Shown piece after piece: positions 1-43,198 of a stretch of DNA of 43,198 bases. The DNA is taken from positions 1 through 43,198 of the forward strand of contig JAGGVJ010000033.1 of assembly GCA_021158055.1 (NCBI GenBank), in the 5' to 3' direction. Within the stretch, counting starts at the first letter, position 1. Each line of letters begins with the position of its first letter. Origin of the DNA: Candidatus Iainarchaeum sp. (GTDB taxonomy: Archaea > Iainarchaeota > Iainarchaeia > JAGGVJ01). The notes beneath the pieces were generated by a model. The model did not search any database. It was given only the letters and a program-made list of their open reading frames with translations, and was not told where the DNA came from. A program made the position numbers and the translations under genes.

Positions 1-259
1 ATTTAGTTAACGCATTCAAAAACAACACCTTAATTGCATTTTTCCCCTTTCAATCAAAAAATCCACTGAATCTGCACAGTAAAACACAAATAAAGTAATT
101 AAAAAGGCATACTAAAAAGTATCGCTGAAACAACAACAAAACTAAAAAAACAAACCTTTAAAAAACATTTAAATAAAACTTCAACAGAATTAACTATAGC
201 AAATTAACTATTGTTAAGAATTACTAAACAAAACATTAAATCAACACAGCGGTGAGCAA
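1..259. other. AT-rich leader region upstream of the regulator gene
   Basis: No supported gene lies here. A TATA-like TTTAAATAAA near 168-177 could drive the rightward regulator gene. On the minus strand a TTG at 19-17 is preceded by AAGGTG and stays open to the window edge, so a leftward gene could begin here, but only six codons are visible and I do not call it. Confidence 0.4.
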
Positions 260-646
260 TTGAAAGGACAAATGCCACAGGAAATCGAAGTCTGGTACAT
301 ACTCCCTGCAATAAAACGAGGGATTGCAATTGAACTGGTTTCAAAGGGGTTAAAGCAAAAAGACATCGCAAAACTTCTAAAAGTCACTGAAGCAAGCGTC
401 AGCAACTACCTGAAATCAAAACGCGCAACAACAATTAAATTCAACAAAATTGTCGAATCCGAAATAAAAAAATCAGCCGAAAAACTGCTTTCTGCAAAAG
501 AAAACCACACAAACAAGGCCTTGATTGAAGAACTCCAGCGAATCTGCGCAATAATCAAAGATGAAAAAATACTGTGCAAAGCCCACAAACAGTTTGATTC
601 TTCAATTTCAAAAAACTGCTGCATCTGCAAAGATATTAATCATTGA
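260..646 (+). CDS. Cys-tailed HTH transcriptional regulator (COG2522-like)
   Basis: This 128-residue protein resembles the archaeal HTH regulators of the COG2522 type. The helix-turn-helix is at about residues 28-56 (KGLKQKDIAKLL, then EASVSNYLKSKRA), preceded by the family-like segment VWYILPAIKRGIAIELV. The C-terminal part carries Cys96, Cys106, Cys120, Cys121 and Cys123, enough to bind a metal or Fe-S cluster. The start is TTG at 260, supported by GGTGA at 251-255; an ATG at 272 is the alternative. It lies 115 bases upstream of iscS on the same strand, so I infer, without direct proof, that it may sense Fe-S or redox status and control the isc genes. The HTH assignment is firm; the regulated targets are a guess. 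Confidence 0.8.
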   Translation: MKGQMPQEIEVWYILPAIKRGIAIELVSKGLKQKDIAKLLKVTEASVSNYLKSKRATTIKFNKIVESEIKKSAEKLLSAKENHTNKALIEELQRICAIIKDEKILCKAHKQFDSSISKNCCICKDINH

Positions 647-761
647 ATAATATTGCAAATTACAAAACAACAACACAAAAACAACATTGTGAACAAAAAA
701 ATAAAACCCAAATAAAAAAAACAAAACAAAAATTCAAAAAAAATCTTTTGGGGGAAATCAA

Positions 762-1916
762 ATGAGAGTTTACCTGGACCACGGCGCAACAACGCCGACA
801 GACGAAAAAGTAGTTGAAGCAATGCTTCCATACTTTACAGAAATTTTCGGAAACCCATCAAGCATCCACGAATTCGGACGCGAGGCAAACAAGGCAATCC
901 AAAAAGCACGGGAAACAATAGCTGCAAAACTGAATGCCAACCCAAGCGAGATCCTGTTCACTTCAGGGGGGACCGAGTCCGACAACCTTGCGATAAAAGG
1001 AACTGCCACGGCAGCCAAAGATGCCGGGCGCGGGAACCACATTATCACTTCAAAAATCGAGCACCCTGCAGTGCTTCGCTCGTTTGAGGCGCTTGAAAAA
1101 GAAGGATTCAAGGCAACTTACTTGAACGTGGACCGGGAAGGGTTCGTTGATCTGGAGCAGCTAAAAGAATCAATCACAAATGAGACAATTCTTGTTTCAG
1201 TCATGCACGCAAACAACGAAGTCGGAACAATCCAGGACATTGACGAAATCGCGAAAATATGCAAGGAAAACAACGTGATTTTCCACACCGATGCAGTGCA
1301 GTCGTTCACAAAAGTCCCGCTTGATGTTCAAAAAATACCTGTGGATCTTGTTTCCATGAGCTCGCACAAAATACACGGGCCAAAAGGAGTCGGGGCACTA
1401 TATGTGCGAAAAGGGACACCCTTGAAAAAACTAAATGACGGCGGAGGACACGAATTCGGAATGCGCGCGGGAACAGAAAATGTCACCGGATTCATCGGTT
1501 TTGCAAAAGCAGTCGAGCTTACAACAGAAAACGAAATCACTGACATTGCAAGAATGCGCGACAAATTCGTAAACACAGTTCTCGAAAAAATTCCGGATGT
1601 GAAACTAAACGGGCCAGGCATCAGCGAAGGAAAAAGGCTTTGCAACAACGCAAACCTGTCATTTAAAAGAGTTGAAGGAGAAAGCATTCTCATGCGCCTT
1701 GACGCGCTCGGAATCGCGGTTTCAACAGGTTCCGCGTGCTCTTCAAAAAGTTTAAAGGCAAGCCACGTCTTAACCTCAATGAATATTGACCCCCTGCTTT
1801 TGCACAGTTCGCTCCGCATCACACTCGGGCGCGAAAACACAGACGAAGAAATTGATTATACAATCGAATCACTTGAAAAAGTAATTTCAGACCTCAGATC
1901 AATAAGCCCGTTGTGA
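762..1916 (+). CDS. iscS: Cysteine desulfurase IscS
   Basis: This PLP enzyme takes sulfur from cysteine, giving alanine and an enzyme persulfide used for Fe-S cluster assembly. The 384-residue length is normal for the family. It has YLDHGATTP at the N-terminus, His101 (IEHPAV), Asp177 (HTDAVQS), the PLP-binding Lys203 in SSHKIHGPKGVG and the sulfur-accepting Cys326 in STGSACSSKS. ATG 762 has GGGGG about seven bases upstream. iscU follows 65 bases later on the same strand, giving a minimal donor-scaffold pair. No hscAB, ferredoxin or iscA is visible here. The upstream Cys-rich HTH gene may regulate it. Confidence 0.97.
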   Translation: MRVYLDHGATTPTDEKVVEAMLPYFTEIFGNPSSIHEFGREANKAIQKARETIAAKLNANPSEILFTSGGTESDNLAIKGTATAAKDAGRGNHIITSKIEHPAVLRSFEALEKEGFKATYLNVDREGFVDLEQLKESITNETILVSVMHANNEVGTIQDIDEIAKICKENNVIFHTDAVQSFTKVPLDVQKIPVDLVSMSSHKIHGPKGVGALYVRKGTPLKKLNDGGGHEFGMRAGTENVTGFIGFAKAVELTTENEITDIARMRDKFVNTVLEKIPDVKLNGPGISEGKRLCNNANLSFKRVEGESILMRLDALGIAVSTGSACSSKSLKASHVLTSMNIDPLLLHSSLRITLGRENTDEEIDYTIESLEKVISDLRSISPL

Positions 1917-1981
1917 ACCAGACAGCCAACGGAAAACCTAAAAAACAATTTTGAAGACAAAAAACAAAAAGAAGTGATTGA

Positions 1982-2362
1982 ATGGACGAATACAACGAAA
2001 AAGTAATGGCGCTTTTCAAAAACCCGCACAACATGGGTGAAATCAAAGACGCTGACGGAATCGGCAAAGTGGGAAACCCAGTGTGCGGCGACCTCATGTA
2101 CGCATATATAAAAGTCAAAAACAACATTATTGAAGACATAAAAATGAAAACTTTCGGTTGCGTTGCGGCAATCGTGACCTCTTCAAAAATGGCTGACCTT
2201 GTCAAAGGCAAAACACTTGAAGAATCCCTCAAGATCACAAAACAAGACATTGCAGACGAACTCGGTGGACTTCCGCGGGAAAAAATGCACTGCTCAAACC
2301 TTGCAAACGACGCGCTGCGAAAAGCAATAGAAGATTACAATGAAAAGAAAAATACAAAATGA
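1982..2362 (+). CDS. iscU: Fe-S cluster scaffold IscU
   Basis: This 126-residue IscU/NifU-N-type scaffold accepts sulfur from IscS and assembles a [2Fe-2S] cluster. The three cluster-binding cysteines are present in NPVCGD, KTFGCVAAI and KMHCSNLA, at the expected spacing, and the family's Asp next to the first Cys is kept. GTGATTGA precedes ATG 1982 and acts as the Shine-Dalgarno. The stop TGA at 2360-2362 lies about 95 bases before the glutamate dehydrogenase start. Position directly after iscS supports a functional pair. Identification is secure. Confidence 0.96.
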   Translation: MDEYNEKVMALFKNPHNMGEIKDADGIGKVGNPVCGDLMYAYIKVKNNIIEDIKMKTFGCVAAIVTSSKMADLVKGKTLEESLKITKQDIADELGGLPREKMHCSNLANDALRKAIEDYNEKKNTK

Positions 2363-2456
2363 AAACTCAAAGAAAGAAAAATGCCTCAACAAAAAAAGCG
2401 CATAACACAAAAAATGAAACTAAAAAACAGAAAAATAATCACAAAAGGCATTATCC

Positions 2457-3719
2457 ATGGAAATCGGACAAAAAAACCACAAATGTGTCGGAAACACAAG
2501 CATGTTTGAAAACGCTCTTGAAGAATTCAGCCACGCTGCAGAAAAAATAAAAATTGACTCAGACGTGCTTGAAATGCTCACGCAGCCAAAAAGAGCAATT
2601 GAATTTTCCATTCCCGTAAAAATGGATTCGGGAAAAATCAAGGTGTTCATCGGATACCGGATCCAATTCAACAACCTGCTCGGCCCCATGAAAGGGGGAA
2701 TCAGGTTCCACCCGAAAGTGTGCGCAGACGAAGTCGAGGCACTGGCTTTTTTGATGACCTGGAAATGCGCGATTTCAGACATCCCGTTCGGCGGGGCAAA
2801 AGGAGGGATTGTAGTCGACCCGAAAGAACTTTCAAAAAGCGAGCTTGAAGCGCTGAGCAGGGGATACATGGCTGCAGTCGCGCCGTTTATCGGGCCGAAA
2901 ACCGACATTCCTGCGCCGGACATAAACACAAACGCACAAATCATGGCCTGGATGTCAGACGAATACAACAAAATAGCCGGGCAAAACGAACCCGCCGCAA
3001 TCACCGGAAAACCCATTGTCTTAGGGGGCTCGCTTGGAAGAGACACTGCAACAGGGCAAGGCGGAATTTTCGCATTGCTTGAAGTTGCAAAAGTAATTGA
3101 CCTGCCGGGAAAAACCGTTGCAATCCAAGGGTTTGGAAACGCAGGAAGCAACTTTGCAGAAATACTTGAAAAAGAAGGCAAATTCAAAATCGTGGCAGTA
3201 TCGGATTCAAAAGGAGGGATTTATGACCCCGACGGGCTTGATATTTCAGAACTGATCCGGCACAAAAAAACAACAGGCCGTGTGTCAAGATTCAACAACT
3301 CGCAGGAAATCACAGGCGAAGAACTCCTTGAACTCGACGTTGACGTGCTTGTGCCGGCAGCCCTTGAAAACCAGATCACAAAAGAAAACGCGGACAAAAT
3401 CAAGGCAAAGCTCATAATTGAGCTTGCAAACGGACCGACTACTTTTGAAGCAGACGAAATCCTGTTTAAAAACGGAAACATTGTGGTTCCGGACATTTTT
3501 GCAAACAGCGGGGGAGTAATAGTAAGCTACTTTGAATGGGTGCAAAACAACACCAGACACTACTGGAGCGCTGAAGAAGTGCACGAAAAACTCAGGGAAA
3601 AAATGACATGCAACTTCAAAAGGCTCTTTGAATACTCAGAAAAACACAACATAAGCTTCAGGACATCAGCATACATCCAGGCAATTGAAAAAATGATCGA
3701 AGCAGTGAAACTTAAATAA
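2457..3719 (+). CDS. gdhA: Glutamate dehydrogenase (Glu/Leu/Phe/Val family)
   Basis: This protein interconverts glutamate with 2-oxoglutarate and ammonia. The 420 residues align along the whole length with archaeal hexameric GDHs as I know them. It has the substrate-binding GPMKGGIRFHP, the catalytic-lysine segment PFGGAKGGIVVDPK, the Rossmann motif AIQGFGNAGSN, VAVSDSKGGIYDPDG and the conserved C-terminal NSGGVIVSYFEWVQN. Cofactor preference cannot be read by eye. The start is uncertain: ATG 2457 has weak AAGGC upstream, while ATG 2502 (MFENALEEF) matches the usual N-terminus better. It may be cotranscribed with iscSU. It converges with the methyltransferase gene 38 bases downstream. Confidence 0.96.
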   Translation: MEIGQKNHKCVGNTSMFENALEEFSHAAEKIKIDSDVLEMLTQPKRAIEFSIPVKMDSGKIKVFIGYRIQFNNLLGPMKGGIRFHPKVCADEVEALAFLMTWKCAISDIPFGGAKGGIVVDPKELSKSELEALSRGYMAAVAPFIGPKTDIPAPDINTNAQIMAWMSDEYNKIAGQNEPAAITGKPIVLGGSLGRDTATGQGGIFALLEVAKVIDLPGKTVAIQGFGNAGSNFAEILEKEGKFKIVAVSDSKGGIYDPDGLDISELIRHKKTTGRVSRFNNSQEITGEELLELDVDVLVPAALENQITKENADKIKAKLIIELANGPTTFEADEILFKNGNIVVPDIFANSGGVIVSYFEWVQNNTRHYWSAEEVHEKLREKMTCNFKRLFEYSEKHNISFRTSAYIQAIEKMIEAVKLK

Positions 3720-3757
3720 AAGCCTGACTTTAACTGAACATAACCAACTACTGCCAA

Positions 3758-4396
3758 TCAGGTTTTTTCCAGTACCAGATACACAACCCTTTTTTTCGGA
3801 TTGTCCGGGTTGTCTATTATTACCTCACCTGTCAATCCCATTCTTTTAAACCGCCAGAAAATTGAATCAAACTCTTGTTCTGAGCGCGGGTAAAACTGGA
3901 TTCCTGCCTTTCCTCCTTTTTTAAGCAGTGAATGGATTCCAGACGCCACTTTTTTTATTTCGTTTTGGTCCTTTATCCACTGCAATGCAGAAACAGACAC
4001 AATAAAATCAAAACTTTCCTTCTCAAAAAAATCTTTTACGTCACGCATGTCTCCCGTGACTGCAACGAGACCACGCTGCTTTGCTTTTTCAACCATTTTT
4101 TCATTCACGTCAAGGCCTGTCGCATCAAACTCCAACTCTTCCAGAAGCTCTGTTGAAAAACCGACTGCACAACCGATGTCAAGCACTTTTGCAGGGGGTT
4201 TTGCCTGAAGCAGATCAATGATTCTTGAAGTGATTTTTCTCTGCGTTCTTTTCATGTGAGCAGACTGGTCGTGTTTTTCAACCTCTTCAGTTGTGTAATA
4301 ATCGCCGGGAGAAGCGCATAACTCTTCCGGACGCTCTATTTTTACAGACCACCCTGAATCTTTTTTTCCGGAATTTCTCTTTTCACGCAAAGACAT
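3758..4396 (-). CDS. Bud23-like SAM-dependent methyltransferase
   Basis: This is a 212-residue class I methyltransferase. Motif I is VLDIGCAVGFS, motif II is ATGLDVNEKM, and motif IV is the SVSALQWI region. It resembles eukaryotic Bud23/WBSCR22, the small-subunit rRNA N7-guanine methyltransferase. Shared features are the N-terminal RPEELCASPGDYYTTEEVEKH (compare RPEhxGPPELYY..eEA.KY), the SALQWI motif, and the end segment GKAGIQFYPRSEQE followed by GEVIIDNPDNPKK and a short hydrophobic tail. In eukaryotes the partner is Trm112, which is not seen here. I infer a 16S rRNA target; a generic small-molecule methyltransferase is the alternative. It stands alone between convergent gdhA and the large surface-protein gene. 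Confidence 0.75.
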   Translation of the reverse strand: MSLREKRNSGKKDSGWSVKIERPEELCASPGDYYTTEEVEKHDQSAHMKRTQRKITSRIIDLLQAKPPAKVLDIGCAVGFSTELLEELEFDATGLDVNEKMVEKAKQRGLVAVTGDMRDVKDFFEKESFDFIVSVSALQWIKDQNEIKKVASGIHSLLKKGGKAGIQFYPRSEQEFDSIFWRFKRMGLTGEVIIDNPDNPKKRVVYLVLEKT

Positions 4397-4439
4397 CTTT
4401 TTTCAAACCCCCGTGACAACATAATTCCATGTTGCAAAC

Positions 4440-4472
4440 AAAACAAAAAAACAACTTTGAGCCAAGCTCAAA
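4440..4472 (-). terminator. Hairpin plus T-tract after the large surface-protein gene
   Basis: On the minus strand, about 28 bases past the stop at 4500, the sequence forms a perfect 7-bp stem (TTTGAGC / GCTCAAA, loop of three, 4456-4472) followed by GTTGTTTTTTTGTTTTG. Archaeal termination relies mainly on the T-tract, so this is a plausible 3' end for the 3.9-kb transcript. It also lies just upstream of the methyltransferase gene at 4396. Confidence 0.5.
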
Positions 4473-4499
4473 AATCAATATGCAAATCCTTGGCTTTTT

Positions 4500-7400
4500 C
4501 TATTTGTCTTTAGTTAAAGAATCTTTTTCAGGAAAATATTTTTTAGGGGTTTCAAATGAACCCAATGGCTTGTCAGACAAACCAGCATCATCTTTCTTTT
4601 TGGCAAAAAAACGGTTTTTTAAATCAAAAACCTTTTTCTTTGCAGCTCCAGCCCCTCTGTTTATCAAAGCAAGTCTGCCGGGTTTTTTTGGTTCAGGCCC
4701 TGCGCCTTTGAAAAACCCTTTTTGTTCGGCAGGGGTTTGAACTTCTTTCTTCAAGGCGCTCAAATTGGAAACTTCCTTGTTCTGGTGCTGAACATCTGTT
4801 TTGGTTTCAAAATCCGGCTTGAACCCGGTTTGTCCGGGGCTGTCTTTTGACTGAAACAGTTCCTGGCTTTCCCTTTTCACAAACTGATATGACTGATAGC
4901 CATCACCATGCGACTGCGGTTTTTGACTGCTTCCCCCCGTTGCAGGCATACCCTGGCCCTTGTTTGACGCTGTGTTTTTGACATCATTTGGAACAGCGCC
5001 TTGAGACGGTTTCGGCACAACGCTTTCAGACGGTTTCGGCACGGCGCTTTGAGCCTGCTCTGCGATGATATCACGGATAGCACCCGCACTTGGCACAGCA
5101 GGGCTCTTTGCAGAACTTTCTTCAATGTTCCTGACACTGTCTGCTGCAAGGCTTTGGCTTGATTTGACTGCAAAACTCCTGTCGGTTTCCGGCGGAACGG
5201 CTTTGGAAACCTCACGGAAATCTTTTTCAAAGCTGTCAAGTGAAATGCCTGTGCCGGAAGAATCCCTGCCTTTTCCTGCGGGCCTGTCAAACACATCCTT
5301 TTTTGACCTGTCAACAAACTTATCCATGGACTCCAGACCTTTTTCAGTTTCTTCCTTTATTTTCAACATGCGTTCCCTGGCTTTTTTTCTCCCGTAAAAA
5401 AAGAGCAGTTTGTCTTTTGCCTTGAAGCCAAGAACCACAAGAACAATCAAAGCGATCGCTGCAACAGCAGGCACAGCATAAGACATTGCCTGCGAGATGT
5501 CAATCAAAGGAACAGGCTCCTCGTCTTTGCCCTGGCTTGCCGTGACTGTTGACTCAACCAGATTGCTGCCTTCAAGCACAACTTTTATCTTGGAGCTGTT
5601 TCCAAACTCGTCACTTATCTGCAACTGGTTTGTCATTTTGAGAAGGTAGCTTTCAAGCTCAAACTCAAAATTATCCTCTTTTCCGACCGCCTCCAAAGTC
5701 ACGGTGTTTCCGTCCAGGTCAACCAGCTGGTTGCCGTACTTATCAAGAGGAATCAGCATTATTCTTTCAGGCGCATTTTCCTGATACCCGACTGCATCTT
5801 TTTCAATGAGAACAATCTTATTCCCTTCAAAATCCATGTCTGTTTTAAGCAAAATGCCTTCACCGTCATCTTTTGAAATCTCTTCAAACCTGTCAACCAA
5901 AGGAATATCCAGTTGAATCGTGTTTGCATTGAGTTTTTTGCCGTAGCCGTCAAACGCAGTTATCTCCAACGGCCACACAGTCATGTTTTTGTCAAACTCA
6001 AACCGCTTTGAAATGAAAAACCTGTTTGAATAATTTCTTTCCAAGGAATACTCTTTCTTTGAGGGTCCTGTCACAACCAGGTTTATCCCCTGGTCTTCAA
6101 ACTCGTCACCCCTTAACTCAACAAGCACATCCGCATAATCCCCTCTTTTCACTCCCTTAATAGAACTTGGCTCAAAAACAACTATTAAAAACTCCCCCAA
6201 CTCTTCCGCGTGCTTGAACTTGATTTCAGGCTGTTCTTCTTCAGGGTCTTCCTCTGCATCTTCAACACCGCCCGAAACAAGGTCTTCTTCCAAAAGTTCT
6301 CCGTCACCTTCTTCACCTGTTTCGCCGGAATCTTCCGGATCAGTGGGATCCACAGAACCGCTGCCTTCAGGCGTGTCTGTTCCAAAAAGCACCAGGGTCC
6401 TGACCGACTTGTTTTTGGCATTGTCAAACACAAACGAAGTGAGTTTCAGCAAAGACCCTTCTTTCAGTTCAAGGTCTGCAAGCTCGGTCGGAAGATTGTA
6501 AAAACAGGCGTCAGATTCGACTTTTGTAAAAACATCTGCCAAAATCTGCGAGTCAAACTCAAGCCTGAACCGGCACGAACTGACGCCGGAATCACTGTCC
6601 GAAACAACTGCTTTTATCTGGGCCGGAATTAACAGGTCCCGGCTTTCATTAAATATCCTTAAATCAAAATCCCCTGACTCTGTCAAAATCACATCAGGCG
6701 GTTTTGTGTCAAGAAAAATTGAATCGCACTTTTCACTGGTTTCCGTATCATCCTCGCTTCTGCATTTTCCGCAGACAGTTTTTTCTCCGTCGCTGTCCGG
6801 CAACACCCACGGATCACGAATACCTGAAGAAAGGAATAATTTTTCATAATTAATCCAGTCAGTGTAATCATCTCCACTGTTCCTGAAAGCGCAATCCACG
6901 GCACCGCGCGCACTTACCAGAAGATACACGTCGCGTGAATTGGTATGCTCCCTCCATTTACCGTTTATGTCAATGTTGAAATAAGTCGGGGAACCTGTAG
7001 AACCAATTGAAAAAGACTGCACTAACCTGTCAAGCTCGTCGCCTTCGTTATTCACGCAACTGATGGAAACTGACGGGTACTGCACTGAAAAAAACTTAAA
7101 AACTTCCTTGAATTCATAAACGCAGCCGTCTTCATCTTCGCTGCAGGTGCATTCCTCGTCATCACAATCACATCCGTCAACAGAATCACCGCAGTCCCGC
7201 TCCATTTCCAGATAGTCCTCTTTTGGCTTATTGTTTTCATACAACCTGCACTTTACCCCGTCACTGAAGTCTTTTATGCGCACAGTGCACGTTGTCATCG
7301 AATCATCATCAATGCTTGAGCAGTACTTGCTCACCAAAGACAAAACCTGCGGGTACTCCATGGTGTCTTTGGAAATCTTTGTTTTCGCGCCGTCTCCCGT

Positions 7401-8360
7401 ATTTAATTCCGCGTCCGTGCAGCTGAAATAAACATAAAAATCATTTTTTGAATTGAAAGCGTAGTCATACTTTACGGCACATGAATCGCACGACGGCCAG
7501 ACACTCACCGATTTTTTAGCTATCTGATCTTCATTAGCATTTTCCACAACAAACCAGCACTCGGTTACCTCTTCATTGTCTGAGACCTGCACTTCAAATT
7601 TTTGTTTTTCCCCGATCATGATCAGGGCCGGAGCCGTTATCCTTGAAACCACCGGCTCTTCAGCGTCATCCTTTACCCAGATAAGCTCTTTTTCAGCGCT
7701 TCCTTCATTTCCCTCGTTGTCAGTGCATGAAAAATACACAAAATAGCTTCCGATTTCATCAAACCTGAACGACTCGGACACTGTGCAGTCTGTACAAGGA
7801 GTTGAAACCGATGCCTTTTCTTCGGAAATCGGATTTTCTGAATTGTCTTCCACAACAAAAACACACCCGTCTATTCCCGAAGCATCGTTTGCGGTTGTCT
7901 GAAAAACAGTGGAGACATCGACCTGAACCGGCAACTCCATGTCAAGCTCTTCCACTGTGGGTTCCTTGATTTCGCTTCTGACCTCAAGCTCTGACTCGGA
8001 ACCGCTTCTCGGGTTCATGTCCTTGTCAAGGCACCGGAAATACACTCCAAATGTGCCTGTCAGTTCAAAAGTGTAATCCGCACTCACCACCAAACCGGAA
8101 GCAGACGCAGGAATTGAATCAACCATGCTTGTGCCTCTCTTTATGCGTAATTCACACGACGGCGTATAGATAAGGTCACTTACCGTGGTCTGAAAAGCCA
8201 CAATCTTATCAACTTCGACGGCCTCGCTTGTATCAATCGGCTCAATCAAGGCCTCTGCAGAAACACCTGCGAAAAAACACAATGCAAAAACTGCAAACAA
8301 GAAAACATGCAAAAAGTTGTTATTCCTGTTCACGTCACCTTTCAAAATCGTTGACTCCAT
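4500..8360 (-). CDS. Giant anchored surface protein with cytoplasmic tail
   Basis: From ATG 8360 this is 1286 residues. The N-terminus has a signal peptide ending near GVSA. The ectodomain of about 950 residues is Asp/Glu/Ser-rich and Cys-containing. It begins with at least three related Ig-like units that share a pattern of CxFVVED/CWFVVEN, then CxxC, then FYVYFSCTD. A single membrane helix (AVPAVAAIALIVLVVLGF, about residues 960-982) is followed by KAKDK..RKKARER, positive-inside, and a roughly 300-residue low-complexity tail with repeats such as VPKPSESVVPKPSQGAVP. The long tail is unusual for a surface protein. ATG 8360 is chosen because a TATA box sits 27 bases upstream; a GTG at 8333 is the alternative. 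The function is unknown; an adhesin-like or envelope role is inferred. Confidence 0.8.
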   Translation of the reverse strand: MESTILKGDVNRNNNFLHVFLFAVFALCFFAGVSAEALIEPIDTSEAVEVDKIVAFQTTVSDLIYTPSCELRIKRGTSMVDSIPASASGLVVSADYTFELTGTFGVYFRCLDKDMNPRSGSESELEVRSEIKEPTVEELDMELPVQVDVSTVFQTTANDASGIDGCVFVVEDNSENPISEEKASVSTPCTDCTVSESFRFDEIGSYFVYFSCTDNEGNEGSAEKELIWVKDDAEEPVVSRITAPALIMIGEKQKFEVQVSDNEEVTECWFVVENANEDQIAKKSVSVWPSCDSCAVKYDYAFNSKNDFYVYFSCTDAELNTGDGAKTKISKDTMEYPQVLSLVSKYCSSIDDDSMTTCTVRIKDFSDGVKCRLYENNKPKEDYLEMERDCGDSVDGCDCDDEECTCSEDEDGCVYEFKEVFKFFSVQYPSVSISCVNNEGDELDRLVQSFSIGSTGSPTYFNIDINGKWREHTNSRDVYLLVSARGAVDCAFRNSGDDYTDWINYEKLFLSSGIRDPWVLPDSDGEKTVCGKCRSEDDTETSEKCDSIFLDTKPPDVILTESGDFDLRIFNESRDLLIPAQIKAVVSDSDSGVSSCRFRLEFDSQILADVFTKVESDACFYNLPTELADLELKEGSLLKLTSFVFDNAKNKSVRTLVLFGTDTPEGSGSVDPTDPEDSGETGEEGDGELLEEDLVSGGVEDAEEDPEEEQPEIKFKHAEELGEFLIVVFEPSSIKGVKRGDYADVLVELRGDEFEDQGINLVVTGPSKKEYSLERNYSNRFFISKRFEFDKNMTVWPLEITAFDGYGKKLNANTIQLDIPLVDRFEEISKDDGEGILLKTDMDFEGNKIVLIEKDAVGYQENAPERIMLIPLDKYGNQLVDLDGNTVTLEAVGKEDNFEFELESYLLKMTNQLQISDEFGNSSKIKVVLEGSNLVESTVTASQGKDEEPVPLIDISQAMSYAVPAVAAIALIVLVVLGFKAKDKLLFFYGRKKARERMLKIKEETEKGLESMDKFVDRSKKDVFDRPAGKGRDSSGTGISLDSFEKDFREVSKAVPPETDRSFAVKSSQSLAADSVRNIEESSAKSPAVPSAGAIRDIIAEQAQSAVPKPSESVVPKPSQGAVPNDVKNTASNKGQGMPATGGSSQKPQSHGDGYQSYQFVKRESQELFQSKDSPGQTGFKPDFETKTDVQHQNKEVSNLSALKKEVQTPAEQKGFFKGAGPEPKKPGRLALINRGAGAAKKKVFDLKNRFFAKKKDDAGLSDKPLGSFETPKKYFPEKDSLTKDK

Positions 8361-8382
8361 AAGAGATAAAAAAGTACAATGC

Positions 8383-8390
8383 AATTTATA
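8383..8390 (-). promoter_or_regulatory. TATA box for the giant surface-protein gene
   Basis: TATAAATT on the minus strand is centred 27 bases before ATG 8360. That spacing places the transcription start at or next to the start codon, implying a leaderless mRNA, and no Shine-Dalgarno is visible before this ATG. This fit decides the start codon. Confidence 0.55.
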
Positions 8391-8609
8391 TGTTTCACTC
8401 TTTTTCAGCAATAATATCTCGGATAATGCCAAAAAATATCAACACATCAATAAAAAACCAAAAAGAAAACCAAGAACGATATCTTTATATGGTTAATATT
8501 ATTTTTGTCTAATCAATAATTAAAGTATTATTAAAGTATTATAAGAACGTAAAATAAGAACAACGTAAAAAACACAAATACAAAAATTATTTTACATCAC
8601 GGTGATTTT

Positions 8610-11600
8610 TTGAGCACAAAAACCAACTTTTTTGTTTTTCTGACATTAGTTATTCTCATCCAGACAATCTCTTTTTCAAGCGCAGTGCCCGCAAACCCGA
8701 CGCCATTTGAAATAATCCAGCCCGACGGAAGCACATTCATTGCAATACACCGCGGTGATGAAAAAAGAAATTGGTTTGAAACCGAAGACGGATACTCAAT
8801 AACGCAAGACAAAAACAAATGGTGGACTTACGCTGAAAAAGCAAAAACCGGACAACTTATCTCAACTGAAAAAAAAGTCACCAAAATGACCCCGAATGAA
8901 AAATACATGGAAAAACACTTAATGCCAAAGAAAAAAAACATGGGCACAACAAAAACCCTGTCTCTTTTAAGCACAAACACAAGCTATTCTGCCGCAAACC
9001 TGTCAGGCGCCCCTGCGTCTGCACCTCTTTATGCAACACTGAACGGCACAGAAGAAGTCGTGGTGCTTCCAATAAGATTCACTGACACCGCACCCGACGC
9101 CGCCCACACACCCGCCCATTATAACTCGCTCTTGTTTGACTCCGCGCCAGGGGCAAACAGCATGACAAACTACTTCAAGGAAGTGTCATACGGCAACACC
9201 ACCGTAACCGGAACCACCCTGGACTGGCTTTCAAGCACTCACACTCTGGCTTACTACGGAACAGATTACAACGGAGAAATTGACTCAGGAGAAACAGGCA
9301 CAACACCCATTTATGAACTTGCGAGAGAAGCAGTGCAGCTCGCAGACCCGTTCATTAATTTTGCAGATTACGACAATGACGGGGACGGATACGTTGACCA
9401 CGTCATAATAATTCACGCGGGCGCGGGACAGGAATCCCCACCAACAACATCAACTAATATTTGGTCGCACAAAGGGAGCATATATCCACCACCGGGAGAA
9501 CTGGTTGACGGTGTGCGTGTTTTTGAATACACAATGCTTGCTGAAAGCTCACCGCTTGGAACTTTCGCCCACGAATTCACACACGACCTTGGAGCCCCGG
9601 ACCTCTATGATTACGGGCACGACGGAAACCCGGTTGAAAGATGGTGCTTAATGTCTGCCGGAAGCTGGAACGGCAGCCCTGCAGGAAGCACACCCTCGCA
9701 CATATCAGGATACTTAAAATATGATTTAGACGCAGACCCAAGCAACGGAATACTCGGGTGGGTAACTCCCGTGCCCGTGGCCTCTGACCAGACCATAACC
9801 GTAAATCAAACCGAAACCACCGCAACAAACTCACTCTACAAAATAGACATTGCAAACACAAACCAGTACTTCCTCATTGAAAACCGCCAGCAGACAGGTT
9901 ACGATTCTTATCTGCCGGAAGCAGGGCTGATTTTCTGGCACATTGACAAAGACATGCCAAACAACAACGGCACCCCCAACAACCCTTATTACCGCGCGTG
10001 GGTTGAAGACCCTGGGAAAACAACATACAAACTCGGAGCCGCTTACTCTCAAAACGACGCGCAGACAAGTTTTACGTGGCAAACCGACCCGAACACCTGC
10101 TCAAACAGGTGTGAAACAATAATCAGCAATCAACCAGTAATCTCTTTTTCGTCAATCGGAAATGAATCATCAGCAATGCCCGTTACAGTGACTTTCACTA
10201 CGCCTACAGCACTTTCAGCTTCAGTCAACACGCCTTCAACATCCTTTGAAACTATCAAGGGGACACCAACTGCCATAAGCGTTGAAATTACAAACGGCTA
10301 CGGCTATAAAATCGTTGACGCAACAGTAACCGCTTCTTTTGACAACGGTGATTCTTCAGTCACACTCTACGATGACGGCTCGCACGGAGACGGCTCATCA
10401 ACTGACGGGACTTACGCAAACATCTGGACTCCGGCAAACCCCGGAAGCGTAACAGTAACTGTACTGGCTTCAGACAGCGTTCTTGCTGACGGAAATGCAA
10501 ACGTCTCCGGAACAATTACTGCACCGCAAAACATCCTTCTGGTAGACGATGACGGGGGCAACACATATGAAACATACTTTGAAAGCGCGCTCAATGCAGG
10601 AGGATACACTTATGATGTCTGGGACGTTTCAACAGGTGGATCCCCAACAGCAATAACACTGTTCAACTACGCGGTTGTTATCTGGTCAACATCAGACAAA
10701 TGGACAGACACATTAACAGCAACAGACCAGTTCAACCTCTCAGCATATCTTGACGGCGGAGGGAGCCTTTTTCTTTCCGGACAAGACATCGGCTATGACC
10801 TTTGGGAACAATCAAACGGAACCGCCTTCTACACGGATTACCTTCACGCAGGATACATTGATGACGGGCTTGGAACCCCCGACATCGTGGGAGTCACAGG
10901 CGAACCACTCACTGAAGGGATAACAACCGGGACTTCAGAGATTTACGGCGCAGGCAACACATACCCAAGTGACATATCCCCTGCAGACGGGTTTGCCGCA
11001 CCAATTTTCAAATACGATTCGCAGGCAGGCGCAACAGGCGCGCTGAAAATAGACAACGGGTCATACCAGATCATTTACCTTGCATTCAGCTTTGAAACAA
11101 TGACCGACTCAGCAGACAAAAACCTGCTCATGGACAACGCAATGCAATGGCTTGACTCCAACACAGCACCAACAATGGACGGGCTTTCAGTGTCACCGGA
11201 CCCGGTAAAAGGCGGCGGAAACGTGATTTTGACCGTTTCAAATCCGGCGGATGCTGAATCAGACAGCCTCGACTTATACTGTGCAACCACATCACCCGCG
11301 TCAGTGACAAACTCTGACTTCTGCTCTGACACCGGCAACGCTTCGCCCTACCCGGACATATCCTGCATCGGAACAGCACCGGCAGACAACGCGATTCACG
11401 CAATTTACTGCAGGCTATACGACGGCAAAGACTACTCAACCGAACAAACACCTTTCTTCCAATCAGATTCCGCTGCACCGACAACCGCGGTCGTTTCAGT
11501 CGCAGAAGACACAACACCGCCATACCTTGACGAAATGGATGACAGCGTAACAGACGTAATCATCTCAGGCGAAACAGACATGGCCTGCCGGTCCGGAACA

Positions 11601-14600
11601 ACTGACCTGGCTTATTCAGGCATGGCACCGGAAAACGAATGCGAAATATCGGGAACGCAGGCAACATGCCACCTTGGAAACCTGGCTGAAGCAAACTATA
11701 CATATCACATAAGCTGCCAAGACTGCCTCGAAAACGAGCAGACAGACACAGAAAACCTGGACATCTCTTTTGAAGTGGCATTCAATCCCATCCCGCAGCT
11801 GACACAGCTAGACAGCAACCCGTCCCTTGCAAAAGGAGGGCTGGACGTGACAATCACAGCCACTGCAACTGACTCAAATCTCGACTTGCTGGACCTGTAC
11901 TGTGCAACGACCTCAAACGCAGGACAGTCAAACTCTGACTTCTGCTCTGACACAGGAAACACAAGCCCGTATCCAGACACAAGTTGTGTCGGAACAGCAG
12001 TATCTGATGACTTGAATCACACCATATACTGCAGAATCTTTGACGGAATAAACTATTCAAGTGAACTGACAACCCAGTACACCTCTGACTCCACAGCCCC
12101 CAACCTCAATGTGAGTGCAGTTCCGTCATTTTCAAGGGGAGAAATAACAATCAGTGCAGACGCAACAGATTCCAACATGGACAAAGTGAATCTGATGCGC
12201 GCAGACAACCCGGAAGTGATCTTTGACTCCAACTCAACCCCAAGCGGAAGCAATTACTCCCTAGACCTGAACACGACAGCAATTGCAGACGGAAACACCA
12301 CCTTTATTGTGCAGGCAGAAGACACTGTCGGAAACACAAGCGAATCACAGTTCTGGACAGTCATAGACAACACAGACCCGGTTGTTGAAAACACCCTGGG
12401 CATTCCTGCAGAGTTCATTTCCGGAAGCGAAAACCAAACCTTTTCCATAAACCTGACTGAAGCAAACCTTGACCAGCCAAGCGTGAAAATATGGTGGCGC
12501 ACCGGAACCACCCTGCCATTTAGCGACGTCAATGCAACCTGCAGCGGAACAAGCCCAAATTATGCATGTTCAGTTGACCTGAACTTAACCGGGGTTCCGG
12601 AAGGCACGCAAATACAATTCTACGGGACAGCAAAAGACCTTGCAGACAACAACACCACCGGAACACAGTCAACAACAGCAATAGACCGCACGCCTCCGAC
12701 AGTAAACACCCCGGCAGTCGACATTTCATGCGTCGGAGAAAACAGCGTTGTGTTCGTCCCCCCTGCTTTTGAAACAAGCGCTGCCGCGTCAGACACAAAC
12801 AGCTCAATTTCTTCATGCAGTTATTCCTTAAACAACGGAACCAGCTGGAACAACGCATCTTACCTGTCCGGAAAATGCACTGCAAGCGTCAGCGGGCAAA
12901 GCAACGGCGCAAACCTGTCAATAAAATTCAAAGCATCTGACCTGGCAGGAAACCAGTCAACCGGGTCTGATTTCAATGCAACGGTCGACTCAAGCGCGCC
13001 TGCCATAGCCGGCATTTCAGTCACTTATCCAGGAGGGGACACAGTTGCAGAAAACACGGAATCAATAGTCGTAAAGGCCACAATAACCGAAGAAACCTGC
13101 AGCGTCTTCTCGGTCACCCTCGACGCAGCGCCGATCGGCGACTCACCGTCAATTGCAATGAACGACTCGGGAACAAACGGGGACGAAACCGCCGGAGACA
13201 ACATATACTCTGCAACAGCAACAGTTTCAGGGGTAACCAAAACGCAGACAATCAACATAACAATCAATGCACTGGATTCTCTTTTAAACCACTCAAAGGC
13301 AGACGTTGAAATTTCAGTCTACAAAAAAAGCAGTAGCAAAGGCAGAAGCAGTTCTTCCGGCGGGGGAGGGGGTGGAGGCGGCGGAACTGCCGGCTCGTCA
13401 ATTGAAGGCATACACTTTTTTGAAATCGTAAAAGTGCCTGACAGGGTGAAAATCTCATCCCTGAAAAACAGCGGGTTCAGCTTTTCACTGACAAACATAG
13501 CCGGAGTGTCAATGAGCGGGCTTTCCGCCACCATCAAATCAAAAACATGCGAAGACTGCTTCTCGTTTGAAATAACAAAAGACCTGTCAAAAAAACACCT
13601 GCCATACACTCCGATTAAAGTCCCCGTGAACTTTTCTGTGAAAGAAGGAATTCCTGCAGGAGAATACGAAATAGAAATAGAGCTGTTTGTGGACACCGGA
13701 AGCAAAAACAAAAAAGCAGACTCCAGGAAAATAACAATCATTGTCCCGGGAGACAAGTCAAAAAGAAAAAAACCGGTAGTTGAGCGGGAAATTTACCTTG
13801 ACAAGCAATACCTTGAAGACAGGTACGGGTTCGGGGAACTGTACGTGTACCCGAAATTTGAAGTGAGACTGATTGTAAAAAACGGCCCCTACAGAGTTGA
13901 AAACCTGAAAATAACAGAAACAATCCCAAAAGAAATACTTGAAAACGTAAACGATTTATTCACAGAGTTAAGAATAGATGGAAAAAGCGACATAGCTTAC
14001 CTTAGCTCAGAATACCCGTTCACGGTAATTGACCCTGATCCAATCATTGAATTTGATCTCGGTTCAGCAGAGCCGTTTGAGGAAAAAACCGTAAGCTACA
14101 TAATCAAAAAAGAAAGAATAGACACAGGCCTGTTTTCAAATCAGCCTGACATTGAGTACGACTCGCTTGAAATCATTAAACAACCGACTGCTGTTTGCGG
14201 TGACGGAACCTGCACTGCACCCGACGAAAATGCAACCGTCTGCCCGCAGGACTGCGCCACTGCGCCAAAGCAGACCCAGATAATCCCTGAAGAACCGGGG
14301 AAAAAAGAAGGCACAGGCCTGTGCGGAAACCAAACCTGCGACAAAGGCGAATCAGTTCAAAACTGCCCGCAGGACTGCCGGCAAACACAAACCAACCTGT
14401 TTTTCGGACCTGGCTTTTTGGTTGTTTTGGGCATCGGAGCAACACTGGTAATCTTTGCATGCGCAATGGTTGTTATTGCAGTAATCCTGAAAAAAAGCTA
14501 TCTTGCCTCAAAGATAACCAACATAAAAAAAAGAAGGGGTAAAGTAACAGAAGAAATAAAATCCATGAGGCAAAAAGGTTACAGAAAACGCCGGATAATC

Positions 14601-14717
14601 TCGACTCTGCTGGCGGAAGGCCGCGACGAAAACGAGATAATAAGCGGTTTTCAATCTCTTCCAAAGAAAAAAGGAATACTTGAAAAAATAAGGGAATTCG
14701 TAAAAAAGAAAGGTTAG
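8610..14717 (+). CDS. Giant secreted M6-type metalloprotease, membrane-anchored
   Basis: This 2035-residue protein starts at TTG 8610 after GGTGA. It has a signal peptide (FFVFLTLVILIQTISFSSA), a propeptide-like segment, and an M6 (immune inhibitor A-type) zinc protease domain with HEFTHDLGAPD at residues 321-331 (HExxH). A C-terminal subdomain with LIENRQQTGYD and LIFWHID matches the family. Then come many Ig/bacterial-surface-like domains, including a tandem pair of about 100 residues sharing LDLYCATTS and NSDFCSDTGN, an RSSSSG9 linker near 1580, and two CGxxxC..C(P)xDC modules near 1862 and 1905. It ends with one membrane helix (about 1930-1960) and a basic cytoplasmic tail. It is likely surface-exposed and degrades extracellular or neighbour-cell protein. 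It is much longer than ordinary M6 enzymes. Confidence 0.9.
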   Translation: MSTKTNFFVFLTLVILIQTISFSSAVPANPTPFEIIQPDGSTFIAIHRGDEKRNWFETEDGYSITQDKNKWWTYAEKAKTGQLISTEKKVTKMTPNEKYMEKHLMPKKKNMGTTKTLSLLSTNTSYSAANLSGAPASAPLYATLNGTEEVVVLPIRFTDTAPDAAHTPAHYNSLLFDSAPGANSMTNYFKEVSYGNTTVTGTTLDWLSSTHTLAYYGTDYNGEIDSGETGTTPIYELAREAVQLADPFINFADYDNDGDGYVDHVIIIHAGAGQESPPTTSTNIWSHKGSIYPPPGELVDGVRVFEYTMLAESSPLGTFAHEFTHDLGAPDLYDYGHDGNPVERWCLMSAGSWNGSPAGSTPSHISGYLKYDLDADPSNGILGWVTPVPVASDQTITVNQTETTATNSLYKIDIANTNQYFLIENRQQTGYDSYLPEAGLIFWHIDKDMPNNNGTPNNPYYRAWVEDPGKTTYKLGAAYSQNDAQTSFTWQTDPNTCSNRCETIISNQPVISFSSIGNESSAMPVTVTFTTPTALSASVNTPSTSFETIKGTPTAISVEITNGYGYKIVDATVTASFDNGDSSVTLYDDGSHGDGSSTDGTYANIWTPANPGSVTVTVLASDSVLADGNANVSGTITAPQNILLVDDDGGNTYETYFESALNAGGYTYDVWDVSTGGSPTAITLFNYAVVIWSTSDKWTDTLTATDQFNLSAYLDGGGSLFLSGQDIGYDLWEQSNGTAFYTDYLHAGYIDDGLGTPDIVGVTGEPLTEGITTGTSEIYGAGNTYPSDISPADGFAAPIFKYDSQAGATGALKIDNGSYQIIYLAFSFETMTDSADKNLLMDNAMQWLDSNTAPTMDGLSVSPDPVKGGGNVILTVSNPADAESDSLDLYCATTSPASVTNSDFCSDTGNASPYPDISCIGTAPADNAIHAIYCRLYDGKDYSTEQTPFFQSDSAAPTTAVVSVAEDTTPPYLDEMDDSVTDVIISGETDMACRSGTTDLAYSGMAPENECEISGTQATCHLGNLAEANYTYHISCQDCLENEQTDTENLDISFEVAFNPIPQLTQLDSNPSLAKGGLDVTITATATDSNLDLLDLYCATTSNAGQSNSDFCSDTGNTSPYPDTSCVGTAVSDDLNHTIYCRIFDGINYSSELTTQYTSDSTAPNLNVSAVPSFSRGEITISADATDSNMDKVNLMRADNPEVIFDSNSTPSGSNYSLDLNTTAIADGNTTFIVQAEDTVGNTSESQFWTVIDNTDPVVENTLGIPAEFISGSENQTFSINLTEANLDQPSVKIWWRTGTTLPFSDVNATCSGTSPNYACSVDLNLTGVPEGTQIQFYGTAKDLADNNTTGTQSTTAIDRTPPTVNTPAVDISCVGENSVVFVPPAFETSAAASDTNSSISSCSYSLNNGTSWNNASYLSGKCTASVSGQSNGANLSIKFKASDLAGNQSTGSDFNATVDSSAPAIAGISVTYPGGDTVAENTESIVVKATITEETCSVFSVTLDAAPIGDSPSIAMNDSGTNGDETAGDNIYSATATVSGVTKTQTINITINALDSLLNHSKADVEISVYKKSSSKGRSSSSGGGGGGGGGTAGSSIEGIHFFEIVKVPDRVKISSLKNSGFSFSLTNIAGVSMSGLSATIKSKTCEDCFSFEITKDLSKKHLPYTPIKVPVNFSVKEGIPAGEYEIEIELFVDTGSKNKKADSRKITIIVPGDKSKRKKPVVEREIYLDKQYLEDRYGFGELYVYPKFEVRLIVKNGPYRVENLKITETIPKEILENVNDLFTELRIDGKSDIAYLSSEYPFTVIDPDPIIEFDLGSAEPFEEKTVSYIIKKERIDTGLFSNQPDIEYDSLEIIKQPTAVCGDGTCTAPDENATVCPQDCATAPKQTQIIPEEPGKKEGTGLCGNQTCDKGESVQNCPQDCRQTQTNLFFGPGFLVVLGIGATLVIFACAMVVIAVILKKSYLASKITNIKKRRGKVTEEIKSMRQKGYRKRRIISTLLAEGRDENEIISGFQSLPKKKGILEKIREFVKKKG
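11160..12105 (+). repeat. Duplicated Ig-like module inside the metalloprotease gene
   Basis: Two roughly 300-bp segments, about 11160-11480 and 11800-12105, encode near-copies of one domain. Both contain SLDLYCATTS or LDLYCATTS, then NSDFCSDTGN, SPYPD, the IYCRL/IYCRI segment and a closing SDSxAP. They are separated by a different Cys-rich unit. Nucleotide identity is visible across the central stretch, which points to fairly recent internal duplication. Confidence 0.75.
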
Positions 14718-14799
14718 TCAAGCAGACATTCAACAGGAAAACAAAAAAAATGACTGCAGACAGGTTAACCAACCTTTAAAGCTTGCTTCAACCCAACCT

Positions 14800-15648
14800 T
14801 TAGACCATTGATTTCAGCCTGCTTACCCTGTCTTTTGTCGGAGGGTGCGTGCTCAAAAGCTTCATGAGATTGCCTGCTGCAAAAGGGTTCACGATAAACA
14901 TGTGGGCAGTTGCCTCGCTCCCCCTCTTCATGGGCGCAACTGCTGCCGCGCCTTCAAGCTTTAAAAGCGCGTTTGCAAGAGCAATGGGATTGTGAATCGT
15001 TTTTGCCGCGGTCTTGTCTGCCTCAAACTCTCTTGAACGTGAAATGGCCATCTGGATAATGACTGCAAGCAACGGCGCGATTATTGCAATCACCAAAAGC
15101 TCAATAATGCCTGAACCGTTATCGTCGCTTCTTCCGAAACCCCCGAAAATCGCACCCCACCTTGCAACAATAGCCATGTAAGAAATGACTCCTGCAATGG
15201 TTGCCGCAATCGTGCTTATCAAAATGTCACGGTTTTTTATGTGGGCCATTTCATGGGCAATCACTCCCCGCAGTTCATCCGGGCTCAATACCTTCAAAAT
15301 CCCCTGAGTCACTGCAACCGCTGCGTGTTTCGGGTTTCTTCCCGTTGCAAAAGCATTTGCTGACATTGTGTTCATGACATACACTTTCGGCTTTGGGATG
15401 CCTGCAAGCTGCGCAACTTCAGAAACCGTTGCATTAAGCTTCGGGTACTCTGAATCGGTTGCCTCTTTTGCCCCGTGCATGGCAAGCACAATTTTGTCTG
15501 AAAACCAGTAGGAACCAAAATTCATGGCAATTGCAAAAACAAGCCCGAAAAAAAGACCTGTCTGTCCTCCGGCAATTCCCCCGATTGCAATCAAAACCCC
15601 GCTTAAAAGACCAAGCAAAGCAACTGTTCTCACATTATTACCAAACAT
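14800..15648 (-). CDS. htpX: Membrane zinc protease HtpX (M48)
   Basis: This integral-membrane metalloprotease is known for quality control of membrane proteins. It has two N-terminal hydrophobic segments and the zinc motif HEMAH (about residues 132-136 from this start). Two more membrane segments and the third ligand region SREFEADK follow. It ends with the family-typical LLSTHPPTKDRVSRL. Its roughly 282 residues are normal. ATG 15648 is preferred because AGGTAGTGG lies five bases upstream; GTG 15657 is the alternative but overlaps that Shine-Dalgarno. It converges with the metalloprotease gene 82 bases away. Confidence 0.95.
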   Translation of the reverse strand: MFGNNVRTVALLGLLSGVLIAIGGIAGGQTGLFFGLVFAIAMNFGSYWFSDKIVLAMHGAKEATDSEYPKLNATVSEVAQLAGIPKPKVYVMNTMSANAFATGRNPKHAAVAVTQGILKVLSPDELRGVIAHEMAHIKNRDILISTIAATIAGVISYMAIVARWGAIFGGFGRSDDNGSGIIELLVIAIIAPLLAVIIQMAISRSREFEADKTAAKTIHNPIALANALLKLEGAAAVAPMKRGSEATAHMFIVNPFAAGNLMKLLSTHPPTKDRVSRLKSMV

Positions 15649-15657
15649 TAAAACCAC

Positions 15658-15875
15658 TACCTTATCAATGAATTATACTGACTAAATGAATTGACATATA
15701 ACTAACCCAATCATCTGATCACATTTAATAATTAAACATTTACTTGTTTTTAATAATTAACCACCATTTAAAACAATTTAAACACTGGAATAAAAGCAAC
15801 AATAAACCTAAAAACAGAAGTGCATAAAAATTAATTGTTGCAGAATTCAAACACCGCGTCACTTACCGGCATACC
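15658..15875. other. AT-rich intergenic region between htpX and a small anchored protein
   Basis: No gene is seen. Direct copies of TTTAATAATTAA-like sequence occur near 15725 and 15750. The region carries the upstream control sequence of htpX (minus strand), with a TATA-like GTATAATT near 15675-15682, and the 3' end of the gene downstream at 15876. Confidence 0.35.
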
Positions 15876-16436
15876 CTACTGCTTTCTCTGAAAAACAACC
15901 ATTGCAAGCGCAACAAGCGTTGCCGTAAAAAACCCTACTAAACCCATTCCCGGAACACTGCTTCGCACCAGTAAAGCAGGGGTTCCGTCAGACACTGCAA
16001 AAGGAGAAAAATTTGAAACTTTTGCGCAAAGAATATTTGCTTCAGTATCAATGCTGTAAGTGGAATTCTGCCACGTGGCACCGTTGTAATGCATTACTTC
16101 GAAATTTTCCTCGCCGGAATCATTTGTTATATCAAAATCACTGTAAGAAAAACAAGAAATTACCCCCTCGTTAAAACCCATTCCCTCTGTGTAAGTAGCA
16201 GTTGTCGAAAGATAAACACAACTTCCGCGGGCTAAAAACGACTCCCCGCATTCAAGTTCACGATCTGCAGTCAAAGTGCCTGCAACAGACACATTTGCAA
16301 ACTGCACAGAAATATCTGTGCCGGAAACATTCACGTCAACCATTGAACCGGTCGGAACAGGCCCTGTTCCCAATATGACAGCACCCGCGCCTGAAAGGAA
16401 AACCACAAACGCTGCAAAAAACAAAAATAGCCTCAA
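15876..16436 (-). CDS. Small secreted protein with C-terminal anchor helix
   Basis: About 186 residues. An N-terminal signal peptide (RLFLFFAAFVVFLSGAGA) is followed by a beta-rich domain with four Cys. The segment ILCAKVSNFSPFAVSDG is of a kind often found just before C-terminal sorting signals. It ends with VPGMGLVGFFTATLVALAMV and the basic tail VFQRKQ: a short motif, one helix and a positive end, like archaeosortase-type CTERM signals, though it is not the canonical PGF form. I choose TTG 16436 because GTGAT sits ahead of it exactly as in the metalloprotease gene; GTG 16448 is the alternative. Exact function is unknown. Confidence 0.7.
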   Translation of the reverse strand: MRLFLFFAAFVVFLSGAGAVILGTGPVPTGSMVDVNVSGTDISVQFANVSVAGTLTADRELECGESFLARGSCVYLSTTATYTEGMGFNEGVISCFSYSDFDITNDSGEENFEVMHYNGATWQNSTYSIDTEANILCAKVSNFSPFAVSDGTPALLVRSSVPGMGLVGFFTATLVALAMVVFQRKQ

Positions 16437-16594
16437 AAAATCACTCACTCTACATTATATAATACACTAATTAAGAAATTTGGTTTTCATATTTAAATAT
16501 TGTTATTTAAATGACTTTTAAATGAATTCAAAGAATTAACTGCTTGCGCTAAACAGCAATTAAAACACAATGTGCATAAGAAACCTTGCAAACC

Positions 16595-17341
16595 CTACTT
16601 TTCAATTCTTGGAGCAAGGTAATAAGTGAGAACCGCGTCGTTGTTTATGACGTAATTCACTTTCACGGGCGCGTCGGAACGCAACTCTATGTTCACTACT
16701 GTGCCCTGATCAGTGGCTTTCAGTATGTCCTGCAGGTAATCAAGCGGGAAAGTGGATTTTGACTGTTCAGAGGAAACAATATCAAAAATAGAATCGTCGT
16801 CAGTGGTTGAGTCAATATTTACTTCGCCGCCGGAACCTTTTGCAGAAAGCAAAAAAGCAGAATTTTCCACGTTCAGCAAAACATGGCTGGAAAAAAGCGC
16901 CGCGTCTTTTAAAGACTCACGGAATGCACCCGCATTTATTTTCACAGAAGAAGTAAAATCAATTTTCGGGGACGGAAGCTCTGTTGAAGAAATGTCTATG
17001 AGCGGGATATTAAAGCTCCTTGTGGACTTTTCCTTGAACTTGAGCCCAATGCGGGTTTTTCCCTCGTCAACAGTTATTGCAACTGACTCCTTTTGCCGCA
17101 CACGCGAGGTAATCCGCGCAAGCTCTGAAAAATCAATGCCAAGCTTTAGCGGCGACTCAATCGAAAACTCCTTGAAAGCAGAACGCGGCAATTTAAATTC
17201 AACCATTGCAATTCCGCTCGGATCAGTTGCCCTCAACCCGATTCCGCCTTCGTCAACCTCAAATTCCCCTTCATCAATCAAATTGACTATTGCGTCAACA
17301 CAACTCTTGAAAAATTTCGCGTCTTCCAAAACAATTTTCAC
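16595..17341 (-). CDS. pcn: DNA sliding clamp PCNA
   Basis: The trimeric ring tethers DNA polymerase, ligase and FEN1. At 248 residues it has normal length. It has the PCNA signature region at about residues 30-70, including GIGLRATDPSGIAMVEFKLP, the central linker around SSTELPSPKIDFTSSVKI, and the C-terminal LAPRIEK that forms part of the partner (PIP-box) binding site. Start GTG 17341 is set by GGTGATTGA immediately upstream. It stands alone, with a dyad in its upstream region. Confidence 0.98.
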   Translation of the reverse strand: MKIVLEDAKFFKSCVDAIVNLIDEGEFEVDEGGIGLRATDPSGIAMVEFKLPRSAFKEFSIESPLKLGIDFSELARITSRVRQKESVAITVDEGKTRIGLKFKEKSTRSFNIPLIDISSTELPSPKIDFTSSVKINAGAFRESLKDAALFSSHVLLNVENSAFLLSAKGSGGEVNIDSTTDDDSIFDIVSSEQSKSTFPLDYLQDILKATDQGTVVNIELRSDAPVKVNYVINNDAVLTYYLAPRIEK

Positions 17342-17362
17342 TCAATCACCCGGATAATTAAC

Positions 17363-17381
17363 AAACCAACGTTATTGGTTT
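17363..17381. promoter_or_regulatory. Inverted repeat upstream of pcna
   Basis: AAACCAA and TTGGTTT form perfect 7-bp arms around CGTTA, 22-40 bases before the pcna start. Two loosely related 22-23-bp direct repeats containing AAACTTCC lie farther upstream, near 17408-17450. The position suits a repressor site; no protein is known to bind. Confidence 0.35.
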
Positions 17382-17521
17382 ATTACAATTTATTACCATT
17401 ACAATACATAAACTTCCCATAAATAATACACAAACTTCCTTTAAATAATTGTTCTAAACTAAATGGCGTTGCAACATGGAAAGAAGTCAAAAATAGGTTG
17501 CTGAAAAAACAATATGCAAAA

Positions 17522-18493
17522 TCAACTGCCAAACACAATCAGTTTAAACCAGCCGACGTAAGGAATGTGAAAAACTGATTTTCCGTGAATAACGGAAAAA
17601 TCTGTCGGATACGCTATTCCGGGACGCTGTGAAACCGGGCCCTCTCCGCCGTTGACGCACACATCACCTGCTTTTGCTGAAAACCATTTTGTGTCTGCAT
17701 CAAAAGTTACATCAAGCCTTTCAGCACAAACAGGCCTTTGAAAAATCGGAAAAAGGTCAAGGTAAGAATTATTATCGCCTTTCGTAATCACAAGTTCTTT
17801 CTCCCCGGCACGAACCTTGACAACCGCCCTGTGAATAACAGGAATCGAAGAATTAATCTGGGAATCAAAAACCACTACGTCTCCCCCGGTTGTCACGGGA
17901 ACAGAACCAATGACTTTATCCCGTTTTTCGGTTTCAAAAAACACAATATCTGTGGGGTGACAAAAAAACAAGTAGCCTTGAGCAATATTCTTTGTCGTGC
18001 ATTCACGAACAACTGAAAAAAACATTTTCTCGGAATCAAGCTCAACCAAAGGAGCTGAAAGGGAATCAAAATCAGTCCCCTGAAGAACAACAACATCCCC
18101 CCTGTACATGACCGGCTCCATTGAAGCGGAAAGCACAATCACACCGGGAAGATCTGTCCCCAGCAAGACACCTGCTAAAAAAAGCAAAACGTAAGCTGAA
18201 ATAATTCCTGTTACCGCGTAAGCAATCCACTCCAAAGCAACAAAAAACTTGCTTGAGCCCATTTTTTCTCCAAGCACGCGGGCAATCAAACGCTCGGCGT
18301 AATAAAAGGGGTCAAAGTATTTCAGTTTGGAGCGGACAAACACCAGCGCGGAAAAAACCGGTGACAGAAAAGAAAAAACTGACTTTAAACGTGAAACAAA
18401 TGAAAAGGACTGCTTCTTTACATTTTTATCCTGCTCTTTCGCCTTTTCATTTTTGTGCTTTTTCGCCCTTTTGTTACTGTGCTTTTTTGCCAT
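17522..18493 (-). CDS. Signal peptidase I, archaeal Sec11 type
   Basis: This membrane enzyme removes signal peptides from exported proteins. About 323 residues include a long Lys-rich N-terminal tail, a membrane helix (IAYAVTGIISAYVLLFLAGVLL with context), and the catalytic serine motif VLSASMEPVMYRGD (Ser about 124). His in VIHRAVVKV replaces the bacterial lysine, and TKGDNN carries the Asp box. This is the Ser-His-Asp arrangement of Sec11/archaeal enzymes. The C-terminal segment is longer than usual, with a segment rich in aromatic residues. ATG 18493 overlaps the stop of the DUF99 gene (TGATG) and has AGGTAGGG upstream, so translation is probably coupled. It probably processes the large secreted proteins of this window. 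Confidence 0.93.
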   Translation of the reverse strand: MAKKHSNKRAKKHKNEKAKEQDKNVKKQSFSFVSRLKSVFSFLSPVFSALVFVRSKLKYFDPFYYAERLIARVLGEKMGSSKFFVALEWIAYAVTGIISAYVLLFLAGVLLGTDLPGVIVLSASMEPVMYRGDVVVLQGTDFDSLSAPLVELDSEKMFFSVVRECTTKNIAQGYLFFCHPTDIVFFETEKRDKVIGSVPVTTGGDVVVFDSQINSSIPVIHRAVVKVRAGEKELVITKGDNNSYLDLFPIFQRPVCAERLDVTFDADTKWFSAKAGDVCVNGGEGPVSQRPGIAYPTDFSVIHGKSVFHIPYVGWFKLIVFGS

Positions 18494-19188
18494 CAAACCC
18501 TACCTCTTGAATCCCCTCTTGAAATTCCCGACGCAATCAGATGCGCTACACGAACCGGCTCGGGAACATTTGCATGCAAAATGGTTCTTTTAAGATAAAC
18601 CCTTGCATTTGAAAGTGAAACGCCTGCGCACTGAAAAAAAATTTCTGAATCACCCGTTTTTGCGGCATGCACTTTACCTGCTGAAGCCATCGCTTCAAGG
18701 CGCTTTTCACTGCCGCTCAATCTTTTGACGGCGTCTTTAACAGCATCCATGTCAGGCGGTTTTCGAATGACCGCGATTGCAGGCAACTTTGTCATTTTTG
18801 AAAGTTCAATTATGTCCGGAATGTTAAAACCGGCAAAACTCAAGCCGTCAAGAAAAATCGCCCTGATTTGCGGTTTTTGCCTGCTGTTGTTTACAAGGCA
18901 AGCCATTTTTTCAGTTGAATCAAACCCGTCTTTTTTTACCTGACAGGACATGACCGCTTCAAGCCTTGAATTCCCGCGCAAAACCGCGCCGACAAGAAGC
19001 ACGCTTTCCAAACCAGGGAAATAACAGCCGTCGTCAAAACCAACTGTGCGTATGTCTTTTTTTATCTCATACGCTTCACTGTCTTTTGCAATGCTGCACC
19101 ACTCCCATTTGGAAAACCCGGCTTTAAAGCGCCTGCACTTTCTTGACAAATTCAGCTGAATCTTTTTTAATTTTTTCAATCGCGTCAA
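18493..19188 (-). CDS. DUF99 family protein (endonuclease V-like fold)
   Basis: COG1628/UPF0215. Hallmarks are KKDIRTVGFDDG, VLLVGAVLRG, DGFDSTEKM, the central IRAIFLDGLSFAGFNIPDI, LPAIAVIRKPPDM, and the late segment with PEPVRVAHLIASGI. The family has an endonuclease V-type fold; its biological role is not established. The start is ambiguous. TTG 19188 gives 231 residues and overlaps rpoL by 65 bases; TTG 19149 would shorten it by 13 residues and the overlap to about 26 bases. The gene sits in a csl4-rpoL-DUF99-signal peptidase run, all leftward and tightly packed, so it is probably one operon. Confidence 0.88.
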   Translation of the reverse strand: MTRLKKLKKIQLNLSRKCRRFKAGFSKWEWCSIAKDSEAYEIKKDIRTVGFDDGCYFPGLESVLLVGAVLRGNSRLEAVMSCQVKKDGFDSTEKMACLVNNSRQKPQIRAIFLDGLSFAGFNIPDIIELSKMTKLPAIAVIRKPPDMDAVKDAVKRLSGSEKRLEAMASAGKVHAAKTGDSEIFFQCAGVSLSNARVYLKRTILHANVPEPVRVAHLIASGISRGDSRGRV

Positions 19189-19399
19189 TTACTGCTGACC
19201 TGGCGCTCTTTGAACCCTTGGTTTTTACGTAAAGAACTGCCTCGTCGCCCAAGGGGTGATCAACATTGCAGGCCGCAAACTCCACTGAACCATCCTCAAG
19301 CAAAGTCTTTGTAATCAGATTAGGCAAAGTGTACTTGTTTGTCTTCCTTATCTTCAACTCAATTTCACTGTTACTTTCTTTTACGACGTCAATATCCAT
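19124..19399 (-). CDS. rpoL: DNA-directed RNA polymerase subunit L (Rpb11)
   Basis: This 91-residue subunit pairs with subunit D in the assembly platform of archaeal RNA polymerase. Diagnostic features are TLPNLITKTLLEDGSVEFAACNVDHPL followed in the family by a short strand (here EAVLYVKTKG), and a C-terminal helix with AIEKIKKDSAEF. The string around ACNVDHPL is nearly invariant in the family. The start ATG 19399 follows GAGGTGAGTCA, a strong Shine-Dalgarno. It lies between csl4 and DUF99; a neighbourhood of csl4 and rpoL is known in other archaea. Confidence 0.96.
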   Translation of the reverse strand: MDIDVVKESNSEIELKIRKTNKYTLPNLITKTLLEDGSVEFAACNVDHPLGDEAVLYVKTKGSKSARSAVIDAIEKIKKDSAEFVKKVQAL

Positions 19400-19470
19400 T
19401 GACTCACCTCAAAAACCAAATAATATACTATGCAAAAACAAAAATAAACCTAACTAAAAAAATAATCACA

Positions 19471-20052
19471 TTAAATACAAACATTGCCATAATCTGCGGA
19501 AACTTTCCTGCTATCAAGTTTTCCGCAGTAAGCGCATTTAAGCTTTGAAGGATCCCTTTTGTCCCTCTGCATCTCGTGCCTGCATCGCGGGCAATAACCT
19601 TTTACCACTCCAAGGTCAGGGAACGCGGTTGTCAAATCTACAGTGTACTCATTCAAATCTTTTATCTTCACTTTCACGATGTCTGCGACCCCGAACTCCT
19701 TTTTGGCAGAATCCACGTATCTTCTGTCTATGTCAGAAATCCTCAATATGGCAGTTACAAAATTCGGGACTTTTCTTTTACGACCCCCCCTGCTTTCAAT
19801 CAAGTCAATCATGACCATTTTGTCCCTGATTAAAACAACCGATCCGAAAACAACATCTCCGGTACGCTGAAACGCCGGAAAAGACGCCTGCCCGGTCACT
19901 GTAGCTGAATGATTTGACCTGTCCAGTGAAAAATAACCGACTGACTTGGAATAAATCTTTCCGTTTTTTTCAAAAGTACCCTTTCCTGATAAAAATTCTT
20001 CTTCTGCCCCAAGCAAATCACCTGGGAAAACAAGTTTGTTGTCGTCCTGCAA
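19471..20052 (-). CDS. csl4: Exosome RNA-binding subunit Csl4
   Basis: The cap protein of the archaeal exosome recruits RNA and DnaG to the Rrp41/42 ring. Its 193 residues comprise the N-terminal domain (VFPGDLLGAEEEFLSGKGT, then IYSKSVGYFSLD), a central S1-like domain (GDVVFGSVVLIRDKMVMIDL and ISDIDRRYVDSAKKEFGVADIV) and a C-terminal zinc ribbon (CPRC then CAYC). All are canonical and in order. Start TTG 20052 follows AGGTGATTTA. It is the first gene of the leftward rpoL operon and has a perfect dyad about 60 bases upstream. Confidence 0.95.
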   Translation of the reverse strand: MQDDNKLVFPGDLLGAEEEFLSGKGTFEKNGKIYSKSVGYFSLDRSNHSATVTGQASFPAFQRTGDVVFGSVVLIRDKMVMIDLIESRGGRKRKVPNFVTAILRISDIDRRYVDSAKKEFGVADIVKVKIKDLNEYTVDLTTAFPDLGVVKGYCPRCRHEMQRDKRDPSKLKCAYCGKLDSRKVSADYGNVCI

Positions 20053-20110
20053 TAAATCACCTAATCATTAAATGGCTGCTGTTTTTAGACAAAACATCAA
20101 ATCAAATATT

Positions 20111-20127
20111 TTTCACATTATGTGAAA
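20111..20127. promoter_or_regulatory. Perfect 17-bp dyad upstream of csl4
   Basis: TTTCACATTATGTGAAA is a perfect inverted repeat with 8-bp arms around one T, 59-75 bases before the csl4 start. An AAAAATATTT element directly next to it on the promoter-proximal side could be the TATA box, which would place the dyad at the BRE or just upstream. Confidence 0.45.
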
Positions 20128-20289
20128 TCAAAAAACAGGCCTTAATTTAAAAAAAATTTTTACTTTTAAACACTGCACTAATAATATGAACCTTTTAATT
20201 AAAACACTTTGCATAAAACACGTGAAAAACAAAAAACAACCAATCATGCTATGACAAACAACCAATCATGCCTCTGATATGCGCAACAA

Positions 20290-21222
20290 TCAAAACAGCA
20301 GCGAACTTGCCTCAATCAAGGCACTTGCTGCAAGCATAAGAACAGCTATTACAAACAAAACCAAACTGTCTTTCATCACTTCCACGAATTCGGCTCTGCG
20401 ATATTTTGCAGAAGCAATGCCTGCTGAAATAATCCCCCCTGAAACCGCCGCCAAAAAATAGGCGCCTATCTCAGGCATGCCGTGAGGCATATAAAGAATA
20501 ATCGCCTGCGGTATTGCAAACAAAAACGCCACAAGAGCCGCGTAAGAACCCAAGTAACTGAAAAAACTTACCTGGCTTTTTGCAAGCTCCCCCACCGCAA
20601 CGCTCAAAACAGATGCATTCCAGGTTATGAGCCACACTGCCCCCGCCCCAAACAAAAACGACGTAATTATGGCAAGCAACAAAACCACAAAATTATTCCT
20701 GAAAATACCCCCTGCGCACTGGACAAACCCCCCATTGTCCCTGCTGCACGCACACGCAATATCATTTTCAGTACACGACTTGGCAACCATTATGACATCG
20801 CCTGAAAAAGACGACTTTATCCCTTTCCATGTATTGACCTGTTCCTTGAAAAACAAATCCGTTTTTTCAGAAGGCAAAACAGTGTACCAAAAAGCAAACG
20901 CAAACACAAGCGCAACAAAAAAAACCCCATATGTCTTTATTACATCAGCGTGCCTGTAAAGAAGGTGTGAATTGTCAGCGCGTGTGTCTTTTCCCTGATT
21001 CCACACAACCCACCTGTCTTTGGATTCCTCTATCCTGAACAGGTTCAAAAAAAGAGGAACACTAATTATCGTGACAAACGAAACCATCAATATGCTTGAA
21101 CTTCCCGGAAACATATATCCCGCGAGCCACAAAGAAACAGATGCAAAAATAATCGTTGCAAAAAAAAGCTCGAGAGGGTTTCCTTCAGCATCCTCGGGTT
21201 TAACAAGGGATTCAAGAACCAT
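20290..21222 (-). CDS. SpoIIM/DUF95-family membrane protein
   Basis: This 310-residue multi-pass protein is like the archaeal stage II sporulation M family. It starts with the typical VLESLVKPEDAEGNPLELF and a first helix pair, LFLNLFRIEESKDRW on the cytoplasmic side. A loop with Cys pairs (CTENDIACACSR) and several more helices follow, including the GAGAVWLITWNASVLSVAVG segment. In bacteria SpoIIM acts in membrane remodelling; its archaeal role is unknown. ATG 21222 has a TATA box about 26 bases upstream, so a leaderless start is likely. Confidence 0.85.
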   Translation of the reverse strand: MVLESLVKPEDAEGNPLELFFATIIFASVSLWLAGYMFPGSSSILMVSFVTIISVPLFLNLFRIEESKDRWVVWNQGKDTRADNSHLLYRHADVIKTYGVFFVALVFAFAFWYTVLPSEKTDLFFKEQVNTWKGIKSSFSGDVIMVAKSCTENDIACACSRDNGGFVQCAGGIFRNNFVVLLLAIITSFLFGAGAVWLITWNASVLSVAVGELAKSQVSFFSYLGSYAALVAFLFAIPQAIILYMPHGMPEIGAYFLAAVSGGIISAGIASAKYRRAEFVEVMKDSLVLFVIAVLMLAASALIEASSLLF

Positions 21223-21242
21223 AATTATACTAAATTAAGCAA

Positions 21243-21253
21243 TTTATTAAAAA
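21243..21253 (-). promoter_or_regulatory. TATA-like box for the SpoIIM-like gene
   Basis: TTTTAATAAATT on the minus strand is centred about 26 bases before ATG 21222. No Shine-Dalgarno is visible, in keeping with leaderless transcription. Confidence 0.45.
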
Positions 21254-21320
21254 GTATGCCAAAACAGACCTGACTTCAAACAAACCATACGTCAATAACA
21301 GACAAATCAGCTGTTATTAA

Positions 21321-21408
21321 CTATCAAACAACAGCACCGGCACCACCAGTCAACATTGCCAGCGCTATCAAACAACAGCACCGGCGCTATCAATCAACAT
21401 CACTGGCT
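21321..21408. repeat. Four 22-bp tandem repeats overlapping the stomatin gene end
   Basis: Units are at 21321, 21343, 21365 and 21387. Units 1 and 3 differ by one base; units 2 and 4 are diverged. Unit 4 includes the last codons and the TGA stop (21390-21392) of the stomatin gene. The other copies look like duplications of that gene end reaching into the spacer. Confidence 0.8.
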
Positions 21409-22442
21409 GACTGTTTCTTTTTCTTCTTTGAACTGACAATCAGTTCTTTCTTCTCAATGGGTTTGCCGTGGTCAGTTATCTTAACTCTGACTCCTTTTTT
21501 TTCCACGTCATCCAGGTACTTCTTCAAGACACCGCCATAGTTTTCCTTGAACCCTTGCTTGATTTCTTCCGAGTCAACCTTTCCGCCGATCTTTGAAGAC
21601 ACCACCTGAGCAAGCTTGGTAAGCTCCACAGGGAAAATAAGCTTGTTGGATCGGCCGTTAGCCATTTTCTTAAGGGCTTCCAGGTACATGTAAGAAATCG
21701 TCGACTCGCTCAAGTTGCTTGCTGCATCTTGTATCGCTTCTATCTCGATTTTCTTTGCCTCAGCATTCTGTTGCGCAGCAAACTTGTTTTGCTCGGCCGC
21801 CCTGAAATTGTGCATGGCATCAATCACTTCCTTTGGAAGTTTCACGTCCTGAATTTCAACCGACTCAACAAGAATCCCCCACTCGTCAGAAACCTTTGAA
21901 ATCTGCCTCAACACTTCCCTGTTAATCGATTCAATGTTTTCGACGATGTCCCTGAACTCAAGGTTTCCGACAACATCCCTGACAGTGGCTTTGGTAAAAG
22001 TAATTATCGCATCGTGGTAATTAGTAACTTCAATTATAGACTTTTTCGGGTCAATAACCCTCAGATAAATAACAGTATCAATCGTCATCTTTATGTTTCC
22101 CTTGGTAAGGATTTCCTGCGGGCGAACATCAACGGTCTGCACGCGCATATTCACAATCTTGAAAGTATCAATAAAAGGAACCAGAATAATCCAACCAGGC
22201 CCCTTTGTAGCGTTATATTTTCCCATCCGGAATATCACTGCTCTTTCATACTCCGGGACTTTAAGCATGACCTGGGCCGAATTTGAATAACTCAACACAA
22301 CAAAAATTATGACCAAAGCAAGGGCAACAAGAAAAAAATCAATGCCGACAAACCCGCTTGAAAGAAAAGACAAAAAAATCGCCAAGACAGCAATCACTCC
22401 GAAAAAAATCACAACGTTTTTAGCGTCAACCACAACAACCAA
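21390..22442 (-). CDS. Stomatin/prohibitin (SPFH) family membrane protein
   Basis: This 350-residue protein has two N-terminal hydrophobic segments and an SPFH domain. The domain begins VPEYERAVIFRMGKY, continues GPGWIILVPFIDTFKIVNMRVQ, and includes LTKGNIKMTIDTVIYLRV. A helical region RDVVGNLEFRDIVENIESIN follows, then the coiled segment AAEQNKFAAQQNAEAKKIEIEA. The tail is Lys-rich. Stomatins oligomerise at membranes and often pair with NfeD or a serine protease; neither is next to it here. Start TTG 22442 follows GAGGTTGG; GTG three codons later is possible. Confidence 0.93.
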   Translation of the reverse strand: MVVVVDAKNVVIFFGVIAVLAIFLSFLSSGFVGIDFFLVALALVIIFVVLSYSNSAQVMLKVPEYERAVIFRMGKYNATKGPGWIILVPFIDTFKIVNMRVQTVDVRPQEILTKGNIKMTIDTVIYLRVIDPKKSIIEVTNYHDAIITFTKATVRDVVGNLEFRDIVENIESINREVLRQISKVSDEWGILVESVEIQDVKLPKEVIDAMHNFRAAEQNKFAAQQNAEAKKIEIEAIQDAASNLSESTISYMYLEALKKMANGRSNKLIFPVELTKLAQVVSSKIGGKVDSEEIKQGFKENYGGVLKKYLDDVEKKGVRVKITDHGKPIEKKELIVSSKKKKKQSASDVD

Positions 22443-22706
22443 CCTCAGACAAATTATTCAATGAACTCCAAAACAAACCAATTACCTCGTAAAACAAACC
22501 AATTGCTCCATAAATCACAAAATAAATATTTAATGCAATTAACATTATTATAACATCTATAGATATATAACTATATAATGTAAACTGTGTGAACTACCCC
22601 TTACTTTCGCAAGAGGACTTACGAAAAGGTTAAATAAAAAACAGACACAAATATATATTGCACTAAAAACAAAAATTTTTGCAAAATTTCCTCTGCTGAA
22701 GCGTGA
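22443..22706. other. Divergent promoter region, stomatin and DUF373 genes
   Basis: This is a 264-base AT-rich spacer between divergent genes. A TATA-like AAATATATATTG at 22649-22660 would serve the rightward DUF373 gene with a leader of about 25 bases. AAATAAATATTTAA near 22521-22534 could serve the leftward stomatin gene. A self-complementary AT stretch (TCTATAGATATATAACTATA) lies near 22555-22575. No RNA gene is seen. Confidence 0.4.
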
Positions 22707-23813
22707 ATGAAAATGAAATACAAAAACATCCTGGTGCTCTGTATTGACAGGGACAACGACCTCGAAAGAAAAGCGGGAATAAAAGGCCCAATCACAGGCA
22801 GGAAACAAAACATCAACGCGGCTGCAAAACTTGCTCTGGCAGACCCTGAAGACAGCGACGTAAACTCAATTTTTGCCGCAGTACAGGCATACGACAAACT
22901 CAAAGAACACGCGGAAAAAATAGAAGTCGCAACCCTTACAGGACACAGGATAGTAGGTTTTGAAGCAGACATGAACATTAACGAACAACTGGATCAAGTA
23001 CTTGAAAAATTCAAAGCCAACGGCGTTTACTTTGTCACAGACGGTGCGGAAGACGACGAAATAATCCCCATTGTCCAGTCAAAAGTTCCGATAATCTCAA
23101 AAAAAACAGTGGTTGTAAAACAGGAAAAAGACATTGAAAAAACATACTACAAAATAAAAGAAGCGCTCTCAGATCCACAAATATCGCTGCTGCTTTTCGG
23201 ACTGCCCGGCCTGGCGTTTATCCTCTGGGCACTCATACCCGCGTTCAACCTCAACACAATCCTTGGAGCAGTCGGCTTTTACCTTTTGGTATTCAAGGGG
23301 CTCGGGGTCGAAAACACGATACTGAAAAACGTCCGGAAACTCAAAAAAAGCACTTTAATTGACAGGGTAAGCTTCCCGATGTACATCGGAATGGTGCTAT
23401 TGCTTGTGTTTGCAGGAATATCAATGTTTGATTCTTTCAAAACCCTGCCGCTTGGCATGGAACTGCATCAAATGATAATCAGCGTGCTGTCAGCGGGGTA
23501 CACATTGATTGGAACAGCAGCGATCATATTCTCGCTTGGAAGGATGATTGACGCGCACTACTCAAAAACAGTTTTCAAATTCAGAAAATACATCATTTCA
23601 ATCCTTTCAATCATCAGCCTCTGGCTAATACTCGACGCATTCACGGGAATAGTCATGGGGGATGGAGACGCCACCTGGTTTATAATAACAATCCTTGCAA
23701 GCGTCATAATCCTTTCGGCAGGAATAAAAACAACCACCATCTTCACAAAAAAATCAAAAAACACAACCCTAAACCAAAAAACAAAACGAATCGCGGCAAA
23801 AGCGGCCAGATAA
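22707..23813 (+). CDS. DUF373 family membrane protein
   Basis: This archaeal integral-membrane family has no assigned function. The protein is 368 residues long. The soluble N-terminal half starts ILVLCIDRDNDLERKAGI and has GPITGRKQNINAAAKLALADPEDSD, VATLTGHRIVG and VYFVTDGAEDDEI, all family marks. The C-terminal half has about six hydrophobic segments from FGLPGLAFILWALIPAF onward and a Lys/Arg end. ATG 22707 is preceded by a weak GTGA. It is transcribed away from the stomatin gene. Confidence 0.9.
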   Translation: MKMKYKNILVLCIDRDNDLERKAGIKGPITGRKQNINAAAKLALADPEDSDVNSIFAAVQAYDKLKEHAEKIEVATLTGHRIVGFEADMNINEQLDQVLEKFKANGVYFVTDGAEDDEIIPIVQSKVPIISKKTVVVKQEKDIEKTYYKIKEALSDPQISLLLFGLPGLAFILWALIPAFNLNTILGAVGFYLLVFKGLGVENTILKNVRKLKKSTLIDRVSFPMYIGMVLLLVFAGISMFDSFKTLPLGMELHQMIISVLSAGYTLIGTAAIIFSLGRMIDAHYSKTVFKFRKYIISILSIISLWLILDAFTGIVMGDGDATWFIITILASVIILSAGIKTTTIFTKKSKNTTLNQKTKRIAAKAAR

Positions 23814-23920
23814 AAACAAATTTTGGTAAGGAATATGATCCCTAACCATTTAAACCCTGTTATATAATGGTAATGGCAAATCCCAAAAGCGCAGCGCCCC
23901 CTTGAGTTGCCTTTCACTCG

Positions 23921-24487
23921 TTATACATTAGAAGTTTCTTCCTTGAAAATGAAATTTAATTTTTGATTACCATATTCAATATCCTTTGCTAGTTGCTTAA
24001 CATTTTCTGACATCCTATCATACATAAATCTGATTTTTTTCCTGGCTTTTTCTTCACCAAATTTTTCAAAATATTGCACAAAATTTTCCTCAAAAAAAGA
24101 CATGGAATCCGCATCCATTAAAAGATCAGATTCAAAATCACCTCCAAACTCATGTTTTAAAACCAGATGCTTAACCTTTGAAATAAACTCTTTGTCAAAA
24201 TTGTATTTTTCCAGCAATTCAACAATAATATCAGCACTTTTTTCAGAATGAATTCGTTTATGCTCTTCATAATTATCAAATTTTTCTTTTGTTTCAATAT
24301 AATGATCTGTCTCATAACTTCTTTCAATATCATGAGCCAATGCAGCAATTTGGAGAGCCGAATCCGCATCTGGTTTTAATTCCAGGATCCATTTTCGGGT
24401 AGATTCAGCATGAGCTAAATCTGTTTTGACTGGCGATTTTGATATTATTTTCTTAATCTCATTTTCAAGTTCTTTTATGTTATCCAT
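23921..24487 (-). CDS. HD-domain protein, DUF4202-like
   Basis: About 188 residues from ATG 24487 (MDNIKELENEIKK); the longer frame reaching 24631 has no supporting start. It shows His in LAHAESTRKW, then AALAHDIERS as the HD pair, then HKRIHSEKSADIIVELL, and a later DADSMSFFEENF. This arrangement of metal-binding His/Asp, and the segments ahead of and after it, resembles DUF4202 proteins, whose function is unknown; HD enzymes are usually phosphohydrolases. The gene is more AT-rich than its neighbours, which may mean recent acquisition. Confidence 0.75.
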   Translation of the reverse strand: MDNIKELENEIKKIISKSPVKTDLAHAESTRKWILELKPDADSALQIAALAHDIERSYETDHYIETKEKFDNYEEHKRIHSEKSADIIVELLEKYNFDKEFISKVKHLVLKHEFGGDFESDLLMDADSMSFFEENFVQYFEKFGEEKARKKIRFMYDRMSENVKQLAKDIEYGNQKLNFIFKEETSNV

Positions 24488-24637
24488 ATAATAAAGTAGA
24501 AATTTTAAGTTTATCAATCTTGCAGTAAGAGCAAAAAACAATTTTGTATAACACAGGGATTTGCAAAGCGAAATCTTATATGCTTTTTCCCCGGTAATCA
24601 AATTACGGCAACTGGGAAAGACTAAAAGCAAGTCCTT

Positions 24638-26029
24638 TTAAATCTTTAAAGGAACTTCTTCAAGTGCTTTTTCAAGCTTTTTTATCAGTGACTTCTTTGA
24701 TTTGCTGTCAGACAACACCGCTTCAAGCACTTCCAAAATGGTTTCCGCAGGCACTATCCTGATTTGCTTTTTTTGCCTGTCGTCAAGGACAACGTCCCCG
24801 AGATTGGATTTAGGTATCACGACCGTTTTTATCCCGGCTCCAAGAGCAGCCAATATCTTCATCGTGACCCCGCCGACAGGAAGCACGTCGCCCCTCACCG
24901 AAAGAGAACCGGTCATCGCAATCGATTGATTTACCGGAACACCAGTCATCGCGGAAAGAAGAGCAGTGGCAACTGACACGCTTGCAGAATCACCTTCAAC
25001 ACCCTCGTAGGTCTGGAGGAACTGCACGTGAATATCAAACTGGGAAATATCCTTGCCGGAAACAAGCTTCAAAAGAGCACTGACGTTTTGAACCGCCTCG
25101 TTCGCAATATCCCCGAGCTTTCCCGTGGCAATAACTTTTCCCTCGCGCTGGCTTTGAGCCGGGGCCACTTCAGACACAATCGGAAGCACTATCCCCCCGC
25201 CTTCCCTACCAATCACTGCCAAGCCGTTGACGCGGCCGACTTCCATGCCCTTAATCTTGAACACCTCATAATCTTTCTTGACGCTGATATACTTATCCGA
25301 AACCTGTTGTTCAAGCGTCTTTGCAAGCTTCATGGCTTCCTTGACGTGTCTGACATGCACAAGTTTCTTTGACTTATCCTCTTTCGCCAAGTCCCCCGCG
25401 GCCCTCACAAGACCTCCCAGGTCACGCAGCTTTAAAGTAAGCTTTCCTTTTCTTCCTGCGCGAATTCTTGCAACCCTCACAACCTCGTCAACGGCGCTCT
25501 TGCTGAAGTGAGGTATTTTCCCGTCCTTTTTGACTTCCTGCGCAATAAACTGCGCAATAAAAAACCTGTTTTCGGGAGTGTCTGCAAGGTCATTGTTCAT
25601 GAAAATCTCGTAACCGTAACCGCGGATTCTCGAGCGAAGAGCAGGGTGCATGCTTTTCAGGTCTTCCATGTTTCCAGCCGCAACCAAAACAAAATCACAT
25701 GGAACCGCTTCGGTGCGAACCATTGCCCCGCTTGACATCTCGCTTTGACCTGTAATGGAATATTTTTTCTCCTGCAGCGCAGTCAAAAGCTCCTGCTGGG
25801 CCTTTGGAGACAAAGCAGCCATCTCGTCAATAAACAACACTCCCTTGTTTGACTTGTGAATCATTCCCGGCTCAACCCTTGCGTGAGCAGGAGTTCCAAG
25901 TCCGCCTGAATTTGAAACTGCCACTTCCCGGGAAAAAAGGTTTCCTGTTGAAGTCGTGGCATTGTACACAAAACCGTTTTTTACTTCTTTGACTTTCTTT
26001 CCAGTGATCTCTGACTCAACCGGTTTCAT
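24638..26029 (-). CDS. lonB: LonB C-terminal half with N-terminal C-intein
   Basis: 463 residues. The first 40 read as a C-intein: block F-like [14 protein letters not shown] and an end VAVSN before Ser41, which starts the extein [15 protein letters not shown]. Then come Walker B (VLFIDE, 64-69), the rest of the AAA+ module ([11 protein letters not shown]), and the Lon protease domain with the catalytic pair Ser348 (GVEGDSAS) and Lys391 (GGVTMK), 43 residues apart as in archaeal LonB. It has no Walker A and no membrane segment, so alone it cannot be a working ATP-dependent protease. ATG 26029 overlaps the upstream stop (ATGA) and has GGTGG four bases away, the same layout as tldE. Alternative: one frame with the upstream gene, broken by an indel in G6. 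Confidence 0.93.
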
Positions 26030-26559
26030 ATGCCACCGCCCCCCGCCTTCAAAACAGCATCGTTTGCCTGATTTGATTTTCCCTGAGATAAAAACAATGC
26101 CCTTAACCTTTCAAGCTGTTCTTCAAACAAACCCGCAAACCCGGCAGGCGCAGAAAACACCTTTGTCCCGACCACAGCATCTTTTGCCAAAACGCGTCCC
26201 TGCGGAGTCAAAATTTCGTGCTCGCAAGTGACTGAAACGGTTTTTCCTGAATCTGTCTTCAGGCAGACTATCTCCCCGGAAAAAGGCCGCCTGTTAATCA
26301 CTTCCACTCTTGCAAGCTCCATTTCCCCTGAACCACTCAATCCGACAGTGTATATTTTTTCATCTTCCGGGCCCGAAGGCAACACAATTGCCTCGTAGCC
26401 ATCAGGGTTTTTTTCAATCAAACCTGAGTATTTTTTTGAGAGCATCTCCCAGGCTTCTTCAAAAGAAACTTCCACAAGCGCGTTTTCAAAATTCGTTGAA
26501 ATGCCTGCAAAATTTTCTTTTCCAAGGCTCATATAAAAAGTGTTTTCCCCTGAAAAACT
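25910..26559 (-). other. Mini-intein in LonB, apparently naturally split
   Basis: N-intein codons 26559-26029 (177 residues, starting Ser) and C-intein codons 26029-25910 (40 residues, ending Asn) lie in adjacent overlapping genes. The exact insertion point is between FQ and SGGLG of the conserved LonB motif, a known intein position in archaeal Lon. Splicing blocks A, B, F and G can all be placed, and the endonuclease domain is absent. The first residue is Ser, not the commoner Cys; the block F His and the penultimate His of block G are replaced by Gly and Ser. Extein continuity across the junction is the strongest evidence that this is an intein rather than an unrelated insertion. Confidence 0.85.
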
Positions 26560-27195
26560 CTGGAACGGGTCGTGGCGGACGTCCCCGAGAAGCGCTCCTG
26601 ACTTGGCGCCGGTCGCTTCAATGAACGGGGCAGTTTTCTGGGTTGCATTGTCAACAAGCAGTTTTGGCGCACCGCCTTCTCCCGCTGCACCCCCCCGCAT
26701 ACTCATGCCCATTACAGTAACTGCTGAAAAAAGCGCGCCGACTATCAAAAACGCGGCGGCGATTATCTCTGTTATCCAGCCGAAACTAAGAGCAATCATC
26801 GGCAACATGATTGCGGCAATCAATATCACAAAACCCAAAAGGCGCTGGTTGCTCATCGCTGACGCCGCAGTAAGTCGTTCTTTTTCAACAATCTTCTTAC
26901 CTTCCCCTGCCTTGACTGTCCTTACCTTTGGGTTGTTGTCAAACTCCGGGTTCGGGTAACACAACACATCCTGAAGTTCGCTCAAAGGCATGAGTTCTGC
27001 CATGGCCTGGGCGATCATGGATTTTCCGGTTCCCGGCTCTCCGATAAGCAAAACGTTTCTTCGCTGCGCTGCAGCTTTTTCAATAATATAAGATGCCTCT
27101 GTCTGGCCTATGACCTGGCCAATCAACTTTTTCGGAATCGAAATGTCTTTTGTGGACCTGAACTTTTTGCTGTATTTTTCAACCATAAAACTCAC
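26026..27195 (-). CDS. lonB: LonB N-terminal half with C-terminal N-intein
   Basis: 389 residues. Walker A is GEPGTGKS (52-59). Two membrane helices follow at about 119-162, typical of membrane-anchored archaeal LonB, then [13 protein letters not shown] up to residue 212. In intact LonB the next residues are SGGLGTPAH. Here Ser213 starts an intein: block [10 protein letters not shown], block B-like [17 protein letters not shown] (Thr323, His326) preceded by [13 protein letters not shown], then a helical stretch ending AGGGGI and a stop. No homing endonuclease is present. GTG 27195 follows AGGAG; ATG 27186 is possible. The downstream gene holds the C-intein and the rest of LonB. Splicing in trans would join Gln212 to Ser41 of that protein. 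Confidence 0.93.
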
Positions 27196-27215
27196 AACAC
27201 TCCTGATGAACTAAA

Positions 27216-27264
27216 ATTAACAAATTGCCGCCTGAAATATTAACAAATTTCCGCCTGAAATTTG
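27216..27264. promoter_or_regulatory. Tandem 23-bp repeat with dyad between lonB and tRNA methyltransferase
   Basis: Copies at 27216-27238 and 27239-27261 differ by one base. The second forms a perfect dyad, CAAATTTC and GAAATTTG around CGCCT (27244-27264). The repeats lie 21-69 bases before lonB and cover its likely TATA region; the divergent methyltransferase promoter is just beyond. This looks like a double operator. Confidence 0.5.
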
Positions 27265-27282
27265 CCATTTAATACTTGCCAT

Positions 27283-27290
27283 TATTTAAA
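27283..27290 (+). promoter_or_regulatory. TATA box for the tRNA methyltransferase gene
   Basis: TATTTAAA is centred 27 bases before ATG 27314, and no Shine-Dalgarno precedes that ATG, so a leaderless mRNA is likely. Confidence 0.5.
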
Positions 27291-27313
27291 ACGCAAAATC
27301 CATTTTTATAAGT

Positions 27314-28375
27314 ATGTTATTGGCAATACTCTTAAGCAAATGGCACCCCAACCTACCTTTCCTTGAAGTGAAATCGCTTGAAAGCCTTGGCTATCTCGTT
27401 GAAGAAAAACACGACGAACTGACGCTAATAAAACCAAAAAAAGAAAAAGAAACAAAAAACATTAAAAAAACGCTTTCTTTGCGGCTTTCGCTTTCACACG
27501 AAATTTCTGAAAACGCAATGGTGTTTCAACAAAAAGACTTTTTCAGCGAATTTTCGGGAGTAAAACAAAAACTAATCCCTTTCATTTCAAAAAAAACAAT
27601 TTGCGTCAGAGTGAAAAAAATGCAGGCATATTCAAAAGCGCAAAAAGACGACGCTGATAAAAAAACTGTTCCTGAACTTGAAAGGCAAATCGGCGGTCTG
27701 CTCTCTGAAAAAACCGACCTGAAAAACCCGGATGTTACCGTTCGGTTTTACCTTTGCAAAGACAAAATTATTGTAGGTCTTAACCCTGTTGAAGTCGACA
27801 AAACATTCCTTAAAAAACACAAGCCAACAAAACGCGCTTTCTTTCATCCGGCAACTTTGGAGCCAAAGCTTGCAAGAACCCTTGTGAACCTGACAGGGCT
27901 TGTTCCCAGGCAAACTTTGCTTGATCCGTTTTGCGGGGCAGGGGGAATACTGCTTGAAGCAGGATGCATGGGGCTGAATGTTGTAGGGATTGAAAAAGAC
28001 GAAAACGTATTTGAAGGGTGCAAAAAGAATCTGGACTTTTATGAAATCAAAAATCAGCAAGTATTTTTACAGGACGCAACGCAAGCGCTTCCAAAAAAAG
28101 CAATGGTTGTTGACGCGGTTGCAACAGACGCTCCCTTTGGAAAAAGCACGCTTTTGTTCGGGGAAAAGCAAATTGAGCTGTACAAAAAAACACTGCTCAA
28201 CCTGAAAAAAATATGCAATGGGAGCATTGTTTTCTCAACCAACATTGACATAACAGAACTTTCTGAATCACTTGGGTTTAAAACGCAATTCGTTGAAAAA
28301 GTATACGTGCACAAAAGCTTGACCCGAAGGATCCATGTGCTGAAACCTGTTTCAGGTAAAACTATTTCCAGTTGA
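27314..28375 (+). CDS. THUMP-type tRNA guanine-N2 methyltransferase (Trm-G10/Trm11-like)
   Basis: 353 residues. The N-terminal THUMP-like half recognises tRNA. It includes KTICVRVKKMQAY and the conserved THUMP end VGLNPVEVDKTFLKKHKPTKRAFFHPATLEPKLARTLVNLTG. The C-terminal methyltransferase domain has motif I LLDPFCGAGGILLEAG, motif II VVGIEKDENV, and a motif IV of TDAPFGKST, where the family usually has DPPYGRS. The Ala and Phe variation keeps the Asp and Pro. The likely product is m2G or m2,2G at tRNA position 10, as in archaeal Trm-G10. It is divergent from lonB, and its 3' end overlaps a small convergent frame by 14 bases. Confidence 0.87.
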   Translation: MLLAILLSKWHPNLPFLEVKSLESLGYLVEEKHDELTLIKPKKEKETKNIKKTLSLRLSLSHEISENAMVFQQKDFFSEFSGVKQKLIPFISKKTICVRVKKMQAYSKAQKDDADKKTVPELERQIGGLLSEKTDLKNPDVTVRFYLCKDKIIVGLNPVEVDKTFLKKHKPTKRAFFHPATLEPKLARTLVNLTGLVPRQTLLDPFCGAGGILLEAGCMGLNVVGIEKDENVFEGCKKNLDFYEIKNQQVFLQDATQALPKKAMVVDAVATDAPFGKSTLLFGEKQIELYKKTLLNLKKICNGSIVFSTNIDITELSESLGFKTQFVEKVYVHKSLTRRIHVLKPVSGKTISS

Positions 28376-28559
28376 TCCAGTCACTCACTGTTTCATCAGA
28401 CAGCACATTGCCGCCGCCTGCCTGAACAAAAACCCGAAACGATTTACCTGTCGGGGAATTAAGATTGGTTACTTTAAATTTATATGATGCTTCCGGTTTT
28501 ATTTCAATCACATCGCTTTTTACCTGATCCCACACTTTGCCTTCTTCAACATCTTCCAA
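28362..28559 (-). pseudogene. Short remnant, possibly the end of a surface protein
   Basis: A 65-codon frame from TTG 28559 (LEDVEEGKVWDQVKSDVIEI onward), ending in SDWINWK. It looks like the final beta-rich domain of a longer extracellular protein. The frame is closed upstream by a TAA near 28600, and no Shine-Dalgarno precedes the TTG. It overlaps the tRNA methyltransferase gene end. Broken gene tail is my preferred reading; a real small protein is less likely. Confidence 0.3.
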
Positions 28560-28572
28560 TGCAACGTCAATT

Positions 28573-28594
28573 ACCCCACCCTGACAGATGGGGT
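28573..28594. repeat. Short hairpin
   Basis: Perfect 6-bp arms ACCCCA and TGGGGT enclose ten bases. It lies in the 123-base spacer before the GH15-like gene. There is no following T-tract on either strand, so it is not a convincing terminator. It may mark the breakpoint that truncated the neighbouring remnant. Confidence 0.3.
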
Positions 28595-28682
28595 CTTACA
28601 GTAAGGATAAAAGGGATATGCCTTAAATCAAGCATTGCAAATGTTTATTAAATTAAAACCATTTGAATAAATTATTGATATC

Positions 28683-29762
28683 ATGGACAACACCACAAGT
28701 GACAAAATAAAAGAATTGCTGAAAACCAGCAAACAGGTCATTCAAGACTGTTCCCTGCCAAACGGTGCAATAATCGCTGCAAATTCCACTAAACCTTATG
28801 CTCCAAAAGAAGCAAAATATTACAAGTTTGTCTGGCCAAGAGACGCAATGTACACCTGCATGGCCGCAGACATACTTGGAATAAATATTGCGGAAAAATT
28901 TTTCAAATGGTGCATGAAAGCAGAAGGGTGGCAAAAAACAGGTTTGTTTTATGAAAAATACTTCATCAACGGAAAAAAAGCCCTGCATCATTTTCAACCG
29001 GATCAAACCGGAAGCGTCCTAATGGCTGTGTTCGAGCATTGCAAAAACAACAAAAATGATTACAAAAAATTTCAAAAACTCATTGAAAAATCAGCAAACG
29101 GATTATGCAATGTCTGGAAAAAAGACCATTTTACGCCGGTAACACAAGATCTATGGGAAGAACGGCTTTGTTTTCCCGACCTCAAAGAAAACTTCACTTA
29201 TTCACTTGCCATTTGTTCCAGGGGGCTGAGTTGCGCAAACAAGCTTATTCCAAACAAAAAATGGCAAAAAACATCAAACGAAATGAAAACCGTTTTACTG
29301 AAAAACTTCAAAAATGAATTCTATCGCTCTTTTGGAAAAATGAACGACACACGAATCGATGCCTCGCTGCTGGGCCTGGTGTGGCCGTCAGGAACAGTTG
29401 ACGCAGACGACACACGGATCAAAAAAACAATAAAACTCATCGAGGAAAAACTCAGCGACAACCTTGGCATCCACAGGTACGAACACGACGAATACGACGG
29501 GTGGATGTACAACAAAACCACGCACAGAAAAAAAGGAGGCGGTTACTGGCCTCTCTTGAATTTTTGGCTGACCATCTGCTATCTCGAACAAGGCAACAAC
29601 GAAAAAGCACTGAAATACCACAACAAGGTTCTTGAAGACATCAAAAATAAAAAATTCATTCCGGAACAAATATTCAACAACGACATACAAAAAAGCGTTT
29701 GTCCCCTTTGCTGGTCTCATTCAATGTTTGTCATCGCTTCAAAAAAACTAAAGCATATCTGA
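28683..29762 (+). CDS. GH15-like glucoamylase/glucan hydrolase
   Basis: This is a 359-residue (alpha/alpha)6-type enzyme. It has YKFVWPRDAMYT (residues 47-58, the family's WPRDA substrate motif), TQDLWEERLCF (Glu159/Glu160, the likely catalytic acid region), and a C-terminal segment PEQIFN..CPLCWSHSMFV that holds the second catalytic Glu in PEQ. There is no signal peptide, so it is cytoplasmic. It probably releases glucose or cleaves short alpha-glucans, perhaps products of the GH13-like lipoprotein nearby. Trehalase-type activity of GH15 is the alternative. It is short because it lacks the N-terminal beta-sandwich of many archaeal members. Confidence 0.85.
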   Translation: MDNTTSDKIKELLKTSKQVIQDCSLPNGAIIAANSTKPYAPKEAKYYKFVWPRDAMYTCMAADILGINIAEKFFKWCMKAEGWQKTGLFYEKYFINGKKALHHFQPDQTGSVLMAVFEHCKNNKNDYKKFQKLIEKSANGLCNVWKKDHFTPVTQDLWEERLCFPDLKENFTYSLAICSRGLSCANKLIPNKKWQKTSNEMKTVLLKNFKNEFYRSFGKMNDTRIDASLLGLVWPSGTVDADDTRIKKTIKLIEEKLSDNLGIHRYEHDEYDGWMYNKTTHRKKGGGYWPLLNFWLTICYLEQGNNEKALKYHNKVLEDIKNKKFIPEQIFNNDIQKSVCPLCWSHSMFVIASKKLKHI

Positions 29763-29870
29763 CTATCCACATAAAACAAACATCTTGTTGATTGATACAA
29801 TCATTGTGACTAAAACGCAAAGACAACTTGCACTTTCTTTTTATCTTCAAAAAAAGCACTGCAATTACAA

Positions 29871-30359
29871 TCAAACATTCTTCTTTTTCAATCTGGATAT
29901 CGTCAAACTTAAATTTTCAGCGGAAATCAAAGCCCAATCATCATTGACTTCAAAGCCCTGGTCTTTATACCAACTCAAAGGAAATTCAGTTTTTTTAAAT
30001 GTAATCTTATCAAAACTTACAACATCATACTTTTCTAAAGCAATCAAATACAACTTTTCCGAAAGCTCAGTTCCAATGCCTCTTTTCTGAAAATCCGGAT
30101 GGACAAAAATTTCCCCATCAAACAAATGGTTCCCGTTCCACCACGGTTTTATCGCTGCAAAAAACGCACCCACAACAACCCCTCCGCATTCAGCAACAAA
30201 TGCAATACTGGGTTGCCTTTCCAACAGATAAGACAAAAAAGTTTTTGCAGTATCAACACTCCAACGTTCACCGACATCAAAAACAGTGTAAACCTCAACA
30301 TAAATCTCTGCAAGACACTGCAAATCACTTTTTTGAACAGGCCTTAAACTGATTGCCAT
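29871..30359 (-). CDS. GNAT family N-acetyltransferase
   Basis: 162 residues with a complete GNAT fold. The N-terminal strand is ISLRPVQKSDLQCLAEIY. The acetyl-CoA site is FDGEIFVHPDFQKRGIGTELSEKL, with the Q/R-x-x-G-x-G/A loop as QKRGIG. The late element is PLSWYKDQGFEVNDDW. The substrate cannot be predicted. ATG 30359 has a TATA box 25 bases upstream and no Shine-Dalgarno. It converges with the GH15-like gene and stands alone on its strand. Confidence 0.9.
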   Translation of the reverse strand: MAISLRPVQKSDLQCLAEIYVEVYTVFDVGERWSVDTAKTFLSYLLERQPSIAFVAECGGVVVGAFFAAIKPWWNGNHLFDGEIFVHPDFQKRGIGTELSEKLYLIALEKYDVVSFDKITFKKTEFPLSWYKDQGFEVNDDWALISAENLSLTISRLKKKNV

Positions 30360-30380
30360 GCAATCTGTATGTTTTGCAAA

Positions 30381-30387
30381 ATATAAA
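30381..30387 (-). promoter_or_regulatory. TATA box for the acetyltransferase gene
   Basis: TTTTTATAT on the minus strand is centred about 25 bases before ATG 30359. This predicts a leaderless mRNA starting at or near the ATG. Confidence 0.5.
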
Positions 30388-30444
30388 AAGAATTAGTGCC
30401 CGGACAATCAACCAATCAAACAAGCGATCATTTGAATCTGAAAT

Positions 30445-31004
30445 TTACTGATTGAATGCTGCCTTTAAGCTTTTCAATACTTCATCATAATTGCCCTGGT
30501 CGAAATACAAGACAACATCTGCTTCATCTTTTGCCGCTTTCTCAAATTTTTCCTTCCTGATATCCTTATAGAAATCAACCCACCTGTGGTTGCTGTTTAA
30601 CCTGTTTCTTTTCTTCAGCCTGTCCAGTACCTGCTCTTCTTCCAGCCCGCATTCGATAATGACAGTGGTTATTTTACCGAAGCAATCTCCGCTAAATCCA
30701 GATACTTTTTACGGGCTTTTCTCTCTATCCCTGCCCCGTCCACCAGCACAGATTCGCCTTGCGACAACAACTCTTTAACTAACGCCATCCTAAATGCAGA
30801 TACGGTCTTATTTGCGGAGATTATTTTTGAATTAGGATAAGAATAATGGGCGTCTGAATAAAATTTAATGCTTGAAATCAAAAAATCCCTGACATCATCA
30901 CCGTTAACCTTGTTCAGGTCAAATTCCCGCAGCAGTTTTCTTGAAAGGACTGTTTTGCCTGAAGCATTGTGCCCGGAAATAAGTATCAAGAACTGTTTTG
31001 TCAT
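30445..31004 (-). pseudogene. P-loop kinase-like gene with one frameshift
   Basis: From ATG 31004 (AGGTG six bases upstream) it encodes QFLILISGHNASGKTVLS with a Walker A motif, then VNGDDVRDFL and GESVLVDGAG, like zeta-toxin or AAA-type small kinases. The frame stops at about 30669. A second frame carries on at once with TTVIIECGLEEEQVLDRLKKRN and ends in LKAAFNQ at 30445. Adding one base at the GG near 30677 joins them as EIASGKITTVIIE. Joined length is about 187 residues. It is either a decayed gene or a sequencing indel; the protein family is sound, the substrate unknown. Confidence 0.75.
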
Positions 31005-31049
31005 AGCATGCACCTGTTCTGCCACCCAGCATCTACTGTTTTCTTTTAT

Positions 31050-31312
31050 CTATTGTTTTCTTTTCTTTAAAAAGACACAACCGGCAATCAAAATAACCGC
31101 AACGGCAAAAACACCATAATACAGGTAATCCGATTCTGCCGCATCTTCATCCTGACCTTTAACCGCATCTTCCAGAATTTCGATATCTGACAAAAAATAA
31201 CCTGCAAACGATTCATCGCCCTGGAAATGAATCTTCGTCTTAATTTTTTGCCCCTTTAAAATCGGGTTACTGCGCGATAAAATTCCAATCGTGATTAAAA
31301 TTTTTTGTTCAT
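31050..31312 (-). pseudogene. Small membrane-anchored protein, frame broken in A6
   Basis: ATG 31312 lies two bases after the preceding stop, with GGAG upstream. It runs into TAA after five codons. With one more A in the A6 run (31301-31306) it would read MNKKILITIGILSRSNPILK, matching the starts of the two neighbours (MVGKKILITIGIL, MDRKILIGVGIV). It then continues through GDESFAGYFLSDIEI and a final membrane helix (YGVFAVAVILIAGCVFL) to KKRKQ. The hydrophobic start is cut short, so it may be a fusion remnant: a duplicated leader joined to another protein's tail. It is downstream in the same operon. Confidence 0.5.
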
Positions 31313-31314
31313 AT

Positions 31315-33933
31315 CTATTCTCCTGCTTTTTTCAAAGCAAGTTCCTTAATGGTCTCGTATGTCTGGAATTCAGGAGCAAGAGAATCATAATTTTTAGACA
31401 TGCCGAACGAGAGCATTTCTGCATGCTGTCCCATGAACCCGCCGTGAACCGGGTAAACAAAAACCATGTCCAGTTCATTGAAAAAATTATCCGCATATTC
31501 CAGGAATTCATTCTGCTGTGCAGGGGTCATCTTTTGGCTAAAGGCCGCTATCGGCAACTTGTCGTTCCCGACATCAATAAACACAAAAACAGGTATGTCT
31601 TTGCTTAATTTTTTCTCAATCCCCTCAACCTGAAGCTTTATATTGTTCCATTTGCCTGAATCCAATGTTCTATTTAACACTTCTTCAGATGAAGGTGTCG
31701 CAGTCACAAAATCAACATTCGGCGGAAAATAAGAAAATTCAGCAAAAGTACGCCAGGTCCCGACATAAACCTGTTTATCTTTTGATTTGCCGTATTTATG
31801 AATCTCATCAACAACTTTTGACGAAGCTTCAAATGACTCTTTTACTGCCGCGTGCCCAGGATAAGATTTTTCAATGATGTTTGCCTGCTTGAACAGCATA
31901 TCAATCCACATAATATCCGCCCCGCAGTCAATCTGTTTTTTCGCCCAGCTCAAAAAAAGTTCCTGAAATTTTTCATTAGTCATATCCGGAAAGTAAGCCG
32001 GGGCATTTTCCGGATCATAATCCTGAGGGCATTCAATTCCCGAATCAATCCAATTCCATGATTTGGTAAGCTTACATTGTGTTTCTTCCTTGGAAACACC
32101 CAGATTCCATTTTTCCGGATTAAAGGCCATTTCCCATGTTTCGGTTTGTTTAAATATCTTGTCAGTTATGGGATTTCTTTCAAGTTTGTTGAGACGCTGA
32201 GTGGTTACAGCACCTGTAAATAATATATGTGGAATATCTGCTTTTATTTTTTCCGTGGCATCTTTTAATTGCTGATAAGTGTATCCTCTTATTTCAGCTT
32301 CTTTTACATATTCATCAGGAAATTCCAAAGATACCGCTAAATCAGGTGATTCAGGCACAGGATTCCATCTCCAAAATCCCCTGAATACCATATCTGTCTT
32401 CGTTTCTTCAAATATGGCAGATACTTCATCAATACTCCTGCTAATCACATCTCCATCAGTTACGGTCTGATAAAAAGAAGCGACTCTGATGTTTTCCAGA
32501 TTAGATTGTCTGCAATCATCATCATTTGCTATGGTGCATCCAACAGGACATATTCCGTCGCCTGAAACACAGCAATCTTCCGGGCAGTTATAGCCGTCTT
32601 CTCCCTGTTCGCAGATTTGATTGCCACAGACAGGTTCATCTTCCCCTGCTTTTTTCAAAGCAAGTTCCTTAATAGTCTCGTAAGTGCCAAATTCAGGGGC
32701 AAGGGAATCATAAACTCTAAATCCAGGGGGAAATTCCTTTGAAAAAGAAAGTATTTTTGCATTATTTCCCATCCACCCCCCATGAATCGGGTAAATAAAA
32801 TTAATTTCCTTTTTTTGAAAAAATTCATCCGCAGTTCTTAGAAATTGCCCTTGTTCTCGCGGTGTCAATTTTTGGCTAAATACAGCTAAAGGATTATCGT
32901 CACGCATGCTCCAGTCTATAAAAGCAAAAATAGGAATATCCCCTGCTTTTTCTTTTATCATACTCCATTTTTCGCTATCAAGGGTTTTGTCCAGTATCTC
33001 CTCGCCGTCAGGTGTAAAAGTAATGAAATCAAGATCAGGGAATGGACAATCGTGCATAATCGGAAAGTGGCCCCATGACCCGACATAAATAGGTTTATTG
33101 TATTTTGATAAACCATATAAACGAATCTGTTCAGCTATTTTAGATAAGCTGGAAGTGTATTCATCTATTAAAGGATCGCTTGGATCCAAAATATCTCCGG
33201 CTATTAAAATAGTCAAAATACCATATGGGCCATCAATCCATATAGCGTCAACTCCGGAATCTATTTGTTTTTTTGCAAGATTAAGAATATGTTTTTGAAA
33301 ATCATGGCTTGTCAAGTCAGGTATATATTCAATTTCCCCAGCAGAACGATTATGCAATATATCCCTCAACTGCTCCAAAGTCATATCCAATCCATACTTT
33401 GATGGATCAAAAGCCATCTTTTTAACTGTTTCCCTGTCCAGAGGATTGCCTGTTAACGGATCGCTATCCTTTTCATGGAAATACTGAAGTCCAAGCGACC
33501 CGCAGAATATCACATCAGGCATTTTCTTTTTTATCTCTTTTATCGATTCTCCCAATTGGCTGTAGCTATACCCATTTTTATCTTCCTCAAAGCATGGTGT
33601 TTTCCATTTCCAGAATCCCCTAAAGATAAAATCTGTTTTTGTTTCAGCAAGTATATTGACAACATCATCAATATCCCTATTGATTACTTCACCGTCAGTT
33701 ATCCTCTCATAAAGCGAAGCAACCTTAACATCAGAAAGTTCTTTTGACCCACCCACCGGGCAAACACATTTGCCATTGTCGCAATAAGCCCCTTCGCATC
33801 GCACAAGTTTGCAATCCGCGTCTGTTTCGCAAGCTCCAAATTCTGGTTTTTCTCTAATTTTCATCAATATAAAAACTGACAAAATAAGCAAAATCAAAAT
33901 TCCGATTGTAATCAAGATTTTTTTGCCCACCAT
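31315..33933 (-). CDS. Membrane-anchored protein with a duplicated barrel-like domain
   Basis: 872 residues: N-terminal membrane anchor (KKILITIGILILLILSVFIL), a Cys-rich segment (CETDADCKLVRC), then two homologous units of about 370 residues (roughly 65-430 and 480-872). Each contains VASxYxxxTDGxVIxR, DxxFRGFWxW, AKKQIDxGxDxxWID, a VGSW/VGTW motif, IPxFxFID, LTP/MTP, YPxHGGxMG and DSLAPEFxTYETIKEL. Alternating strand-helix segments ending in Trp/Asp motifs suggest a glycosidase-like TIM barrel, but I do not recognise the family. Between the units lies CGNQICEQGEDGYNCPEDCC and a CxxGC..NDDDC tail. It is 16 bases downstream of the GH13-like lipoprotein gene, so an extracellular polysaccharide role is inferred. 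Confidence 0.85.
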   Translation of the reverse strand: MVGKKILITIGILILLILSVFILMKIREKPEFGACETDADCKLVRCEGAYCDNGKCVCPVGGSKELSDVKVASLYERITDGEVINRDIDDVVNILAETKTDFIFRGFWKWKTPCFEEDKNGYSYSQLGESIKEIKKKMPDVIFCGSLGLQYFHEKDSDPLTGNPLDRETVKKMAFDPSKYGLDMTLEQLRDILHNRSAGEIEYIPDLTSHDFQKHILNLAKKQIDSGVDAIWIDGPYGILTILIAGDILDPSDPLIDEYTSSLSKIAEQIRLYGLSKYNKPIYVGSWGHFPIMHDCPFPDLDFITFTPDGEEILDKTLDSEKWSMIKEKAGDIPIFAFIDWSMRDDNPLAVFSQKLTPREQGQFLRTADEFFQKKEINFIYPIHGGWMGNNAKILSFSKEFPPGFRVYDSLAPEFGTYETIKELALKKAGEDEPVCGNQICEQGEDGYNCPEDCCVSGDGICPVGCTIANDDDCRQSNLENIRVASFYQTVTDGDVISRSIDEVSAIFEETKTDMVFRGFWRWNPVPESPDLAVSLEFPDEYVKEAEIRGYTYQQLKDATEKIKADIPHILFTGAVTTQRLNKLERNPITDKIFKQTETWEMAFNPEKWNLGVSKEETQCKLTKSWNWIDSGIECPQDYDPENAPAYFPDMTNEKFQELFLSWAKKQIDCGADIMWIDMLFKQANIIEKSYPGHAAVKESFEASSKVVDEIHKYGKSKDKQVYVGTWRTFAEFSYFPPNVDFVTATPSSEEVLNRTLDSGKWNNIKLQVEGIEKKLSKDIPVFVFIDVGNDKLPIAAFSQKMTPAQQNEFLEYADNFFNELDMVFVYPVHGGFMGQHAEMLSFGMSKNYDSLAPEFQTYETIKELALKKAGE
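32514..32638 (-). repeat. Cys-rich module shared with the GH13-like gene
   Basis: This roughly 120-bp stretch matches 35480-35605 in the next gene upstream at both protein and nucleotide level. Both encode CGNxICExGEDGxNCPxDCC, ISGD/VSGD, CxxGCTxANDDDC. It serves as the linker between the two barrel units. The copying looks recent enough for DNA similarity to persist. Confidence 0.75.
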
Positions 33934-33949
33934 AATTTAACCACACCCA

Positions 33950-35710
33950 TTACTTTAAAATCAATACTCTTGACCCGTAAGCGGGAACCGAAATCCTGAA
34001 ATCTGCCGGGTCTGCGACCGTGAAGGTTTCGCCTGAGAGTTCGTCTTTTAATTTATCCCTTTTTTTGAAAGGAATATCCAAAATGCTTGTTGCCTGCTTG
34101 TCGTTGAAATTTATCACAACCACAACATTTTCATCCTCGTAGGTTCTGGAATATGCATAAGTGTTATCTCCGGATTTCCAGACGTTTTCTAGGGTGCCAT
34201 ATTTTAGGGCGTTGTTGTTGTTTCTTATGTTCAGAACTTTTTTCCAATGGGAACGCCTAATATTTACGGGATACTTTATAGATTGTATATTGAGCTCATC
34301 CAACATTTCAGATGGTGGTTCCTCTATAATTTCGAATTGTGATACTTTAGGCACACCTGGGATTGTAGAAAGAAGTGTAACAGTAAGGAGATATTTGGGA
34401 TCATTTAAGATGAAGTTTATAATAGAATGACCAAATAGATTCCAATTTCTCAACATACGGTAACGTGTTCTATTATAATTAATAGGTTCATTCTTAAACC
34501 ATAAAACGAAATCTTTTGAATTGAGATTATTTGTTATTACCTGTTCATTAATCAATTTAATAAAAAGATAATCTTCACTTATCTCTGCAATTTCGTCCAT
34601 CTCAGTGGAGGTGCGATAATAAGGATATTTACATGCCCAATCCGATGCATGCGGATTTGTGGAGATGCCTTCAGAGGTATAAATCTGATTAGGTTTTGTA
34701 AGTTTTCTTAATTCTCTATATAAATCCATTGGGGAATAATCACCAAATATAACCGGGTCGGGACATGTTTCCTTATTGCAAATATGCCAGGTCGTATCTT
34801 CCGCAAAACAGGGATTAATGGCTGGATGATCTATTCTCATCCCATCAAATCCACGTTTGTTTATTTCTTTATCGTATAATTCCTTAAATATCTTTATAAC
34901 ATCCTCATTTTTTGGATTAATGAATAGTCCGTGCCCTGAAAATTCACAGGCATATTCTCCATCTAAATTTTTTATCAGAATATCTTTTTCTTTATTGGCA
35001 ACCTGATATTGATACAAAAATCCCCCAACCCTATCTCTATCATAGTCAATTCCTGTAGACCATGAAGCAACTCTCCCCTGACATGCAGGCAATTGGGGTG
35101 CAGTGGTTGCTGTCTCAAACATTGTTATCACTTTTAGTCCATTGCTATGGGCTTCGGTAAGAAATGTGGAAAGTTCTGCCTCAGTTCCTCTTGCAGGATC
35201 AAGATTATCATAATTACTTATCTGCCATCGAAATCCCGGTGTCTTAGAATTACAATGTTCCCATATAGGTGTAAGTTCAATAAGATTTACTCCAGTATCC
35301 TTGAGGATTGAAACAATATCGTTAAGTTCTTCAAATGTCGCAGTTTTCACGACCAATTCTTCACAAAATGTAGCACCCTCTCGTATCCAGCAATCCCCAT
35401 CATCGTTGTCTGTTAAGCCGTCGCCGTCGTTGTCAATCCCGTCTGTGCAGATTGTTTCTACTTTGACTTCCGGTGTTTTGCAGTCATCATCATTTGCGGG
35501 GGTGCAACCTGTCAGACATTTATTGTCTCCTGAAATGCAACAATCTTTTGGGCAGTTAAAACCGTCTTCTCCTGTTTCGCAGATATTGTTGCCGCATTCC
35601 GTTGATATGATTGTCGTGGTTGTTGTAAGTTTGGGTTTCTGTATGCATCCTGCCAACAGGATAACTGCTATTGCAACTATTCCTACTCCAATCAAGATTT
35701 TTCTATCCAT
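33950..35710 (-). CDS. GH13-like (alpha-amylase family) lipoprotein
   Basis: 586 residues. The signal ends in lipobox LLAGC (Cys22). A Thr tract and the Cys-rich module follow, then a Ca-binding-like DGIDNDGDGLTDNDDGDC. The barrel has FDGMRIDHPAIN (about residue 287, nucleophile region) and IYTSEGIS (about 341, acid region). IPGVPKVSQFE matches the late GH13 motif. Odd points: region I lacks the usual DxxxNH, and the final NHD is NFILNDPKYLL. The C-terminal beta domain ends GSRVLILK. Alpha-glucan cleavage at the cell surface is likely, but the altered motifs could mean a different substrate or lost activity. It is the first gene of a leftward operon. Confidence 0.82.
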   Translation of the reverse strand: MDRKILIGVGIVAIAVILLAGCIQKPKLTTTTTIISTECGNNICETGEDGFNCPKDCCISGDNKCLTGCTPANDDDCKTPEVKVETICTDGIDNDGDGLTDNDDGDCWIREGATFCEELVVKTATFEELNDIVSILKDTGVNLIELTPIWEHCNSKTPGFRWQISNYDNLDPARGTEAELSTFLTEAHSNGLKVITMFETATTAPQLPACQGRVASWSTGIDYDRDRVGGFLYQYQVANKEKDILIKNLDGEYACEFSGHGLFINPKNEDVIKIFKELYDKEINKRGFDGMRIDHPAINPCFAEDTTWHICNKETCPDPVIFGDYSPMDLYRELRKLTKPNQIYTSEGISTNPHASDWACKYPYYRTSTEMDEIAEISEDYLFIKLINEQVITNNLNSKDFVLWFKNEPINYNRTRYRMLRNWNLFGHSIINFILNDPKYLLTVTLLSTIPGVPKVSQFEIIEEPPSEMLDELNIQSIKYPVNIRRSHWKKVLNIRNNNNALKYGTLENVWKSGDNTYAYSRTYEDENVVVVINFNDKQATSILDIPFKKRDKLKDELSGETFTVADPADFRISVPAYGSRVLILK

Positions 35711-35758
35711 AATATAACCATCCGTATAATACTGTGATTATAATACTGTAATTATTAT

Positions 35759-35839
35759 CCACCCATAATAATTATCCACCCATAATAATTATCCATCCAT
35801 AATAATTATCCATCCATAATAATTATCCACCCATAAAAC
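35759..35839. repeat. 17-bp tandem repeats upstream of the GH13-like gene
   Basis: Units start at 35759, 35776, 35793, 35810 and 35827 (the last partial); the variants are CCACCC or CCATCC followed by ATAATAATTAT. On the minus strand each reads ATTATTATGGATGGAT-like, close to the actual gene start region (TATATTATGGATAG) at 35710. They fill the spacer between the broken racemase gene and the operon start. Confidence 0.85.
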
Positions 35840-35853
35840 TTAGTTTGCACACA

Positions 35854-36544
35854 CTACTTCAACATGGTTTCAACCGTCGCATCTGCAAAAATCTTCATCG
35901 TGTCAAATATTTTCAGTTTACCGTGTTCCAGGATAAGCAACTGCAAATCAGTGCACGCCAAAACAACACAGTCAACATCTTCACTTTCAAAACCAGTAAT
36001 AATCCCAATCAACTCTTTGCGGTCCCTGTTATTTTGCTGCCCGGTAACCAGATTGTGAATGACTTTACCCATTTTTGCCTGCTGGAAATCATCAGGAGCC
36101 GCAAACCCGATGTTGTTTTTCTCAAACGCATTTTCATACAACTTGTTTTTGATAGTTGCTGAAGTTGAAACAAGCCCGACTTTGTTCATCTTGTTTTCCT
36201 TCAAAAACTTTACTGTCTCCTCAATTATGCTCAAAACCGGAACACCAACCGATTCACGTATTTCTTCAATGAAAACATGCAAGGAATTGCAGGGCATCAC
36301 AACAAAATCAACACCGCTTTCTTCAAGCCTTTAAGCCTCGCGCGTCAAAAAAGGCAAACATCTTTCAATGCCGAAATTTCTTAAAATTGCATCTTCTTCA
36401 ATTTCATACGGCAACGGAACACTTGAAATAAAAATTGGGAGCCGGTTGATTTTGTTTTTTTTTCTGGCAGGAAAAAACAAGATCCAGATAAAACTCGGAA
36501 GTGGTTTCCGGTCCGAGCCCGCCGATTACACCAACAGTTCTCAT
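35854..36544 (-). pseudogene. Aspartate/glutamate racemase family pseudogene
   Basis: ATG 36544 begins RTVGVIGGLGPETTSEFYLDL, typical of the family. The frame is lost at a nine-base run (36455-36463): with one base fewer, QKKNKINRLPIFISSVPLPYEIEED follows, as expected. A TAA at 36333-36331 then sits where TREA-K-RLEESGVDFVVMPCNS should carry a lysine. The rest, VGLVSTSATIKNKLYENAF and VVLACTDLQLL (second catalytic Cys), is intact to 35854. Two independent lesions, one of them a nonsense change that no homopolymer miscount explains, make this a real pseudogene. Confidence 0.85.
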
Positions 36545-36653
36545 ACCTATTAAAATGCTTTTTCTTTTATATATATATATTTTTGAAAAAATTTTTGATT
36601 GTCTTTAGCTGCATGAAAACAAAAAATGTTGCATAGCGCTTAATAAAAAATAA

Positions 36654-37007
36654 TTACCTTTTAAGCAATTTTTCTGTTAATTTTTCCGGTTCAAATGCCT
36701 CTTTCAAATAACCGGCTACTTCTTTAGAATCAAAACCCCTGCATGAAAACAAATCAAAATACAAAGATCCCTTGAACGGATAAGTATGAACGCTCACGTG
36801 GCTGTCAGATATTATCACAAACCCCGTAACACCGCTTTCTTCTCTGTCCCCGTGCTCGTAATACAGCACACACGGTTTTGTTATCGCTTTCATTTTCACG
36901 ATCTTTACCAAGTCAACAAGAGTGTTCTCAATAAACTTTTCATCTGAAAGCCCGCTTAAATTCCTGCATTCCTTCAAATCAACCGTTAAATGATGTCCAT
37001 CTTTCAT
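36654..37007 (-). CDS. speH: S-adenosylmethionine decarboxylase proenzyme SpeH
   Basis: This pyruvoyl enzyme supplies decarboxylated SAM for polyamine synthesis. Its 117 residues match the short prokaryotic class. It has HHLTVDLKECRNL at the N-terminus, the self-cleavage motif SDSHVSVHTYP (residues 67-77, Ser69 becoming the pyruvoyl group) and the catalytic Cys89 in FSCRGFD. The residue before Ser69 is Asp68, where Glu is normal. No spermidine synthase is adjacent. It stands alone between the racemase pseudogene and a divergent peptidase gene. Confidence 0.93.
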   Translation of the reverse strand: MKDGHHLTVDLKECRNLSGLSDEKFIENTLVDLVKIVKMKAITKPCVLYYEHGDREESGVTGFVIISDSHVSVHTYPFKGSLYFDLFSCRGFDSKEVAGYLKEAFEPEKLTEKLLKR

Positions 37008-37178
37008 TCCAATGCCTTTTGTTTTTTTAATCTCTTTGACTTTTAATATTCTAATTTTTTAAACACACCCTAATTACAAACAACAAACTAAAAAACACCA
37101 AAGTCATTTAAGATAAAAGTCATTTAAAATAATATACAATAACAGATTTCATAAATATACAATAAACGATGTGATCAT

Positions 37179-38135
37179 ATGAACGGAGCAAAAAGCGCAG
37201 TGGAAAAATGCCTTGCAATAAAAAAAGGTGAAGAAATACTCATAATCACAGATGAGAAAAAAATAAGGATAGCAACCCTTCTTGCAGACGAATGCATAAA
37301 AATCGGTGCGAAAGTAACAACTGTGTTCCTGCAGAAAACACAGCGACCGCTTACAGAAATCCCAAAATGCATTGAAAAAGCGGCAATTGCATGCGATGTC
37401 GCAATGACTCCATTTTCAAGCTTTCACGAAGAAGGGACATTTCGATTCAGGCTAATCAAACTGCTTGCGGAAAACAATGCACGGGTCGCGCACATGCCAA
37501 ACATCCCCTTGTCGGCAATTGAATCCGGGGCAATCGGAGCTGATTTCAAAGAGATAAAAAAAGCAAGTGAAAAAATCACTGAAAAACTCAAAGGCTCGGA
37601 TGAAATAACAATTGTTTCAGGAAAAAACAAAAAACTCACCTTTTCAATCAAAAACGCAAAAACACTAATTGACGACGGGAACCTCACAAAACCCGGAAAC
37701 TGGGGAAACCTTCCCGCAGGAGAAGCATTTTTAGTCCCTGTTCCTGAAACAGGCAACGGTGAATTTGAATGCAATGTCACCGCCGGCGGAATCGGAAAAA
37801 TAATGACCCCGATCACACTGGTTTTTGAAAACGGAAAGATTGTAAAAATAAACGGAAAAAGCAGTCAAGCAGACAAAATCAGAAACGCAATCAAAAACGC
37901 GACCGGGGGAAAAGACATCTTGTGCGAGTTCGGAATCGGCACAAACCCGTTTGCGAAACAATGCGGAAACACGCTCGTAGACGAAAAACTAATGGGCACC
38001 TGCCACATCGCAGTCGGGGAAAACACCGGGTTCGGGGGGAACAACAGCTCAAGCATACACATTGACTTTGTCACAAGCAACCCAAAATTTTTTTCAGGAG
38101 AAAAAGAACTTGACTTAAATGTGCAAAATGATTAA
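37179..38135 (+). CDS. M29-like leucyl aminopeptidase (COG2309-type)
   Basis: 318 residues. The N-terminal alpha/beta part (KGEEILIITDEKKIRIATLLADECIKIGAKVTTV) and the metal-binding C-terminal part are both present: GNLPAGEAFLVPVPETGNGEFEC, CEFGIGTNPFAK, LMGTCHIAVGENTGFGGNNSSSIHIDFV. The Glu and His ligands of M29-type aminopeptidases sit in these motifs. It is somewhat shorter than the usual 370-410 residues, mainly in the middle. Peptide recycling in the cytoplasm is likely. Start ATG 37179 follows GTGATC. AAAGTCATTTAA occurs twice in its upstream region. Confidence 0.85.
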   Translation: MNGAKSAVEKCLAIKKGEEILIITDEKKIRIATLLADECIKIGAKVTTVFLQKTQRPLTEIPKCIEKAAIACDVAMTPFSSFHEEGTFRFRLIKLLAENNARVAHMPNIPLSAIESGAIGADFKEIKKASEKITEKLKGSDEITIVSGKNKKLTFSIKNAKTLIDDGNLTKPGNWGNLPAGEAFLVPVPETGNGEFECNVTAGGIGKIMTPITLVFENGKIVKINGKSSQADKIRNAIKNATGGKDILCEFGIGTNPFAKQCGNTLVDEKLMGTCHIAVGENTGFGGNNSSSIHIDFVTSNPKFFSGEKELDLNVQND

Positions 38136-38157
38136 TCGGGCGTGAATCTTACTGGTT

Positions 38158-38908
38158 TCAGTTAACTAAAAATTCTTTGATCTGCTTGAACAAATTTTTT
38201 CTGTCTTCCTTCTTTTTAAAATTGTGGTCCCCGTCAATTTTCACATACTTCGCGTTCTTCAGATGCTCATACTCTTCATAGTACTTGTCTGCAAGAACTT
38301 CGTCTTGATTGGGCTTGAAAAGGATCAGATCAGTTTTTGAGCCCAACTCCTCGACATACTCAACAGGTTCAAACTGCCTTAAAGTGCGCCAGAAATCACG
38401 ACCCATCACCTGAACAACACCACTTGTTCTCGGGTAAAAAGTCAGCCTGTCCTCGTTTATCCTGCCGCCGTTTGACACGATCCTTTTTTTCAGCTGGTCT
38501 ATTATGAACCCCGTGTCTGAATTTGGAATGGACGTAAAAACCGTTTTCTTAATCATGAAAGGCGAAAGCAATAAAACGACAAAAGCCCCAAGGGAATGCG
38601 CAATTATGTTGATATTTTTTCCCTTGTAAGTTTTCTGGCATACCTTATCACAAAATCAACGTCACCTGCCGCCTTCTGAAACTGGAACTCGTAATCTTCA
38701 CCTTCGCTTTTCCCGTAACCGGACAAGTCAAACCTTATCGTCAAAAAATCATCTTTCAGGTAACCCGAAAGATCCAAAAAAGAATCAAACCCCTCGTTTT
38801 TATCAGTCCCGTAGCCGTGGACAAAAACTATGACATCACTTGCCGCCTCACCCCCTCAATCAAGACATCAAGGTTTTCCCCGAAAATGTTTTTAATGGTT
38901 GTTTTCAT
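38158..38908 (-). pseudogene. Alpha/beta hydrolase gene with two frameshifts
   Basis: Starts at ATG 38908. The frames join if one G is added to G5 (38851-38855), giving LIEGGEAASDVIVFVHGYG, and one A to A6 (38615-38620), giving TREKNINIIAHSLGAFVV. The joined protein of about 250 residues has the oxyanion-region HGYG, FDLSGYGKSEG, the nucleophile elbow AHSLGA, FKPNQDEV and the final His in GDHNF, so it was an esterase/lipase-type hydrolase. Both breaks are single bases in homopolymers: either recent decay or base-calling error. The longest intact frame is 38158-38571. Confidence 0.8.
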
Positions 38909-39095
38909 GCAGTAAATCTGAAAAAAAGACTATAAATGGATTTGGTTTTGATTACCCTTTCATGCGAAAACCCGCGGCAAAACCGCAAAAAAAGCAATAA
39001 TCATACATTTAATCAGTTTTTTGTAAAACTTTTTTGCGCAAACATCATTTCAGCCTTGAAATGTACATGGGAGTAGTCAAAAAATTATCTATTAT
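38909..39095. other. Spacer with a small GC hairpin
   Basis: GCGG-CAAAA-CCGC near 38972-38984 can pair, with an A-run after it on the plus strand. It fits no standard terminator on either strand. Upstream sequence of the decayed hydrolase is here. No gene is supported. Confidence 0.3.
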
Positions 39096-39338
39096 TTGAA
39101 TAACAAAAAAGACAAACGTGTTAAAAAGCTGATATTTTTAGCGCCGGTAAATGACATTAAAATACCTATTTTAGCAATATTCGGTTCAGAAGATAACTAC
39201 CAATTTGAACCCAAAGAAAAGCTGGAACTGTTAAAAAACATCATTAAATGCGACACCTATTTAATCCAAAACTCAAATCATTGGTTTACTTCTCATGAAA
39301 ACGAATTAACAAAAAAAGTTTTAAATTGGGTAATATAA
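39096..39338 (+). pseudogene. Internally deleted alpha/beta hydrolase remnant
   Basis: An 80-codon frame: KDKRVKKLIFLAPVND joined directly to IKIPILAIFGSEDNYQ, then YLIQNSNHWFTSHENELTKKVLNWV. The two parts are normally separated by about 100 residues in hydrolases (strand after the nucleophile helix; strand with the catalytic Asp and final His). The N-terminal half is missing. It seems to be a deletion remnant of a second hydrolase, next to the first broken one but on the other strand. A genuine 80-residue protein is unlikely. Confidence 0.6.
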
Positions 39339-39554
39339 CAAGGAATACTTACAAAGAAAACAACACCCTTCTTTTTCTTAAACTCCTGCCAAAAAAAGTT
39401 AACTTAAAAAATAACCGTGAGGTTATATTTTTAGTAACTTGGTGAAAACAAAAACATTAACGCAAAATCTGATTTTTTCACTTCAGAAACCCCTGATAAA
39501 ACATCAACACACAAACAGGGTCAAATCACCCGAACAATCAAAGGCAGGAATAAA
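39339..39554. other. Upstream region of tldD
   Basis: 216 bases with no supported gene. GGTTATATTTTTAG at 39421-39434 is a TATA-like candidate for the tldDE transcript, giving a leader of about 95 bases. AGGAATAAA just before ATG 39555 is the Shine-Dalgarno. Confidence 0.4.
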
Positions 39555-41003
39555 ATGGAATCAAACACAGCAAACATACCAAACACAACAGACCTATCAG
39601 CTCAAATACACGACCTGGTTCAAAAAACCGCGCAATACGCCCAAACCGGCCCGCAAATCACATACTGCGACGTGCGGGGCGTGATCGGAGAAAGCAACAC
39701 ACTTTCAATGAGCGACAGCGAAGGAAAAACCGATTCCACAAACGGAATCGGAATAGGGATTCGCGTGCTTGCAGACGGAGCGTGGGGATACACTTCTTCA
39801 ACGCAACTTGATGCGGCAAAACTCAAGGGGAAAGTAGACCAGGCACTCAAAATCGCGCTTGGATTATCACATGCGAAAAAAGACAAGGCGACTGTCCGGG
39901 AACTTGACCCGGTGATCAGAAGCCACAAAACAAAATACAAAATCAATCCCCTTGAAGTTGACATGAAAGAAAAACACGAAATACTGACTCACATGTTTGA
40001 CTGCTGCGAACACGAGGAAATAATCCACAATCAGGCGAGGATCAGCGCGGGACAAACAAGCAAATGGTTTGCAAACACAGAAGGAAGCCTCATTGAAACC
40101 CAGGCTACAAAAACCATAATCTCGCTTTCAGCAGTGTCGCACAGGGACGGGAAAACATCAATGAACTACGACGTCAAAGCCGGAATCGCCGGATTCGAAT
40201 TCATAAAAAACCTTGACATCGAAAAATTCGCAAAAGGAATATATACAAAAGCAGTGGATTTCCTCGACGCAAAACCGTTCAAAGGCGGTGCAATGGACGT
40301 TGTCCTGTCCCCCTCGGTCGGAGGCACCCTTGTCCACGAAGTATTCGGCCACGCAGCAGAAGCCGACTGGGTAACAAACGGAAGGTCCCTTCTCAAAGAC
40401 AAACTCAACACACCCATCGGAAGCGAAATGGTCACAATCTGCGACGACGGCTCAATGAGCAACTCATGGGGGAGCATTTACTTTGACGACGAAGGAATCC
40501 AAAACAAAAACCAGGTACTGGTTGAAAACGGAATGCTAAAAGGATACATGCACTCGCGCGAAACAGCCTGCAAAATGGGTGTCCCTGAAACCGGAAACGG
40601 GCGGGCGCAAGACTACAACCACAGAGTGATACCTCGGATGACAAACACATACCTCAAAAAAGGGGACTTTGAAGTTGATGAAATGATTGAAGGGATAAAA
40701 AACGGCATAATCGTCGACAAATACACCTGCGCCCTTGAAGACCCTGCGGGAGGAAGCTTTGAGCTCAAGACTCTCGGGGGATATGTCATAAAAAACGGAA
40801 AAACGGAAACGCCGATTGCAAGAACAACCCTTTCAAGCCCTTCATTCATAGACACATTCAACAATATTGACGCGCTCTCAAAAAACATGAGCAAAGACAA
40901 CATCGGGATGTGCGGGAAAGGACACGAGGACTGGGTGCCTGTCGGAAACCCGTCGCCGTTCATAAGGATACGGAACCTCATAGTCAACGGGGGTGATTCA
41001 TGA
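39555..41003 (+). CDS. tldD: TldD metalloprotease subunit
   Basis: 482 residues. It is the zinc-bearing partner of the TldD/TldE heterodimeric protease that degrades unfolded or modified peptides. The active motif HEVFGH is at residues 261-266 (HExxxH), within GGTLVHEVFGHAAEADW. Other family marks are GIGIRVLADGAWGYTSS near the N-terminus and the late GGSFELKTLGGYVIKNG and NGRAQDYNHRVIPRMTNTY. Its stop overlaps the tldE start, so the two are translationally coupled. No RiPP precursor or gyrase-toxin target is visible nearby, so a general peptide-turnover role is inferred. Confidence 0.96.
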   Translation: MESNTANIPNTTDLSAQIHDLVQKTAQYAQTGPQITYCDVRGVIGESNTLSMSDSEGKTDSTNGIGIGIRVLADGAWGYTSSTQLDAAKLKGKVDQALKIALGLSHAKKDKATVRELDPVIRSHKTKYKINPLEVDMKEKHEILTHMFDCCEHEEIIHNQARISAGQTSKWFANTEGSLIETQATKTIISLSAVSHRDGKTSMNYDVKAGIAGFEFIKNLDIEKFAKGIYTKAVDFLDAKPFKGGAMDVVLSPSVGGTLVHEVFGHAAEADWVTNGRSLLKDKLNTPIGSEMVTICDDGSMSNSWGSIYFDDEGIQNKNQVLVENGMLKGYMHSRETACKMGVPETGNGRAQDYNHRVIPRMTNTYLKKGDFEVDEMIEGIKNGIIVDKYTCALEDPAGGSFELKTLGGYVIKNGKTETPIARTTLSSPSFIDTFNNIDALSKNMSKDNIGMCGKGHEDWVPVGNPSPFIRIRNLIVNGGDS

Positions 41004-42346
41004 TGTTTGAAGAAATACTCAAAAGCGGGAACTGCGAAGTGTACTCAAGCAACGTCAGGGTTGCCGACGCAAACCTTGACAACGACGTCAACGCGTTAAG
41101 GTCAACAAACGAAAGCGGGTACTCAATCCGCGTTCTTGAAAACCTCAAAATAGGCAATGCATCTTCAAACGATTTTTCTGTTCAAAGCATCCGAAACACC
41201 CTTGAAACCGCAAAAAAACTAAGCGGTTTCGGAAAAGAAATCCCAAAAAACTTTTCATTTTGCGACACCGGCAAAAAATCAGACGCAAAACAAAACTTTG
41301 ACAACCTACTCTCAACACAACTCGACGAATGCTGCAGCAAGCTCGCGGAAATCACCCTGCAGAAAGCAAGCGATCAAAACGTGAAAATCACGAACTGTTC
41401 CATCAAAACAATTCAAGTGGACTTTCGCGTGCAAAACAGCCTTGGAATCGACAAGCAGGAAAAAGGAACCTTCGTGGTTGCGGCAATCGACTCAAAAGCA
41501 AACACAAACAAACCCTTGGCAGAACTTTCATCAACGTTTTCCTCAAGAATTCTTGACGAAAAAGAATACGAAAAATGGGTTTCTGAAAGGTTTGAGCTCA
41601 CAAAACTGTTTGTTGAGCCGAAAAAAATTGAATCCGGAAAATACCCGCTTTTGATTGAACCTGGAGTGTTCTCGCCGCTTATCGCAGACACTGTCGGGTA
41701 CTGGGCAAGCGGAAAATCACGCGTTGACAAAATAAGCTTTTTTGAAGGCAAAAAAAACCAGCAGGTATTCTCGGAAAAACTGTCAATCACAGACGACGCA
41801 CTGTTTGAGAACGCCCCTTCCACAAGCTCGATTGACATGGAAGGAAACCCCACGAGGCAAACTGAAATCATAAAAAACGGAACTTTCAATTCTTTTTTCT
41901 ATGACCAGCTTTACGCAAGCTACTTTGACGAACAGGCAACAGGAAACGCAAAAAAGCAATCCGGAATGGGCGGGGAAAAAATTTATTCAAGCTCCACATT
42001 TTGCGGCTCAAACAACCTCGTGGTTGAACGCGGAAGTCACTCAATTGAAGAACTAAAGCAGGACTTTGAAGGAATAATCATTGAAGGCGCGGGTCTTCCG
42101 ATGGCTGACAGCGAAACAGGAGAATTCGGGTTTGAAATCCGAAACGGCCTGCTTTCAAAAAACAAAGAACTTACCCCCGTGCGCTACGGGATATTTGCAG
42201 GAAACGTCAAGGCAATACTCAACCAAATCAGCGCGTTTTCAAAAGAAAGAGACACCGTTCCAGACGAACGCACGGCTGAATTCAACAGTTCCTGCGTGTG
42301 CCCGTGGGCAAAACTTGAAAACCAGACAATTGTCGGCGGGAAATAA
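41000..42346 (+). CDS. tldE: TldE/PmbA protease subunit
   Basis: 448 residues. It is the non-metal partner of TldD. It lacks an HExxxH and has the family's GYSIRVLENLKIGNASSND, LIEPGVFSPLIADTVGYW, TSSIDMEGNPTRQTEIIKNG, and a long C-terminal beta region ending near CVCPWAKLENQTIVGG. ATG 41000 (ATGATG, so 41003 is possible) overlaps the tldD stop and has GGTGATTC upstream. Its end is 12 bases from the convergent unknown gene. The pair is intact, unlike many genes just upstream. Confidence 0.95.
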   Translation: MMFEEILKSGNCEVYSSNVRVADANLDNDVNALRSTNESGYSIRVLENLKIGNASSNDFSVQSIRNTLETAKKLSGFGKEIPKNFSFCDTGKKSDAKQNFDNLLSTQLDECCSKLAEITLQKASDQNVKITNCSIKTIQVDFRVQNSLGIDKQEKGTFVVAAIDSKANTNKPLAELSSTFSSRILDEKEYEKWVSERFELTKLFVEPKKIESGKYPLLIEPGVFSPLIADTVGYWASGKSRVDKISFFEGKKNQQVFSEKLSITDDALFENAPSTSSIDMEGNPTRQTEIIKNGTFNSFFYDQLYASYFDEQATGNAKKQSGMGGEKIYSSSTFCGSNNLVVERGSHSIEELKQDFEGIIIEGAGLPMADSETGEFGFEIRNGLLSKNKELTPVRYGIFAGNVKAILNQISAFSKERDTVPDERTAEFNSSCVCPWAKLENQTIVGGK

Positions 42347-42358
42347 AAACAAAAAGAA

Positions 42359-43057
42359 CTACTTCTTGGCAGGTTTTTCTGCCCCTTCTTTGTTTTTCTG
42401 TTCAGCGGCAGGTTTTTTTTCCTTTCCCTTGTTTTTCTGTCCGGCGACAGGCCTGCTTTTCCTGCCGGAGTTTTTTGACTCAAACTCCTTTTTGAAACCA
42501 AGCAATTCTTTTTTCGCGCGTTCGCGAAGACTCAAGCTGCTTGCGCAGATTTCAAAAAAAAGATCCTCAAAAGCAAAAAGGGACTTGAAAACCGGCTCGT
42601 ACTGGAGGGGATTTTCCACCTGAAACTCCTCCAAAACACCTTGTTTTGAAACACGCCCTTTGGAAATTATTGCCTGGTGAACCTGTTTATTGTCTTTCGG
42701 GTTATAAACTGCACTTAAAATGTCACCTGCTGTTTTTCCTTTTGCAAGCTCGTCCTGCGACAGCTTAAAAAAAAGAACCCGAATCACATCATCTTCCCCG
42801 CCGCGAAAATAATAAGCAACCTGACCAAGGCCCCTGAAAGAAACCTTTGTTTTGTGTTGGGGGTCCTCAAAAAAATTCACCAAAGAACCTAAAAGAACTG
42901 TTATCTGCCTGCGGCCTGCTTCATCCAGATCAAAAACTTTCGGAATCAGCTTTTTGAACGACGGGTCGTCAGTAAAATACTTCTTGTCTTTGCTGATGTG
43001 AAGAACTTCTTTTGGCTGCTTACTGCCAAAAAACCTGTTAAAAAATTTGAATGCCAT
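42359..43057 (-). CDS. Unrecognised protein with a low-complexity basic tail
   Basis: About 232 residues from ATG 43057 (MAFKFFNRFFGSKQP); the longer frame reaching 43117 starts inside a tandem repeat and is less likely. The first ~170 residues look like a folded, mostly helical domain (FDLDEAGRRQITVLLGSLVNFFED, VAYYFRGGEDDVIRVLFFKLSQDEL). The end is an Ala/Lys-rich tail with repeats of KKPAAEQKNK and PVAGQKNK type, probably disordered. No signal peptide, membrane helix or catalytic motif is seen. The Lys-rich tail may bind nucleic acid or another acidic partner; this is a guess. Confidence 0.7.
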   Translation of the reverse strand: MAFKFFNRFFGSKQPKEVLHISKDKKYFTDDPSFKKLIPKVFDLDEAGRRQITVLLGSLVNFFEDPQHKTKVSFRGLGQVAYYFRGGEDDVIRVLFFKLSQDELAKGKTAGDILSAVYNPKDNKQVHQAIISKGRVSKQGVLEEFQVENPLQYEPVFKSLFAFEDLFFEICASSLSLRERAKKELLGFKKEFESKNSGRKSRPVAGQKNKGKEKKPAAEQKNKEGAEKPAKK

Positions 43058-43078
43058 AAACAAAGTATGCAAAAACAA

Positions 43079-43090
43079 GTATATATTTTT
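43079..43090 (-). promoter_or_regulatory. TATA box for the last gene
   Basis: AAAAATATATAC on the minus strand is centred 27 bases before ATG 43057. That supports leaderless transcription and the choice of the shorter protein. The same element recurs in each 35-bp repeat behind it. Confidence 0.55.
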
Positions 43091-43198
43091 GACTGGTTCC
43101 GGATCTTGATTGATCATATATTTTTGACTGGTTCCGGATCTTGATTGATCATATATTTTTGACTGGTTCCGGATCTTGATTGATCATATATTTTTGAC
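43081..43198. repeat. Perfect 35-bp tandem repeat at the window edge
   Basis: Units at 43081-43115, 43116-43150 and 43151-43185 are identical, and a fourth is cut at 43198. Each carries ATATATTTTTGAC, the minus-strand TATA element of the adjacent gene. The array may be a multiplied core promoter, or an assembly effect at a contig end. Confidence 0.9.

Follow-up and report, generated by a model that had tools for sequence, protein, structure and literature searches.

Natural split inteins are few, and their origin from contiguous inteins has been argued from scattered cases. In the DPANN archaeon Nanoarchaeum equitans, a natural split intein is needed to assemble a housekeeping enzyme, DNA polymerase, from halves that are encoded far apart. 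The cyanobacterial DnaE split inteins are free of a homing endonuclease (HEN), are split between blocks B and F, have a short IntC of ~36-40 aa and are encoded by genes that are not adjacent. In viral and metagenomic fractured genes of the Dassa type, the break reportedly lies inside an intein, with a free endonuclease gene of a Vsr-like family between the halves. Split inteins and fractured genes as such are established, according to the passages of PMC4031507, PMC6801210 and PMC7090010 that cite the original work (Wu 1998; Dassa et al., 2009, NAR 37:2560), and contiguous Lon inteins are represented by that of Pyrococcus abyssi (O'Brien et al., 2010, as listed in PMC4031507).

The window analyzed here, a 43,198-nt contig of Candidatus Iainarchaeum sp. 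(JAGGVJ010000033.1), carries lonB on its minus strand as two ORFs. We read this locus, with a probability of roughly 0.8, as a fractured lonB that carries a natural split intein; its trans-splicing would yield a 632-residue LonB, and the locus would represent an endonuclease-free end stage. Like that of the N. equitans polymerase, this would be a natural split intein of a DPANN genome, but the host gene differs and the lonB halves overlap by 4 bases. Like the DnaE inteins, it is split between blocks B and F, is HEN-free and has a short IntC (40 aa); unlike them, it sits in an unrelated host gene whose two parts are adjacent. The Dassa-type order of IntN half, free-standing endonuclease gene and IntC half recurs in relatives of the window genome; here, however, the host is a chromosomal lonB of DPANN archaea, the free enzyme belongs to the intein's own LAGLIDADG lineage, and the window has no endonuclease. 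The contiguous Lon inteins at loci L007 and L063 share the insertion site (DP[FL]Q^SGGLGTPAH) and have homologous splicing and endonuclease domains, but each is a single cis-splicing ORF with the endonuclease inside, whereas the window intein is split and endonuclease-free. A search of the open literature turned up neither a split Lon intein nor a DPANN lonB series of this kind. Since this single lonB site shows contiguous, split with free endonuclease, dispersed and endonuclease-free states in related genomes, the path between them becomes traceable and testable. It also suggests that many DPANN archaea obtain a membrane protease only through protein trans-splicing, and it supplies candidate protein-ligation tools: new split inteins whose N-terminal nucleophile is Ser or Cys and whose +1 residue is Ser.

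The lonB locus of the window

The N-half ORF (27186-26026, minus strand) encodes 386 aa from an ATG at 27186; a GTG lies three codons upstream, at 27195. Its first 209 aa, the N-extein (26560-27186), contain Walker A (GEPGTGKS) and a hydrophobic segment with two membrane helices of predicted type, and end in GDVRHDPFQ. This is the first third of archaeal LonB; the next 177 residues, which differ in kind, form the IntN (26029-26559), with Ser1, block B (TCEH) and a 45-aa extra tail that ends in AGGGGI before the TGA stop at 26026-26028. The C-half ORF (26029-24638, minus strand; 463 aa) starts with its own ATG and encodes a 40-aa IntC (25910-26029), which aligns with the IntC of 20 relatives and ends in REVAVSN, with Asn as the C-terminal residue. 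The 423-aa C-extein (24641-25909) opens with the +1 Ser (SGGLGTPAH) and carries Walker B (VLFIDE), the sensor (AAGN), the Arg finger (RSRIRGYG) and the protease Ser (GDSAS) and Lys (GGVTMKIL). The LonB model TIGR00764 matches the N-half over model positions 3-200 (E 2.8e-59) and the C-half over 174-607 (E 2.2e-197), the latter match beginning within the C-intein; jointly the halves span positions 3-607 of 608, with all LonB motifs intact across the two ORFs, as befits an archaeal LonB. The C-half is also matched by PF05362 (Lon_C; E 7.6e-32) and by the lid family PF20436.

ORF inspection, translation and profile matches bear out the anatomy given in the earlier, sequence-only reading: an upstream ORF that ends after Walker A, the membrane helices and an N-intein; a downstream ORF with its own ATG, a 40-residue C-intein, Walker B and a Ser-Lys protease domain; and, by motif position, Walker A and Walker B on different polypeptides. 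Removal of the intein rejoins the conserved LonB motif exactly, as that reading had claimed: the 16-residue junction, and the 13-residue form of it, run uninterrupted in intein-less LonBs. The ligated product had been put at approximately 635 residues; joining the exteins does give a LonB of about that size, with a computed length of 632. Elsewhere in the window genome there is a second LonB-like AAA+ ORF with neither protease domain nor intein and a GDVRHDPYGGG junction (G000:C37; L004 1447-2880), as well as a 228-aa protein in which a hydrophobic segment at the N-terminus accompanies a Lon_C-type protease domain (G000:C42; L002 1495-2181).

The two ORFs meet in an ATGA overlap (26026-26029, minus strand), in which the IntN-ORF stop (TGA, 26028-26026) is interleaved with the IntC-ORF start (ATG, 26029-26027). 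A Shine-Dalgarno-like GGTGG (26033-26037, minus strand) precedes this start with the spacing GGTG-N4-ATG; the same spacing occurs before the ORF at 41000-42346, called tldE in the sequence-only reading, in agreement with the likeness noted there, and that ORF likewise overlaps the preceding one by 4 bases. Codon usage speaks for the upstream frame as far as the TGA and for the downstream frame from the ATG onward. The border is read from one assembly, and all genomes with which it is compared belong to other orders than the window genome.

Intein features of the insert

Taken singly, the window IntN is a borderline profile match: the model of the intein N-terminal region, TIGR01445, finds it with E 1e-3 in the protein search and 1.5e-4 in the genome search, the score of 22.9 bits falling slightly under the curated cut-off of 24.5. 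The same genome search detects no other intein N-region in the window genome. When the halves are joined, TIGR01445 matches all 14 of the joined inteins and PF14890 matches 13, the window being the sole miss. A profile built from these 14, the window included, finds solved inteins: Mja KlbA (9.9e-16), NrdJ-1 (1.1e-9) and Pho RadA (7e-7). The profiles thus argue clearly for a Hint-fold intein at the level of the family, with the window alone below the TIGR01445 curated cut-off.

The residues point the same way. The window has a complete splicing set (Ser1, the Thr-x-x-His of block B, the terminal Asn and Ser+1), and every split intein read keeps Ser/Cys1, the Thr and His of block B and the terminal Asn, with identities to the window intein of 24-41%. 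According to PMC4031507, these are catalytic or assisting intein residues. In the window, Ser takes the place of His at the penultimate position, as it does in the split intein of G007 and the contiguous one of L063, and Cys does so in split G003; to judge from the reference list of PMC4031507, this assisting His is absent in some inteins. In the alignment with 18 split relatives, the 45-aa tail of the window IntN is unlike theirs. An AlphaFold2 (AF2) model of IntN alone has a low pLDDT (55), as is to be expected of half a domain, and still finds inteins as its top structural matches; we give it little weight. With the host gene in two ORFs and the break between blocks B and F, the locus has the architecture of a split intein, and the case that the insert is an intein is firm when it is taken together with its relatives.

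How would a complete protease arise from such a gene? ORF 1 and ORF 2 would be translated separately, as a coupled pair, and IntN and IntC would associate into a single Hint splicing domain. Trans-splicing would then proceed through the Ser1 nucleophile, assisted by block-B Thr and His, cyclization of the C-terminal Asn and the Ser+1 acceptor, and ligation would unite in one chain the membrane-anchored part with Walker A and the part with Walker B and the protease. An unligated protease half would be left with no membrane segment; and since Walker A and Walker B are on separate chains, association of the halves must at least precede any ligation.

The same split in related genomes

To sample relatives, we searched 92 genomes of the class (49 genera), scanned GTDB genomes and retrieved flanks. 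At the same site, 17 of the 92 by our count, the window genome G000 included, have the same intein split between two ORFs (the others being G003, G007, G009, G025, G027, G028, G038, G039, G043, G045, G048, G054, G055, G056, G079 and G091), as do four genomes beyond these, G092-G095 (loci L012, L006, L022 and L052). Where it can be identified, the Met of the relatives' IntC ORFs lies 35-67, mostly 37-48, residues ahead of the junction; the window value of 40 falls among these. The comparison suggested by the sequence-only reading hence backs a natural split intein in lonB: the two-gene arrangement recurs in ~20 other genomes, mostly without overlap and often with an endonuclease gene between the halves. 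The uninterrupted intein frames which that reading had set as counterevidence do exist, in G041, G017 and G042 within the class and L007 and L063 outside it, but those within the class represent a different allele. By its ORF structure, the lonB split is a recurrent and widespread fractured-gene arrangement, not a one-off.

The distance between the halves varies. In ten collinear loci, 287-4331 bases separate the IntN stop from the IntC start; at L116, an opposite-strand ATPase gene intervenes; and G003 (L126/L143) is, next to the window, a second case of a split lonB with no endonuclease between the halves, here in a 287-base gap, and has an additional contiguous intein ~13 residues past the split site. 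In G092 (L135, L012), the N-half sits 17.8 kb into a 41-kb contig and the C-half is on a 28-kb contig, ~5 kb from one end with its 5' side toward the interior, each surrounded by several kb of unrelated genes; these halves cannot be neighbors and are dispersed, tens of kb apart. Dispersal was also considered for G043, G055, G079 and G093, where the halves are on separate contigs but near contig ends; proof is confined to G092.

Fragmentation can go further. In G009, a genome that is 99% complete, LonB is spread over three ORFs with three inteins (L131 1-6292): a contiguous one in the P-loop, a split one at the window's site and a second split one further on, in which the IntN piece retains its endonuclease and, as in the window, shares an ATGA overlap (5075-5078) with the IntC ORF. 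LonB of G009 would accordingly be built from three polypeptides; the second split also occurs in G079 and G007.

In most of the ten collinear loci, a third ORF of ~320-390 codons stands between the halves. It is intact in L114, L118, L120, L123, L052 and L134 and broken in L117 and L122, and in L123 the IntN-half, middle ORF and IntC-half overlap end to end. Sequence searches of Pfam and the PDB return no match for it. Its AlphaFold2 model (pLDDT 88, pTM 0.87) has as best Foldseek neighbors I-Tsp061I (1.8e-7), E-DreI, PI-SceI and other LAGLIDADG homing endonucleases, so the middle ORF is predicted to have a LAGLIDADG fold. A profile of the free ORFs matches the contiguous LonB inteins L063 (Micrarchaeota; 1.3e-85) and L007 (Thermococcus; 6.6e-57) in their insert between blocks B and F, and also the insert at the second LonB site in G009 and G079; with the other contiguous allele at the site (L008/G041, L041, L045 and L125), it gives no match. 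By these matches, the free endonuclease represents the domain of the intein itself, now encoded as a separate gene. The Dassa-type free gene between the halves is thus found in relatives and is lacking in the window; a search of the window and the rest of its genome, run with no positive control, found no copy, and neither did a search of viral contigs for the endonuclease.

Competing explanations and evolutionary history

The intein tree nests the window amid 17 split inteins (support 90/89) and leaves L063 and L007 outside this group. Forcing it just outside the split group is not rejected by the AU test (p 0.12), and forcing it together with L063 is weakly rejected (p 0.025); its placement inside the split clade is suggestive only. 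This tree result, the single assembly, the penultimate Ser and the odd 45-aa tail all count against the split-intein reading, as does a slippery-type heptamer, G GGG GGC (26038-26044, minus strand), which lies shortly before the IntN-ORF stop and fits the -1 pattern X XXY YYZ in the IntN frame (GC[G GGG GGC]). Might the border then be an artifact? The frames of the two ORFs are one step apart and meet at the G6 run (26044-26039), so that an assembly or sequencing indel, most likely at 26039-26044, would hide a single ORF containing a cis-splicing contiguous mini-intein. Contiguous inteins do occur at this site in other archaea, and a window outside the split clade would suit this explanation too. 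We nevertheless consider it improbable. The question of sequencing error is largely settled because relatives, ~20 other genomes, carry the same split; moreover, the ATG with its GGTG element stands at exactly the relatives' IntC length, and the other G6/G7 runs within the two ORFs, at 26696 and 25198, leave the frame open.

The same heptamer could instead act in the cell, with programmed -1 frameshifting or transcriptional slippage producing a fused, cis-splicing precursor beside a short IntN product, and the -1 frame does lead directly into IntC. Yet G6 runs are common (12 sites in the window), the 12-residue fused -1 stretch is not protein-like by codon usage, and the other splits, with distances of up to 4.3 kb between the halves or with halves on other contigs, could not be bridged by any heptamer; such recoding seems very unlikely. 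Finally, LonB might work unspliced, as two tightly associated subunits with the intein halves as inert relics, given that Walker A and Walker B are on separate chains in many genomes. The catalytic splicing residues, however, are kept in all split inteins read despite their divergence, and the G009 protease would need three chains; we regard this as the least probable of these explanations.

On the preferred reading of a split, trans-splicing intein, how did the locus come about? The split is probably ancestral to the intein lineage, a contiguous LAGLIDADG intein having given rise to an IntN-half, a free endonuclease and an IntC-half; in the window, the endonuclease would since have been lost, leaving halves that now overlap by 4 bases. 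The window is then probably the endonuclease-free end stage of a fractured-gene lineage. The LonB extein tree (112 rows) requires 22 changes among the states split, contiguous and none, and G045 and G048 are extein neighbors whose inteins are firmly separated (p 0.0007). The state changes and this discordance point to gain and loss by homing, though differential loss of old intein lineages could also account for them. At about even odds, we would extend the model to a whole lineage of split inteins in the lonB of DPANN archaea: fractured and still mobile, they may spread and be lost as a three-ORF unit (IntN-half, LAGLIDADG gene, IntC-half), having passed through all stages from contiguous through dispersed to endonuclease-free, in cells that would rely on protein trans-splicing to put together a membrane AAA+ protease, in one species out of three separate ORFs.

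Split lonB of the Iainarchaeia type is also present in records titled Chloroflexi, Falkowbacteria and Woesearchaeota (L010, L013 and L022), which are likely mislabeled or mixed bins; the L022 genome has an intact lonB in addition to the split one. A gene for a DUF373-like membrane protein adjoins the lonB C-half both in the window (22707-23813) and in L022 (4172-5401), a conserved neighborhood.

Follow-up and report, generated by a model that had tools for sequence, protein, structure and literature searches.

A perfect 35-bp tandem array with a promoter-like element, one of a genome-wide set of unrelated perfect repeats in an archaeal genome

The right-hand end of an archaeal contig is made up of a 35-bp stretch repeated head to tail, and every copy carries a TATA-like element that faces a neighboring orphan gene. 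This arrangement raises the question of whether a core promoter has been multiplied for the sake of that gene, or whether a promoter-like element was swept along when a piece of intergenic DNA expanded. We examined the full 43,198 nucleotides of this stretch (the window), which is contig JAGGVJ010000033.1, called C45 here, one of 45 contigs in a 1.147-Mb archaeal genome (assembly GCA_021158055.1) that is 95% complete. The individual array is most likely a by-product of repeat formation throughout this genome, and the finding is of greatest interest as a member of a genome-wide set.

The array, its promoter-like element and the orphan gene

The features of the window that bear on this question are the following.

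43081..43198, minus strand: perfect 35-bp tandem array, 3.4 copies (TRF, and unit match at the tip of contig C27)
43080..43093, minus strand: gene-proximal BRE/TATA-like element GTCAAAAATATATA, equal to the final partial unit copy plus one base
42359..43057, minus strand: orphan gene, 232 aa from ATG 43057, with a lysine-rich C-terminal tail
39555..42346, plus strand: TldD/PmbA-type metallopeptidase pair, adjoining the orphan gene
37179..38135: M29-type gene, part of a peptidase-rich neighborhood
35749..35836, no strand assigned: imperfect intergenic array, 17 bp x 5.2, 95% matches

With 100% matches, no indels and a score of 236, the 35-bp array ranks first among the 22 TRF rows for the window. 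It fills the final 118 bases and is open at the contig end. Read on the strand of the orphan gene, the unit is GTCAAAAATATATGATCAATCAAGATCCGGAACCA. The sequence-only reading had described perfect 35-bp repeats in which the TATA element recurs four times or more, and this description holds: the TATA-bearing 13-mer ATATATTTTTGAC occurs at 43081, 43116, 43151 and 43186, and three of the 35-bp units are complete.

The orphan gene has no match in Pfam or NCBIfam. In the phylum set, just two of the 86 other genomes yield homologues, both partial and weak (E values of 1e-4 and 0.0016). Its frame remains open back to ATG 43117 within the array, which would lengthen the product by 20 residues to 252 aa. 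The coding region for its lysine-rich tail holds an imperfect repeat of its own (39 bp x 2.2, 80%, window positions 42368-42451).

Each unit also runs from an ATG to a TGA (MINQDPEPVKNI); stop and following start share bases as ATGA, and the array could be viewed as a chain of coupled 12-codon micro-genes. The ORF is unbroken in every full unit, and the last one stays open into the orphan gene. However, of 20,000 35-mers shuffled at constant composition and then repeated, 11% yield a coupled ORF on one strand, and the units lack a Shine-Dalgarno motif and place the start codon within the TATA-like stretch. Coupled micro-ORFs were rejected as too frequent by chance, and there is next to no likelihood that they account for the array.

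The sequence-only reading gave a fair description of the TATA element and proposed that it fits leaderless transcription from ATG 43057, a geometry that our analysis bears out. TATATA occupies positions -28 to -23, and no Shine-Dalgarno motif of the GGTG/GAGG type is present. When a BRE/TATA-like element near -28 is sought together with absence of a Shine-Dalgarno motif, only the gene-proximal copy, which stops 23 bp short of the ATG, has the layout of a leaderless core promoter. The upstream ATATAT copies lie at -39 relative to the in-array ATG that follows, compared with -29 of ATG 43057 for the gene-proximal copy, and this spacing, set by the 35-bp period, means that they are not placed for leaderless starts. 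They would be expected to give leadered transcripts, for which the in-frame ATG 43117 may serve as the start codon.

To judge from 292 sampled genes, a TATA-like hexamer is found at -34 to -22 upstream of 29 of the 168 genes that lack a Shine-Dalgarno-like motif versus 7 of the 124 that have one, and neighboring windows upstream of the former contain such a hexamer in 14 to 16 of 168 cases. This modest signal makes a leaderless minority of genes in the genome plausible. A promoter matrix trained on the genes without a Shine-Dalgarno motif assigns 5.1 bits to the TATA stretch of the repeated copies; the gene-proximal copy receives 4.7 bits, the genes of the training class have a median of 3.9 bits, and the 99th percentile of the genomic background is 5.2 bits. 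Since a stretch of the unit without TATA, GGAACCAGTCAAAA, also reaches 5.1 bits with this weak matrix, its scores argue only weakly for a promoter. Hits from a sigma-70 scan within the array are irrelevant, the host being an archaeon.

Bacterial VNTRs or minisatellites and promoter contingency loci have repeats in or beside promoters, and the number of repeats can alter expression. The known promoter contingency cases mostly involve short units between or beside the promoter hexamers, whereas the 35-bp unit described here holds an entire BRE/TATA-like element. The extra copies could have been selected as a multi-copy promoter, in which BRE/TATA elements would offer additional sites of initiation or sequester TBP/TFB, and changes in copy number would adjust expression of the orphan gene in the manner of a contingency locus. 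The closeness of the array to the orphan ATG and the higher matrix score of the repeated copies speak for this idea, while the mis-spacing of the upstream copies for leaderless starts and the equal score of the non-TATA stretch speak against it. Further evidence on both sides comes from the other arrays of the genome (see below). The gene-proximal copy is probably the working promoter, to which the additional copies would contribute a modest effect at most, and the number of copies may influence the orphan gene.

The contig break and the matching tip on C27

The sequence-only reading had also regarded a contig end within a tandem repeat as typical of assembly failure, and a break of this kind is supported by the recurrence of the unit at a second contig end. 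A search of the genome for an 18-base core taken from the unit, allowing up to 3 mismatches, gave one further site, the right tip of contig C27 (24269-24371, 103 bp), and beyond that no more than a single 3-mismatch match on C16. Exact searches with the unit in a genome-contig and a viral-contig collection gave 0 matches each; these collections may omit the present genome.

The C27 array begins 29 bp past the stop codon of an M29-type peptidase gene, and its flank differs from that of the array on C45. Orientation and phase are compatible with the order C27(+), array, C45(-), and a join could be made with array lengths of 118, 153, 188 bp and so on. These features suggest that C27 and C45 are adjacent in the chromosome. 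The surrounding genes fit such a neighborhood, since peptidase genes of the M29, M24 and TldD/PmbA types are abundant on both flanks: the TldD/PmbA pair and an M29-type gene lie on the C45 side of the gap, and M29 and M24 genes lie at the end of C27. Elsewhere in the window, positions 24638-27195 hold an ORF for an archaeal LonB-like protease with AAA and proteolytic domains. The ORF adjoining it gives a partial AAA/Mg-chelatase-type match, and could be part of a split gene or encode a separate AAA protein.

A contig that terminates within a repeat might owe its extra copies to a loop in the assembly graph, and further contigs of this genome terminate likewise. However, two contigs carry the array with distinct flanks, and seven other arrays are resolved within sampled stretches of the genome. 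Moreover, contig ends overlap exactly over 127 bp in ten pairs, a length that points to 127 as the final k. One 127-mer has room for the 118-bp array and nine flanking bases, and at least 3.4 copies were therefore probably present in single reads. We consider it very unlikely that the copies were invented during assembly. We also considered whether the breaks between contigs mark two alleles of different length, but discarded this model since it predicts another end point for the C27 tip.

A genome-wide set of perfect arrays

The own sample comprised 412,698 bp, made up of the window, 20 kb of C27 and 20 interior stretches. Under a strict definition (perfect, at least 50 nt and at least 3 units), 8 arrays are present in this sample, including the array of the window. 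Internal arrays lie, for example, in sampled stretches L003 (17332-17415), L100 (12509-12582) and L113 (87-190). Contig tips were surveyed separately. There are 90 in total, of which 4 are masked and 86 readable, and the minimum was set at 2.9 units, which admits the 103-bp array of C27. Perfect arrays of at least 50 nt were found at 13 of the 86 readable tips, or at 12 of 86 if at least 3 units are demanded. Seven distinct tip units were identified (17, 17, 19, 21, 22, 24 and 35 bp), six of which occur on exactly two tips each. In the C36/C23 pair the units vary slightly and the overlap is not exact. The seventh, a 19-bp unit at the right tip of C43 (L098:1386-1500), stands alone among the 86 readable tips, and the contig next to it may be missing or masked. 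Extrapolation from 7 arrays per 412,698 bp of interior sequence and 7 at gaps gives an estimate of about 26 strict arrays for the whole genome.

Together, interior stretches and tips yield 14 distinct perfect units of 17-35 bp in the sampled 47% of the genome. The longest word common to any two of these units, on either strand, is 8 nt. This lack of relationship bears on the possibility that the array binds a protein or serves replication, like iterons or a centromere, or that it encodes a structured RNA. Perfect direct repeats at even spacing, confined to the C27 and C45 tips apart from the C16 match, would suit a binding or replication array, but the units of the other arrays are unrelated. 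A structured RNA is countered by the absence of any Rfam match at the gathering threshold in the window and by predicted folding that is no better than that of shuffled sequences (z = -0.31). The probability of any such function for this array seems to us extremely low.

The same set of units also bears on the multi-copy promoter. Six TATA-like hexamers were tried, and only 2 of the 14 units contain one. The second TATATA-bearing array (sampled stretch L003, 17332-17415) lies between two divergent genes, which speaks for a promoter role. However, the remaining 12 units contain none of the six hexamers, and genes themselves harbor at least two of the arrays. Promoter multiplication thus fails to explain the class of arrays. 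Together with the unsuitable spacing of the upstream copies, this result leaves unsupported the view of the sequence-only reading that multiplication of a core promoter is the point of the array. A promoter-like element does occur in the unit, but selection for promoter function explains the repeats less well than expansion across the genome does, and we regard it as unlikely.

A looser set (at least 40 nt and at least 2 units) was compiled to 32 rows from the genome, in which the C27/C45 array and one array of the window are counted twice; merging these leaves 30. Intergenic positions account for 17 of the 32 rows, compared with 12% of the sequence that is non-coding (p = 2e-8); in the merged set the figures are 15 of 30 and p = 4e-7. 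The remaining 15 rows fall within ORFs of at least 100 aa as delineated by a simple ORF caller. The period is divisible by three in 10 of these 15 in-ORF rows versus 4 of the 17 intergenic rows (p = 0.03; merged p = 0.066), a weak link between unit length and reading frame. The five in-ORF rows with other periods may represent false ORFs.

Two of the coding examples are clear, both with periods divisible by three. The gene for ribosomal protein S6e (L108:6397-7116, minus strand, contig C20) carries two 24-bp arrays behind the S6e domain, a perfect one of 3.7 copies and another of 2.5 copies, which encode a repetitive tail. An ORF of 2765 aa (L115:9373-17670, minus strand, contig C36) contains perfect 18-bp arrays encoding YDSHYD/YDSHND repeats, and its product appears to be a surface-type protein.

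Relatives, Borg repeats and a possible origin

For comparison we searched 653,387 usable bases from 21 genomes that are kin at the level of class only; four further sampled genomes yielded nothing but masked sequence. No strict array (at least 50 nt, at least 3 units, period 9-150) is present in these 653,387 bases, and the difference from the present genome is significant even if the array of the window is left out (p = 0.0013). Given that no comparable perfect repeat is found in the usable sequence of the class relatives, chance is not a credible source of the array. At thresholds of at least 36 nt and 3 units, there are 8 arrays in the own sample versus 1 in the relatives, and at thresholds of at least 40 nt and 2 units there are 32 versus 5 (merged, 30 versus 5; p = 1e-8). 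Once 8 masked tips are removed, none of the 26 usable tips of the relatives carries an array, compared with 13 of 86 here (Fisher p = 0.037; p = 0.065 with the strict count of 12 of 86). Among 80 other archaeal contigs, 585 kb of sequence around rpoB-type genes contains a single array, a 9-bp AT-rich repeat.

The phylum set used in the searches consists of 87 genomes of one class. In an RpoB tree that took in 29 of the 80 fetched loci, the present genome falls on a long branch beside two Micrarchaeota sequences (support 93/95) and outside the class starred in the tree, and we read it as a DPANN-type archaeon. Its housekeeping genes include rpoB and a single PolB gene, both on C36, and S6e on C20; archaeal LonB and DUF373 are encoded in the window. 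With such genes in the same genome, the arrays are assigned to a cellular chromosome. Loss of mismatch repair was considered as a cause and rejected. This genome has NucS, as do 16 of 29 relatives, and lacks MutS, as do 28 of 29, so neither protein distinguishes it.

The closest parallel we found is with the tandem repeats (TRs) of Borgs. In Schoelmerich et al. 2023 (PMC9879509), TRs are defined by perfect units in at least 3 copies over at least 50 nt, and the 35-bp array (118 bp, 3.4 copies, no mismatch) has these properties. According to that paper, pervasive perfect TRs are striking in Borgs and virtually absent from their Methanoperedens hosts, whose drafts hold only 1-4 TR regions, whereas Borgs carry 20-76 per element of 0.62-1.09 Mb, or 0.29-1.02% of the sequence. 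The extrapolated figure for the present genome, about 26 per 1.15 Mb, is comparable. As in the Borg TRs described there, units are perfect, arranged head to tail, nearly all unique per genome, and scattered over intergenic regions and ORFs (14 units in the sampled 47%; 17 intergenic and 15 in-ORF rows in the loose set). Partial copies at the edges, trouble with short-read assembly and amino-acid repeats arising from some ORF repeats are further points of likeness. The same source states that every in-ORF period in Borgs is divisible by three, in contrast to 10 of 15 here, a count from the loose set and a simple ORF caller.

The arrays described here are nevertheless not Borg repeats despite this shared anatomy. 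Borg TRs reside on a linear element of Methanoperedens, whereas the present arrays are chromosomal, in a cellular archaeon whose genome also encodes rpoB, S6e and PolB. Our search of the open-licence literature found no report of such repeats in DPANN genomes.

Taken with the genome-wide set, these comparisons favor an origin in which perfect tandem repeats form and expand across the chromosome, probably recently. The 35-bp array would then be an intergenic minisatellite, one of the many perfect and unrelated repeats of this genome, that arose by replication slippage or unequal recombination, and we consider this account likely to be correct. The perfection of the array is what points to recent formation. 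It would have expanded between the M29-type peptidase gene of C27, 29 bp away, and the co-directional orphan gene, from an intergenic stretch that held a promoter-like element by happenstance. The array takes in the upstream half of the presumed promoter of the orphan gene, so a BRE/TATA-like stretch is found in every copy, and the leaderless spacing is kept by the gene-adjacent copy alone.

A broader proposal is that Borg-style repeat formation operates genome-wide on a DPANN-type chromosome, and that the arrays, the 35-bp promoter array among them, are fast-changing sites of regulation and protein tuning. We put this forward tentatively, as a possibility that we do not favor. If true, repeat formation of this style, which would touch promoters, intergenic DNA, S6e and a giant surface-type protein, would not be peculiar to Borgs. 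A similar signature on the small chromosome of a cellular archaeon, unseen in the samples of 21 class relatives, would constitute a second independent case, through which the origin of such repeats and the effect of promoter copy number on expression could be addressed. Arrays of this kind can also explain much of the gaps in draft genomes, as the 13 of 86 readable contig tips that carry them here illustrate.
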